Shown: in pieces, positions 1-64,000 of the stretch
How positions within the stretch are numbered: the first letter of the stretch is position 1
Layout: every line of letters starts with the position of its first letter
DNA from: Dillenia suffruticosa
Lineage: Eukaryota > Streptophyta > Magnoliopsida > Dilleniales > Dilleniaceae
Length of the DNA stretch: 64,000 nt
Direction of reading: 5' to 3'
Assembly: GCA_033439265.1 (NCBI GenBank)
Contig: JAVTVX010000016.1
Span: 18,398,701-18,462,700, forward strand
Made by a program: the position numbers and the translations under genes
The notes under the pieces: model-generated
Databases searched by the model: none
What the model was told of the DNA's origin: nothing
Seen by the model: the letters and a program-made list of their open reading frames with translations, nothing else

Positions 1-3000
1 AGCTACATTGTATGAAAGGAAGACTGCCTTGAATAAAGTTTTTTTATTAAAAAGCTTGCTAATTTGAAATATAAGGAAGGACGTTCTATTGCTAAGCACA
101 TAAGTGACTTTCAAGATGTGTTGAACCAGTTGACCACTTTGGAAATTAATTTGATGATGAGATACAAGTTTTGTTTCTCTTGAGTTCTTTGCCGGACAGT
201 TGGGAAATATTAATTGTGACTGTCAATAACTCGGCTCATAATGGCAAGCTGACATTGGCAATGGTAAAGGACAGCATGTTCAATGAGGAAGTAAGACGGA
301 AGATAATGGAATTTGGGAGGAGTCAAGTTCTTGTCTTTGAGAATAGGGGCAAAACTGAGAATAGAGTTCAAGATTCCAGAGGGCGCAGTAAGTCCAAAAA
401 GATGTCCAAGTCCAAGGAGGTAGTAAAGTGTTAATGCTGCAAGAAAACTGGTTACAGCAAGAGGAATTGTCAACACTTGAAGCATGAGAAGAAGGATGAA
501 AAGAGCAAGAATACTCCAGATGATAGTAATGCTGTAATGGTTGGTTTTGACGAAGGGATCGAGTCCTTTGTGTGTACACCAAGTGACTCCAATCATGTAG
601 GTTGGGGGACCCATTGTCAGAATGGATTGTTGAAACTGGTGCGGCATATCATTGTGTTCCCAAAAGAGAGTTGTTTATAACTTACAAAGAAGGTGACATT
701 GGTGTTGTCAAGATGGGAAACAACACTGTGTCGTAGAGTGTAAGAATTGGCGATACTGTTATCGAGACTAGTATTGGCTGTACATTGACTCTATGGGATG
801 CTAAACACATCTTAAACTTGCTTTCAATTAATGTCCTTGACAAGGAAGGATACGAGAGTCAGCAAAAGAATGGGCAATGGAAACTTCTCAAGGGAACTTT
901 GTTAGTTGTAGAAGGAAAATTGTGTTCCTGCATGTACAAGATCCAGTTGAGGGTGTGCAATGGGGAGGTCAAATCAATTGAGGACGATACTTCATCAAAT
1001 TTGTGGTATAAGAGGTTGGGACACATGAGTGAGAAAGGGTTGCAACTTTTGGAGAAACAGTCCCTTATTCCTTCGGCCAAATGTATTTCTCCAAACTCAT
1101 GTGATCATTGTTTATTTGATAAGCACCGTGGAGTCTCTTTCCGTATTCATTCTAAGAGGAAAGAAAATAAACTAGTATTGGTTTATATTGATATTTGTGG
1201 TCCCATGGAGGTTAAGTCTCTTGGTGGAAAAAGATAGTCACTTTTATTGATGATGCATCCCGAAAGATGTGGGTGTTTTTGTTGAGAACCACAAGTCAGG
1301 TTCTTCAACGTTTTCAAAGCTTTCATGCTATGGTGTAAAGGATGACATGATTACCCTTGAAATGTTTTCGTACCAATAATAGTGGAGAGTACACCTCTAA
1401 TGAGTTTAAAGCTTATTGTTTAAAGTATGAGATAAGGCATGAGAAGATAGAATCTGGGACACCACAGCACAATGGTGTGGCCAAGAGGATGAACCGCACC
1501 ATCATGGAAAAAGTTAGATTCATGTTGAGAATGGTTAAATTACCCAAATCCTTTTGGGGTGAAGTAGTTAACATAGTCAACTACCTAGTCAACAGATCAT
1601 CGTCAATTTCTTTGGGCTTTGACATTCTAGAAAGGGCGTGGACAGGCAAAGATGCTTCGTGTTCTCACTCGAAAGTCTTTGCTTGTAAAGCTTTTGTGCA
1701 TGTGCCAAAAAAATAGAGGTCAAAGTTGGACAGTAAAGCCACTCTGTGTTTATTGGTTATGTAATGAAGAGTTTGGTTACCGGTTATGGGATCCAGAACA
1801 AAGAAAGATTGTTAGGAGTGGAGATGTGGTTTTTTTTTATGACTAAAAAACTATAGCCGATTTTGAAAAGAAAGTGAAGACTTCACGAAGTGTTGGTGAG
1901 TATGAGGATGAGCAGCAGTTCCATCTTGTAGTGCCATGTATGGTGGAGATACAAATGGGACAGAACTTGGGGATGTAGATGAGCTAGCCACAGTTAGTGA
2001 TAGGTCGATGCCAGCGATGACATTGCACAGCCAGATGTAGTGGGTACTAAGTAGGGAGAGCAACCTCCTCTGCAAGAGAGTGAAGGATCTCAACTTAGGA
2101 GATCTACAAGAGAGCGTCGACCATCCACAAGATATCCTAGTTCTAAGTATATTTTGCTTACTAATGAGGGGGAGCCGGAGAGTTTCCAAGAAATCCAGTC
2201 CACTCCTGATAAGGAGTAGTGGTTGGAAACTACATGAGAGGAGATAAAAGGCTACTTAAGAATAAGTGAGTGTTCAAATTAAAGAAAGAGGGGGAGAAAC
2301 TAGTCAGATACAAAGCTCGTTTGGTGGTGAAAAGATTTGTTTAAAAGAAGGGCATAGATTTTGATGAGATTTTTTCACCAATAGTGAAGATGAGTTCCAT
2401 TCGAGTTGTATTGGGATTGGTGGCTAGTTTGAATCTGGAGTTTGAGCAACTTGATATTAAGACTGCATTCTTGTATGAGGATTTTTAAGAAGAGATATAT
2501 ATATGAACTAGCTAGAGGGTTTTGAAGTAAAAGGGAAGGAGGACATGATTTGCAAATTGAAAAAGAGCTTGTATGGGTTGAAACAAGCTCTCAGGCAATG
2601 GTACAAGAACTTTGATTCTTTTATGGTGGAACATTCCTATAAAAGAACAGATACAGATCATTGTGTGTATGTAAGATTATTCCCTAATGGCAACTTTATG
2701 ATTCTCCTGTTGTATGTAGATGACATGCTAATCGTAAGACAAGATGTTGAGATGATTCACAAGTTGAAAGATGACTTATCTAAATCTTTGAAATGAAGGA
2801 TTTAGGTCCAGCTAAATAGATTTTGGGTATGGATATTATCCGTGATGGGAGAACCGGAAGGTTGTGGTTATCTTAAGAAAGGTATGCTGAACGTGTGCTC
2901 AAATGGTTCAATATGCAGAATACTAAGTCAGTTAGCATGCCTCTTGCTAATCATTTTAAGTTGAATAAAAGTTCTTGTCCTGTAATTGAGTAAGAAAATC

Positions 3001-4540
3001 ATGCTATATCATCTATTCCTTACTCATCGGCAGTAGGTTCATTAATGTATCTTATGGTTTGCACTCGGCCTGATATAACTCATGTTGTTGGTGTAGTGAG
3101 CAAATTTCTTTTTAATTTAGAAAAGGATCACCGGATTGCAGTGAAGTGGATATTCAAGTATTTGAGAGGTGTTTCGAAGTTGTCCTTGAGTTTTGGTGGT
3201 AAGCAACTAGTTCTAAAAAGGTTTGTTGATACAGACATGGCATGTGATCTTGATGGTAGGAGATTTACTTAGGGTACTTGTTCACTTTTGCCAGGGGAGT
3301 TGTATTTTGATAGTCTAAACTATAAAAGTGTGTTGCCTTGTCGACTATAGATGCTGAATATATTGCAACAACTGAAGCAGGATGCTTTGGTTGAAAAGGT
3401 TTCTTCTTGAATTGGGGGTGAGCCAAAAGGAGTGTGGTATTCTGTGACAATCAAAGTGCTCTAGATTTGAGTAAGAATACTATGTACCACGCAAAAACCA
3501 AACATATTGATGTTTGGTATCATTGGCTGCGTCCTGTGATTGAGGATCACATGTTGGAGTTGAAAAAATCCACATTGATAAGAATACTACAGATATGTTG
3601 ATGAAGGTGATCCCCAGATAAAAACTTGAATTTTGCAACAACTTGGCTGAGTTGAGTACTATGGCGAAGGTGATGTCCAAATGATCAAGCCGAGAGGTTA
3701 TGTCTCCTCCTAATGGGTCTGGAGGGGGAGATTACTGGGGTTATATCAAAACCCATTTGTCCAGCCCCATTTGTTTTATGTCTGAGTGGAGTCTCTCGGT
3801 AGTGATCTCTTGATGCATGTCTCTCGGTGCATATTGTTTGGTGCTTGTCTCCCGGTATAAGTCCTCGGTGCATGTCCTTGATACTCAATTATGTTGCTCG
3901 GTTATTTTTTGAGTCTCTCGGTCCTCGATATGCTTCTCGATGGCCTACGTCTCTTGGTGCTTCTTTGAGAGAAATGTTAAGTTTTTTTTCAAAGCATTTA
4001 ATATTTTGATTTCTTGTGTGGCATTGCATTAAATGTAAAGTGGCTTCTTGAGAAAGGAACATACACATAGACGTAGAAAGAGAGAGAGTTTGTGTATGAT
4101 GTGGAGAGAGAAAGCTTGCATGTGTAGCATTTAATGCACATGGTTCAAGGAAGAGAGAGAGTTAGTAGCATCTTGAGGAAGTTACAAATAACTCAAATAA
4201 GTGTAAAAGAGAAAGTGTTCGGCGATTATTCAGTTGACGGGAGATAGAGTCGTACAAAGAGCTAGAGAAAGAGAGGAGTTTTCTTACTTCACATAGAAAG
4301 CAAGGGTGAGAGATAAGCTTCTATCACAACCGGATGCTCTTTAGACTAATTTGTGGGTTTTTCAAAGAGGTACAACTTCTTATATTCGTTCCCTTTTTGT
4401 TGTGAATCTTAGGTTTTGGGCATAAACTTAGGATATTAAACTCTTGTAACTGCTTATTTCTCATAGTACATTTTTCTCTGGTTTTGCCCTGTGGTTTTTC
4501 CCTCTACATTGGAGGGTTTTCTAGTGTCTTTATCCTAACA
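1..4540 (+). mobile_element. Degraded Ty1/copia LTR retrotransposon, 5' part beyond the window edge
   Basis: Fragments appear in the usual copia order. Gag (about 1-500) includes LFLLSSLPDSWE-like sequence and a broken CCHC zinc knuckle near 425-475. A protease-like WIVETGAAYHC segment lies near 620. The gag-pre-integrase region is at 785-1237 (LWYKRLGHMSEKGL), integrase core at 1357-1716 (SGTPQHNGVAKRMNRTI), reverse transcriptase at about 2290-2820 (LKKSLYGLKQALRQWY, LLLYVDDMLIV), and RNase H with TKHIDVWYH at about 3045-3560. Many stops and frameshifts break every domain, so it cannot be autonomous. A purine tract at 3721-3731 precedes the 3' LTR. The 5' LTR is not in the window. Because MVD exons start at 5285 and its earlier exons are missing here, the element probably sits in an upstream MVD intron. 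Confidence 0.9.
3733..4540 (+). repeat. 3' LTR of the copia element
   Basis: It starts just after the purine tract GGAGGGGGAGAT and ends at ...CCTAACA, giving about 808 bp. The first bases read TACTGGGG, where copia LTRs usually start TGTTGG, so the terminal G has probably mutated. The first 250 bp contain several imperfect copies of a CTCTCGGTGCATGT-like motif. The end contains the typical TTTTCCCTCTACATTGGAGGGTTTTC run of copia U5 regions in split form. Boundaries are by inspection, because the matching 5' LTR is not visible. Confidence 0.65.
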
Positions 4541-5284
4541 TGATAAGCCTCTTCATATAGAGCCATTTTAATTTCCTTCCTCCATGCCTCACTAATCTGC
4601 ATCTTGTGCCGTAATATTCTTCTTGGCTGTGTAGTGTCTGTAGTCAATAATGATGCTTTTCACTAAATCTAAATGATTGCAGCCAAGTAATAGAAAGCCT
4701 GATGAATCAGAATAACACCTCAACTATCTGGTTGGAATTTAAATTGGCGATGTTTGATGTGATCTTGATGATTGAGTTTGATAGATTTGCATCATCATAT
4801 ATTTGTTTCTGATTTCATCTTAAATTTGATGAGTTCAGTTATATCTACATGTCACCATTGCCTCTCAAAGTTCCATAAAATTGTTCAGCAGATTTGCAAT
4901 TAATATGAGAACCAGTTTTCTCTGTTTATATTCATTTTTTCCTGGTTGGTATGACAGGGCTTGCTCCTGTATGTAAATTTTAAGTTATAATTTTGGTGGC
5001 CCTATTTTGGGCAAAGTCTCCTGCACTTCTAGAGCTCATGTTGACTTGACGCTCTAAACATTTGGTATGAAACTGCAAGCTGAGCTCAGACAGTCTCCCC
5101 CCCCCCCCCCCCCGAGCGCCCGCGCGCGTATGTTAAGCATTGGACTGTGAATATTTTACCCAGAATATTGATTTGTGTGATTGCAAAATGCTAGCTAGAG
5201 CATCCTTCTTATGTCTGCCTTCCTCTCATTCCTTTAAATAATCTGGTTTGAAGTTAATTTTTCATATATATTTCCGAATGGTAG
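4541..5284 (+). other. Intron sequence upstream of the first visible MVD exon
   Basis: No coding sequence is recognisable here. It contains a run of about 16 C at 5098-5113 followed by a short GCGC stretch. The last bases, GGTAG, make a splice acceptor. None of the exons that encode the earlier MVD motifs were found in it, so they should lie left of the copia insertion. Confidence 0.6.
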
Positions 5285-8200
5285 TTTTTGCCCTTGCAAA
5301 GCTGATGAATGTGAAGGAAGATCAGGGAAAACTGTCTGCTATTGCAAGGTATCAATCTCTCTTTCTATTTTAGAATGTTTGTGCAATAGTTTGCATATGC
5401 TCAGTGGCTTGTTATTTTGTTGCTTACAGCTTTTTACAAAGTACATCTCATTTTATCTATAACTGTGTTTACAATCTCCATTCATTTCCTTCTTAGCTTT
5501 TTCCAAAGTTGGCTTCATCTTTTAATAACGTCATTTCTTTAATTTCCTCATGTCCCTAATGTTGATTGTGCAATTTGTTTAAATGTTTCCATTTATATAG
5601 ACAAGGTTCAGGTAGTGCTTGTCGCAGCTTGTTTGGGGGCTTTGTCAAATGGATTATGGGAAAGGTGAATTTACTTCTCAGCATATGTCAGTTGCTGGCC
5701 CATGAAGAGAGCATGTAACTTTCTTTTTACTATAAAATCTAACATTTTGTGTTTGGATTTGTCAAGGATGAGAATGGAAGTGACAGCCTTGCTGTTCAAC
5801 TGGTGGATGAGAAGCATTGGGATGAACTTGTAATAATTATTGCGGTGGTATGTATGCTTCCACTAAGTTTTATCGTTTGAGAGAGGATAGTAGTGGTTTT
5901 AGCGATCAGATTCCTCAGATCTGATTTTGAGGTTATAGACTCGCAATCATAGTGCTTAAGTTATGAAATCATTATCTACAAAAGGCACTTGATTAGCTCA
6001 GCATCTTGAATTGTCTAAATTGTTATCTTCAACCTGTGCCATCTATTTTCCTTTCTTAGGATACTTTTTGGCCACATTCTTTATTTATGAAAAGATGGTC
6101 TGCATCTGGCCCCAGGAAATAGAAATAGAAAAAATAACTTCATTTTGAAAATCTGTCACTCTCTCATTTCAGTATCAGCTCGTTTGTATGTCTTCCAGGT
6201 TAGTTCACGGCAAAAAGAAACAAGTAGCACTAGTGGAATGCGCGAGAGCATTGAAACAAGTCTACTTTTGAAACACAGGGCAAAGGTACAGCTACTTTTT
6301 CAATTATAAGAAAATTGTCTGATGTCCTCTTGTTCCTTATAAGGTTGCACCTAGAAATAGCTGGGTTTATTCTTGGAAATCCTTTTGGACCCTCTACTTC
6401 ATCATGGTGTATCCATGTTTCAAGTGGCATCCTTAAAGGAAAAGTATGAAGCTGAACCTAATGGATATTTTTGCATCATTTATTCTCTGGACCACAGAGA
6501 TAATATTTCATGAATATCTGCATGATGTATTATCATAGAAAACTTTCTGTACCTCTTTTTTCTCAATGTGGAAGTCAAAGCTGCTCATATTGCAGTCCAT
6601 GATATTGTCGAAATTCGGACAAGTATGATTTCTCTCTCTCTTGGTCTGGTTTTTAGGAAATTGTACCAAGACGGATAACTCAGATGGAAGAAGCCATTAA
6701 AAATCGTGATTTTTCATCCTTTGCAAATTTAACTTGTGCAGACAGTAATCAGTTTCATGCTGTCTGCCTTGATACGAGCCCTCCCATATTCTACATGAAT
6801 AACACTTCCCACAGGTAACAGTGCTTTCCTCTGCTCTGACTTTACCGTAGTTGTTTGCTGTTTACCACCAGAATCTGGTACTGTTGTTGGTATCTACATA
6901 TTGACAAGGTTATAATGTCTCAGAATTATTAGCTGCGTTGAGAAATGGAATCATTCAGAAGAAATGCCCCAGGTCTGTCATGGTCTTTTCTGTTTTATTT
7001 ATTTTTTGTGAACCTATTTTTCAATTTCTGCTTTGTAATGGTACACAACAGGGACAAATTTCTTGATTAATCCAGTAATGGGCAAAATGTTGGACATCAT
7101 TTAATGAAGATTATAAATCAATGACTAACATTATATGGGCGCATGCAATGAGCTGTAATAGAGATGCTATTTTCTCAAGGATATTATGTGCCTGGACTTT
7201 CAGATGATCTGTAGCTTGGGAACCTACACCTCGGATAAGAATTTTTAGCACTGACTATAAAGAATGGTCGTTCTCCACAAAACAATTTTATTGATGTTTG
7301 TCACAACACAATAGGCATGATCTCTAAGCATCTAAATAATGCAGCGGAAGGGTTTTGCTATTTGATTGATCTCAGCGCTTAGGGATAGAATAGGATGATT
7401 GTCGCTGGAACAATAATAAATGATTAGTTTTAAAGAAAAATCAAATAAAATTTTGAATTGAAAGAAAACAACAATATCATAAAGTGAGTACTATTGTCCT
7501 ATTTATATTGGTCAGGTCAATTCCTAATTCTAAACTAAAACTTTTTAATTTATAAAAATTTCCAACTAATAAGGTAGAAATAAAAACCAAAATATAGAAA
7601 CTTTTTAAATAGCAACCTAAATAAAGAAGGAGAAGCAAAAGCAACAAAAAAGTGGAAACTTTCTTTTTTTTTCCCCCTGATTCTCCTGCTCTCTGTTCCT
7701 AATTCCTTGGATGCTTCTCGGGTTACAGAAAAATGAAAAAGGAATACCGTTCCTAACAAGTAAGCCTTGACATATTCTTCAGATGTGGCTGGATCCGATT
7801 TGATCTCAACAATTAGGGTTAGAATAGGATGGTTGTGGTTGGAATAATGATAAATGATTAGGTTTAAAGAAAAAACCAAATAAAATTCTGAATTGAGAGA
7901 GAAAACAATAATATCATGAAGTAACTATTGTTGTTCCATTTACAGTGGTTAGTACAACCCCCGCACTAAGCCGGGGAGCACTTTATGCACCGGGAGGGCA
8001 ACCCCTAATTCTGAACTAAAATTTTCTAATTAGTTAAAACTTTCTAACTAATAAGATAAAAAAAAAAAACAAAAATATAGAAATTTCCTAAATAGAAACA
8101 TAAATGAAAAAGAAAACTAATAATAACAAAAAAGTCAAAAGTTTCTATTTTTTCTTTAGATTCTTCTGCACCCTGTTTAACTCCTTGGATGCTCATGCAT

Positions 8201-9478
8201 CACAATATTTGAGGCCCTTGTATTTGCTTTGCAAAGTTGAGAATTAAGACTTAGGAGGTCAAGATTCGCTCCCTATTTTCTTCATTGTTACATGCACTTT
8301 GTAGTTATCTGTTCTTCAACTGAAAACCTGACTTACCGTTATCTAATTAGTCCTAATATTTGTGGAAATACCTCTCCTCCATTATAGGATTTTTGTTCTA
8401 ATATTTCCTTAACATTTTGTAAATAGTGTATTTAGTTTCATGCATAGAGTTGTTCTGCAATTGTTAAATGTGACCTGTGGTTCTTACATACACATTGATC
8501 TTCGAATTGTAACACTAGAGTTGGAGATATTGTAAACTTATGATAAATTTTAGGCGGGAGCTCTCAAGACTTGGATTATTGAAATTTCTGCTGGCATTGT
8601 CACTGCTAATTAAGAATGGATCTGATAAAACTGTTGAAAATTTTTTATCCCCCGAAAATCTCTAAAAATAACTGGTATAACAAGTAGATTCTTTTGCATT
8701 GTTGGTAGGAGAAACCATCTCACCCTGTTTTAATTTCGAGAGAAAACTCTTAGGTAATCTCTGGTATGAGAGAAAGGATGGATGAACGAATGCACAAAAA
8801 TATCATGCATGTTTGTGTCAGATAAACGGCTATTTGATTCAAATTGTGAGAATGTTTCTCTCACACACTTGATGGATGCAATTTATTGAAATTATTGTTG
8901 TAATGTTATGTTACCATGCACCATAAATCACAACTTTTTTTTTTTTATTTTATATTTTGGCAAAGTAAAGGAATTATCTCAGAAAGAAGTCAATGAAGTT
9001 TAAACTTATCAACAGGTTGCATATACTTTTGATGCGGGGCCAAATGCTGTCTTAATTGCACGCAACAGAAAGGCTGCTTCTCTTCTACTTCAGAGGATGC
9101 TTTTCTACTTCCCTCCAATTCCAGAGACCGATTTAAACAAGTACCATTCTTTTTCCTTCTTCTGTTATTGATTAAAAGAAGTATTATCTCGTAAAATTTC
9201 TACCATCTGGGTGATAGTGTCTCAAAAATTAAGTCCTCTCTCTCTCTCTTGCTAGTTTCATTCTTGGAGATAAATCAATACTTCAAGATGCTGGAATCAA
9301 GGAGATGAAAGACATAGATGCTTTGTCCCCGCCCCCAGAAATTAAAGATAATGCTAATGTCCCGAAGTATAGAGGTGAGGTTAGTTATTTCATCTGCACA
9401 AGACCTGGGAGAGGTCCAGTTGAGCTTGCTGATGCAAGTCAAGCCCTTCTTAACCCTGAAACTGGGCTGCCGAAGTGA
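5285..9478 (+). CDS. MVD: Diphosphomevalonate decarboxylase, C-terminal 282 residues (5' exons off window)
   Basis: The enzyme catalyses the ATP-dependent decarboxylation of mevalonate diphosphate to isopentenyl diphosphate, the last step of the mevalonate pathway (GHMP kinase family; plant forms are cytosolic or peroxisomal). Exons: 5285-5348, 5601-5664, 5767-5847, 6199-6285, 6657-6814, 6924-6972, 9016-9140, 9256-9478. Every junction is GT-AG and all phases join without a frameshift or stop. Visible motifs are [65 protein letters not shown], the catalytic-Asp motif [12 protein letters not shown], and the C-terminal [14 protein letters not shown] ending GLPK. Family members have about 415-420 residues, so the N-terminal third lies left of the copia element. 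Nothing visible here suggests a pseudogene. The sixth intron is unusually long (2.0 kb) and filled with repeats. Confidence 0.93.
7365..8195. repeat. Two diverged direct repeats (about 400 bp each) inside the long MVD intron
   Basis: Copy 1 (about 7365-7725) and copy 2 (about 7798-8195) run in parallel. Both go from TGATCTCA, through GGATAGAATAGGATG or GGTTAGAATAGGATG, AATAATGATAAATGATTAG, AAATAAAATTCTGAATTGA and a GTTCCATTTA region, to CTCCTTGGATGCT. Copy 2 also carries a short GC-rich piece at 7957-8003. The preceding TCTAAGCATCTAAATAATGCAGCGGAAG resembles sequence often met at plant retroelement ends, so these may be LTR remnants. That identity is a guess; the repetition is directly visible. 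Confidence 0.6.
7957..8003 (+). repeat. Short SINE-tail-like fragment
   Basis: The stretch CCCCGCACTAAGCCGGGGAG followed by CACTTTATGCACCGGGAGGGC resembles the 3' body of a common plant SINE (CCCGCGCATAGCGGGAGC...TGCACCGGGCTGCCC). It sits only inside copy 2 of the intronic direct repeat, so it was inserted after that duplication or lost from copy 1. No A or B box is preserved. Confidence 0.35.
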
Positions 9479-10240
9479 AGATGACATTTTGCTCCATTAA
9501 TTAGTTCTCATCTCACGCTTAGGCGAACTTCATTTCTGAGCTTAAAGTGATATACTATTGGGTCAGGATTTTGGATTGCAGTTTATTTCTTCATGAATGA
9601 ATTGACAAACACTCCCCTGCGTAAATGCAGCGTGCTCTAATTTTGCCTTGTATTTGTATTTTCTTTTTTCTCCATATCAGTCAGTGTTCATAAACTATTT
9701 TCTTTATGAACATCCTGGTCGAATAATTATTTTTACTTGAATGAATTATTGTTTCCCATGAGGGCCTTGTTATTCAGATTATATTGTCTACTTCTCAAAC
9801 TTTTCTTTTGGGAAAAAAAAAAAAAAAAAGAATTTTATTTGCCAGTGGCAAGTCCATTGAGGCATTATATGACTCCTGGAGCTTGAAAATGGTTACTGAT
9901 TTAGGTTAATATCCTAACTTAGGTGACAATTTGACTTCTGAAATCATAAGAAAGATGCCGATTTTGCCAATTTGTATTATACTCTGCGCGTTCCTTTTGG
10001 AGCTCCAAAATGGGATTCTACACACCAAACTTGTCAGAATTGCAAACTGAGGACAATAAACTCTATTCTGCATTAGCATTCAAATCCCACTTCAACTTGG
10101 AAGAAACGTACATTTTTCTTAGACAGTCTCCCTGCAAATTGCACTATCAAAGTCTTGAGCCCACTCTGGTGTGTTTGGTGCCGAGCACGTGGTTAAGTGC
10201 ACATCCAAGGAATCCAAGGAGCTCAATACCATAGCTTCCC
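9479..10240 (+). other. MVD 3' UTR and downstream intergenic DNA
   Basis: The region directly follows the MVD stop. It contains AATAAA-like AT-rich stretches, a poly-A run near 9813-9829, and no open frame that resembles a protein family. The poly-A run may be an old poly(A)-tail insertion or just a homopolymer. Confidence 0.4.
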
Positions 10241-10251
10241 ACTATTATCTC

Positions 10252-10252
<1 letters not shown>

Positions 10253-10289
<37 letters not shown>
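10253..10289. repeat. (GA)n microsatellite
   Basis: This is an uninterrupted GA run of about 18 units. It explains the SLSLSLSLSL tract in a minus-strand open frame here, which I do not treat as a gene. Confidence 0.9.
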
Positions 10290-10293
<4 letters not shown>

Positions 10294-11490
10294 CTCCCCG
10301 ATGCATTTCCAATATCATTGTTGCTGACATCAACTTTAGGCTGCTAGATACTTTTGGATCCTGGAACTTGCTAATTGCACAATCAAAACCCAGCAATTCA
10401 AAGCCATAAAATTCCCTCCCCTGCATGGAATCCTGTCTTGTTGAGAGAGCAACAACCGTAGCTATGCTCCAGACCCTAGCTAGACAAAGGGATTCAAGAG
10501 CACAAGATGGAAACTTCAAAACATTAACATGAGAGCTAGGTTGCATGGAAATAGAAACGGAGAAACGAAATCGAATACGTAATGACATAGACAAATGACA
10601 CTTTGTAAGAGTAAACGAAACGGAAATGTGAGAAAATACATAAATATAAAAAATATAAATATTTTTATGTAAATATTAATTATTTTATGAAAATAACACA
10701 ATAACCGTATTTTATAATTAAAAACTAAAATGATCAAATATATAATTATTAATCATAAAAAATAACATAAAAATAAAAGTTATAATTAAATAAACAAATA
10801 ATTCATTAAATAGAAAAAAAATGTGTAAATATGAAAAATATAAAAATTTTAGTGTAATATTTATTAATTTAACGTGTTAAAACATTTCAAAAATGAAAAA
10901 GATTTGTGTTGAGAAGTTCCGGTCATCAAGACTACATTATAACCATTAATTAGGAAAAGTTTTAGTCTTCATGGAATCATTAAGACTAAAACTTTTCCTA
11001 ATTAATCTTCTTCTTTTGACAACTAATGGAAGTAATTGAAACTGGTATGAAGGAAACCACATAGATGGACAGGGAGTGAGAATGGCCAACTAGGAAGCTA
11101 TGAAGATACGAATTCTTTAACTAGGACAACCTAGAATGGAGAGCTAGGGCTTTTTGGAGAAGTCTTTCTCGCCTTGTAAAAGCATTTCTTTTACATTTTA
11201 ACAAAGCCTCTGAAGTTCTGTGCATTATATCTTTTATGCAGAGACATGTTCATGTTCAATGCTAGTATTCATATTATATAATATTGGTAGCTAGAAAAAC
11301 AAAGGATTACTCCCTACCTATTGGAAGAATGGCTTTGCAAATTCCCACACCTCTGCAAACTCCAAATCGGTAGAAAATTTGAAGAACAACATTCTCATAC
11401 CCAAATCGTAAAACAGCAGACAAAACAAGAGGGGGGAGAAGAGGAAGAGAGAGATATGAAGGATAGACTACCTGATTGGGGTTTTGGGTT
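10290..11490. other. AT-rich intergenic region with a perfect hairpin
   Basis: The region is very AT-rich from 10600 to 10900, then holds the hairpin at 10945-11006. A purine-rich stretch lies near 11425-11460. A short minus-strand segment at about 11312-11350 has a plausible acceptor and donor (TTTGCAG / GTAGGGAG), but I recognise no protein in it. Confidence 0.4.
10945..11006. repeat. Perfect 25 bp inverted repeat (hairpin)
   Basis: The arm at 10945-10969 starts ATTAATTAGGAAAAG and is the exact reverse complement of 10982-11006. A 12-base loop separates them. It could be a MITE remnant, a small-RNA hairpin or a young palindrome; no TSD is obvious. Confidence 0.85.
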
Positions 11491-11493
11491 GCT

Positions 11494-11673
11494 CTAATGG
11501 GTGTTTAAAATGCAAAAGTTTTTTCGACGAATTGAGGGGATACGTATGGAATTAACGAAATCAGTGGATAAGAAGATAAAATTCGAAGGAAATGAAGGAT
11601 TGCGAAGACGAAATGAAGTTGGATTTGAGAGGAGAAGAGAGATTGGAGTTAGGGTTTGAAGGGTTACCGCCAT
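11494..11673 (-). CDS. Possible first exon of a plastid-targeted protein
   Basis: The frame reads MAVTLQTLTPISLLLSNPTS then FRLRNPSFPSNFIF and continues to 59 residues. It is rich in Ser, Thr, Leu and Arg and almost lacks acidic residues, like a chloroplast transit peptide. A TAG at 11494-11496 ends it; a plausible splice donor (CAATCAG/GTAGTC) lies only about 20 bp further on. So either the stop is a mutation or the donor is elsewhere. I recognise no downstream exon with certainty. The MULE at 11762 begins about 90 bp upstream of this ATG. It could be a decayed gene. Confidence 0.3.
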   Translation of the reverse strand: MAVTLQTLTPISLLLSNPTSFRLRNPSFPSNFIFLSTDFVNSIRIPSIRRKNFCILNTH

Positions 11674-11751
11674 TTCCCATTTTTTTAATTAATTTTATTT
11701 AAAACAAAAAATTAATAATGAAAAAAAGAATATTAAACAATACCTAGGGCA

Positions 11752-11761
11752 CAAATTCTTC
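11752..11761 (+). repeat. Left target-site duplication of the MULE
   Basis: CAAATTCTTC here is repeated exactly at 18459-18468, directly outside the opposite terminal inverted repeat. MULEs usually make 9 bp, sometimes 8-11 bp, duplications. Confidence 0.85.
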
Positions 11762-11875
11762 GAGCTTTGTACGGAAATGACACTAATTTTATAAAAAAAT
11801 TTTAAAACAATAAATTTAAAAAATATTTACAAAACTAATCTACCTATGTCGTGATTTCAAGTCACGACATATGTT
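11762..11875 (+). repeat. Left terminal inverted repeat of the MULE
   Basis: About 110 bp match the reverse complement of 18345-18458 with scattered differences, from GAGCTTTG to the first palindrome. Confidence 0.85.
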
Positions 11876-11980
11876 TAAAACGTGGTATGTCGTGACTTCA
11901 AGTCACGACATAGGGCATGTCTGACTTCAAGTCACGACATGCTCATTCTAGTGCCATGTCGTGAGTTCAACTCACAACAT
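11846..11980. repeat. Left subterminal palindrome array (4 copies)
   Basis: Copies lie at 11846-11870, 11887-11911, 11917-11940 and 11956-11980. Each is a 25 bp odd palindrome with arm ATGTCGTGACTT, one central base, then the complementary arm AAGTCACGACAT. The third copy has lost one base; the fourth carries compensating changes in both arms (GTGAGTTcAACTCAC), which preserves pairing. Confidence 0.9.
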
Positions 11981-12015
11981 GCTCGAATTTAGACCCCCGA
12001 TCCCTTCTTCTTTTC

Positions 12016-12406
12016 AAATTTTGTTCTGAATTAATCTCAAAAATTAAAAAAAAAAATTAAAACATCCTTCAAAAAATATTTTCAAAACTAACACACATAT
12101 GTCGTGACTTAACGTCATGACATTATTGTTCATTAAATAGTATCATGTGGCGATTTCAAGTCACGACATGACACTGTTCATCACGGTCTCATATCGTGAC
12201 TTGAAGTCACGACATGGTACTATACATGTCGTGACTTGAAGTCACGACATGACACTGTTGTGTTCATTCAACAGTGCATACTGTTCAATGAACAGTAATG
12301 TCGTGACTTTAAGTCACGACATAAATGTGTTAGATTTGTAAATATTTTTTGAAGGGTGTTGTTTTAAAATTTTTTTTGTTTTTGTGGTTAATTCAGAACA
12401 AAGCCC
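12016..12406. mobile_element. Nested MULE-family MITE, 391 bp
   Basis: The ends are AAATTTTGTTCTGAATTAA and, reverse-complemented, GGGCTTTGTTCTGAATTAA. The flanks CTTCTTTTC (12007-12015) and ATTCTTTTC (12407-12415) match at 8 of 9 bases. Inside are five copies of the same 25 bp palindrome, at about 12099, 12144, 12190, 12224 and 12298. It is clearly related to, but distinct from, the termini of the host element, so it is a relative inserted into the MULE and not a part of its TIR. Confidence 0.8.
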
Positions 12407-13104
12407 ATTCTTTTCTCCATTCTCTTTTTTCTTTCTTTCTTCCCCATTCTGCTTCTCCATGCTCCGCCGCAGACGAAACCCTTCTCCGCCTCTGCGCGCA
12501 CAAACTGCAACAGCCAAGGACATCTGCAACCTGGGGGAAATGAATTGACCACGATCCACTGCTTTTGAAAGTTCCACACGCGAAATTTAACGAAAGTAAA
12601 TTGTTGTTTGTGCTCCTTGAAATTTGAAATTTTATATATTTAAATTGATTAAATTTTGATATACATTATTCAATTGATATATTATTTGTTGATTTAACTA
12701 TATTTTGGAAACATGTAATTAGATATTAATATTTTAGGGTTTAGGTTTTTGTTGGAAATGAATGACAAATTAGGGATTAGGGTTTTTTTAATTTGGGATA
12801 AAATTAGGTTTTATGGTTTTTTTTTTATAAATGTATTAAAAGTAAAATTAGTTAGATTTATTAATTGTAGTTAAATAAAATTAGAATATTTTTTGATAAA
12901 ATTTGTTTATTGTTTGTTGTTTTGTTGTAAATTTAATTATAAGTTTTTAAATGAAAATTATATTAAATTTATTACTTATAGTTAAATTTATTATTTCTAG
13001 TTAAATTTTGTTTATTGTACGGTTCGTAGGAAAAATACTTGTATTTTCTGAAAATATTTTTTTGAAATGTATATTAATAAAATGTTTTTTGAATTTAAGT
13101 AGAA
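12407..13104. other. MULE leader region with a GC-richer patch
   Basis: Bases 12460-12560 are GC-rich compared with the rest. On the minus strand they encode a short MSLAVAVCARRGGEGFRLRR-like reading that could be a captured gene fragment, as in Pack-MULEs, but no family is recognised. Bases 12600-13100 are AT-rich and non-coding; the transposase start follows. Confidence 0.35.
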
Positions 13105-15657
13105 ATGACGGATATGGTGAGATTGTTATGTTACACAAATTGTGAAATTATGAAGGGTGAAAATGGAGTGGGCTATAACTGTGAACCTTCAAAATTGATT
13201 CGGGTGAAAAAAGATGTATCTTTTAATGAGTTGGTAACCATGGTCTGTAAGGGATTTGGAATCAATTCGACAAGACAACACGTAGAGATATTTCATCGTT
13301 GCCCTATGTCACACATGTAAAGGGGAACGAAGGTACGTATTGGTACCGATTAATGATGATGATGATGTTCTGAACTTGATAGAGTTTGCAGTGGCTATGG
13401 GAGTGGGTACAAGTCATGAGTTGTATATAAAGGCATACAATGGTCGGACGTTTGTCCCTATACAACAAGATTACGATTATGAAGAAAAATATCTACATAT
13501 CGAATCTCGAGTGGATGTTGCAATAGTAGACATGGATAATGATGTGGATGAAGAAGAATTGGCCGAAGAGGAGGCGGAACAAGATGCCAAAGAAGAGGAT
13601 GATGATGATGAAGAAGATGGTAGAGAAGCTGGTCGTACTAGTGGTCGTAGTTATGGAAATCAGACAATGTTTGGGTCATCTTCACAGCCTGTACCCATTC
13701 ATGGTAGTAGGAGATATCTCTATAGCGAAGTTGATGAGTCAATTCCTTTCATGCGAACTGCACCAAGAGGAGATGGTTATGTCACTTTTGATGAAGATTG
13801 TCGATTGACAATCGATAATGGGAGTTTTGAAAATGAAGTAAAGAAAGGTATGAGTTTTGAGTCGAAAGATGAACTTATACATTTTGTAAAAATGTATCAT
13901 GCGGAGAATCACTATCAATTTCATGTTAGGAAATCAACCCCTACACTTTGTACAACGGTATGTACTCAAAGGGACGAAAATTGTGGGTGGAGGTTGCGTG
14001 CACGTAAAATAAGACTACTTGATGCCTTTGTGATAACTGTTGTGGATGGACCGCATACATGTGTCAATACTAGGTTGACGCAGAATCATAGACAGTTGGA
14101 TTTGAATATGATGGCCCGACAGTTTGTTAACTATGTAAGGGAAGACCCAAGTATCAAAGTCTCTTTCCTACGAACCATTATGACGGAGAGAACCACATAT
14201 GTAGTTTCCCGAAGACGAGTTTGGGCTGCAAAAAGAAGGGCGATTGAGATGATATACGAGAATTGGGATGAATCATACAATGAGCTGCCTAGAGTTTTGG
14301 ATGCAATTATGCAAAAGAATCTAGGATCACAAGTGTATGGAAGTTCGGTCCGGCCTGAGCGAATGGTGAAATGGTGTTTGAAGCTATATTTTAGGCATTT
14401 GGTCCTAATATCATGACATTTAAAAGTTGTCGACCATTAATAAGTATAGATGAGACTCATTCGTATGGAAAATACAAGTACAAGTTGTTGATTGCATGCA
14501 GTATGAACGGAGCGAATCACATAATGCCGTTGGCATTCGGATTGGTGGATGTAGAGTCACTAGCGTCGTGGTCATGGTTTTTAATGTGCGTGCGAGACTA
14601 TGTTGTGTTAGATAGGGAGGGACCAATATGCTTGATTTCAGATCGACATGAAGGGACAAGAGCTACTGTTGCTCGTCCAGAGTTTGGATGGTTGCCTCCG
14701 CATGCCGTTTGGCGTTTTTGCATGAGGCATGTCGCTAGTAACTTTAACACGCATCATAAAAGTCAGGCTTGTAAGAGAGTCGCCGTAATTGCTGCATTAC
14801 AACCACAATGCAAGAAATTTGATCTATATGGCGAGAATGAAGGAGATAAAAATTGATACCCCCGATTACTTCGCGAACATTGGCCCTGAACAGTGGACTC
14901 TCTCTCACGATGGTGGCTTTCGTTATGGCTATATGATGACCAATATCAGTGAAAGTTATAATGCCGTGCTAAAAGGTACAAGGAATCTCCCTGTTTTTGT
15001 TTTGGTACTGAAGACATTTTATTATACGGTGAACTATTTTGAAAGTAGAATTGCTGAGGCGAAAGCGGGGATGGCAAGAGGAGAGCGGTATACGAAGTAT
15101 GCAAATGCCATGTTAGGAAGGTGGATGAACACCGCTAACCTTCATACGGTTATCTCTTTTAGTAGGGAGAATGGAATTTTTAAGATAGAAACAGGTCATA
15201 GACAAATACGGTATGGCCACAATGGAGGAAATAAACAAATCGTCGACGTTGCACATGTGGGAAATGACAAACGTATAGAATACCTTGCTCGCATGCAATC
15301 GCTGCACTATCATGGACCATGATGGATGTTCATATGATTGTCGGAAAATGGTATACGTGGCAACATCAACTTAAAGTGTACGAGTTATATTTTTCACCGG
15401 TAGGAGATAGATCTGGATGGCCAATCGGATCGTACCCAACTATCATTCCCGACGTATCACTAAGACGTGAGAGAAGGAGACCAAAGTCATCTTGATATCA
15501 TAATGAGATGGATATCCGAGAATCATCTTCGCGGGTATCGTGCGGCAGTTATAGTGTCGAGGGTCATAATCGGAGAAGATGCACGACACAAATGAAATGT
15601 GGTATTTGTGGAAGACAAGGTCACAACCGAAGAAATTGCCCAACCATATCGTATTGA
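13105..15657 (+). pseudogene. MuDR-type MULE transposase, decayed
   Basis: Domains in order: an N-terminal PB1-like segment (13105-13320), an acidic linker, the MuDR DNA-binding region (about 13830-14090, GMSFESKDELIHFVKMYHAE, then CGWRLRARK) and the MULE DDE core (14413-14990). The first Asp is in SIDETHSYGKYKYKLL, the second in LISDRHEGTRATV and the Glu in NISESYNAVLKG. A SWIM zinc finger (about 15255-15310, RRCTCGK-QTYRIPCSHAIA) and a C-terminal zinc knuckle (CGICGRQGHNRRNC) ending at 15657 complete it. Breaks: frameshifts near 13300-13320, 14340-14380, 14830 and 15235, a TAG near 14375, and a TGA replacing Trp in the SWIM motif. The acidic residue after the first Asp (DET, where relatives have DGT or DET) looks normal. 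It cannot make a full protein. Confidence 0.9.
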
Positions 15658-15914
15658 TATAAATAGTTTTTGTGTTTTAGTTAAAAATTATGTATTTCTT
15701 ATTACAACGGATATCATGTATTTGTTTTTCGTATATTTAACTTTTGGTATTTTCAGTTAGAATGTGTTATGATATTCATGTTTATAAATGTGTATTTCTA
15801 TTTATTTAAATGATTACTTGTAATCTAAATTAATTGAGCATTTGAAATGTAATTTACTTTTAGCATTACGTATTTGTAATCTAATATGTTATTTTTTCTT
15901 TCTTTATTTTGCAG

Positions 15915-17770
15915 ATGGATCCAAGCCCTTCTGATCCGAGTGTGCTCCGGTTACAGCGATGACACCGTTCTTCTCACCTTTGGGAGGGAGTCAGCACGAC
16001 GTTTACGCTCACTTGCTGTCGACACGAGACCGTATTACACCATTGGGACCACCGTCACATCGACGAGAGAGTCCTTCCTCTTTTGGAGCACTCTGGATTT
16101 TTGGGCATCGCTCGACTTTGCTTCATTCAGTTCGATTGGCATTTTATCACTGTTCTAGTCGAGCGATGGAGGCCACAGACACATACTTTTCACCTTCCCC
16201 ATGGTGAGATCACTATTACCCTTTAGGATATTGAGATTTTGTTAGGGTTATCTATGGATGGCCATCCGCTCGTTTCTAGGACGACGGGAGTGGCATGGGG
16301 TGATGTATGCGAGAGACTTTTAAGTGTTAGGCCACCACGGTCTGCCGTTAGAGGATACACTTTGAGCATGCCATGGTTGTTTGAGGTTTTTGATGATTTG
16401 TCCGCTGGTGTTTATGATATAGCAATTTTACGATGGACACAGACTTATATTTTACTTTTGAAAGGGGGTGTCCTGTTTTCTGATAAAACAGGAACTTTTA
16501 TACATTTATAGTTTTTATTATTTTTAGAGGATTTAGAGTTGTCAGATACATTTAGTTGGGGATCTGCGTATTTGACATATCTATACAGACAATTTTGTAT
16601 AGCCACGTATGCACATGCACGTGAGATTGGGGGGGCGTTAGTTTTGTTATAGATTTGGGGGTGGGAGCGATTTCCGTATATGACTCCTATTCGACGAGAT
16701 TTGCACGTAGATGGGGATGGACTACTCGGTTTGCGGTGGCACGCTCAGTTTGATGTCACTATATTCCCTACACACGTTGTTTCCGTTTATAGGGAGACAT
16801 TCGATAGGTAGATGGTCGATCAGGTCATTTGGGTCCCGTACTCGGATGATGTATTGTCATCCCTCCCCACCTACTGTCACAGGGAGAGGAATATTTGACA
16901 CGCACGGGTCCCTTTGATTTGGCTCAGTATCGTGGAGTGGTACTTTCCAAATAGGGTGTTACGACAGTTTGGAGGCTTGCAGTACGTTCCGGGTGAGTGT
17001 GATACCGATGACAGACTTCACGATATGAGCACGCGGGGTACTCTAGGGGTTGATTGGTCAGCAGTGCATGCAGTGTACATAGATCTTTGGAGTCACCGAC
17101 ACGACCATGTAGTTCCGTTAGATACCTCCTTCGGACCTGCGCTCGATTTTGACTATTCGGTTTGGTTTCACTCCATCTTCCGTAGATTTGTCGGTCGTCG
17201 GGGAGCTTCTTTGACTTACGTGGTAAGTTTTCCTTTACTACCTTCTTTTCATTCTCAATCAAAGAATTTAATTTATTGTTTTAATTATTTTTCACATTAT
17301 TATTTGTAGTGGGACACTTTGCACGAGATACGAGACAATCCTGGTGCCGACGTTCGTGGCCTTGCTGAGTTGGCTATCTCGGTTCTGGCAGATGATATGG
17401 CACATCTTTTCAGTGATCGCCCCGAGACAGATGGCACAGACGGTGGTGATGCAGGCCGAGCACATGGACGACGATGAGGGAGAGGACAGCGTACGAGATC
17501 TCGACGCTCGTCCAAACATGCGTCACCGCCATCGTCACAGCAACCCGAGAATGTCGCAGGACCTTCTACTACGTTCGGTGAGTCTTCAGATTTCTACACG
17601 TCTGTGTTTGATGACTTCTCTCAGGTTTTCACTCCGGGGGCTCCTCGGAGGGAAGCTCGTCCCGATAGCTTTATGGATGACGGACTGACACAGGACGTAA
17701 GAGATAATGCACCGCTAGTGTATCATGTGTTTCCGCCTGTTTTCTCTGTCCCTATCAGCAGGATGTAGAC
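15915..17770 (+). pseudogene. Plant mobile domain (PMD, MAIN-like) protein gene carried by the MULE
   Basis: Exon 1 runs 15915-17222 and stays in a single frame for 436 codons. It starts MDPSPSDPSVLRLQ and contains VLVERWRPQTHTFHLPHGEI, LLGLSMDGHPLV, LLLKGGVLFSDKTG, FSWGSAYLTYLYRQFC and IWGWERFPY, all hallmarks of the PMD family (also annotated as 'serine/threonine phosphatase 7 long form homologue'). An 87 bp GT-AG intron (17223-17309) leads to an exon from 17310 with a Ser/Arg-rich tail. In-frame stops interrupt it (TGA after LQR, TAG before DIEILLG, TAG at 16509, TAG before IWGWE, others), but there is no frameshift. PMD proteins in plants act in gene silencing, and many copies are transposon-borne. 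An AG acceptor just before the ATG hints at a 5' UTR intron. Confidence 0.85.
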
Positions 17771-18254
17771 CCCTCCCAGATCACACAGATAGATGATATG
17801 AAATTAGTATCTCGTGATGACTCTATAGGCAGTAGAGTAGCTTTTAGGTCTTAGACAGTATATTAGAAGAAGACGATGACATTGATTTTTTATTTTTGTA
17901 ATTTGTAATTGCTATTAAAATTAATAAAATTAATTTTATTTATTTATTTTGTTCATTGTACTTTTTTTATTACTTTTTGGTTTTTGAGATTTATTGCTGA
18001 TCAATTATGATATTTGGACAGTATTGCATATGAAATCTGGTTATAAGATAGAAAATTGGTTGATTTGGCTACTATTGGAGTTTGTGGTATTTGTGTTGTA
18101 TTTTAGTATTTGTGTTGTGACGTAAATTTAGATAGCAGAATGGTTGATTTGGCCACTATCGGAGTTTGTAGTGTTTGTGTTGTGTTGTAGTATTTGTTTT
18201 GTATTGTAAATTTGGACAGTATATAATATGAAAATTGATTTTGGGCAGTAGGCA
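17771..18254. other. 3' non-coding part of the MULE
   Basis: AT-rich sequence with a short imperfect direct repeat near 18060 and 18145 (TGGTTGATTTGGC-ACTAT...GGAGTTTGTGGT). No gene seen. Confidence 0.4.
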
Positions 18255-18375
18255 GAAATATGTCATGAATTCAACTCACGACATGGTATTAAAATGATCA
18301 TGTCGTGACTTGAAGTCACGACATGGTCACGACATGTATTGTTCATGCATGTCGTGACTTAAAGTCACGACAAAG
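18255..18375. repeat. Right subterminal palindrome array
   Basis: It contains copies at about 18261, 18299 and 18347 plus a half copy near 18327. The copy at 18299 is full; the first has diverged in one arm (ATGTCATGAATTC). Together with the left array it brackets both genes. Confidence 0.85.
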
Positions 18376-18458
18376 ATGGATTAGTTTTGTAAATATTTTT
18401 TAAACGGTATTGTTTTAAATTTTTTTTATAAAATTAGTGTCATTTCCGTATAAAGCTC
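18345..18458 (-). repeat. Right terminal inverted repeat of the MULE
   Basis: The end reads ...TCATTTCCGTATAAAGCTC, the reverse complement of the left end with one difference in the first 20 bases. The TSD follows at 18459. Confidence 0.85.
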
Positions 18459-18468
18459 CAAATTCTTC

Positions 18469-20205
18469 CTTTCGTCAATTACTATTTTATCCCTGTATTA
18501 ATAGTTTCTCACATTTTTCAGCCAAAAAATTTCACCTAGAAATTTTAAATTTTTATTTTTTTTAATGAATCAACCGGTATTCGAATTCATATTACGACTA
18601 ATCCAATCTAAACTATTGTCGGATTATTTTTAGAAAGGAGTTTTCATAACGTAATTTTTTTTATTCTCAAAATTTAAATTGCTTCTCAGTTAAAAACCTG
18701 ACACTTTTCCTATTAAATCAACTTTGATTGTTTGATGTATTTTTTTCATTATAAATATTTTTATTAGTTCAATCGTAGACTAATAAATTTAATTTAATTT
18801 ATAATATTGCCCCGAATCTATCTTATGTCTCTCCCCCCCCCCCCCCCTCTTCTGATGTTGTAAAAATACTTAGGTTGCTTTTGATAAGTTTAAAGTCTAA
18901 AACTTTGAAAGGAAAACCCAACCCATAAAGTAAAATCTAATCTGGATTAAGAGAAAAACCTCAAGAAGTTTAATTAATCAAAAACTGAATTGCATTGAGA
19001 GAATAAGATGTGTATATAGCCCTAAAATTGTAACACAAAATAAGGAAAAAAAAAATAGCAAACCCTAATGCAACTCTTCTTGGTCCAAGAAAGAGATATG
19101 TTGCTCTTAAGACAACACAAAACAAATATAAGAAAAATCTCACCAAAAAAAAAAAACAAATATAAGAAAACAAATCAAAGCTTTATTACAAATTGTACTA
19201 AAATTATTATTATTATTATTATTATTTTGATGGATGAGATGGGATTGTACTAAAATTATGTGACCTTAATGCTCTGTCACAAACTCTCTCGTCCCTCAGG
19301 TTATAACATTGGTTTAAAAATTTCCACCAAAAAAAAAAAACATTGGTTTAAAAATGAACTTAACACTGATGCATGGACCTACTCGAAATCACATGAAAAA
19401 TTTGGGGGGGGGGAGAGAGAGAGAGAGAGGGGGGGGAATTAAATCATCAATCGAAGAAAAGAGGGCTCACCAGTGGTGAGAAAAGCTCTAGGATGGAGTT
19501 GAGAGGTTGTGATGAAAAATTTGAAAGATTACAGAGAGATGGAGGTCGGAGGTCATGGTTATGACACTAAGTAGTATCATCGATGACAAGGTGGAAGTGG
19601 AAGGTTAAAGGTGAGTACAGGTGGCTCAAGTTTAAATTTGAAGAAGATAGAGGAAATATGGAAGGGATTAGAGATAGGGATGTGAGAATTTCCAAGGAAG
19701 GGCTGCAGGAGAGAGAGAGGGTAAAGTGTGTTTCTTCTTCTTTCCCTCGAATCTGCTCTTTTCCTCCTTCGAAAACCATACCCCAATGACAATTGGTCAT
19801 CGGTCTATACTTTTACCACTTTAGACGGAGCAAACAGTCGGTGGTCACTCGATCCAGAGTGATACTAAAAGCTTGCTGCCAAAGGTATTGCCGCTGTTGT
19901 CAGTTGTTCACCAAAACATTTCCCCAGAACATAGTTATCTTAGGGTTGGTCTCCAGGTGATGAAACCAGAACATCATTACTCACTAGATAAAAGAATATC
20001 AGAACTAAAAGACAAATAACATGTATCTAAAAAATTACCACCATGAAAAGCATGCAATATAAGAAACAGTATCTCATCCAATACCAGAATGAAGAAATCC
20101 AACAATGTAGAATCAAATAAGAACCAGTTTTCATGGGTAATTCCCACCAAGGTGAACAAAGTGCAAATCATACTACCATTTAGATTCAAATTTTGTACTC
20201 ATTAC
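18469..20205. other. Intergenic region with simple repeats, no gene recognised
   Basis: It contains a C run at about 18832-18847, an (ATT)n run at 19203-19226, and a G-run plus (GA)n at 19403-19436. The open frames at 19567-19800 overlap on both strands and match nothing I know. Confidence 0.4.
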
Positions 20206-20620
20206 CAGGAGTGTTAGGACACTCGGGTCGAGTTCAGGTATTACAATACCCAAGCTCGAGCTCGATGTACTTTAAGTGAGCTCAAGCTCGAGCTTGTCGA
20301 GCATGTATTTTTCAAGCTCAAACTCGAAGTGACGTCGGGTGTCATCAGATAGTGTTGTTGGGTAGTATAGGTAATATATTTAAAAAATATACCTAAAAAC
20401 ATAATTTTATATATAAGAATTATTTTTAAAAAATATAATTATATATATAAATTATTTTTTAAAAAAAAATTAATATCTCTTGGGTAGCTCATCAAGCATT
20501 CGAGCTCGACATAGTTGGGCTCGAGCTCGAGCGAGATACCGAGCCTAAGCTCGGGCTCAAGCTTTGACCAGGTAGTGTCACGTGTAGCCGTGACACTAAC
20601 CGGGTGCTATAACAGCCTTA
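20206..20620. mobile_element. hAT-like MITE, copy 1 (415 bp)
   Basis: It begins CAGGAGTGTTAGGACAC and ends with the imperfect complement AACAGCCTTA. The flanks CTCATTAC (20198-20205) and CTCATCAC (20621-20628) match at 7 of 8, the size typical of hAT elements. The body is full of GAGCTCGAGCTC-type runs and is alignable to 48086-48395. Compared with that copy it has an extra AT-rich block at about 20357-20480. Confidence 0.75.
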
Positions 20621-23600
20621 CTCATCACTACTCCAGTAGATTGAATTTACTACTACTGCAAGACAGATTTGCAAATTTGAGGATGTGAAGAACCAAGATA
20701 ATCGGATTATACCATCCAACCACAAATAAGTCACATAATTGTATCAATCACATCTTTATGATGTTTTGTCAACAAACAAATTAGAATTTCTCACATCACT
20801 TAAGACAGAAGGTAGCCACTTGATGTGGTCCTAAACACGGAAGTTTTCCCAATTTTCCTGGTCCTGCTTTAAGACCAGCTCCAACAATCAAGAAGTCTAG
20901 AGCAGGAGTCAATGACTTTAGAAAACTGCATCTATAACCTGTTGCCAATGACTTCACTTTTGCCATTGCTGCCCTTGCCACTGTCTCCAGTGGTCCTATA
21001 CCATGGTGGTCGCCATTCATTGTCTTAGTTACCACCACCCACTCATCATGAACCATGGTGACTGTCATCTTCTGTGGTTGCTACACCAGCACCCCTGCAT
21101 ACAACTATAAGAACCCACCCCCCATTGCCACTGGCAACCCACCTGTCCCACTACTCACCACGAAACATGGACATCATTGCCACTGCCACTGCCTTTGCAC
21201 CTAAAGCTATCACCAATCACCACTGTAGCCATTGCCACCCTCCCACATCACAACTCGTACTAACCGTACCCAGTGGCTACTATCTTGTCCGTTTTAAAAC
21301 CATCAAGCAAGATTGTTATACTTGCAGCAGGTTTATTTACATTCAATCTCCTTCCTTTGAAATCCCAAAGGGCTTTCAAATCGTACATTCAAACACAGCA
21401 TGACGGGTACCATCCATATTTAATTTCTATTCAGTTAACTACAACTTAGAACTTCTGAATATTGACCTCAATGTCTAAATCTTCCAAAAACCAATGATAG
21501 AAGGGGGAGGGGCATACTAACAAGAAAGAGAACATCACATCCACAGGACACCTCATTACACAACATTCAATTTACAAAGTTGCAGTGGTGCATATCCTAC
21601 AAAGAGAATGAACAATCCCACAGCACCAAATTTCAGAGTGAGATGCTCAGTCATCTAGAAATTACACACTTAATAAGGCATTCTTCTTAGAAGAATCTTA
21701 CCATGACGAAATCTTACGCAATGTGCATCTAGTTTTCCACCTCGTTAGGATTCAATTCCCTTAGACTGAACATTTGCATGCCATCAAGTGTAAAATAAAT
21801 GAGAATTCTCAGTGCTTTCACAATAAGGTCGCTTGTACAGTGCTGCCTTAAAAACCAAGCTATCTTGAACTTCAAATTGTGATCCTTGTTCTAACAAATA
21901 CAGACTCCAAGACCTTCCATGCCACCACTGTGATCCACCGTAAGGCATGAACTAATGTCATATACAACAGGCACCAGTTATAAAAGAGACTGATATAGAG
22001 AACATGGCATATCCTTTTATACTAGACATATTTGACTGCAGTAAACAATCATTATCACCTAAAATCTAGTAAATTAAAAAGCTGAAGGTTCTTCTGATGC
22101 CATGAGCACACTTAACAAAAGGGGAAATCAGAAGCTTTATTAAAGCACCTTTAACCATTCAGCTAAGCGGTAACAGTGTTCCCCTCTAATCACAAGGTCA
22201 GGGATTCAAAGTTTAAACCCCATGTCCCCCGCCAACATTGCAAGGATCTATCACCCCTGGAGAACCTTGCCCCAAAAAGGAAAAAGAAAACAAAAAATGT
22301 TGAAGCAGAAACTTGGCAACAAAATTTCAAGTTACTTGTGGGGGATGGAGGTCCATGAGTGTTAGATGATGGGCATCCAGAAATGCGCCCAAGCCAGAAA
22401 ATGGGGCTTCACAGAAGAGGTCTCATTAAAGTAGGAGAATGAAGAGAAAGAAGGCCGTAGTGATAGTTTGTGTATAATAGGGCTTTTGATATTTTTCTGA
22501 AAGTTAGAAAACAGGCTTTTGATCAAAGAACTATTCCTAGGGCTCAAATGGGAAATAATGAATATTCATCATTGAAGTAGGGTATAATGTAGACGATGAA
22601 TATTCACAACTCAGAAAAGCAGATTGTTGCCTTTTCTGATAAATGTACCAACTTAACAATATAATAGAGAACTCAAAGATGGCTCCACAGCATCAAACTG
22701 AAGGTACAACACCAAGAATCAGTGAAAAACGGGAAGGAAGTAATGGATGTAATAGAACAGTTTGAAGCATCTAAGAAAAGCATGATACTTGGAACTGTTA
22801 AGGAATGTCACCGAACCTCATGTTAATTTTACACAAACCTAAGAAAAGTACAATACTTTGCAGAACCCAATCTAAGGAAAAGAGGATCAGGACAGCTTTT
22901 CAGACAAGAAAAGATATCATTTTATCAACCAGTAGAATATATTTAACATCAACATATATAAAAGGTTAACTATCATATTTTAAACAGAAAATAAACTAAT
23001 ATGGACAAACCAATAAACAGCAGATCCAATAAACCCAATTAATATTGTATTCACCTAGATATTAGAGACCACTTCATACATTGATGGCATAAAAGAAAAC
23101 TCTCCAACCACACAAGGCCAAAATCTTCCAACAGCTGCTACAAGTATTATAATACAACCAACATGCACAAGTACTTTCACTAATAAGCCTTCCTAGGGTT
23201 GTTGTGCAGATTTCGTACATTTAAACTCATTAAACACCAAAATTTTTCATCCAATATCCACTTCGTAAGAGCATTACTCAAATCAATAACAAATGGATAA
23301 CATTATTCCTAAACTACAAAGCAAGCATAATCACAACTGATAATCAAAGTTCCCTCACAAAACACAAAGATATATGCTCTTTATGGAAGGGGGGAAAACA
23401 CAACTCTACCTGGGGTGGATTATAGCCACAAATCAACCAAATCATATCCAAAAAAACATTAGCAACAAAAACACACGGAAATCAACCACATAAGCACTGT
23501 CAGCCCAATGCCCTAGCAATTAATCAAGTTATCCACATTGTAGAAGGATTGCTCAACAACCCAATGGTACGGCACTCGTATTCCTACACCACCAATATCC

Positions 23601-23735
23601 AAATTTTTTGTTACAAAAACACAAAACTATGTCATTCATTTAAGAAAACTCTAAGTAGTGAGGATATAGCTGCAAAAATACATTGTTTCCAACACATCAA
23701 GTTCTTTAACCCATCCATCAACAACAAAGCCTATT
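20621..23735. other. Region downstream of the YIP1 gene, no protein gene seen
   Basis: The stretch 20800-21250 has many CCACCACCATGG-like simple repeats that open frames on both strands without family resemblance. A SINE-like element lies at 22165-22345. The 1-2 kb next to 23735 probably includes the 3' UTR of the minus-strand gene. Confidence 0.4.
22165..22345 (+). mobile_element. Candidate tRNA-derived SINE
   Basis: AGCTAAGCGGTAACAGTGTT resembles a Pol III A-box region. About 35 bp later CAAGGTCAGGGATTCAAAGT resembles the B box, followed by a CCCCATGTCCCCC body. The 3' end is uncertain and no TSD was identified. Confidence 0.4.
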
Positions 23736-24488
23736 TCAAAATATCACTAGCAATGAAAACAACACGTAAATCAAGAAACAGGCGTACGCTATCAATCCTC
23801 GATGCTCATCCCCGCAATGAGCAAGCTCCACCAGGAGCCTGGTGCAAATCCTAGTTGCCCAGGTCACAAAAACACCCGCCATGACATACATCGCCACCCC
23901 GCCTTGAGGCACAAACAGAGCAAATGCCGAAAGCATCACAATGGGAAGCATACAATACCCAATCAAGCTCAGGCATCTATGCAAATCCAAATTCCCACTC
24001 TTCCCAGCTAACATATTGAACACAACATACAGAAACAATGCAGAAGCAAATCCCCAACCCAATATGATCCCGAAATGAATTTTTCCCGCGAGTAATTGGA
24101 ACAACCCGAATGCGACAACAAACAAGAAAGGACCAGATAAATCGGCTTCTTCGTGAAGGGAAGAATTTACCCTAAATGGATTGACCATTGCTAGGGTTTT
24201 ATCTCTGATTTGCCTAGGGTTGATTCCGAGTTCTTCAAGTAATGGGGGTTCGTCCTCGATTCGCAAACCGGAAACTCCAATCGATGAGGAACCAATTGGC
24301 GGTGTTGAAAACGATGTGGAAGCAGTTGCAGCGCCGATGTCGAAGGACATGAAGGGAATGCCAGGGTTCGCCGGTCTTGGTGGCTGAAACGGCGTCGTCG
24401 GAGGACGGCGTTGGGTCATGCCGGACCCTCCAGGGTTTACGCTGCCGGATGGGAATACTACTGGTGGAACGTTGAATTGCTTCGCCAT
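23736..24488 (-). CDS. YIP1/YIPF5-family integral membrane protein
   Basis: This is one uninterrupted 250-residue frame with no intron. YIP1-family proteins bind Rab GTPases and work in ER-Golgi membrane traffic. Residues 1-105 are a Pro/Ser/Gly-rich cytosolic tail starting MAKQFNVPPVVFPSG. The conserved PPLLEELGINPRQIRDKTLA segment comes next, then NPFR and the DLSGPFLF entry to five hydrophobic segments (about residues 120-250), including the GYCMLP motif. It ends HRGLIAYACFLIYVLFSLLV. I chose the ATG at 24488; the codons just upstream (GTG ACT) are not a start. The length is close to that of plant homologues (about 280). The region just upstream holds a CT-rich leader, as expected for a housekeeping gene promoter and 5' UTR. 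Confidence 0.92.
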   Translation of the reverse strand: MAKQFNVPPVVFPSGSVNPGGSGMTQRRPPTTPFQPPRPANPGIPFMSFDIGAATASTSFSTPPIGSSSIGVSGLRIEDEPPLLEELGINPRQIRDKTLAMVNPFRVNSSLHEEADLSGPFLFVVAFGLFQLLAGKIHFGIILGWGFASALFLYVVFNMLAGKSGNLDLHRCLSLIGYCMLPIVMLSAFALFVPQGGVAMYVMAGVFVTWATRICTRLLVELAHCGDEHRGLIAYACFLIYVLFSLLVIF

Positions 24489-25200
24489 AGTCACAGAACT
24501 CTGTGTCTCTCTCCCTCTAAAAACCTTCTTTCTCTTTTGGGAATTAACAACTGAAGGATATAAAGATCAGATCCGTGGTGAGAATCTTAATGAGAGAGAT
24601 AGAGAGATTAGGGTTTTGTTCTGAGAGCGGTTAATCAAATCATGGAGATTATGGAAATCAGATTTTCTTTTTTTTTTGGGGCGGGGGGGTTTCGGGTTTG
24701 GGAATTTGAGAGGAAATCTATGCGGAGAGCGGAATTATTAACGGAAAAAGAAGAGGATTTCTTTACCTAGCGGATACAGAAAGGAGATGGAATTACAATT
24801 TACCAATCCTCGCTCCCCTCTCCTTTCTTCCTTTCCTTCTATTTTCTCTCTCTTCTCTCTCTCTCCGTCTGCGCCCACTTTCCAGAGGCGTTTCCCCAAG
24901 TTTTATTGCGTCATATGCTCTGTATTTTAATTTTTTTAAAAAATGATTCTTTGAGGAATCTTGACGTGGCGGGATTTTATTGGCTCGCTGATGCCAAAGG
25001 CAAAATTATCACTGGCCTTGGGAATCCGAATTATTCTGACCCATGCGTTTAGGAGTCCGGGGAATAAAATCTGCGGAAATAAAAGAGCAGAACGTCCCGA
25101 GCGAGTAGTCTTAACACAATCTCCTTTTTCCGATCCTCATATAAAAAGACGACAACCAAATGCCTATCCATAAATTAAGATGGACTGCATACATCCTCTT
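24489..25200 (-). promoter_or_regulatory. 5' UTR and presumed promoter of the YIP1-family gene
   Basis: It contains pyrimidine-rich tracts on the plus strand (24830-24870), i.e. a GA-rich leader on the coding strand, and an ATTGG (CCAAT on the other strand) near 24976. No clear TATA box position can be assigned. The only support is its position upstream of the ATG. Confidence 0.4.
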
Positions 25201-25652
25201 CCCCCATTATTTAATTAATTTTTATTAAATAAATAATATTTAAAATTATATTTTAATTAATTTAATTTAAATAATTATTAAATTCTTTTTAATGAAAAAC
25301 ACTATTAATATAATTATTTTTATTTTCAAAATTCAAATTCAAATTTTAATTAAAAAATTTAACATCCTTCTTACGAGATCAACTGTTCATTAATTCTTAA
25401 CCACTTTAATTCTACATTATCGTATCTTTATATATATGGTTGTTTCTTTTTATATAATAATAATAATTATAACACCGACACTATGGTATCCGTACTATTT
25501 TACTCCTATTTAGAAATTAAATAAAATATTTCTCAGTTATATATATAGAGAAAATTTTCATTTATTTTAATTTTTAATTTTGGGTATTTAAATTGAATTT
25601 TTTTAGTATATTTTAAATTTTTACCATATCCGTAAATTTTGGTGTAAAATGA

Positions 25653-25678
25653 ATATATATATATATATATATATATAT
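25653..25678. repeat. (AT)n microsatellite
   Basis: An uninterrupted run of about 13 AT units, directly followed by an (AAT)n stretch to 25698. Confidence 0.9.
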
Positions 25679-28431
25679 GTAAATAATAATAATAATAAGA
25701 GTAAAAAAAAACAGCGGGGTGCTGCGTTTTGAGGCAAAACGCAGCACCTCCCAAATTGGATTAGGGCTTTTAGCATTAATCTCTTTCTCTTTTTCCCTCT
25801 CTCTCTCTCTCTTCCTCTCTCTCTTCTCTCTCTCTTTCTCTCTCTCTCTCTCCGCCTCTTCTCCTTCCCGCGGCCGCCTCACCTTCCTCCCCCTCCGCCG
25901 CCGCTCTCTCTCCACCGCTGCTCCTCCCTCCCCGCGAGTGCAGCCTCCCCACGAGCGCGATCCTCCTCGCGCGAGCGCGTGCCTCAGCTCTTGAGCTTGC
26001 CAGCCTGCAGCGCGATCCTCCTCACGCGAGTGCGCCACTACGTGCGATTTTCTGCCAGCACTCCACAGTGTGAACGCGAGCACGTGACTGCCCCGAGCAC
26101 TCCACAGCACGAACGCACCTGCTCCGGAGCGCACCTGAGCACGAGCGCGCGCAACCCGCGAGCGCGCCCTTGCACGATCTCCCCAGCGTGAGCTCGCCCC
26201 TGTGTGACCCTCCCCGCGCGAGCGCGCCACAGCACGCTACCTCCCACGGGCGTACAACTGCAGACCAGTCCGCGAGCCCCCAAGCCCGCGAGCCCACCAG
26301 CCCGCGACGGCCCGTGAACCTGCGATGGCCCACGAGCCCGCGACCTGTAGGTCCCTGTAGAAACCCCTAGGTCGCGGCTTCTTCACTGCAGGTAACGGCT
26401 ATGTTGATTGTAGTCCTAGCGTTGGGTATTTAGAATTTGAGTTAGTTGTTAATATTGTTCAAATTTGAAAATATTATATGTTTTAAATCAATTCGATGGG
26501 CGAACGAAAGCTAAGTCTGAGATTTGCAAAACCCTATGTGAGAGAGAAATGCAATCACTTACACGTTTGAAATAAATTTTATCGAATTTACGTTGAAATT
26601 AGAATTGGAAGCTACATATATGTTCTAAAATATGTTAAATTTAAAGAAAATTAAAAAAATGAGAAATATTGGAAATTTAATCATTTGTGAGCCAAATGAT
26701 TCGAAATTTATGAAACGGGAATATAGAAAGGAGATAGTGTAAATTAAGGTTGTATTAATTAGGAAAGAAAATGAAAAATCCGTTTATAGGTTACTATTTG
26801 ATATTAAATTGTGATGATCTGATTATATTGATTTTTTTGAAGACTCGAGGAGTCAGATTAGATAATTTTTTAAAATATGGAGTGACCACCCTCTCTAAAA
26901 ATGTGAATGGGACCCTAATCTCTTGTATGAAATAGTGAAATATGATTTTATCATATTTTTAATAAAATATACTTTTGATATGCATTGTCTCGACGTATGG
27001 AATTAAAATTCAAATCTGTTTTGTGATTATTGGAGTGTCGTATTTATGTTTCTACGATTATGCATCCATATTTGGAATGAAATGAAATTGTGTCATGATT
27101 TGAGAAATGAAATGTTTTCTATTTTACAATTGCATTGGTTTGTTGAATTTAAATGATTTCGATAAAATATATTGACATGCGGATTTGAATTGTTTTGAGG
27201 ATATGACGAGATGATTTGGCTATGTGAGTTGGATGGCTACTAAATTGAGATGATATGATGATATGACATTATTTGATAAATTTTGTAACTACGAAGGGCG
27301 TTTGTAAAGGCACCGGGTTGTCCGGATACACTTCTGCAGGAGGTATCCGCAAACATCATATTTCTAATGGTTATAGGCGCAGCCAATTGAACTCAAGTAA
27401 GGGGGAGGATGTGTGTGACGCCATCGTCTAGCACCGGCCAGGATCCTATACACGATGATGAGCTAGCCCCAGTGAACTCATGGCCAACGTCGAGGTAGAG
27501 AGTGATTTTTGAACTTTATACATAATAAAACCTCCGATGTGTCTGTTCTTGGTCATGGTTGACCTTTGCCAAGATCCTTTCGGCTTGCTCTATGATCTAC
27601 TTGATTTTAAATGGATGCATATATTTATGTTATCGTGTGAATGATTAAATGAGTTTATTTTAACGAACATATCATGATTTACTGCAAAAATTTGAATTAT
27701 TGGTTATGAATGATATTATTTGACACTCTAATATTTATCTACACTATTAGTACTTGAGATTAATCCCCTCATTCACTGGGTATCTTCCTTGATACTCACC
27801 CCCCTTTTTTCCCTCCTCGGATAGGATTATTGTGCTAGAGTGACTTTTCGGCTCTTGAGGAATTTGTAACTCGTTGGCGGATTTGAGTGTTTTTCAACGG
27901 TGAGATTTAAATTAAGTTAAGATATGAGCTCCGCACTTTATTTTCAACCCAATGACGTCTTGACCTTGAGATCCGTAGTTAACTGTGTATTTATTTGGGA
28001 TTGACTGTATAATTTATGTATATTAAATTGCGAAACTCTCATATTTCATTTGTATTGAGGCAAATCGTAGTGTTTGAATGTTAATTTGAAAAAATTGGTT
28101 GTAAATTATATAAAACTTAACCCCGCTCATTGTGGCGGCTACTCATGCTCTAATTAGGCATAACAATAGAGGTCTGTGGTTAGAATTATTGGTAATTTAC
28201 ATAGTCTGGCGTTGTTTTGGATATCTGCTGTAATTGGTAGGTTGTTATGAGGCCGGGATAGCTATTTTATTTTATTTACAGGATATTTTTAAATTATACA
28301 TGTTTAAATAGGTTTATTTATACATGAAAAATCTCCGATTTATGGAGAGATTCTGTTCGATTTTTTATAAAAATACAGCCGGTATTCAGGATAACGGATG
28401 GCTGCTCACAATCCCGGTTCAAGATGTGACA
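25678..28431 (+). mobile_element. Probable solo LTR of a gypsy-type element (2.75 kb)
   Basis: The block starts TGTAAATAATAATAATAA and ends ...AAGATGTGACA, giving TG...CA ends. It has no flanking internal domains. Its structure fits long plant gypsy LTRs: a short hairpin at the start, a CT-rich then very GC-rich leader (25780-26390), an AT-rich body, and a late GATACTCACCCCCCTTTTTT motif. The flanks ATATA and ATAAT agree at only 3 of 5 positions, and the left one lies in a microsatellite, so the TSD is not convincing. The open frames over the GC-rich part (on both strands) are composition artefacts. Confidence 0.45.
25718..25748. repeat. 14 bp stem, 3-base loop hairpin
   Basis: GGTGCTGCGTTTTG is followed by AGG and then its exact reverse complement CAAAACGCAGCACC. 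It lies about 40 bp inside the presumed LTR start. Confidence 0.85.
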
Positions 28432-30650
28432 ATAATCATATTTTATATTATATATTCATTTATAATTAATTTATATCATATTTTATTGTCATAATTCAAA
28501 TTTATTTATTCTTTCTCTCTCAATTAATATAAGTATTTATCATAATCTAATATCGTCTGTCTAAAACCCTAATCGTATATAATAAAAATTACAATAACTA
28601 TTATCATGAATTTTTTGTCAATGAATTTGAATTTCCTATACAAGAGAACAACGATATGAAATTAAGATATATTTTTAACTTTTTACCGATCAACTTTTCA
28701 AAAGAAAAGATGAGTATTAAAAATATTATCAAATTAATTTTATATTTTAAAATTGATTATAGTTAAGATCATTGTTTTAAAGGAAGGGGATTATCTATCT
28801 TTTTCGGTATTCATTTTCTTACTTCCTAATTGATTAATATTATTTTTTTATTAATTTTACATAATATTTAATTTTAATTTAAACTTTTTATAATAAAAAA
28901 TACTTTAATATAAATGGAAACAAATCTCATCTATGTCTAAATGCGCGATCTTGCATGTTAAAAGTAGATGTCATTATTCGATTTTTTATAATTTTTTATA
29001 ATTTTTATAATTTCTATAATTTTTAAGAAAATCAACTGTGAATTACTCGGATTCTATTTTCTTAATATATTTTTTATATTGAGATTTTCTTATAAGAAGA
29101 CTTAATGATATTGATTTCCATTCTATATTTGATTTTTTAATTATAAAAGGTTTAATTTAGAATAATAGATTTAAAAATATTATTTAAAATTAGTAAGAAA
29201 ATAATATTAATCATTTGGATGAAAGGGGCAGAGGATACGATCCAATTTTAGATGTGAATTTTATAAAAACATTACGAATGATAATTATTTCAAAAAATAG
29301 ATTTCATTGTAGGATAGTTTCATCAAATTATTTGAAATTTTAGATTACCCTAAACTACAATAGATAAAGTATAATTAACCAAATGTAAAGTGTAATTGAT
29401 CATGGTGCTATCGAACGTATTATCTCATGTAAACTAGAGATAAAAACTATAATTTATTTTCTTTAAGACTTGTTCTAAAAATATTTGAAATAGGAGCGAA
29501 AAACACTGCAACTATGACTCGTCTCTGTGGTCCAAACGAGACCTAAAAAATTATTAGTTTGTTATATCAGTTCTATTATTTACATTATTAATTTATTAAA
29601 TTTTTATTTCCTTTTCGTGTTTTAATTTTTCCAACAATTGTAATGAATTTGAGTTTTTCGAATAGACAGAATAATGAAATGCACTATACATGCAAGAGAC
29701 AAGTTTAATGAAACAAAAAATTAGAAACTATTGAATAGTATATAAGATTATCATAAAACAAAATATAATAAAAGTGATGTTGTTGTTGCACATATCACAA
29801 ATGCCTAGCATCACAGTTTTAACTTATGACTATCACCAAAGAAAAATACATGTAGTTTCCTTTGAAATTCTTAATTTATTTAATTTTATTTATAATAATT
29901 TTAATTAGATCTAAAATTTTTTAATAAAAAATCTATTGAATTTTACAAATATAATTTAAATTTCTTAATACCAAAAAGATGACTAGAATTATCATTATGT
30001 TAATAATTTTACATCCAGAATAAATTCAACTCTCTCTTCTATACGACAAAAAAAGGAAAGAAGGTGCGAAATTCAATTAGTTCATAGGTAAAAATTTTCA
30101 AGCCGTATCAAAAGATTTCAAAATTAAATTTCACTAATTTCATAATTGAAAATCTCACTCATATTAGATTTTAAAGATTTATCAATGAGTAAAGCGTTAT
30201 TTTTATCGCAACACTCAATAAATCCAAAAATGAAACACAAATAATACCATGGAAAGTCCAAATGATTAAATCCAATTAACTTGTAAATCTATCCCATATA
30301 AATGAAATTAAGTTTTGTCATAAATATTGACATTTTATTATGAGTTTTTTCAATATAAACCGTATAAAAACTATAAGAAAACCTGATTTTCTCTTCTTCT
30401 TTTTTCATATAAAAAAGGGTAAGAAAATCCAATTTTCTTTTTTCTTTTTTTGTAAAGTTGTTAAACATTTGACTTATCATTTATTTGACATTAAAAATTT
30501 TTTCCCTTAGAACGTGCATTTACCTATATTTAATTACAGTATGCTTTTTCTCTGCAATATTTATTGACCATTCCTGTACTTGTGTACAAAATAATTTTTT
30601 TACAGTAATATTATTTTTAAACTATATATGTAGATTTTAAAAATTAAAAG
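28432..30650. other. Very AT-rich intergenic DNA
   Basis: I see no open frame with family resemblance and no terminal repeats; only AT-rich low-complexity sequence. Confidence 0.5.
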
Positions 30651-31560
30651 ATTACTTTTACTTAAATCACATGAGCCTTAAAACAATATCGATAAACATT
30701 TAACTTTTTAAATTCTTTAGAACTCCTTTAATTTAAAAGTGAAGCATTCATAACTTTTGACCTAAATAACTTTTCACTTCACTTGAATATATACATATAA
30801 TTTAATTTACTTAAATCATCTAATTTAAATGTTATCTCTCTGATTCAATTTATCTTTTATTTTCATGGTCTTTATCTCTATTTTAATAAATGATTATTTT
30901 AATTGTTATTTCCTCCTTTTTTTTAGCATGAAAATCAAAAGCCGTAATTAAACAAAGGAAACCTTCTATTTTACCTTTTATTTAAATCACACATGACCCA
31001 TCTCTAATTAAATATGCAAGTAGTATTTAAATTTCGTATAGTTGAAATACTAAATAAACATCATTTTAAACATTTGACTTTTCAATTATTTTTACGTTTA
31101 ACACATTCCATTTATCTCTATTTTAATTTGTGATCTTTTATTTATCTTTTTATTTTTAACATAAAAATCATGCTTTCATAATAAACAAGGACACTTTCCA
31201 TTTAAATATACAATTAATATTCAATTTCTAAATTATTTACAAATCCCTGAATTATTATTTTAATTGTTATTCCCTCTTTCTTTTTAACATAAACTTCGAA
31301 ATCCCTAAAAAAAATTAGTATAAAAATCAATTTTCTTTTATTGAGTTTATACAAATTATCTAATCTCAATCTAATTTCTTCAATTAAATTCCTCTTTCAT
31401 TTTCTTGCTCTCCATCTCTCTTTCAAAAAATTATAATTCTAATAGTTTTTTTCTTTTTCTTTTCTAAACATAAAAATCAAAATATACAAATAAATGAGAC
31501 CTTTTATTTTACATTTAATTAAATCACATATGACATTTTACTTCTCTTTCTATTCAAACG
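30650..31560. repeat. Diverged AT-rich direct repeats, about 4 copies
   Basis: A motif chain recurs near 30780-31000, 31080-31220, 31240-31300 and 31370-31540: a TTTATCTCTATTTTAAT-like part, then TTTTTAACATAAAAATCA, then CCTTTTATTTTAC..TTAAATCACA-ATGAC. Spacing varies, so these are old copies. Confidence 0.5.
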
Positions 31561-33483
31561 ACACATATGTTTCCCTACTTCCTCTATAAATATGTTTACT
31601 TATCATTTGTAGCTCACAACTTTCTGTTCCATCTGTCATTATCATTTCTTTTAATTTCTTTTATTCTCATCCATCTTTATCCTTTCATTTTTTAGGAACA
31701 ACTACTAACCCACCATGCATTAGGTATAAAAATTACTTTATATACATTTATATTTTTTTTCTTTCCACTATTTATTCTTCTCTATCTCTCTAACTTCATA
31801 GAAATATAACAAAAAATTATATATGATTACATGTTAGGTTTCTCTATTATCTAGTCATATGCTTTTATGATATGTAGTATAAATAGAGAATAGAAAATAA
31901 AAATGCTAATTTTTATCCTTTTTTATTTTACTTGGATATTAAAATAATTAAGTTGTTTGCTTATGTTATGCATTTTATATCCAAGTTAGAATACAATAAA
32001 AATAATTTTGATTATATTTTGTTGTCAAAATTATGCCCTGACAAAGAAAATTCAAGGATAAAAGTTAGAGTTACTCGAAAGTGAAAAGTCACTAATGCAC
32101 AAGGAAGATATCTATGCATTGGATTTGATATTATAGATGAAAATGTACTTTATTGTAATTATTATTATTACCACATATATTATATTTAAAAATATATATA
32201 AGTGCTTTAATAATCTTAATAGTTTTATTCCGGAGAAATTACATGCATTGTATTCAACATTTCTTATTGATTTAAGGACAAAATAGAAGAATGAATGATT
32301 TACTATATCAAAAACTTTTCCATCATACCTAATAGAGAAAATATTGAGTTATCAAAAATGTGAAATGCATAATGCAATTCAATTTTAATACTATTTTAAA
32401 ATGGTGAAAAAAGATAATGATAAGTTTGAGAGATATGTTGACAATCTACTTGAATTGGATTTGGATGATTATCACTTGATAGGTAAGCTAAACAATCATA
32501 TTTTTAAAAGAATGCTTATAATTTATGTATTTTTATTACAGACTAATAATATGTTATTCATGAATTAGATGTGATTTATTGTATTACTTTTATTGGAAAT
32601 GTTGATCAGAACAATGTCTTGATTTGGAATTAATGGACTAAGGTATATATTTTTATTCTAACTTTCAATATAAATGCTTCCTAAATTGAAATTGTTTGTT
32701 TACTTCTCCTTATAATATTTAAATTTTTTTATAGTGGTCAAAAGATAATAATTAATCTCTAGGGTGATTTGACTACAAAATTTCAAGATCTTATAAAATA
32801 GAGGCAATGACATGATCTTGAAAAAGTTTCAAAATAAGTTTCAATAACTTATTTTCATATAAGTAAATTACATAATATCTCTTATGCTGAATTTCAATAC
32901 ATGTTGTCTGAAATCCTAGTCCAACCATCTGAAGATAGACCTGACATAGTAACAAGGGACTTCAAGATAAAGTTGGATCTATTGATGAAAGATTTAACTG
33001 AGAAACTGTTTTTTGAGAAAACAAATACTAGTAAGATATTAACCAAATATTAATTAATTAATCTTATATTATATTTTATCTATAAATCATTGTTTATTTC
33101 AGCATACTTTTTTCTACTAATATTATCTTTTAATATTTTAATAGCTATTTATACCATAGAATTTCAAAAAAGAGGACTACCACATGCTCATATTCTTCTG
33201 TGGCTCTCTGAAGAAGCAAAATGTCAGACATCCTTGGACATTGATCATATAATATCAACAGAGTTTTCTTGTCAAACAAATAATCCTCAGGGTGTAGTGT
33301 TGTAACTCAATTTATGGTTCATGGACCATATGGAGGTGCAAACAAGAAAGCCCCATGTATGATACAAGGAAAATGCAATAAAAAGTTTCTATGAAGAATT
33401 TACTCACAAACAACCACCGATGAAGATGATTACCATGTTTATCGTAGACGAGATGATGGAAGGTACACACTTCAATTAAATAC

Positions 33484-36028
33484 GGATAAATTACATTTTT
33501 TCCCTTGTGGATTGACGGAAAACAACATATTTCTCCTATGATGAAAAAATATCTACTTATATCCCTATGGTTTTAAAAAGTACAGTAAGTGGATAGAAAA
33601 TTCAAAATCAGTAGAGATTTAAAAGGGCGATGTAAAATACCGATTGTGCCCCTACTTAAAAGGTTAATGTTTTTGAAACTCTAAAAGATACTTTTGTTTT
33701 TCCATTCTAGAGATAGAGAAAAGGATGAAGGAAAAAAAAAATTCGGCGATCAAACATTTGAGTGATGGAATTTTCCATTTGAATCAAGGGATAAGATCTA
33801 ACATTTTTCAAAGTGCGAAAGCGAGATCAAAGACACTATTGGGTAAGAATTTTTTTTTAAAATTTTTTCAATATGAAGCACATCTAGGGTTTCGATATTT
33901 TCTAAGTTTGAATGTTGTTTTCTAAGTTTTTTGTTTTTTGTATAGAGCACAACAAAGGCACTGGTGGGAAACTTAAGGGTTGATTTCAGTGGGATCTAGT
34001 AGAAAGGCGAGACCTAGTGGGTTAGTTTGGTATGCTGGAATTGATGTATAGATTGTGAATAGGTTTCCTGAAATTGGTGTAAAAACAACTTGTATTTGTA
34101 ATTAAGTTATTATTGGTATTTAAAAGAACAATTTCTGCTGATAAGTATTGTTACATTTGTTTAGATTGTTGAAATACTGGAATTGGTGCTGATGCATTTT
34201 TGTAACATTGTTGCTGTTGACAAAGTTGAGTTTTGATGATAATATATTTTAGGTAGAAATGTATGTCTTTTGGATCAAACATATTTGTGTCGATACACCC
34301 AAAACTAGTGTCAACACAATATTCTCTGATGTCAACACAATGCTTTCCAATATCAACACTTGAAGGCAATATGTTGACACATATGTCGACATAATTACTT
34401 AGATCTCAACACTTGAAGGCAATGTGTCGACACATATGTCGACATAATTGAAACATCTCAACACTTAAATCACTATGTCGACACATATGTCGATGTGTTG
34501 ACATAGCTAAAGCAAAGTAATGCGTCGACGCTTATGTCGACATAATCATCTTGGATAAGCACCATGTCGACACAACCCCTTAGTTATGTTGACACAATCA
34601 CTTTAAATAAGCTCTATGTTGACATATCTATGACCTATGTCGACATAAATGGATTACACGATAACTACATAGTTTTATATCAACACAAAGTTCACTCACG
34701 TTGACCAAGGCATTCCATAGAGCAATAATGTCGAATGCATAAAAGAACCTAAGCTAGTTCTATCAATCCAACGAGACATATATATTGATCCAATCATTCA
34801 AAAAATATAAAAAATCAATATGTGTCAACCCTTACATGAAATTATATAGATCATTCAAGAATTTCTAAATTTGCATTTAATATTCAAGAAGAATACAACT
34901 ATAACAGTGTTGTTAACAAATTACGACCGACATTCACAAAAGATAACAACTATCATTCAAATTACAAGCGCCATTGCATTTTCATTTTGCACAACAAATT
35001 ACAAGCGACATGATAGTCACTGCAATAGAGATAACCATAAAACTTTTGATAAATCTCAAATTTCTTTTCATAGCTTACATCCATGCTGTATAATCTCTAT
35101 GTTCAAGCAGTGTCCTATCTATGTTTGGACTCTCGAATGATTTACCTATACTCTCTGTTTGCCTATCTGTTACATTTACTTTACTACTATATTTCTGAAC
35201 CCTTCCCCTTTTTCTATTTATCCCCACATTCATTTTATCCCCACATTCATTTCTTTCACATACAAAATATAGCAAACCCTTTGAAGACTTCTCAGAATCC
35301 ACTATCTTTAGAATAGCCCTATTGCCACAATCACACCTTCGATACTAGAATTTAGATTGTCTTGGTCTCCCAATTCCGGTGCTTGAGAAAGACATTTTGA
35401 ATTTGTTCAAAAAAAGAACACACATTACACCACAAATCAAAACCCCACAAGATGAAGGCAATAAAAACACATGCAACTCAAATGGATGATTCGAATAGAT
35501 AATAGATAAACAGATAATGGATGCAATTAAAATCCACACTTCAAGCTAAAAAACCCAGATAATCCATGAATCGAACTAAAAACAAATAAAAAAATAAATC
35601 ACACATTAAATGTCCAAACCCCCAAATCTGGATATAATATTTGACATGAACAAGAAAAACTCTGGGTATAAATGCTACCTTCAACGATTTTCAAAAATTG
35701 TTTCAACGATTTGAATTTCAATATCCTACCTTCACAGATATTCAAGAAATGTTTAGAAGATTTGAAAAAATAGACTACTCTTTTAGAAAAGTTGTTTGGC
35801 TCTTGTACTCAGACCCAAATTGAAACTGGGACAATTTTGAAATTTAAATTTACATGTTGATCAGCTGACGCAACTACCTACTTATGCGTCACAATCTACT
35901 TAATGACTGTTTAGTTTCATTCACTTGTCATACTTCTTAAAACTATAGGGGTATAAGAGGATATTCTTTTCACTATAGGTGAAACATGTGGTTTTCAGTC
36001 GAATCATAAGGGGAAAAGTGTAATTTAC
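33484..36028. mobile_element. TIR element nested in the Helitron intron (about 2.5 kb)
   Basis: The left side AAATTACATTTTTTCCCTTG continues GTGGATTGACGGAAAACAAC. The right side, reverse-complemented, reads AAATTACACTTTTCCCCTTA and continues TGATTCGACTGAAAACCAC. Similarity runs for about 100 bp, including a TATCCCTATGGTTTTAA part. No transposase is seen, so it is non-autonomous. TSDs were not convincing. Internal tandem repeats lie at 34260-34700. Confidence 0.65.
34260..34700. repeat. TGTCGACA-type tandem repeats
   Basis: Units resembling CACTATGTCGACACATATGT followed by CGACATAAT recur about every 45-65 bp with variable spacers such as CTCAACACTTGAAGGCAA. They are self-complementary around TCGA and explain the Asp/Thr/Cys-rich minus-strand frame at 34151-34369. 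Confidence 0.65.
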
Positions 36029-38760
36029 TCGAAAAATATTTAATTTTTTACAAGAGATTTATTGTTCTTGACTTATCATTAATTTAATTAATTTAATAAT
36101 TATAGATATGTGTTCAAAGGAGATATAAAATTAGATAACATATTTGTTATTTCTTATAATCAGGAGTTGCTATTAAAGTATGAAGCACATATGATTATCG
36201 AGTGGTGCAATCATTCTTGTGCAATCAGATATCTCTTCAAATATATTAGTAAAGGACCAGATAGAAGAATAACAATGATTCAGGATAATATTATGATTAA
36301 CAAGAGCACAAATAAAGAAGAAGTAATAGAGGTTGATAAGAGCAAACTTATTTGGATTGTTGGTTTTTATTGGCGTGTGAAGCATCTTGGAGAATTTTTG
36401 GATTTGATATCCATTATAGAGATCCAACAGTAATACAACTAACCTTTCATCTACCAAATGAACAAACTCTCAATCCAAGAGATTTTGAGAATTTGAGAAA
36501 ACTCTTAAATAGAGAAGGAGTTGATAGAACAATATTTACAGAATGGATGCACATGAACAAGATTGATACTAAAGCTAGACAACTAACTTATGCCCATTCC
36601 CTTCAAAATATGTTTGGTATGAAAGAGATAGAATTTTGAAACTATGAAAACAAGGAAAATGCATTGGGAGAATTGTTTATGCTCACCCAACTACAGGAGA
36701 AAGATATTATCTCATGATCTTACTTAATATCCTTAAAAATCCTACAAATTTTACTGAATTAAAAACTATTGATCGAGTTGAATATCCAACATTCAAGCAA
36801 TCATGCTATGCTTTGGGATTAATTAGTGACGATAAAGAGTGGAATGATGCTATAAATGAAGCTAGATTGTGGGTTCTTGGGGCCACCGTTAAGGCATATA
36901 TTTATTACAATTCTTATTCATTATGAAGTCAATGACCCTTTTCAATTTTGGGAATGCAATTGGAAGTTCTTGTCAGAGGATTTATTGCACAAGAAAAGAA
37001 GATTATTCAGCTTTCCAAAACTAATCCTTACTGACTTGCAATTAAAGAATTATTGTTTACCGAAGATAAAGAACATCTTAGAGCAAAATGGAAGATCCAT
37101 TACAATATCAAAGCCTTTCCTCAACCAAATGTTAGCCTTTTGAGTAAACTGGATAATAGATTAATATGCAAAGAGCTAAACTATAATTTTGAAAATTTGA
37201 AAGAAGAGCATATTCGATCCTCTACTTTACTCAATCAAGATCAAAAAAAGATATATGAAAATTTGATATCTATAGTCCATCATCGTAAGAGAGGCCTGTA
37301 TTTTGTATATGGACAAGAAGGCATACGCAAGACCTTTTTATATAGCACAATTATTACAAATTACGATCAGAAGAACTAATTGTTCTTGTTGTTGCTTCTT
37401 TAGATATGTAATTATATATACAATAAAAATTTCCTTTGCTAAGCATTTAGATTGTAAGATATTCTAACAAAATTATTGAAAATTTAAATTATGTGGGAAT
37501 TGCTTCGCTACTTTTGCTTAAGGGTAGGACTGCACACAGTGGATTTGACATATCTATAAAAATTCTTGAAAATAATACATGCGAAATAAAAGCGGAACAT
37601 AAATCTTGCTGAACTCATGCATGAAACCTCACTAATCATTTGGGATGAAACTCCAATGGTGCAAAAATATGCATTTCAAGCTTTGGATAAAACATTGAGA
37701 GATATTATTAGGTACAAATATCCTAATGCATCTAAAAAACCCTTTGGTGGAAAAACAGTTTTCTTGGGTCGTGTCTTTTGCCAGATATTACTAGTCATCC
37801 CTATGGGTAAAAGATAGGATATTGTTAATTTTTGTATCAGTAGATTTTACCAGTGGTATTTCTGTCAATTATTCTTGCTTACAAAAAGCATGAGAGTGAA
37901 TGAATTGAATAGCAATGCATAGGTTAATCAAAGGAAAAAGCACTTTAATAAATGTGTGTTAGATATTGGTGAAGGAAAAGTAGTAACTATTAATAGAAAA
38001 GGAGATGATTTTCCAATATGGATATAAATTCCTAATAATTTTCTTATCAAGCAATAGAGTTCTCCTATTGAGACAATAATGCTAGCGACATATCCTCATT
38101 TTATATCAAAGCAATATAATGAAAAATATTTGAAGGAAAAAGCTATTTTAACATCACTTAATGAAAATATAGAACAGGTAAATGACTTCATGTTTGATAT
38201 TTTGAGTGGTTCAGCAAAAACATATAGAAACTCAGATGAGAGATATAAGTCATCTTTAGATAACTTTGAACAAGAAGGAATATAGCAAATAGAATTCCTT
38301 AATAGCTTGACATTTCCTGGATTTCCAAGACATGTGCTAAATTTAAAAGAAGAGATGCATGTTATATTACTAAGAAATGTAAATCCATTTCTTGGTATAT
38401 GTAATGGAACAAGACTTATCATTCAATAGTTGAGACAATGGATAATGGAAGCTAAAATAAACACTGGAAATCAAATTGGAAATAAAGTTTTGATCCCCAG
38501 AATTATAGTCACATTACCAAAATATAGTCTTCAATCACAAGTATGTTGGATTATATCTTCAAAAGCTAGTATTTTCCCATGGACAAGTATATGTTGCTCT
38601 ATCACGAGTTACAGATTCAAATGGATTAAAAATCCTAATTATGGATGATGATGAAAACTTCAAAAGCTATTCAAAAAAATAGTCTTCAATGAAATTTTAA
38701 TGGATTGTGAAGAGCTATCAACAACATACATGTATATAGAGTTTCTTATTTAATTTTTAA

Positions 38761-39659
38761 TGCATAAATAATTTATACAATTTATATTCATATCTGCATA
38801 TTTATTTGTTTATTTAAGAAATATGTCAATCAAAATATTGAGAAATATGTTACTACTAACACATTTACAATTTTTTTTCATGATATTTACAATGACATAA
38901 TTAATGTATTCTCAATTCATTTAATTTTTTGCTTCTAGGATAAAAATTCAATTGATTGAGATGCTATAACAGCTGCTTTTGAAGTAACAAAAATATAACT
39001 AAAAATATAACTAGAAGATCAAAAGTTTCTAAGTTAAAATGAGTATTGATCTCCCATACACTATATCATAACTTCATTTCCAATGACAATTTATTAAAAC
39101 CTTTTATTTCTTTTTCTCTTATATATATTTTAATTTTTAACGTAATTCATTTTATAATTATCAATTCAATCCCTTATTACAAATTAAGTCATTTTATAAG
39201 GTTTTGTTTGTTTATAATAAATGAATCTTTATTTTTAATTTCTCTTTTTCATTCTCAAATTTTTAGGGATAATCAAATTCCATGAAATTTTCGTTACATG
39301 CATATTAATGTCATATAAGATGTTACGTAACATGTTTAAAAGTAAAATGAATAATTGTTTTTGTAACGACACTCGAGTAATAAAGAATTTTTATTCAAGT
39401 ATTTTTCTCTATATCTAATGTTTGAATTTTCGTGATCACATGTATTTCTATAATTTTTGTAACCAACGTAAAGAAAAAAAAAGTAAAATGAATAATTTAT
39501 TTGTGACTCCACCAAATTATAATTAAATCTAAATATTTAGTAATTTTTAAAAAGAAATAAAAAGATTTAGTATTAAATTAAAAAATGAACCCAAAAAAAA
39601 GAACAAAGCCTTTGTTTCTAATTAAAGAAAAAAATAGAAAAGATAATTTACAAATAGCT
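38761..39659. other. AT-rich intergenic region between Helitron and fold-back MULE
   Basis: No gene or terminal repeat recognised. It may contain the Helitron 3' end, but I could not identify its hairpin. Confidence 0.4.
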
Positions 39660-39668
39660 AGCAAGATC

Positions 39669-40794
39669 GAGTTTTGTACCGAAATAACTTCAAAAAAATT
39701 TTTTTTAAATAACCCAAACGAAAAAATATTTCCGTTTTTAACTCACATTTGTCAGGAGTTGAAGATGCGACACACTGTGTCGCATTTTCAACCCGCGACA
39801 AAGTCTAGACAGAGAGAGAGAGAGGAGTCAAGGGAGGGAGAGAGAGAGGGGAGGAGAGCGGCGGGGGGCGGAGGGGGGAGGGAGGAGGGCGGCGGGGGGA
39901 AGGAGAGAGAGAGGGGAGGACTGCGGAGGGGTGTGGAGGGGGGAGAGAGAGAGAGAGGGGGAGGGAGGGAGAGAAAGAAGGGAGGGCAGCGGGGGGTCCG
40001 CCGGGGGAGGGAGAGAGAGAAAGAGGGGAGGAGCACGGTGGTGGGCGGAGGGGGGAAGGAAAGAGAGGGAAGGGGCGTGGCGGGGTGTAGAGGGGGGAGG
40101 GAGAGAGAGAGGGGAGGGCCGCGGGGAGGCGGAGGGGGGAGGGAGGGAGAGAAAGAGGGGAGGGCTCTGTCTCTCTCTCCCTCCCTCCTTCGCCTCCCGC
40201 TCCTCCCCTCTGTCTCACTCCCTACCCCCTTCGCCCCCCGAAGGAGGAGCGTGGCGCCGCTGCGCTCCTTCTCTTTCTCTCTCTCCCTCCCCCTCTGCAC
40301 GCCGCTCCTCCCCTCTCCCTCTCCCTCCCCCTCTGCCCCCCGTGGCCCTTCCCTCTTTCTCTCTCTCCCTCCCCCCTGCGCACCCCACCGCGCCCCTCCT
40401 ATCTCTCTCTCCTTCCCCCTCCTCCCCCACCGCACTCCTCCCCTCTTTCTCTCTTCCTCCCCCGGCGGACCCCCCGCCGCCCTCCCCTCTGTCTCTCCCT
40501 CCCTCCCCCCTCCGCGGCCCTCCCCTCTGTCTCTCTCCCTCCCCCTCCGCACCCTGCCGCAGTCCTCCCCTCTCTCTCTCTCCTTCCCCCTCCGCCCCCC
40601 GCCGTCCTCCTCCCTCCCCCCTCCGCCCCCCACCGCTCTCCTCCCCCCTCTCTCTCCCTCCCCCCGGACTCCTCTCTCTCTCTGGACTTTGTCGCGAGTT
40701 GAAGACGCGCCACAGTGAAATGGGTTAGAAACGAAAATATTTTTTCGTTTGAATTATTTTAAATTTTTTTTTGAGTTATTTCGGTACAAAACTC
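39669..40794. mobile_element. Fold-back, non-autonomous MULE (1,126 bp)
   Basis: The termini are GAGTTTTGTACCGAAATAAC and, reverse-complemented from the right, the same 20 bases. An exact 9 bp TSD AGCAAGATC flanks it (39660-39668 and 40795-40803). Inside the termini lies an imperfect hairpin (39750-39805) around GATGCGACAC/GTGTCGCATT. The left half is an almost pure purine minisatellite (39805-40163); the right half is mostly its pyrimidine complement (40168-40690). So the whole element can fold on itself. It belongs to the same family as the 11762-18458 MULE. It sits 57 bp upstream of the aminopeptidase ATG. Confidence 0.88.
39805..40690. repeat. Purine/pyrimidine minisatellite arms of the fold-back MULE
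   Basis: Units resemble GGGAGAGAGAGAGGGGAGGA followed by GCGCGGTGGGGGGCGGAGG, repeated six to eight times, then inverted in the right half. A small GC hairpin at about 40232-40275 marks the inner part. Long open frames on both strands arise because purine-rich DNA lacks stop codons. Confidence 0.85.
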
Positions 40795-40904
40795 AGCAAG
40801 ATCATTGCGGACGAAAACAGCGAAAGGAAAAACAGTTGGGCTCTGGTAAGCATAGGAGAATGGCGACGGTAGCTCGTCTTCAGCTCTTCCATACTTCTTC
40901 CCCA

Positions 40905-41116
40905 AAGTTTTGTTCCGAATTAACCTCAAAAAAAAAAATAAAATAAAATAATATCATTCAAAAAATATTTCCAAAACTAATACACATATGTCGTGACTTG
41001 AAGTCACGACATTACTGTTATCAGTCACGACATGGTATATTGGATTTGGAAATATTTTTTGAAATGTGTTGTTTTAAAAAATTTTTTATTTTTGAGGTTA
41101 ATTCGGAACAAAGCTC
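40905..41116. mobile_element. MULE-family MITE inside aminopeptidase exon 1 (212 bp)
   Basis: The ends are AAGTTTTGTTCCGAATTAACC and, reverse-complemented, GAGCTTTGTTCCGAATTAACC shown here up to base 21 only in part. The neighbours TTCTTCCCC (40895-40903) and TTCTTTCCC (41117-41125) match at 8 of 9. It contains one full 25 bp palindrome at about 40989-41013 and a half copy near 41023. It separates the first 15 codons of the transit peptide from the rest, and reading from the ATG into the element reaches a stop. Confidence 0.85.
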
Positions 41117-42209
41117 TTCTTTCCCGATCATCAAACCCCACTCTCGCTAGCTCTTTTCAAATTTCTCTTACCCTAATTTGTACCAAACGGCTCCTCTTCG
41201 TAAGCTCTCCACTCTGTGCTCCGTCTCCGATCAATTCCTCCTCAGGTACTCTCTCTCTCTTTCTTTGATTTTCAATGTTCGATAACTAATATTGCAAGTG
41301 TAAGCAGAGTGTTGGATCGAGTGCGTCGATCGTTGGGGATCTTCTGGACTATCTCAATGAATCTTGGACTCAGTTTCATGCCACTGGTATATGCCATGCC
41401 CACTATTTGATTTCGGTTTCATCTTTTGCAATTATTGTTCCAAAATCTGCAAATTTAGGGTCTTATTTTGATTTAAATGTGATGAAATTTGGTTTGTGTT
41501 TTGGAGCGGAGAAACTGGTGATCATATAAAATGGTGATGGTATAAAATGGTTTTGGTCGTGATTCAATTTGATTTTGATTTAACAATTGGTATGGCATAA
41601 ATCACAGTCTAACCTAAAATTTCTGGATAATACATTTGAAGTGGCTAATAATCTTGATTTGCATGGTAGCATATGTGAACTAGTACAGCAAACATGGTGC
41701 ACATGAATGGAAAAGCAAAGAAACTTCCTGCTTCTTTTGACTTCTATCAAATGGAAGAGATTAAGAAACAATGACATTCAACTCCACTCTCTCAAGCTTT
41801 AAATCAAAGTAAATATACATATGGCCCAAACATGGGTGCTGGGTGCATGTCCCAAATTCTTGGCTAACTTAATGAATGAAATGTCATACAAGGATTGTAT
41901 ACTATTGGTTGCAACATAGCTTGCAAGTCTATTTATTTATTTATTTTAATTATATATCTAGATTTTAATACGTTGATGCTCAAGTAGATAGAATAGAGGA
42001 TGTCTGCTCTGTTGAATCATTGGAAGAGTTCGTGGATAAGATTTCTTCAGCATTTTAACAGAGGCAACAAAATACAGTTTAACTTTTTCTCCTATGGGAG
42101 TTTTGCTGGCTTACAGAAAGTGCAATGCAAGTAGGATGGAGCAAGAAATTCGCAGAGCTGTTTATAGAGATGTAGTATATTTCTTGGATCTTGTCTCGTA
42201 CTATATTTT

Positions 42210-42362
42210 TTTGGGGCTCACCTGGCTTAGTGCAGGGGTAGGAGGAGGGTGAGTGTATATGTACGCAGCCTTTCCTTTGCATTTTGTGCAAAGAGGTTAT
42301 TTCCACGCCTTGAACCCATGACCTCGAGGTCACCAAAGGAGCAACTCCACCAAAAAGGCTGT
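42210..42362 (-). mobile_element. Plant SINE in the second aminopeptidase intron
   Basis: Read on the minus strand it has TTTGGTGGAGTTGCTCCTTT (A-box region), then GACCTCGAGGTCATGGGTTC followed by AAGG (B box). The body then has CCTCTTTGCA and GGCTGCGTACATATACACTC. These are the landmarks of a widespread tRNA-derived plant SINE family. Ends and TSD are not exact. Confidence 0.75.
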
Positions 42363-45300
42363 CTCATTCTATATATTTTTCCATAAACAATTGCAGGCCT
42401 GATAAGGGTATACTTGATCTTTACTATAGCTTAGCGTAAATTCATGTCTTTTAGCTCTTTGGCTATTTTTTGGTTAGTGCATAGATCAAAAGAGAGAGGA
42501 CATTTTTTAAAGGGTGGACAGACCTTTGGTTTTTTTAACAAATGGCATTTATCATTTTTATAAATTATTTTTCTTGAATGGCGTTGAGACTCTTGAAATG
42601 CTATTGTTGTTGTTGGTTCACTTTTTTATTTTGTATTTTGGTTCTTTTTCTTTGTGTGTCTCTAGGTGCACCTCCTTGTTGTATTTAGTCATTAGCCATT
42701 TTACTTTTTCCTAACATTTCTTCTTGATAAAGGTCACCTTCTTATCAGAAAGGGCAATTAAAGAAAAAATTTGAAACCAAGATTAAGTGTTGCTTTTAGC
42801 TACTTCACTAGTTTAGTGTGAGTTTCATCTCCATATGTGATTTCTTCCCCTTAGGACTTTTATTAGTTGACGGAAATATTATTCCTCAATATCACAATTA
42901 ATTGTTTTAAATATCAATGATTCTTCATTAGTTCTGTTTTTTAATATTTAACCATTTCGTTAGAAGAGTAAATGCTCTTGGATAGGAATGGATAGCGTAG
43001 AAGAATCCGCACTAATTAAACCAATATATTTTAAATATTTACCTATTGATTTATTTATCTATTTTCCTTTTCCTTTTTATTTTTCTTCTTATTTTCTTTT
43101 TCTTTTTATTTATATATATATTATTTTATTTTTTTTTCTTTCTTTTCTCTATCTTTTTCAAGTTTATTTCTCAAATGATCGACCCCAAATATTGAAATTA
43201 AGGATTAGTTTGTTGTTGTTGTATTAACCATAACCTTTATTTCAAACAATTTTAATTGCTTCTTTTATTTTCATAGGCTGTAGCATTATGTAATATGACT
43301 ATCTCTTGATTAAACATGGCTCCCCCATTCCAATCCGAAGGCTACATTGAAATTGATGAGATTGAGTTTGTGAATGTTGTATGAAAGGACAGTCTTCTTG
43401 CTTGATGTTGGTCCTTTAACTTGCACAACCCATTGTCTGTAAATGCGCTTGTCTGTTGATTTGGTTATCAACTGAAGTTAGCATTGAAGTTCAAAACTGC
43501 ATGAAATGTTTGGTTTGGCATCTTCATTTTGTGGTCTAAGGTCAGTGTTACTCATTTGGGCCTTGTTTCTCATGCAGCTGAAGCAAAACGACAACTCATT
43601 GCCGCTGGTTTTCATTTACTTGGTGAGAATGATGATGGGGACCTGAAGCCTGTGGACGCTACTTTTTCACCTGAAATATGTCTTGTTTGGTTGCATTTGC
43701 CATTGGAGAGAAGTGAGTTGAACGATCTCATCCATTTCTAAAGAAACTTCAAAAAAGAATTTGAATTTGTTGCCTGTAATATCAGAGTGCATAAACCATG
43801 AAATTTCCGACTTTGAAGTAAAGACACCCCATATGATAGCAAAGCTATTCAGTTGTTTACAGCTATGAACTTTAACTTTGTTACAGTTATTTTTTATACT
43901 TTTCCTGCTGGTTCTCCTTATGATTAGTATTCTGGAAATTTAGCATCATAAACTAGAAGGTTTTCTTAGTTTTGCAGGTATAGTATGGGTAATGGTTTTC
44001 ATGTGATTGCCGCACACACTGATAGCCCTTGTTTGAAACTGAAACCAAAATCAGCATCAATCAAGTCCAGTTATCTCATGGTGAATGTACAGACATATGG
44101 TGCTGGTCTTTGGCATACTTGGTTTGATAGAGACTTGAGTTTAGCAGGAAGGGTTATAGTCAGGGGTAGTGACGGTTCCTTTCTGCACAAACTAGTCAAA
44201 GTGAATGGACCTCTATTACGAGTTCCCACCCCGGCCATTCACCTTGATCGGTTTGTTCCCATATCTCGGTGCAATTTTCTTTTCTTGCCCGTTTTGACAT
44301 CATGTTGCAATTCAGTATTATTTTCATGAAAGAGTGATATGTCAACGTTCTTCCTTGCTTTCTAATTCCATATAATTGTTCAAGGTATATGTACCAATTG
44401 TAATGAACTGAAACTTCAGAGCTGGCTTAAATTTCTTCTTTGAAGTGGAAGAGAGTAAATGGAAGAAATTGAGAATTAAAGTAGCATGTGAAGTAGAATT
44501 GGTCATTTTGAACCTTAAGTGATATTGAACTTAAAATTTCAGTGTTGGCTTAAATTCTTCTTTAAAGTGGAAGCAAGTAAATGGAAGAAATTGAGAACTA
44601 AAGGAGTATGTGAAGTAGATTTGGTTGAACCTTAAGATCTCCCTGGTGGGACCATGCAAGCTAGCATTATCTTTGTTTAAATGTCCATGATACAAATGCT
44701 AGTTATATTTTACATACATACTTATTGCACCTTTAGTACCAATGCTTATGCTGAAGGCACTTTCCAGACAGTGCCTCATGTGATTGAGGGAATTGGCGTG
44801 AGACAATGTTCCCTCCAAGATTTTTGCCATTGTTTGTTCATCCTTTCCGTCCCTCTATTAGCTCCTGTATTAACACTTAATTTTAGATGTGTATAATCTT
44901 CGAAACATAGTTTTTTCTTCCGTTCTCTCCTTTGATTAATTATCTTAATTGAAAGGTTGAATGATATTATTCTTCCACTTTTTATATTGTCTGGCCACTC
45001 CAGAGTTACCAAGTAATAAATATGCAGTTTATGTGCCTAATAAAAGCCTTTGTCAAAACCGTTGGTTACAATTTTGTGTAGATTCGGTAACTTATAATTG
45101 ATGAAAAGGTAAGTGAATGGTTGTATTTAGTTTACGGCACAAATGGATTCAACCATTACCTGGAGATAAAATGAAGAGCAAGATTTTTAGTGAAGATACC
45201 ATTTGTTTGAGAGTAACATGGTTTAAACAAGAAAAGGGCATCAGTTTTCTCCCGGAAAATATGGCACGATCCTGTATGTAATTATGCATATATTCCATAG

Positions 45301-48085
45301 ATGGCACAATCTGACATAGAAAATGTGCCATAAATTATCTTGTATGAACATCTATCTAATCTAGTGTTGGGATCAAAACGTTGGGTGTAGTAAATTTGTT
45401 TATCATTTAAGAAGAGGTCGAGCAGGGAAAAAAATCTTACATTTTGTTCACTATTGAGTTTTCATCAATTCACCATTGTCCTTCTTTTCTTTTTCCTATT
45501 TTTTTCTTTTAATTTTAGTACAGTGAATAGCGATGGTTTCAAACCGAATATAGAGACTCATCTTGTTCCACTGATCGCAACAAAACTTGAGGATTCATTT
45601 CAGGAATCCAAAGAGAAAGGTGCTGCATTGTCTTCCAAAGCTGCACATCATCCACTGCTTATGCAGGTATATATTCTTGTTTTAATGCAGTCATTTGCTT
45701 GGATATCATGTTATTTTGGAGGGATGCTTGAGGCTTGTTCTGCTATGCAAGTTTGTTTCTTGTGGTCTAGATTTTGAACATAGACCTTGCTAAGGCGTCT
45801 TCTGCTATGAAACTGCTAGCACACATCAGCAGAAGATAGCATAAATCTTATAAAGTCCATAATAGCCTCACAAATGCTTTAAAAAGACAATTTAACAATT
45901 ATCCAACTGAACAAAATCTGGGGGAGGGCAAATTTTTTTATCCAAAAAAAAAAAAAAGATACTTCTGCATAGCAATAGTAATTTTCCAATGCTTTTTAAA
46001 GCAAAACCGAAAGTCTGTGTTGTGTATAAGTACTGCAGTATGAGGATATCTATTACTCACTTTTTTTTCTTCCTCATGCAAATTGCTTGGTTAGGTCCTT
46101 TGAGTGTGTGATTAGTCCTGCTTTGTAGGTAGAGTAGCTTATCTCTTCTGTGCTTTTTTTTCTTGAGCAAATGACTTTTCTCACTAAGCAAAAAAGTTCA
46201 ATTGGATGAGCACTGAGATTGTACTTTCCAGTTATTGTGTGTGGTATGGATTACTTCTCTAATCTATCTATAGTCATGATTTCAGATTTTGTCAGATGAA
46301 CTGAGTTGTCACATTGATGACATCATTACCATTGAGTTGAATGTTTGCGATACTCAACCTAGTTGCTTTGGAGGTGTGAACAATGAATTTATCTTTTCTG
46401 GAAGATTAGATAATCTTGCTTCAAGTTATTGTGCAGTGAGAGCACTTATGGACTCCTGTGAAGCACCTGGATCATTATCAAATGAGCATGCGATTCGCAT
46501 GGTTGCTTGCTTTATTTGACAATGAAGAGGTAATTATTTCTTCAGACATTGACACCGTTACATGGAGTGAAATATGCCTTGCATCTTTATGCTATACTCT
46601 TGTATTGGAGATAGTAATAATGTTTATTGTTATATCTATTAAGCAATTGCGAGCAGACGCTCCTTATTCTATGCGTGCAATAATAATATTCTTGTTTTAT
46701 GGGAATTGCACATGGACCGCTGACGCTGTATATTTATACTTATGTTGTGTAAGAAACCTCTTTCTGTTGTTGGAGACTTTCTCTGATTTGTATTCAGTTC
46801 ACATCACATTGTTTACTCAACACTGTGATACCAACTTGATACAACCATTTTAGTAATCCTTTAATGGAAGAGATGCTTACTACCTTGGTACTTAATACGC
46901 ATGTTTGTCCTGTAAAGACAGGTGATCTTATTTTATAATCTATTTATCTCTGCAGATTGGCATGCAAATTGATGTAGTCTGCATATATGCACATTTTCTT
47001 TTTCAGGTGGAATATTGACATAGGTTTCTTTAAAATTTTGTCTTTCAGGTTGGGTCAAATTCAATCCGAGGTGCTGGTGCTCCAACAATGTTTCAGGCTA
47101 TGAGACGCATAGTTGACTGCTTAGCTCATTAACCTGCTGGTGAGGGTGCTTATCAGCGTGCCATTCATCAATCATTTCCGGGTACGAATCTTGTCTTGTA
47201 CTTTCTAGAATTTGGAATATTTTAATCCTGTGTTGTTCTTAATGTATATATCAGATCTTATGCATGCTATACTCTAATATACATTCGACAAATAAAGTTT
47301 CATATTTGTTATATTGGCTTATATTATTTGAATGATCTTCATTATTTGTTATCCTTTTATTTTAGCAACATGCACCCATGGTATACAGAGAAGATAATTG
47401 AATGCATTGGTGGTATTCAACACAACTTGTGGTTCCATGAATAGTAGACGTATTCTGCTTGACATTGTGTGGTATATTTGAATACCGATATTAGGAAATA
47501 CATTCTCTTTCCTCTTTATATTTGTTGTGCACATTCATTTTATACAACTGTGTTCTTGTCTTTGAACTATCACATACAAACTGTGGTTGAGGAAATGAAT
47601 GCCAATACATGTCATGAATGTATCATCACTGGTTGAAACATCTAGGTTCTAGGGGCTTAATGCTTATCTTGATATATTGATCTGGAACTGTGTAAATCTT
47701 TCTATGGTTGGTCAATCTAGTATACATCATAACGTTTACCCAGTGTGCCTTCTTAACTAGCTTTTTGTTCAAAGCTTTGTAATGTAATTTGTAACTTTAG
47801 AACCTTGACAAGTGGTAAAAGTTTGATTATGACCTTAATTATTGCATGTATATATAGGTGATAATACATATCCAATCTAGGTAGTATTTGATCCCATGCA
47901 AAATCATGGCACCACCTCTATGGGCCGAGATGTCCCAGTAAGTGCTTTGCTTTACTGGGGTAGCAATGCTGCATCAGCAATGCTACCGTGATTACTCAAG
48001 GTGATATAGCTGCTCATGTTGTCAAAAAAGAAAAGGGTGACAATGTGTTTTTGTTCACTTCATAGGGGATTTTACTAGTCTTCAC

Positions 48086-48395
48086 TAGGGGTGTTATGAC
48101 ACCCGGATCGAGCTCGGGTATCATAATACCCGAGCTCGAGCTCGATGTACTTTAGGTGAGCTCGAGCTCGCCGAGTTTGTATTTTTCGAGCTCGAGCTCG
48201 AGCTCGAGCTCGAAGTGTCGTCAGGTGTCATCGGGTAGCTCGTCGAGCCTTCGAGCTCGACACAGCTGGGCTCGAGCTCGAGCTCGATACCCAGCTACCC
48301 GAGCCCGAGCTCGGTTTGACCGAGCCCGGGCTCGAGCTTTGACTGGGTAGTGTCACGGGTACCTGTGACACTACCCGGTGTCATTAACACCCCTA
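48086..48395. mobile_element. hAT-like MITE, copy 2 (310 bp), in an aminopeptidase intron
   Basis: TAGGGGTGTTATGACACC at the left matches the reverse complement of the right end, TAGGGGTGTTAATGACACC, with one indel. An exact 8 bp TSD GTCTTCAC flanks it (48078-48085 and 48396-48403). The interior is a chain of GAGCTCGAGCTC runs and GACACTACCCGG/CCGGGTAGTGTC pairs, so it folds strongly. It is the younger-looking of the two copies. Confidence 0.9.
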
Positions 48396-50784
48396 GTCTT
48401 CACTGTATCCCATGGGTTAGCAGTACTATTTGTGTCAACCATTTATATTTGAAATTTAGTCAACTTTTATTTGCTCCTACTTAATTATTTATACACTTGA
48501 GTGTCCATATTTTCTTAAACCTAATATTATTACCTAGGAATTTACAATATGTACATGTCACAAGCTCATTTTGGTTACCAAATTTATGGTGTTACTAGCA
48601 TGCCTTAGTGTTCTATGTTGGTTTCTTTTCTGTAGTATCAGCAGACATGGCTCATGGAGTTCATCCAAATTATATGGATATGCATGAGGAGCACCACCGG
48701 CCTGAATTGCACAAGGGACTTGTTATCAAACATAATGCTAACCAGAGATATGCTACCGGTGGAGTAACATCTTTTCTTCTTAAAGAAGTGGCTAAGTTGC
48801 ATAACCTTCCAACTCAGGTACCTGCTGCATGGAATAACTTTCTCAGATTAAAACAAAGCATGCCTTTCCAGTTGCTACTCCTGTTTAATCTGTTTCTTTT
48901 ACACCATTTTCTTCCTACATGTGTAGCCTATGGATAATATAGTTAGTAGGGGTAACACGATGCCTGATGACCAGTGTGTAACAAATTTTACTAGATAACC
49001 CTATGACAATTCCATCCATCCAGGAGTGGTCCTTGATATGAAATTTCCTTTCTCTTACAAAAGATTGAATTTGTTTCCAAAGTTGCCTATCTTTGACATA
49101 TGGGATTCTGTCAGAAGTAGGTTCAACTTAGCTGGAGGCTAATTTGGATGCCAATATGATGAATCAACCTGAAGCATCCAACTTATTTCTCATCTTGGTT
49201 GGTGTATGGGAGGATGTTTGCATGGGATAGATGGCTTGCTTAATGCAGAATGATATACGTCTTCGTTTTATTTTCTAGTTTAACAATGAGATCAGCTCTG
49301 CTTACAGATTTTTGTCCATGCAGGAATTTGTGGTGAGAAATGACATGGGATGTGGATCTACCATTGGTCCAATACTTGCTTCAGGGATTGGAATTGGAAC
49401 TGTTGATTGTGGCATTGCCCAACTTTCCTTGCACAGGTATCAAGTTATATTTGCTCTAATTACTCTTTGCAACTCTGATATAAGTTTTGGCAGGAGTTTT
49501 GTCTCATAAGCTCCCGAATCTCTCAGAGGGGACCTAGATACACATCAAGTGTATCATACCTTGTTTGCCTATGGAATTACAAGGGGTATACCCTTGTTTG
49601 AGCCAATTAACTGATCATTGGAAAAAAAATAAAATAAAATTTGCCCCAGATTATTGCAATATCACTTGGTGAAAGTTAAACAACACATGCACTCCTCTAA
49701 GAGAATGGCCAAGTCCTGATGCCTATAGTCACAAAATTGGCCCATTCTGGCCCTTTTTTCGTACTTTTTATTTTTTTATTTTTTTATTTTTTTTTTACGT
49801 TCTTTCTTTGTGGGTATTTTCATATTTTATTTATGATTATTCTAGATTTGGATTTTTTTATTTTTTTATTGTTTCTGAATAAAGGACTTACCTATTTAGG
49901 TGCTCAATATACCTCAGTTTTTTGGACTTTGAATGCTCAGTCCATCCGTCAGTCCTTGCTTTACATTAGTGAAGGATACCGGAGATTTCTAAATCATTTT
50001 CTCAAAATTCTAACCCAAATTATACTTGTAAATTTGATAATTTTTGAACTAAGCTTGATTATATAAGACCTACATTTCTGATTTAAACTTACCTCTCCTA
50101 TTACCGAAGGTCAAACATCTTTCTGCTGTTGTTATCTATTCATATTAAAAACTGAGAGGATTCATTCCCTCATCATGAGCAAAATTAAGATCTGTAAGCA
50201 ACAAATAAATTGGGTCAGTGAAATCACTGACAAACTCTGGGAGAAAAGTGGATGAAGTACTTATGCAAAAATATCCAGCTGCTTTGCCTCAGTATAATCT
50301 GCACTCATTGTAGACAACTTAATCTGGTTCTGTTTTTAATCCAGTTCTCATTTTCCCAGACTTCTATTAGTTGTTCATTTGAATCTGTTAGACAAATGGT
50401 GAATCTTTTGTTCTACTGCCTTAGCATAGCCCATTATGGTGACAAAAATATTTTCAATCAATTGCAGCATCAGAGAAGTATGTGGGAAGGAAGACATTGA
50501 AATTGCATACAATCATTTCAAGGCATTCTACCAAACATTCTCAAGCATAGACAGGAAACTAAATGTAGACACATAAGTCTTGTATTTCAACCCCCCAGGA
50601 GGTTTGTACTTTCTATTATACAATCTTTTTCACATCATAAAGAGCAATCTAGAAGGTTTCTGTCTTTATCCTGGGCATTATTTCCTATCAAATTACAGAG
50701 TAGGTGAGGGAATAAAAGACACAGGCATTGCTTCTCTCATGCATTTGTAATCCAACTTTGACATGTATTTCTTGCAGTGCAAAG

Positions 50785-50785
50785 T

Positions 50786-50812
<27 letters not shown>
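50785..50812. repeat. (CT)n microsatellite
   Basis: A run of about 14 CT units, downstream of the aminopeptidase stop and in the likely 3' UTR of the minus-strand LITTLE ZIPPER gene. Confidence 0.9.
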
Positions 50813-50816
<4 letters not shown>

Positions 50817-50910
50817 TTCCGGTTCTTGGAGAAAAGAATTTTCCAGGGTGGTCATCACTATGGAAGGAAGGGATTGGAAAAGAAACAGTTTCGAATGAAT
50901 CCATCACTAA

Positions 50911-51117
50911 TCATGGTTTTCTAGCACTTGCTCGATTCGGGCTATCATTATTATGGCCGGAGCTAGAAGTAGAGCTTGTTTGTGAAAGTCTATGCTTCAA
51001 CTTAGATAATAGAGCCTGATTCTCCTTGTTGAGGAGTTCAGCTTTCTTCTTCAACTTCTCATTCTCTTTGATCATATGACAATTCTGCAAATACAGCTCC
51101 GCATTCAACCTCTCCAT
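50911..51117 (-). CDS. ZPR: LITTLE ZIPPER microprotein
   Basis: A 68-residue protein starting MERLNAELYLQNC and running MIKENEKLKKKAELLNKENQ, then ALLSKLKHRLSQ and a Ser/Asn-rich tail. That is the LITTLE ZIPPER signature: a leucine zipper of about 35 residues related to that of HD-ZIP III transcription factors, without DNA-binding domain. Known members (ZPR1-4 in Arabidopsis) dimerise with HD-ZIP III proteins and block them, in meristem and leaf-polarity control, and are themselves HD-ZIP III targets. Length and start match ZPR3/ZPR4 (67-72 residues). An upstream Met in the same frame is less likely, because a TTTTCAG acceptor-like sequence lies between, suggesting a 5' UTR intron. No lesion is seen. 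Confidence 0.88.
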   Translation of the reverse strand: MERLNAELYLQNCHMIKENEKLKKKAELLNKENQALLSKLKHRLSQTSSTSSSGHNNDSPNRASARKP

Positions 51118-52257
51118 TACCAACCACGTACTTGAGCAGCGACTGAAAAGCAAAGAAAACAAAATTAAGAAATTACATGAGATAACTCATTAGAAATCAA
51201 TTTTCTTATACGTGGTGATTGGAACAAAGAAAGAAGGTTGAACATAAGCCCTAGGGAATGCAGTGGAAAGGATCAGAAACGATGGTCCTTATAGCTCAAA
51301 GAACAGACATCTTTTTATAAGATGATGATTAACTCATAGATGAGACAAGAAAATCAACACGTTCAAACTGCTAGGGGTTCAAGTAAAACCAAAAGGACAC
51401 CTACGTGAAAAACCCTATCTAGTTTATGTTTCCCACTTGAGGAACATGATTGCCCTCAACTTTAACCGAAGATATCTCGGACTTTTCAAGTTTGTTATGC
51501 TTTGGTTATAAAAAGTTACTTGGGCTTATTCTAGGAGGGAAAATTCTGTGGGATGTTTCATGTGGGGGAGAAGTAAAAGAAAAGGGAATATGTTTGATTA
51601 GGCTGCCACAAGAATCATGTGTGCAAAAGCTGCTACTTTGAAGAAAGCCAAAATCAACCACGGCCGTGAAACAGATGGCATGGTAAGACACTTTCTTTGG
51701 TTCATTTTTGGGTACGTACCGGTATTCAGAATCATATTTTAATTAATTCAGTTTAAGCGTCTATGAGGGTCTTATTTAGAGAACGAATCTCCCGGCATAG
51801 TGTTTTCCATTCTTAATTTCAAATCCAAGATTTGGTTAAGAAGTCTAATACCCCATCTCACTAGACTGATTGTCCGTTGATTAATTAGAACATAGAGATC
51901 ATCATATAGAATTTTGGAGCAGGATTCCTCAGTATGTTGGGTGAACTCCTGTAAACTTGTGCCAGTATTCTCATATTTGGATCGAGTACAAAGGTTTATA
52001 ACCTAGATAAAGATCCACCATACTGACAAGACAACTCGTAACTAAGTTCTTATGATTTTGCCCGTAGATAAACCAAGGTCCCAACCGGTTCAGGTCAAGA
52101 AATTGGTTATTACTTTGTGAAATGGCATAACGTATGACCCTTTCATAACTTTTAAGCCATACCATGAGATTAAATTACGTTTATTTTTCATTTTAATTTT
52201 AATTTTTGATTTAGCAGCTGGGAGGATGTAAGAATAAATTGTGATGAGTGCAAGATT

Positions 52258-52292
<35 letters not shown>

Positions 52293-53726
52293 GAGGGGAA
52301 AAAAAAGACCCAGTCACATTTTCGGTTGTGAGCTTAGCCATTATTCAGGCATATATGGTCATGTATCAAGCATGAGCAAAACCGAGGTTTTTTAGCATCT
52401 GGGAATTTGATTCGTGAAGTACAGACCGGTGATTTCTGAGGTTCAGAAGTCAAGGTTTTCTACATCATTGAGATGGCATTTCCGGCTCACGATCCATCAG
52501 GCGGGTCCCCAAACAACACACTAACACCAAGGCAGAAAGATACAAACATTCCACAGTTAACAATTTTACTTTCAATTTAGTCTAGTATTCATACTTCCCA
52601 TTCCTCAAACAAAAAATAACCTTATCATTTGAGAAATGTTAGGGTGATTCACCAAGAACAAACAACAGGGCTAAATAACAAGGAGTCATGTCTCCACCAG
52701 CCAGAATGTCCAGTCCGATGATACAGATTCTGATACCAACTCATTCACCAACACAATTTTTTTAACATTCAGATAAGAATACATACAATAGTAAGCAGTC
52801 CGATGCCCCAAGTAGATTAATCACATGTTATCTCCAGCATACTGTCACTCTGTATGATCAAAGCACGTCAAGCCAACACTTAAAATAGGAGTAATAACTT
52901 CACTACTATTTTTGGACATAATAAGCCCAACTTGATCAAATGCACCATAAGGTCAACCATATGCTGTGCATGCCTTCCCTTGGGTTTTCAGTACATATGG
53001 GCTGTGTGAGCCCGACAAAGCTAACTACCAATCCAGTACATCATACAAACTCCCAAGGAAAAAGGCAAAAACAGGGGAAGACCAATTACTTGTATGATAC
53101 ATATTCTGGTTCAAGTAGTTAAATTCTGGATAACATCCAAATGAAGGATGAGTGAGGAATGACCAGAGTTTTCTAGGGGCAGAGATGTGCACCATAATTT
53201 TAAAATTCTCACAGCAACTTCAGAATCAAACACTTTCTAGCCCATTTCATTAGCTCACCATGGTGCTGCAACAGGAGATCAAGCACATCAAGCTTTTGTA
53301 AGTAATTTCAGGATCGATCAGAAAACAACATAGAGAAATAAAATTCATTTTGCATTCTAAACTACTTTACATGCACCTTCATCCAAAGGAAGTACATATA
53401 TTCCCGCACATTCCCAGCTCTGGAAGTTCTCTAATTTTCATTTGTCATCATCATAGATGGCAGAACAGATTGGAGCTCCAGGTGAGCTCAACAAAACAAG
53501 CCGCCGAGAGCACTGAGCTTCTTTTATCAGAAGATGAAAGAAGCAACTTGAAACTGAGGTAGGTGGAAATGAACAAAATCATCATTTGATCAAAGCATGC
53601 ACTCCAATCCTCCTCAGTTTTGTATGCCTGCACACTGCCAGCTGGTTCAAACGTGCTGCCAAAGCAGGTTAAATGCACTTCAAGACCAATGATCTGCTGA
53701 CAGGGTGCAGGCATGGCCCATGCCCC
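51118..53726. other. Upstream of LITTLE ZIPPER and 3' of the R3H-like gene; no further gene
   Basis: It contains a (GA)n run at 52258-52290, which may lie in a promoter or leader region. Frames here are short and overlap on both strands. The part next to 53726 probably contains the 3' UTR of the minus-strand R3H-like gene. No family was recognised. Confidence 0.4.
52258..52290. repeat. (GA)n microsatellite
   Basis: An uninterrupted run of about 16 GA units. Confidence 0.9.
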
Positions 53727-54825
53727 TCACCGGGGCCGGGCCAATCCAAAACTTGTGTCAGGTTGCTGCTGGTGAGACTGCACATAAACATGTAGCAATG
53801 TTTGGTTAAGTAGCCCAAAATTTGAACTTGGTGAAATATAATATTTTAAAAAGAGTAAGTTGCAAGAAGAAAATATATAAAAACACAAGCGCAAAAAAAA
53901 CAAAAGCAAAAACATATGCAGTAAGTTGGCCTAAGAGTCATCCAAGTTAGTGTCAAGCACAGTAACAACAAGAGCTTAACCATATAGTGAAGAATGAAAG
54001 GAAAGCAAATATGTTTGCATAAACAAGATTGCCAATACGTATCCTCCCATCTCCTTTTTCCTTTTCTTAGCAAGCTAGCTTCTCTTTTTACCCTCACCCA
54101 TAGTTTTGGTGGTGGGCCACAGGTTGAAATAATATGGGATAAGTCTTTAAACTTCTATGTATACATGCACAAGACTGCAACTTGATACTCAATGCAAGTA
54201 CTTTTGAACGAGAAAGTCCTGCATAGCCAAGTCCAACAGTGGGTTTAGTCTCCCAGTTTCATGCACAGATCAGGCAGCATGACATTTGGAGGACATCAAG
54301 CTCAATCTTTCCATGCCAAGAGCTAGTTTGGTAGAATCACAAATCCTCCCCATTATTGTTGCCTACAATCGTATCTATAGGTGCACTTGCACACATGACC
54401 TTAATTGTCCTGTGTTTGTGGAGTCAGTGAGCCCAGGGTCATGGAAAGGCCATACCTGTGAAAAAGCTTGATGGACATGCTCGTGAGGATGCATGAATGA
54501 CATTCCAGGATGCTGACAAGGGTATTGAGAAGAATGCATATACAAGGCAGAAGTGGAACGTGCACCAATAGGATTGGTGTTAAAGGGAGCCATGAGGCTA
54601 TCTGGATGTCCATAACTAATTCCAGCTGTGTTTGAAGGTGGTGCCCATGGCCCAGGTAAATGTTGCGGGAGAGACCGTGGCTGATGCTCAGTAGAAATCT
54701 GGGGCCTATGAACTGAACCCAGTTGTGGGAATTCAGTGTTGTAGTTCAAAGCAGGGGTATACATAGGCTGCATGGTGTAAGGACCTCCATTGAACCCAAA
54801 CCCAGGATCAAACCTTTGCACATAC
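53727..54825 (-). CDS. C-terminal exons of an R3H/SUZ-domain-like nucleic-acid-binding protein
   Basis: Two minus-strand exons: 54456-54825 and 53727-53777, joined in phase by a GT-AG intron. The first reads YVQRFDPGFGFNGGPYTMQP, then NYNTEFPQLGSVHRPQISTE and QHLPGPWAPPS, and ends EHVHQAFSQ. The last gives SHQQQPDTSFGLARPR and a stop. This Pro/Gln-rich, low-complexity end is what I know from the C terminus of plant R3H-domain proteins, which bind single-stranded nucleic acid. The R3H domain itself would be upstream (higher coordinates) and I did not find it in the next 3 kb. The gene is therefore either long-introned or a fragment. Confidence 0.65.
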
Positions 54826-56554
54826 CTGAAAAATTTTTTCAACATAAGTACATAAAATCAAGAAGAAAAGAGAGTAAATGAAACCCTCTGAATTTCTCAA
54901 AGAGCACTGGCAAACTTAACACTGATGAATTTATCTCCACAGTGGTGCCATTCATTATCCCCACGGGGGGAGGGAGGAGGAATGCCTATAACCAGTGAAA
55001 GGAGATACCTTTAGAGATGATCTACAGACACAAGGAATATCCACTTGATTTTTCAAAGTTTAGGAAAAGAATGACAACCACCCCCCCACCAAAAAAAAAA
55101 AAAACCAATAAAAAATGAAGATATTGCCCAATTCAGTAAACTCTATGAAAAGCATCAGCAAAAATATTCACGGGCAACCAAATTTCATCTTCCTCACCTC
55201 CCTACTTTAACCCCACGAAGAACATGTTTGGTCAGTAGATGGGAACTGAAATCATACTTGTTCCAATTCAGGTCTTCAATGGGAACGGATTCATGCTAGA
55301 AAAAGTGAGAAAGAATGCAACTGCTTTAGCTTTTTTTTTTTTTTAATACTTTTCATTTAATTGATGTTCATTCTCGTTCCTTATTACCACTTCTATCTAG
55401 GAAATGGTGATTTTCACTCTATGCCCCATTTGATTCCCTTCTTATTCCCATTCAGATTATGAAATGGTGTCTTCAAACATAGAATGGAACTATTACCTTC
55501 ATATTTCCCAGCAAGAAAACAAGGCCTGAACCTGGGTTTGGCTGAGGGGGGATTGGGGAGAAAGGGAGGGAAAGTGAAGAGAGAGAAAGACTGAAAAGTC
55601 TTTTCCAGTCCTTTCTTTTTTCTTCTCCTCTCCGAATACCCCAAACCAAACTGAGCCTACAAGTCAAGCGTCATAAGGTCCCCACCCCCCAAAGTAAAAA
55701 AATTAAAAACTGAACGCTAAACCAACAAAGCCTTCTGCACATCTTTAGACATCACCCAACACATTCCCCCTTAAAAATTCCACAGTAATGAGCTGAAAAA
55801 ACCTCTAAATTAAGTCAAATGTCACTGCCAATACAAGAATCTTCCTCTAAGTCCCATTGATGTAAATTATCACCAGGTGAATCAGGAAAGCGCTGCAAGA
55901 GAAGAGGCAACTCAATGCTTGTTCCAAGTATTACAGATTTGGCTTGAAATGCTGGCATCTTGTCAACTTGTTTTCTTTAGCTTCTTCCTTTGTTTTGTTA
56001 GCATATTTGTAATTGTGTACTTGCACTTCAGCGACATAGGTTGTTGTGGGACTTCTAATAGTCTAATAGAGCTTTAGCTAGGATTTCTTAATATGTCCAA
56101 GTCCAACGTATGTCCTAGCTAAGTAATTCAAAGCTAAGTAGCAAGGTTAGCTTATTGAGCACGTATACAAAAAAGTAAAAAGGATCTAGCAATAGGGATG
56201 TAACCTCAATTATTCTACAATTCAAAATTTTAACCTTGTGTATTTGAAGGTACTATTCAGCCATCACCGAGGAACACAAAAAGATAACAAGCAATATATT
56301 CCGTCTGCCCTTCAAAACATATTAATCCCCTTTAACTCCGCATACATTCTCCCCATCATCATTGGGGTTGTAGAAACCCCCAAATGCTATTTAAATCTAT
56401 CAGCCTCATCCTATAACTAACAAAGCAGAATACTTGAAAATTCAAAATCATCACCGATTACTGCACAAAAGGCTAGTCCATAATCCCTTAGACATTCAAG
56501 AAGTCATATATTATTTCTTTAAAGACAAACTATATCTTCTCAAATCATACTTAC

Positions 56555-56664
56555 AAAGGCAGCCCTTTCATCAGGATCTCTCAACCACATAATATTCAAG
56601 TCCTTCCTGCCCTTTATCAAAGCACCTTTCCTGCCTTTCCTAGCTCTTCCAGTGCTAAAGATGA
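56555..56664 (-). CDS. Unassigned exon-like segment
   Basis: Minus-strand TCTCTTCAG acceptor and TTT/GTAAGTATG donor enclose 110 bases that read IFSTGRARKGRKGALIKGRK then DLNIMWLRDPDERAAF without a stop. The basic, then charged composition and good splice sites make it a candidate internal exon, perhaps of the same gene as 53727-54825. I do not recognise the family. Confidence 0.25.
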
Positions 56665-56974
56665 CTGAAGAGACAATTATGCAGAGACAACCACCTACTT
56701 CCTACATCACCCCTCCCAGGCGGTGTTCTAAATCTGACCTCAATAGCCATGAGGATGACCATAAACTCCATGGTTTTAAGACCATTTGAATGGCCCCTCA
56801 AACCTCACTAAACCTTGGAGAGAAATAGAAGAATTTACAAGAGAAGGAAAGTTTAATTTGCATCCTCTTTGTTTCATTCCAGCAATTTATAAGTAATGAA
56901 TGTCCTGAAGTCATTCCTCAGCAGTTTTAACAGTTTTCCTGATAAGGGATCTTTTAATCAGTATCTTTTAGGAG

Positions 56975-57320
56975 ATCGATTCAAGTACTGGATGATTTAT
57001 TAGATCTTGTTAATTAGTTAGTAGTAAAGATTTGGATTATGTGAGAAAAGTAGAAAGTTTATAGGAAATGAATGGATAACACCCCCAACTCCCCTCCCCC
57101 CCCCCCAAAAAAAAAAAGAAAATAAACCAAGCTAGCCCACAGGAATTAGTAGGATTCAAGTACTGGATGACTTATTGGATCTTGTTGATTAGTCAGGCAT
57201 GTGTAGAAGTAAAGATTTAGATTATGTGAGAAGATTAGAAAGTTTATAGGAGATGAATGGATAACAACCCCAACTCCTCTCCCCCCCCCCAAAAAAAAAG
57301 GCATGCCCAAGGGAATTCGT
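56975..57320. repeat. Tandem duplication, about 170 bp unit
   Basis: GATTCAAGTACTGGATGA, GATCTTGTT-ATTAGT, TAAAGATTT-GATTATGTGA, AGAAAGTTTATAGG and GAATGGATAAC occur in the same order twice (from about 56980 and from about 57152). Each copy ends in a C-run followed by an A-run. About 90% similarity by eye. Confidence 0.8.
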
Positions 57321-57981
57321 AGGAATCAATCGGTGGGAAAGGAAAAGCAATTACCTGAGCAGCAATCACAGCTAGGTAGCATTTGTTACGGGAGGCAAAA
57401 ATCAAGGCGTAAAGGTTAAGAGTTGTGGGGGGGGGGAGGATAGATGGGGAAGGGGTTGCCTATATAATGTTTCCCCATCTTTGTATTTGTTATTGACATT
57501 AAAAAAATCAGCAAATTTTGCTGCTTTATACCACAATGCTGAAGCAAAAAATATATATACTTCACTATTCAAATGTAATATTTAGTATTATTTTTATTTG
57601 ATATAAAATACATAAATAAAAAAGAATATTTGTAGATAGTTAAATCAAACGCCCATTTGAAAAAAAAAATACATCAGACCTGAATTTTGCATTTCCACCA
57701 TGAGGAAAATAAGATAAGTTTCAATCTTATAATTTTTCCTTCTGTTGAGTACAACAAAATTGAGAAATTACAAAATAAAATAAAATAAAGTCACTGCCAA
57801 AGTTTCTTATTTCAAAATTGCTTGCTTTAAAAATGCTCTCTCCTTCTCACCTTCCAAAATATTAAATTTTTTGTGTGTAACAATAACAGCACATTAATGA
57901 TGCATTATCCCAATAAAAAAAATAATGTATTATAAAAAGCCAATTCAAAATTTCTATTAAAAAATATATTGTTAAATTAGA

Positions 57982-58777
57982 CCAATTATGACGACTTGCT
58001 ATCCAAGCGCTGCACCCCCTAGCAAAAAAGGAGACAGGCAAGCAAAAATGCAGAAGCAACTAACGTGATTAAAATGTGACAACCGGATTCGCAATAGTCG
58101 CCCTCCCTGTGTGTGATAAAACGGAAGGAAATTTATATTAAAGGAAAATAAATTTTGTTCTTTCCAAAGAGAAATACTGACGAAGTTTCCCCTATCTAAT
58201 GACCATTTAGCCACCTAGGGTTAGTATGAAAACCCGACAAAACCAGTATAACCCTTTATCTATCATATAATCTGGCATCAACGGCCCTCCTAACCGCCCA
58301 ACACAACACACCATCACATATAAACATAACATAAACAAAACCATACAAAAGTCTCTCCTTGGCCAGACATCTAGAGATACAACATAACTTATACCACACA
58401 AAAGAATACGTATATTACATGCATTAATCAATACCAAGGTAAAATATGAGAAGGGATCTAAATCCCTTAACTCAAAAACTCCTACTCTCTAATTCCCTCG
58501 ACTTCCAGATCACCAGAAGAGAAGTATAATTGCGTCAATATAAGCTGAGCACGCTTCAGCACACTTTTAACTACTATGTTAACTCCTTCAACCTCCTTAT
58601 TTCCTTTGTATTTTTAGCTTGTTTTACAATTTTTCTACACCTCTTTATGCTAGAAACAATTAGTATATAAGTGAGAGTTGCTTAATCTAAACTTAAATGA
58701 TGATTTTAATGGAGTTTAGGATGATTTTGTGTGAGGGAAACATAGGAAACGAGATTAGGGTTCTTTTGAAAGGGAAG

Positions 58778-58817
<40 letters not shown>

Positions 58818-59172
58818 CAAAGTGGGGTATGGGCCCCACTTAAGCAAACCTAGTGAGGTGTCAAGGAAAGAAACCACGTCGTGTGATGACGGGGCATTTC
58901 TTTTTTCTTTTTTTTTTTTTTTTTTTCCCTTTTATGGGTCTCACAACAAACCCTAATCGATTTACTTATTGACTTATTTTGACCATTCTTATTCACCGGT
59001 ATGTCTCCTTAGTCTATACTAATTTTAATATACTCGACCGATGATTAAAATCACAAACATAAAAAGCAAAGCATGCATCGCACATATGTAAAAAATTCAA
59101 CGAATTTTAGTATAGTACAATGTTAAAAATTTAAATGTGACACAGTAAAATGCAAATACAAATGCATTCTAT
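57982..59172 (-). repeat. Ty3/gypsy LTR, minus orientation
   Basis: Read on the minus strand it starts after the purine tract TTTTAAGGGGGAAGG and contains, in order, GCAATGCATGC-like, a GTCGAGTATATTAAAATTAG part, a (GA)n run, TTGAAGGAGTTA, GGGATTTAGATC, CTTTAATATAAA and GCTTGCCTGTCTCC. The same chain occurs in plus orientation at 60111-62639. It lacks about 1.3 kb present in that copy. Confidence 0.75.
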
Positions 59173-59283
59173 CCTTCCCCCTTAAAAGATTCGATCCTCC
59201 AGATCATTGCTCACGTTCAAAGAGATATAAGTACCGCTCTCTCACTTCTAACTCTAACTCCCAATATGCCTCCTCGAAGATAT
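59173..59283 (-). mobile_element. End of a gypsy pol gene, minus orientation
   Basis: On the minus strand it reads LWRHHIFEEAYWELELEVRE then RYLYLFEREQ and stop, the usual end of a gypsy integrase. The polypurine tract and LTR follow directly. Sequence identity with 59990-60080 (plus strand) shows it is a second copy of the same family. Confidence 0.75.
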
Positions 59284-60110
59284 GGTGTCTCCATAGGGGT
59301 GCATAGGTTTTTGGGTTTAACTGGCTATTACCGCTCTCTCACTTCTAACTCTAACTCCCAAACTCGTGGTAGTTAGGCTAAACATTTGATATTAGTTGAA
59401 TTTTCTTATAATAAAAGCTACCACTCGAGTATTGGCATGGCACCATTTGAAGCCTTACAAGGGAGAAAATGTAAAACTCCTCTTTGCTGGGATAGATGGG
59501 AGAGAAATAGATACTTCAATCCAAAACAGGGTCTGCTTATTTATAAGAAGCCACAAAAAAAGTTCGAATTATTTGAGAAAAACTTAAAGCAACTCAATCT
59601 CGCCAGAAGAGTTACGCTAACGAGAGACGCAAAGATTTGGAACTTGATGTAGCAGACAGTTTTTGTTAAAGTTTCTACAATAAAAAATGTGATGAGATTT
59701 GGAAAGAAAAAATGAAAGCTCAGTCCTAGATTTGTGGGTCCTTTCGAGATCCTAGCCAGAGTCGGATTAGCTACCAATGAGTTGACTCTACCTCAAGCAC
59801 TTGAGAGAGTTTACCCTACCTTCCATGTTTCTATGTTGAGAAATTATGTTCATAATTCTTCACATGTGATCAGCTATGAACCACTCCAAGTTGCAAAAGA
59901 TTTAACACATGTTGAGCAACCAATCCAAATTTTGGATTCTCGAAAAGAGGACTTAAGAAACAAGACTACCATATCGGTAAAAGTTTTGTGGACACACTAT
60001 ACCTTCGAGAAGATATCTTGGGAGTAAGAATCAAAAATGAGAGAGCGATATCCATATCTCCTTGAGCATGAGCAGTGATCCGAAGGACCGGATCTTTTAA
60101 GGGAAAAGCA
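59284..60110 (+). mobile_element. Ty3/gypsy integrase C-terminal fragment, plus orientation
   Basis: A short RFLGLTGYYR piece (RNase H/RT region) at about 59300-59335 is joined abruptly to late integrase sequence: LVEFSYNKSYHSSIGMAPFE, ALQGRKCKTPLCW (59389-59490), [37 protein letters not shown] (59734-59870) and KMRERYPYLLEHEQ before 60080. Stops and a deletion break it. The motif set fits Tekay/Del-like chromoviruses, which I infer without seeing a chromodomain. Confidence 0.8.
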
Positions 60111-60488
60111 TGTAAGGTTTCATCTCGAGAAATTATTAAAGCATGCATTTGAATCCATATTTTTAGTTTGATGAGTACATTTAAATCTCTTTGCATTGCA
60201 CTATGCTAAAATTCGTTGATTTTTTTTTATATGTGCAATGCATGCTTCAATTTTTACGTTTGTAATTTTAATCACTAGTCGAATATATTAAAATTAGTAC
60301 AAACTAGCGGGACATGCCAATAAACAAGAACTACAAAAAAAAGTCAATAAGAGAACCGATTAGACAATAGAACCCACAAAAGGGGGGAAAAGGAAGAAGA
60401 AAAGAAAAGCCACACCATCACATGCCATGACTTCTTTCCGGGACACCTCACTAAATTTGTAAGTGGAAGACCCACACCCCACTTAGGT

Positions 60489-60519
<31 letters not shown>

Positions 60520-62639
60520 GAGAGTGTGAGAAAGAGAGCATACTTTTCCCTTTCAAAAAATCCCTAATCCCGTCTCTCATGTTTCCCTCACACAAAACCA
60601 ACCCAAACTCCATTAAAATCATCATATAAGCACGTATTAAGCAACCTCCACTCCTATACTAATTGTCCCTAGCATAAAGGGGTGTAGAAAAGCTGTAAAA
60701 CAAATTAAAAACACAAAGAAAGCTAGGAAGTTGAAGGAGTTAGAGGGAAGTGGATTTTGAAACTTGGAAAGACAAATACAATGCTTGTGTCTATTTAATT
60801 GATACTTAATGATCATGTTTTACATGTGGTTATGATATTAGAACAAAGATGGAATAGATCAGGGAAGAAAAAAAAAATCACGTTTTTGAATGAAAAACTA
60901 TGAACTTTGCATTCTGGCAGTTTGACCATGCTTCAGTTTTAGTTTATAACTTTTTTTGCATAATTGCAAATCGAGTAAGGTATTCTTCTGATGAAACTAA
61001 ACTCTCATAACTTTAAAATGATAAATGATTTGAAAAGTTTCAATGAAAATTGAATTTTTAGTGATTTTCAAAAGTTGCATATTTTCTGCAGAAAACTGCC
61101 ATGTTTTTGCTCTGTTTCAGCTTCTGATTTTGAACCGCCTTCTAGGCTGAATTAAGCTAACTCTGAACATAAAAGTTATAGTTTTATATCTTATATTTAA
61201 ATGGGCACTTGAATTCCCTCAGTCTGATATGTGCAAAAGATATTATGCTAATTTCTCTAACACTGCTCATGTTGTGTTGAGAATTTCGGGCTATAACATT
61301 GATTGAATTGGGTTTTCATGTGTGTTTGCATATCTATAACATGAAAGTTATAGTCTTGTGTCTTGTTTATAAGTGGCGGCTGGAATCGCCTCAACCTGAT
61401 AATTGTAGTTCAAATTATAGCATTTTTACTAAACCCCATTTGTGCTGAAAACTTACTGAAATGGTTCTTTGTTTCACAATTTGTTGCTAAACTTTATAAC
61501 CTGCATAATTGTGATGTTTAGTTACGATTCTTGTATAATCCTTGTGATAATAAGTGTTGATGATTATTACATTATGAGAATCACGAAGAATTAAAAAGAG
61601 AAAGTGATAATACAATGATACCTTCGAAAGGTTTGCAAACCCCATAGGCGAAGCTTGGGGAGTCTAGTTGGCATATGGAGTTCCAAAAGTTTTGTGAAGC
61701 CTACAGGCGAAACTTAAGAAACTACAGATGTATCTTTTCGCCCTACAAGGGTAGAATTAGAAGCAACCAAAGCGTTTAAGGTGTCTAACTCAAAAAGACC
61801 TGCATTTCATTTATGAATTCCAAATTTTGGTTTGCTCTTCTAGACCTTCGTACACTAGATTGGTTCCACATTCTAATCCTTTTTTTAATTACTAAATTAT
61901 ATAAGTACAATAAAGATAGAAAACGTAAATCCGAAAGTAACAATCACACTTAATTTCTCATGAATGCTTGAGATAATGTTGTTTATTGATCATGATATTG
62001 ATGTTCTTATATCCGCTTTGCTTGCTATGTATGCTATTGGCCCCCCGTGTACTTGTTCAGCTTATAGTGACACTGTTATCCTTCTCTTCAGGTGATTCGG
62101 GAGTCCAAAGGGAACCAGAAGGTAGGAGCTTTTGAGTCCAGGGATTTAGATCTCTACTTATTTTTGACCTTTGTATTGATTAAGGCATTTAATATACGTG
62201 TTCTTTTGTGTGATACAAGTAATATTGTATGGCTAGATTTGTTGGTCTAGATGTTTGATCAATGAGAGCCTCATGTATGATTTTATTTATATTATACTTA
62301 TATGCTATGATGTGTTGTGTTGAACAGCTAGGAGAGCCGTTGATACCAGCCTATTTGATAGACAAAGTGTTATATTGATTTTGTCAAGTTTTCATGCTAA
62401 CTCTAGGTGACTATATATAGTCACTAAATAAAGGAGACTTAGACACAATTTCTCTTTGGAAAGAACAGTAATTTATTTTCCTTTAATATAAAGTTCCTTT
62501 CGTGTTATCATACACAGAGAGGAGGGCTGTCGCAAATTCAGTTGTCGCATTTTAATCATGTTAGTTATTTCCGCATTTGCTTGCCTGTCTCCTTTTCTAT
62601 TAGAGGTGCAATGCCTGGATAGTGGGTCGTCATAGTTGG
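60111..62639 (+). repeat. Ty3/gypsy LTR, plus orientation
   Basis: It starts TGTAAGG after GATCTTTTAAGGGAAAAGCA and shares motifs, in the same order, with the reverse complement of 57982-59172, including the (GA)n run at 60489-60515. The segment of about 60740-62070 has no counterpart in the minus copy. That segment contains AAACCCCATAGGCGAAGCTT and no coding sequence. Confidence 0.75.
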
Positions 62640-64000
62640 AATGTTCAAATGGGTAAGAACTGGGGGAAAAAATGGTCTTTCCCTATTCTCTCTCTTTTCC
62701 CCCATTATCTTCCGCGCTTCATTCTACATCACCTCCATGAAAGACATATCAGCCCCACCAACTCCATGATCACTCTACCACCACCATGCAATCACAACAA
62801 AAGCAAGATCAACATTGACTCGATTGAAGAAGAAGACCTAACAATTACTTCTGATTGCAACACGGTGAAAAAACTCAACGCACCAACAAAATTCATGCTT
62901 TGATCTGTAAATCAAGTGGAAGAAAGACGCTAGAGGCTTCAGTTGCAATGCTCTTCAAATGAGGTTGGATATCGACCTTCTGTTTCAATCACTTCCATCA
63001 TTCAATCTTCTGTAGTGCCCATGCATTTTAGTTTTATCCAATTGCGAGGGGAGAGAGACACAAAGAGAGAACTGATGCTTCTATTGGGGAGAGAGAAAGA
63101 GAGCCAAATAGTTCTGCAATTGACATCATAGAGCAAAGATTTAAAAAATAAAGGTCAAAGGTTCAGAAAGGGCGGTAAAAGGTTATCCTAAGAACTGGAA
63201 AATGTTTTTTATCCCACACCAAATGCTACACTAGAGTTTCTAGGAATCATTCATTAGCAGAAGGCAAAGCAATTACCCCTGCAGTTTTGAGGAATCACTC
63301 ACTCAACCAAGAGTTTTTAGGAACCATTCCCCCAAGAGAAGGCCCCCACACTTCCAACACTTGTGCTGAAAATTCAAATTCTATAATTCCACCCCTCCTC
63401 TCAAAATGAGGCTCTTAAAGCCCTTATTATAAACATTTGACATCTGAATAAACTTACCAATAAAGTAAGCTTATTACCTAACCTTTACGTACTTAGCTAA
63501 TAAGCCTACACTCAACCTTGATTTATTAAGCGATTGTAGCCCAAGCTAACTAAACTAATAAAAGGCCCACAAAAACCTACGCTGTACTGATCCTCTAAGG
63601 TCCAATACAAGATCACATTAATGATCTCAATACAAACGAAGAGACGAAGCACAAGTTGACTGGATCCAAGCCTTTCAAGCACATTCTAGACTACTAAGGT
63701 ACTGCCTCTTCTCCCGCAGCATTTTCCATGCTTTCTTTTTGGTGTATAAGTTGCATCATTTGGATTTGTTGATTGATTCACAATTACAACATTTCATTGC
63801 TTGGACATAGCAACCACTGGGAGCTTATTTATAGTATTTCGTCCCAAGAAAAATTATATATTTTTTCCTAACAAAAAAGCGTAAATTAAACCCTTGCATT
63901 TTCCTATCTATCGAATAAGAGATTCTCATATTATCTAACAGACTTTCATCATCTCAATTATACCAAGGAAGCACATGGCCACGGGCCCCAGGGGGAGATG
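62640..64000. other. Right edge, no gene recognised
   Basis: The open frames at 62622-62903 and 62943-63131 are short and match nothing I know. From 63240 on, sequence resembles non-coding DNA with repeated AGGAA(T/C)CATTC phrases (63241-63330). Confidence 0.4.

Follow-up and report, generated by a model that had tools for sequence, protein, structure and literature searches.

The window, i.e. the whole stretch of 64,000 nucleotides that was analysed, contains a Mutator-like element (MULE) that spans 11762-18458 and comprises 6,697 bp. Its left end starts at position 11762 with GAGCTTTGTACGGAAATGAC, and the right end is the inverse of this sequence, with its last base at 18458. The end-to-end alignment reaches a score of 148, compared with a maximum of 40 for random sequence, and the element is flanked on both sides by the 10-mer CAAATTCTTC. 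An exact 10-mer occurred by chance in only 8 of 200,000 random site pairs from the same window. The element thereby possesses the long terminal inverted repeats of MULEs, and its target-site duplication lies within the 8-11 bp that are typical for them. An earlier note on this DNA had placed a MULE with convincing ends and an exact 10 bp duplication at this span, and all of this could be confirmed, with coordinates that are exact to the base. The features are as follows, A and B being two subfamilies that are described below.

11752..11761, no strand: target-site duplication, left copy CAAATTCTTC, 10/10 match to the right copy
11762..11870, + strand: left terminal inverted repeat, outer part, 90% identity with the right end across 100 bases
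11846..11980, no strand: the element's own left subterminal palindrome array, with sites at 11846, 11887 and 11956
12017..12406, no strand: nested non-autonomous relative of about 390 bp, bounds +/-1, with five palindromes inside
13105..15657, + strand: pseudogene of the transposase, read in five frame segments, with DBD_Tnp_Mut and the MULE DDE domain and with SWIM and CCHC motifs
15915..17222, + strand: exon 1 of a plant mobile domain (PMD) pseudogene, single frame, zero frame changes, six premature stops
17223..17309, + strand: inferred PMD intron (GTAAGT...TTGTAG), the exon break lying here also in open A and B copies
17310..17879, + strand: exon 2 of the PMD pseudogene, in-frame stop at about 17475, frame change near 17750
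18260..18373, no strand: right subterminal palindrome array, with sites at 18260, 18300 and 18349
18350..18458, - strand: right terminal inverted repeat, outer part, inverse match to the left end
18459..18468, no strand: target-site duplication, right copy CAAATTCTTC, 10/10 match to the left copy

The nested relative sits within the left end of the element. It has a target duplication of its own that matches at 8/9 or 8/8 positions, depending on where its bounds are set, and its junction is crossed without any insertion in 10 other loci, which represent 9 other elements.

The two genes and their decay

The frame of the transposase gene changes four times and contains one in-frame stop. Its MULE domain (PF10551) is recognized by Pfam with E = 3.2e-14 on the + strand and is found in open relatives as well, whereas the DBD_Tnp_Mut match (E = 1.3e-4, + strand) stays below the cut-off. 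The SWIM and CCHC motifs were found in open relatives and can be read in the frames of the window itself, so that this is a MULE-family DDE transposase with zinc-finger parts. In the open relative L026, the transposase has 855 codons. Searches with the DDE piece returned three chance-level matches in the PDB (best E 0.44), the PMD piece had zero matches there, and neither piece had relatives among the viral contigs searched.

The second gene lies downstream on the same strand. Pfam recognizes the PMD in two pieces on the + strand, with E-values of 8.7e-8 (below the cut-off) and 6.1e-11 (above it), and reading the protein through its stops gives 232 bits, with the cut-off at 34.9. The open relatives reach 276 and 296 bits at the same cut-off, which assigns the gene to the PMD family PF10536. 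Exon 2 matches its relatives in two pieces that lie in different frames, and the premature stops in the two exons amount to seven. All six stops of exon 1 correspond to R, Q or W in L026, and each differs from it by nothing but a C>T or G>A change. A predicted fold of exon 1, with the stops read as Q or W, had a mean pLDDT of 31.2 and was set aside. A splicing of the PMD onto the transposase was considered and rejected, as inspection by eye revealed no frame-joining donor at the transposase end. Directly before the PMD ATG, A and B copies carry a T-rich CAG or TAG, and an intron in a 5'-leader upstream of the PMD is possible.

The claims of the earlier note for a MuDR transposase with DDE, SWIM and zinc-knuckle parts and for a co-oriented plant mobile domain gene are thus correct, with all Pfam matches on the + strand. 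The disruption of both genes, the nested relative and the palindromes near the ends had escaped it. Its suggestion that the PMD could act as a self-regulator does not hold for the 11762-18458 copy, in which both genes are broken. As neither intact protein can be made from it, this copy is dead, and it lacks the intact transposase frame that autonomy requires.

The copy has decayed mainly via C-to-T changes, whatever the cytosine context. When four copies are aligned, C>T or G>A accounts for 157 of the 245 changes that are private to it, and these affect 8.7, 7.7 and 7.0% of the CG, CHG and CHH sites, respectively. The share of such changes is 106/151 and 74/106 in the broken copies L049 and L028, and 52/195 in the open relative. 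On the branch that leads to the PMD of the 11762-18458 copy the changes comprise 44 replacements, 4 stops and 8 silent ones, while replacement and silent changes stand at 17:17 in the open relative. Such a pattern is expected for methylated and silenced copies, methylation being deduced here from the substitutions.

A family that carries both genes

The host assembly comprises 596 Mb in 37 contigs, and as only the best-scoring candidates were considered, all family counts are lower bounds. A search with the left end gave at least 40 matches (the best 40 of 254 candidates), and among these listed matches pairing by eye yielded 12 further elements, 2.7 to 6.6 kb in length. Half of the 40 matches listed were read, i.e. 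20 end-loci from 15 elements. The earlier note had reasoned that its reading would fail if copies with the same terminal inverted repeats lacked the PMD gene throughout the genome, or if such repeats flanked unrelated DNA only here. Instead, transposase or PMD sequence was present in 20/20 of these loci (within the best 40 of 254); 13 contain PMD sequence, and in the remaining 7, all of them left ends, the transposase is seen.

With the open A transposase as query, the best 53 of 2,517 candidates were scored. In 45 of these 53 loci, a PMD match is found within 1.5 kb downstream on the same strand (among the matches listed), and no PMD match on the opposite strand is listed within 6 kb of any of them. 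The other eight have no PMD among the matches listed, which does not by itself show that it is absent. The transposase is stop-free in 18 of the listed matches, and 12 of these 18 also have a full-length, stop-free PMD exon 1, so that the intact copies sought by the earlier note do exist: 11 belong to subfamily B and one to subfamily A. Exon 2 is likewise open in L026 and in 3/3 B copies compared (L010, L011 and L014). Intact members possess a two-exon PMD gene about 230-250 bp downstream of the transposase on the same strand, and this spacing and the exon break are common to A and B. The PMD is therefore a property of the family and not of the 11762-18458 copy alone. A Pack-MULE, in which host gene fragments replace the transposase, is not what is seen here, because transposase and PMD are both present and are transmitted together in the family.

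There are at least two subfamilies in this plant. Subfamily A has the ends of the 11762-18458 copy (E1), and its copies E1, L026, L028 and L049 show mutual identities of 90-94%. Subfamily B, for example L010, differs from A in its ends and has about 71.7% DNA identity to it over both genes. The B copies L010 and L011 are 99.4% identical over 7.9 kb, and there are many near-identical B copies; in this sense, subfamily B has spread recently. Target duplications match at 10/10 positions in L010, L011 and L026, at 9/9 in L049 and at 8/9 in L028; a simple end pattern was not sufficient to define both ends of four other B copies.

The earlier note had also proposed a check for purifying selection on the two reading frames, and between the subfamilies this was detected for both. 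For open A against B, dN/dS is 0.125 for the transposase (bootstrap 0.099-0.157, dS 1.15) and 0.163 for PMD exon 1 (bootstrap 0.106-0.227, dS 1.45), whereas PMD exon 2 is much less constrained (0.344, 0.194-0.531). Purifying selection has thus acted on both genes ever since the two subfamilies separated. If a PMD was captured twice, a period as a host gene could account for part of this selection. The similar dS values of both genes argue against a double capture and fit joint descent, with the reservation that dS above 1 is imprecise. Because of this dN/dS of exon 1, the co-occurrence with the transposase and the open copies, the PMD looks like a selected second gene and not like a passenger.

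Palindrome arrays near the ends

The least expected part of the element are its subterminal palindrome arrays. Eleven palindromes of about 25 bp, allowing up to 3 mismatches, are located near the element ends, against 0 expected by chance; five of them lie inside the nested relative. The 23-bp form that is repeated near the ends in subfamily A reads TGTCGTGACTTNAAGTCACGACA and the form in subfamily B TGTCGCGGGTTNAACCCGCGACA. Perfect copies occur 286 times (A form) and 133 times (B form) genome-wide, while the same patterns read backwards occur 0 and 0 times. In the elements examined, the palindromes are found only near the ends. The A sites are mostly spaced by 29-31 or 38-41 bases (55 of the 64 spacings below 90), a regularity that tandem copying can also cause.

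The two forms differ at 3 of 6 inner positions, and each of these changes is found in both arms. In subfamily A, the ninth position and its partner are C:G in 44, G:C in 21, G:G in 2 and C:C in 0 cases (90 sites). The complementarity of inner pairs is 0.909 in A against a shuffle maximum of 0.877, where the shuffles ignore relatedness and L032, L038 and L049 overlap. For B, with the same disregard of relatedness, it is 0.865 against 0.866 in the shuffled sets, i.e. there is no excess pairing, and a simple covariation within B was dropped after this symmetry control. As B lacks such an excess, the case for a kept symmetry rests on the comparison of A with B and on the one position in A, and paired changes could also be produced by copying between the arms.

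The palindromes are plausible candidates for protein-binding sites. A 212-bp gene-less relative in the window retains one perfect palindrome, which suggests a cis-acting site for mobility. As short gene-less relatives also keep them, the arrays may be bound by a dimeric protein of the element. The transposase is the most likely candidate, and it would act on the element ends probably through these arrays. The host 'DOWN' motif CATGCAGTTT, as given in PMC9899485, was considered as a counterpart of the palindromes and discarded, since by eye there is no resemblance. A literature search for subterminal palindromes in MULEs recognized no such arrangement in the available parts of the sources, by which absence from print is not established.

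Possible roles of the PMD gene and related systems

As to the role of the PMD gene, the host proteins MAIN, MAIL1 and PP7L are described as required for the silencing of transposable elements and for the expression of some genes, including MORC1 (PMC5418596, PMC7156037, PMC9899485), while the function of the domain itself is described as unknown (PMC5418596, PMC8616336). We think, with a probability of roughly 0.72, that the 11762-18458 element is a dead member of a MULE family with two genes, in which the PMD is a selected second gene that works for the element. The PMD may keep the element transcribable by interfering with the MAIN/MAIL1-PP7L pathway or by imitating it. This is our first choice among the possible jobs, although we hold it tentatively and at somewhat less than even odds.

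The second choice, with a somewhat lower probability, is that the PMD would help transposition like mudrB of maize. In its strict form, in which the PMD aids integration or binds the ends or palindromes and leaves silencing alone, we regard this as rather doubtful. According to PMC6446971, mudrB is apparently required for integration, and the restriction of the palindromes to the vicinity of the ends would be in line with cis mobility sites; however, Pfam finds no DNA-binding domain besides the PMD in the PMD proteins scanned, and host PMD proteins have been tied to silencing and transcription (PMC7156037, PMC9899485). It also seems unlikely that self-recognition is based on the arrays together with an element protein, either PMD or transposase, in a system whose A and B versions would have diverged by changes on both arms, like VANC and its motifs. 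The recruited PMD would then keep its own subfamily transcribable, an anti-silencing factor made from a host silencing domain. Similarly improbable is a PMD that restrains its own element as a self-limiting repressor that mimics MAIN/MAIL1: the loss of MAIN or MAIL1 is reported to release the silencing of transposable elements in Arabidopsis (PMC5418596, PMC7156037), but the recent burst of near-identical B copies with open PMD genes speaks against such a restraint. Strongly disfavoured is a PMD that was swept up as a host gene fragment, as in Pack-MULEs, and has no role for the element, since the uptake of host sequence by MULEs, which is described as frequent (PMC13317346, PMC6446971), and the broken PMD of the 11762-18458 copy stand against the low dN/dS of exon 1, the pairing in 45 of 53 loci (among the matches listed), the 12 copies with both frames stop-free and the exon break and spacing common to A and B.

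The family offers direct evidence, all from a single genome, that selection maintains a PMD on a transposon beside the transposase, as it would not do with a passenger. The published speculation that PMDs encoded by transposable elements are counter-silencing factors becomes testable, as there are recent near-identical copies and candidate DNA sites. Should the palindromes indeed bind the PMD, this would provide a first biochemical handle on the function of the domain.

The element PMDs share their Pfam domain with the host proteins MAIN and MAIL1 of Arabidopsis and with a likely host PMD gene of this plant (L009/L018). The latter has about 23-28% identity to the element PMDs in long alignments and, unlike these, adjoins a conserved unrelated gene and no transposase. 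Muta1 of Aedes aegypti (PMC5225508) resembles the family in being a MULE whose subterminal regions contain a repeated motif, a 12-bp repeat in 9 copies, and which has many gene-less derivatives. It differs in that the 12-mers are arranged in tandem and only a 10-bp end motif is imperfectly palindromic, and a PMD is not mentioned in the available part of that source. With the VANDAL/Hiun elements, which encode the anti-silencing protein VANC (PMC5735166), the family shares the extra gene and the arrays of short motifs in non-coding DNA that diverge between subfamilies. No VANC-type match was found in the proteins scanned with Pfam, and the motifs of the present family take the form of palindromes close to the ends, where one-way tandem repeats are described for VANDAL/Hiun. 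Of the traits of a VANC-type anti-silencing system, the motif arrays are the one that the sequence shows.

Closest are the PMD-carrying MULEs of angiosperms. In several angiosperm MULE groups, most members are listed with a PMD gene (PMC6446971, Table 1). Eudicots are described as having mainly genic PMD-C (Nicolau et al. 2020, PMC7156037). Judged by features, the family is like MULE-Monocots, MDR, MUDRAVI2 and MUDR (Dupeyron et al. 2019, PMC6446971; PMC5418596) in its SWIM transposase, long terminal inverted repeats, 9-10 bp duplication and extra PMD. In contrast to the descriptions of these elements, the ends here bear palindrome arrays. In all pairs found here, the PMD forms a separate gene in sense orientation, whereas it is often antisense in some of the groups of Dupeyron et al. 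(PMC6446971), and fusions of PMD and transposase are described by Ikeda et al. (PMC5418596). The capture of PMD-C by MULEs and the idea of an anti-silencing function go back in print to Ikeda et al. 2017 (PMC5418596), and a 2021 review (PMC8616336) restated counter-silencing. Neither MULEs that bear a PMD nor the idea of anti-silencing are therefore new in print, and the family described here adds to a known kind.

Gene-less elements within the window

Besides the MULE (11762-18458), the window holds two gene-less elements, a gag_pre-integrase fragment and a Yip1-domain frame:

39669-40794, gene-less element (1,126 bp) with ends related to those of the MULE, GAGTTTTGTACCGAAATAAC at both ends
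40905-41116 (bounds +/-1), gene-less relative (212 bp)
737-1234, plus strand, copia-type gag_pre-integrase fragment
23739-24566, minus strand, Yip1-domain frame

The 1,126-bp element is flanked by an exact 9-bp duplication, AGCAAGATC, and its interior, as judged by eye, is made up of two arms, first a long one rich in purines and then one rich in pyrimidines. The duplication of the 212-bp relative matches at 8 of 9 positions, and this relative contains one perfect palindrome.

Composition of the MULE

The CpG observed/expected ratio of the MULE is 1.03, against 0.40 and 0.52 in its two flanks, but this is not unique to it, as some other stretches of the window, for example 24001-30000, are equally high. 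An 84-bp tandem repeat (two copies, 18046-18213) occupies part of its 3' portion.

Palindromes and PMD genes elsewhere in the genome

In the D. suffruticosa genome, palindromes of subfamily B are frequently paired about 1.7-1.9 kb apart, and these pairs are perhaps gene-less B derivatives. Examples are:

C2, 2702376 and 2704131
C4, 5831912 and 5833754

L009 and L018, two loci at which PMD does not lie beside a transposase, likely represent a duplicated host PMD gene; their PMD sequences share 81% identity over 325 residues, and each adjoins the same unrelated open reading frame.
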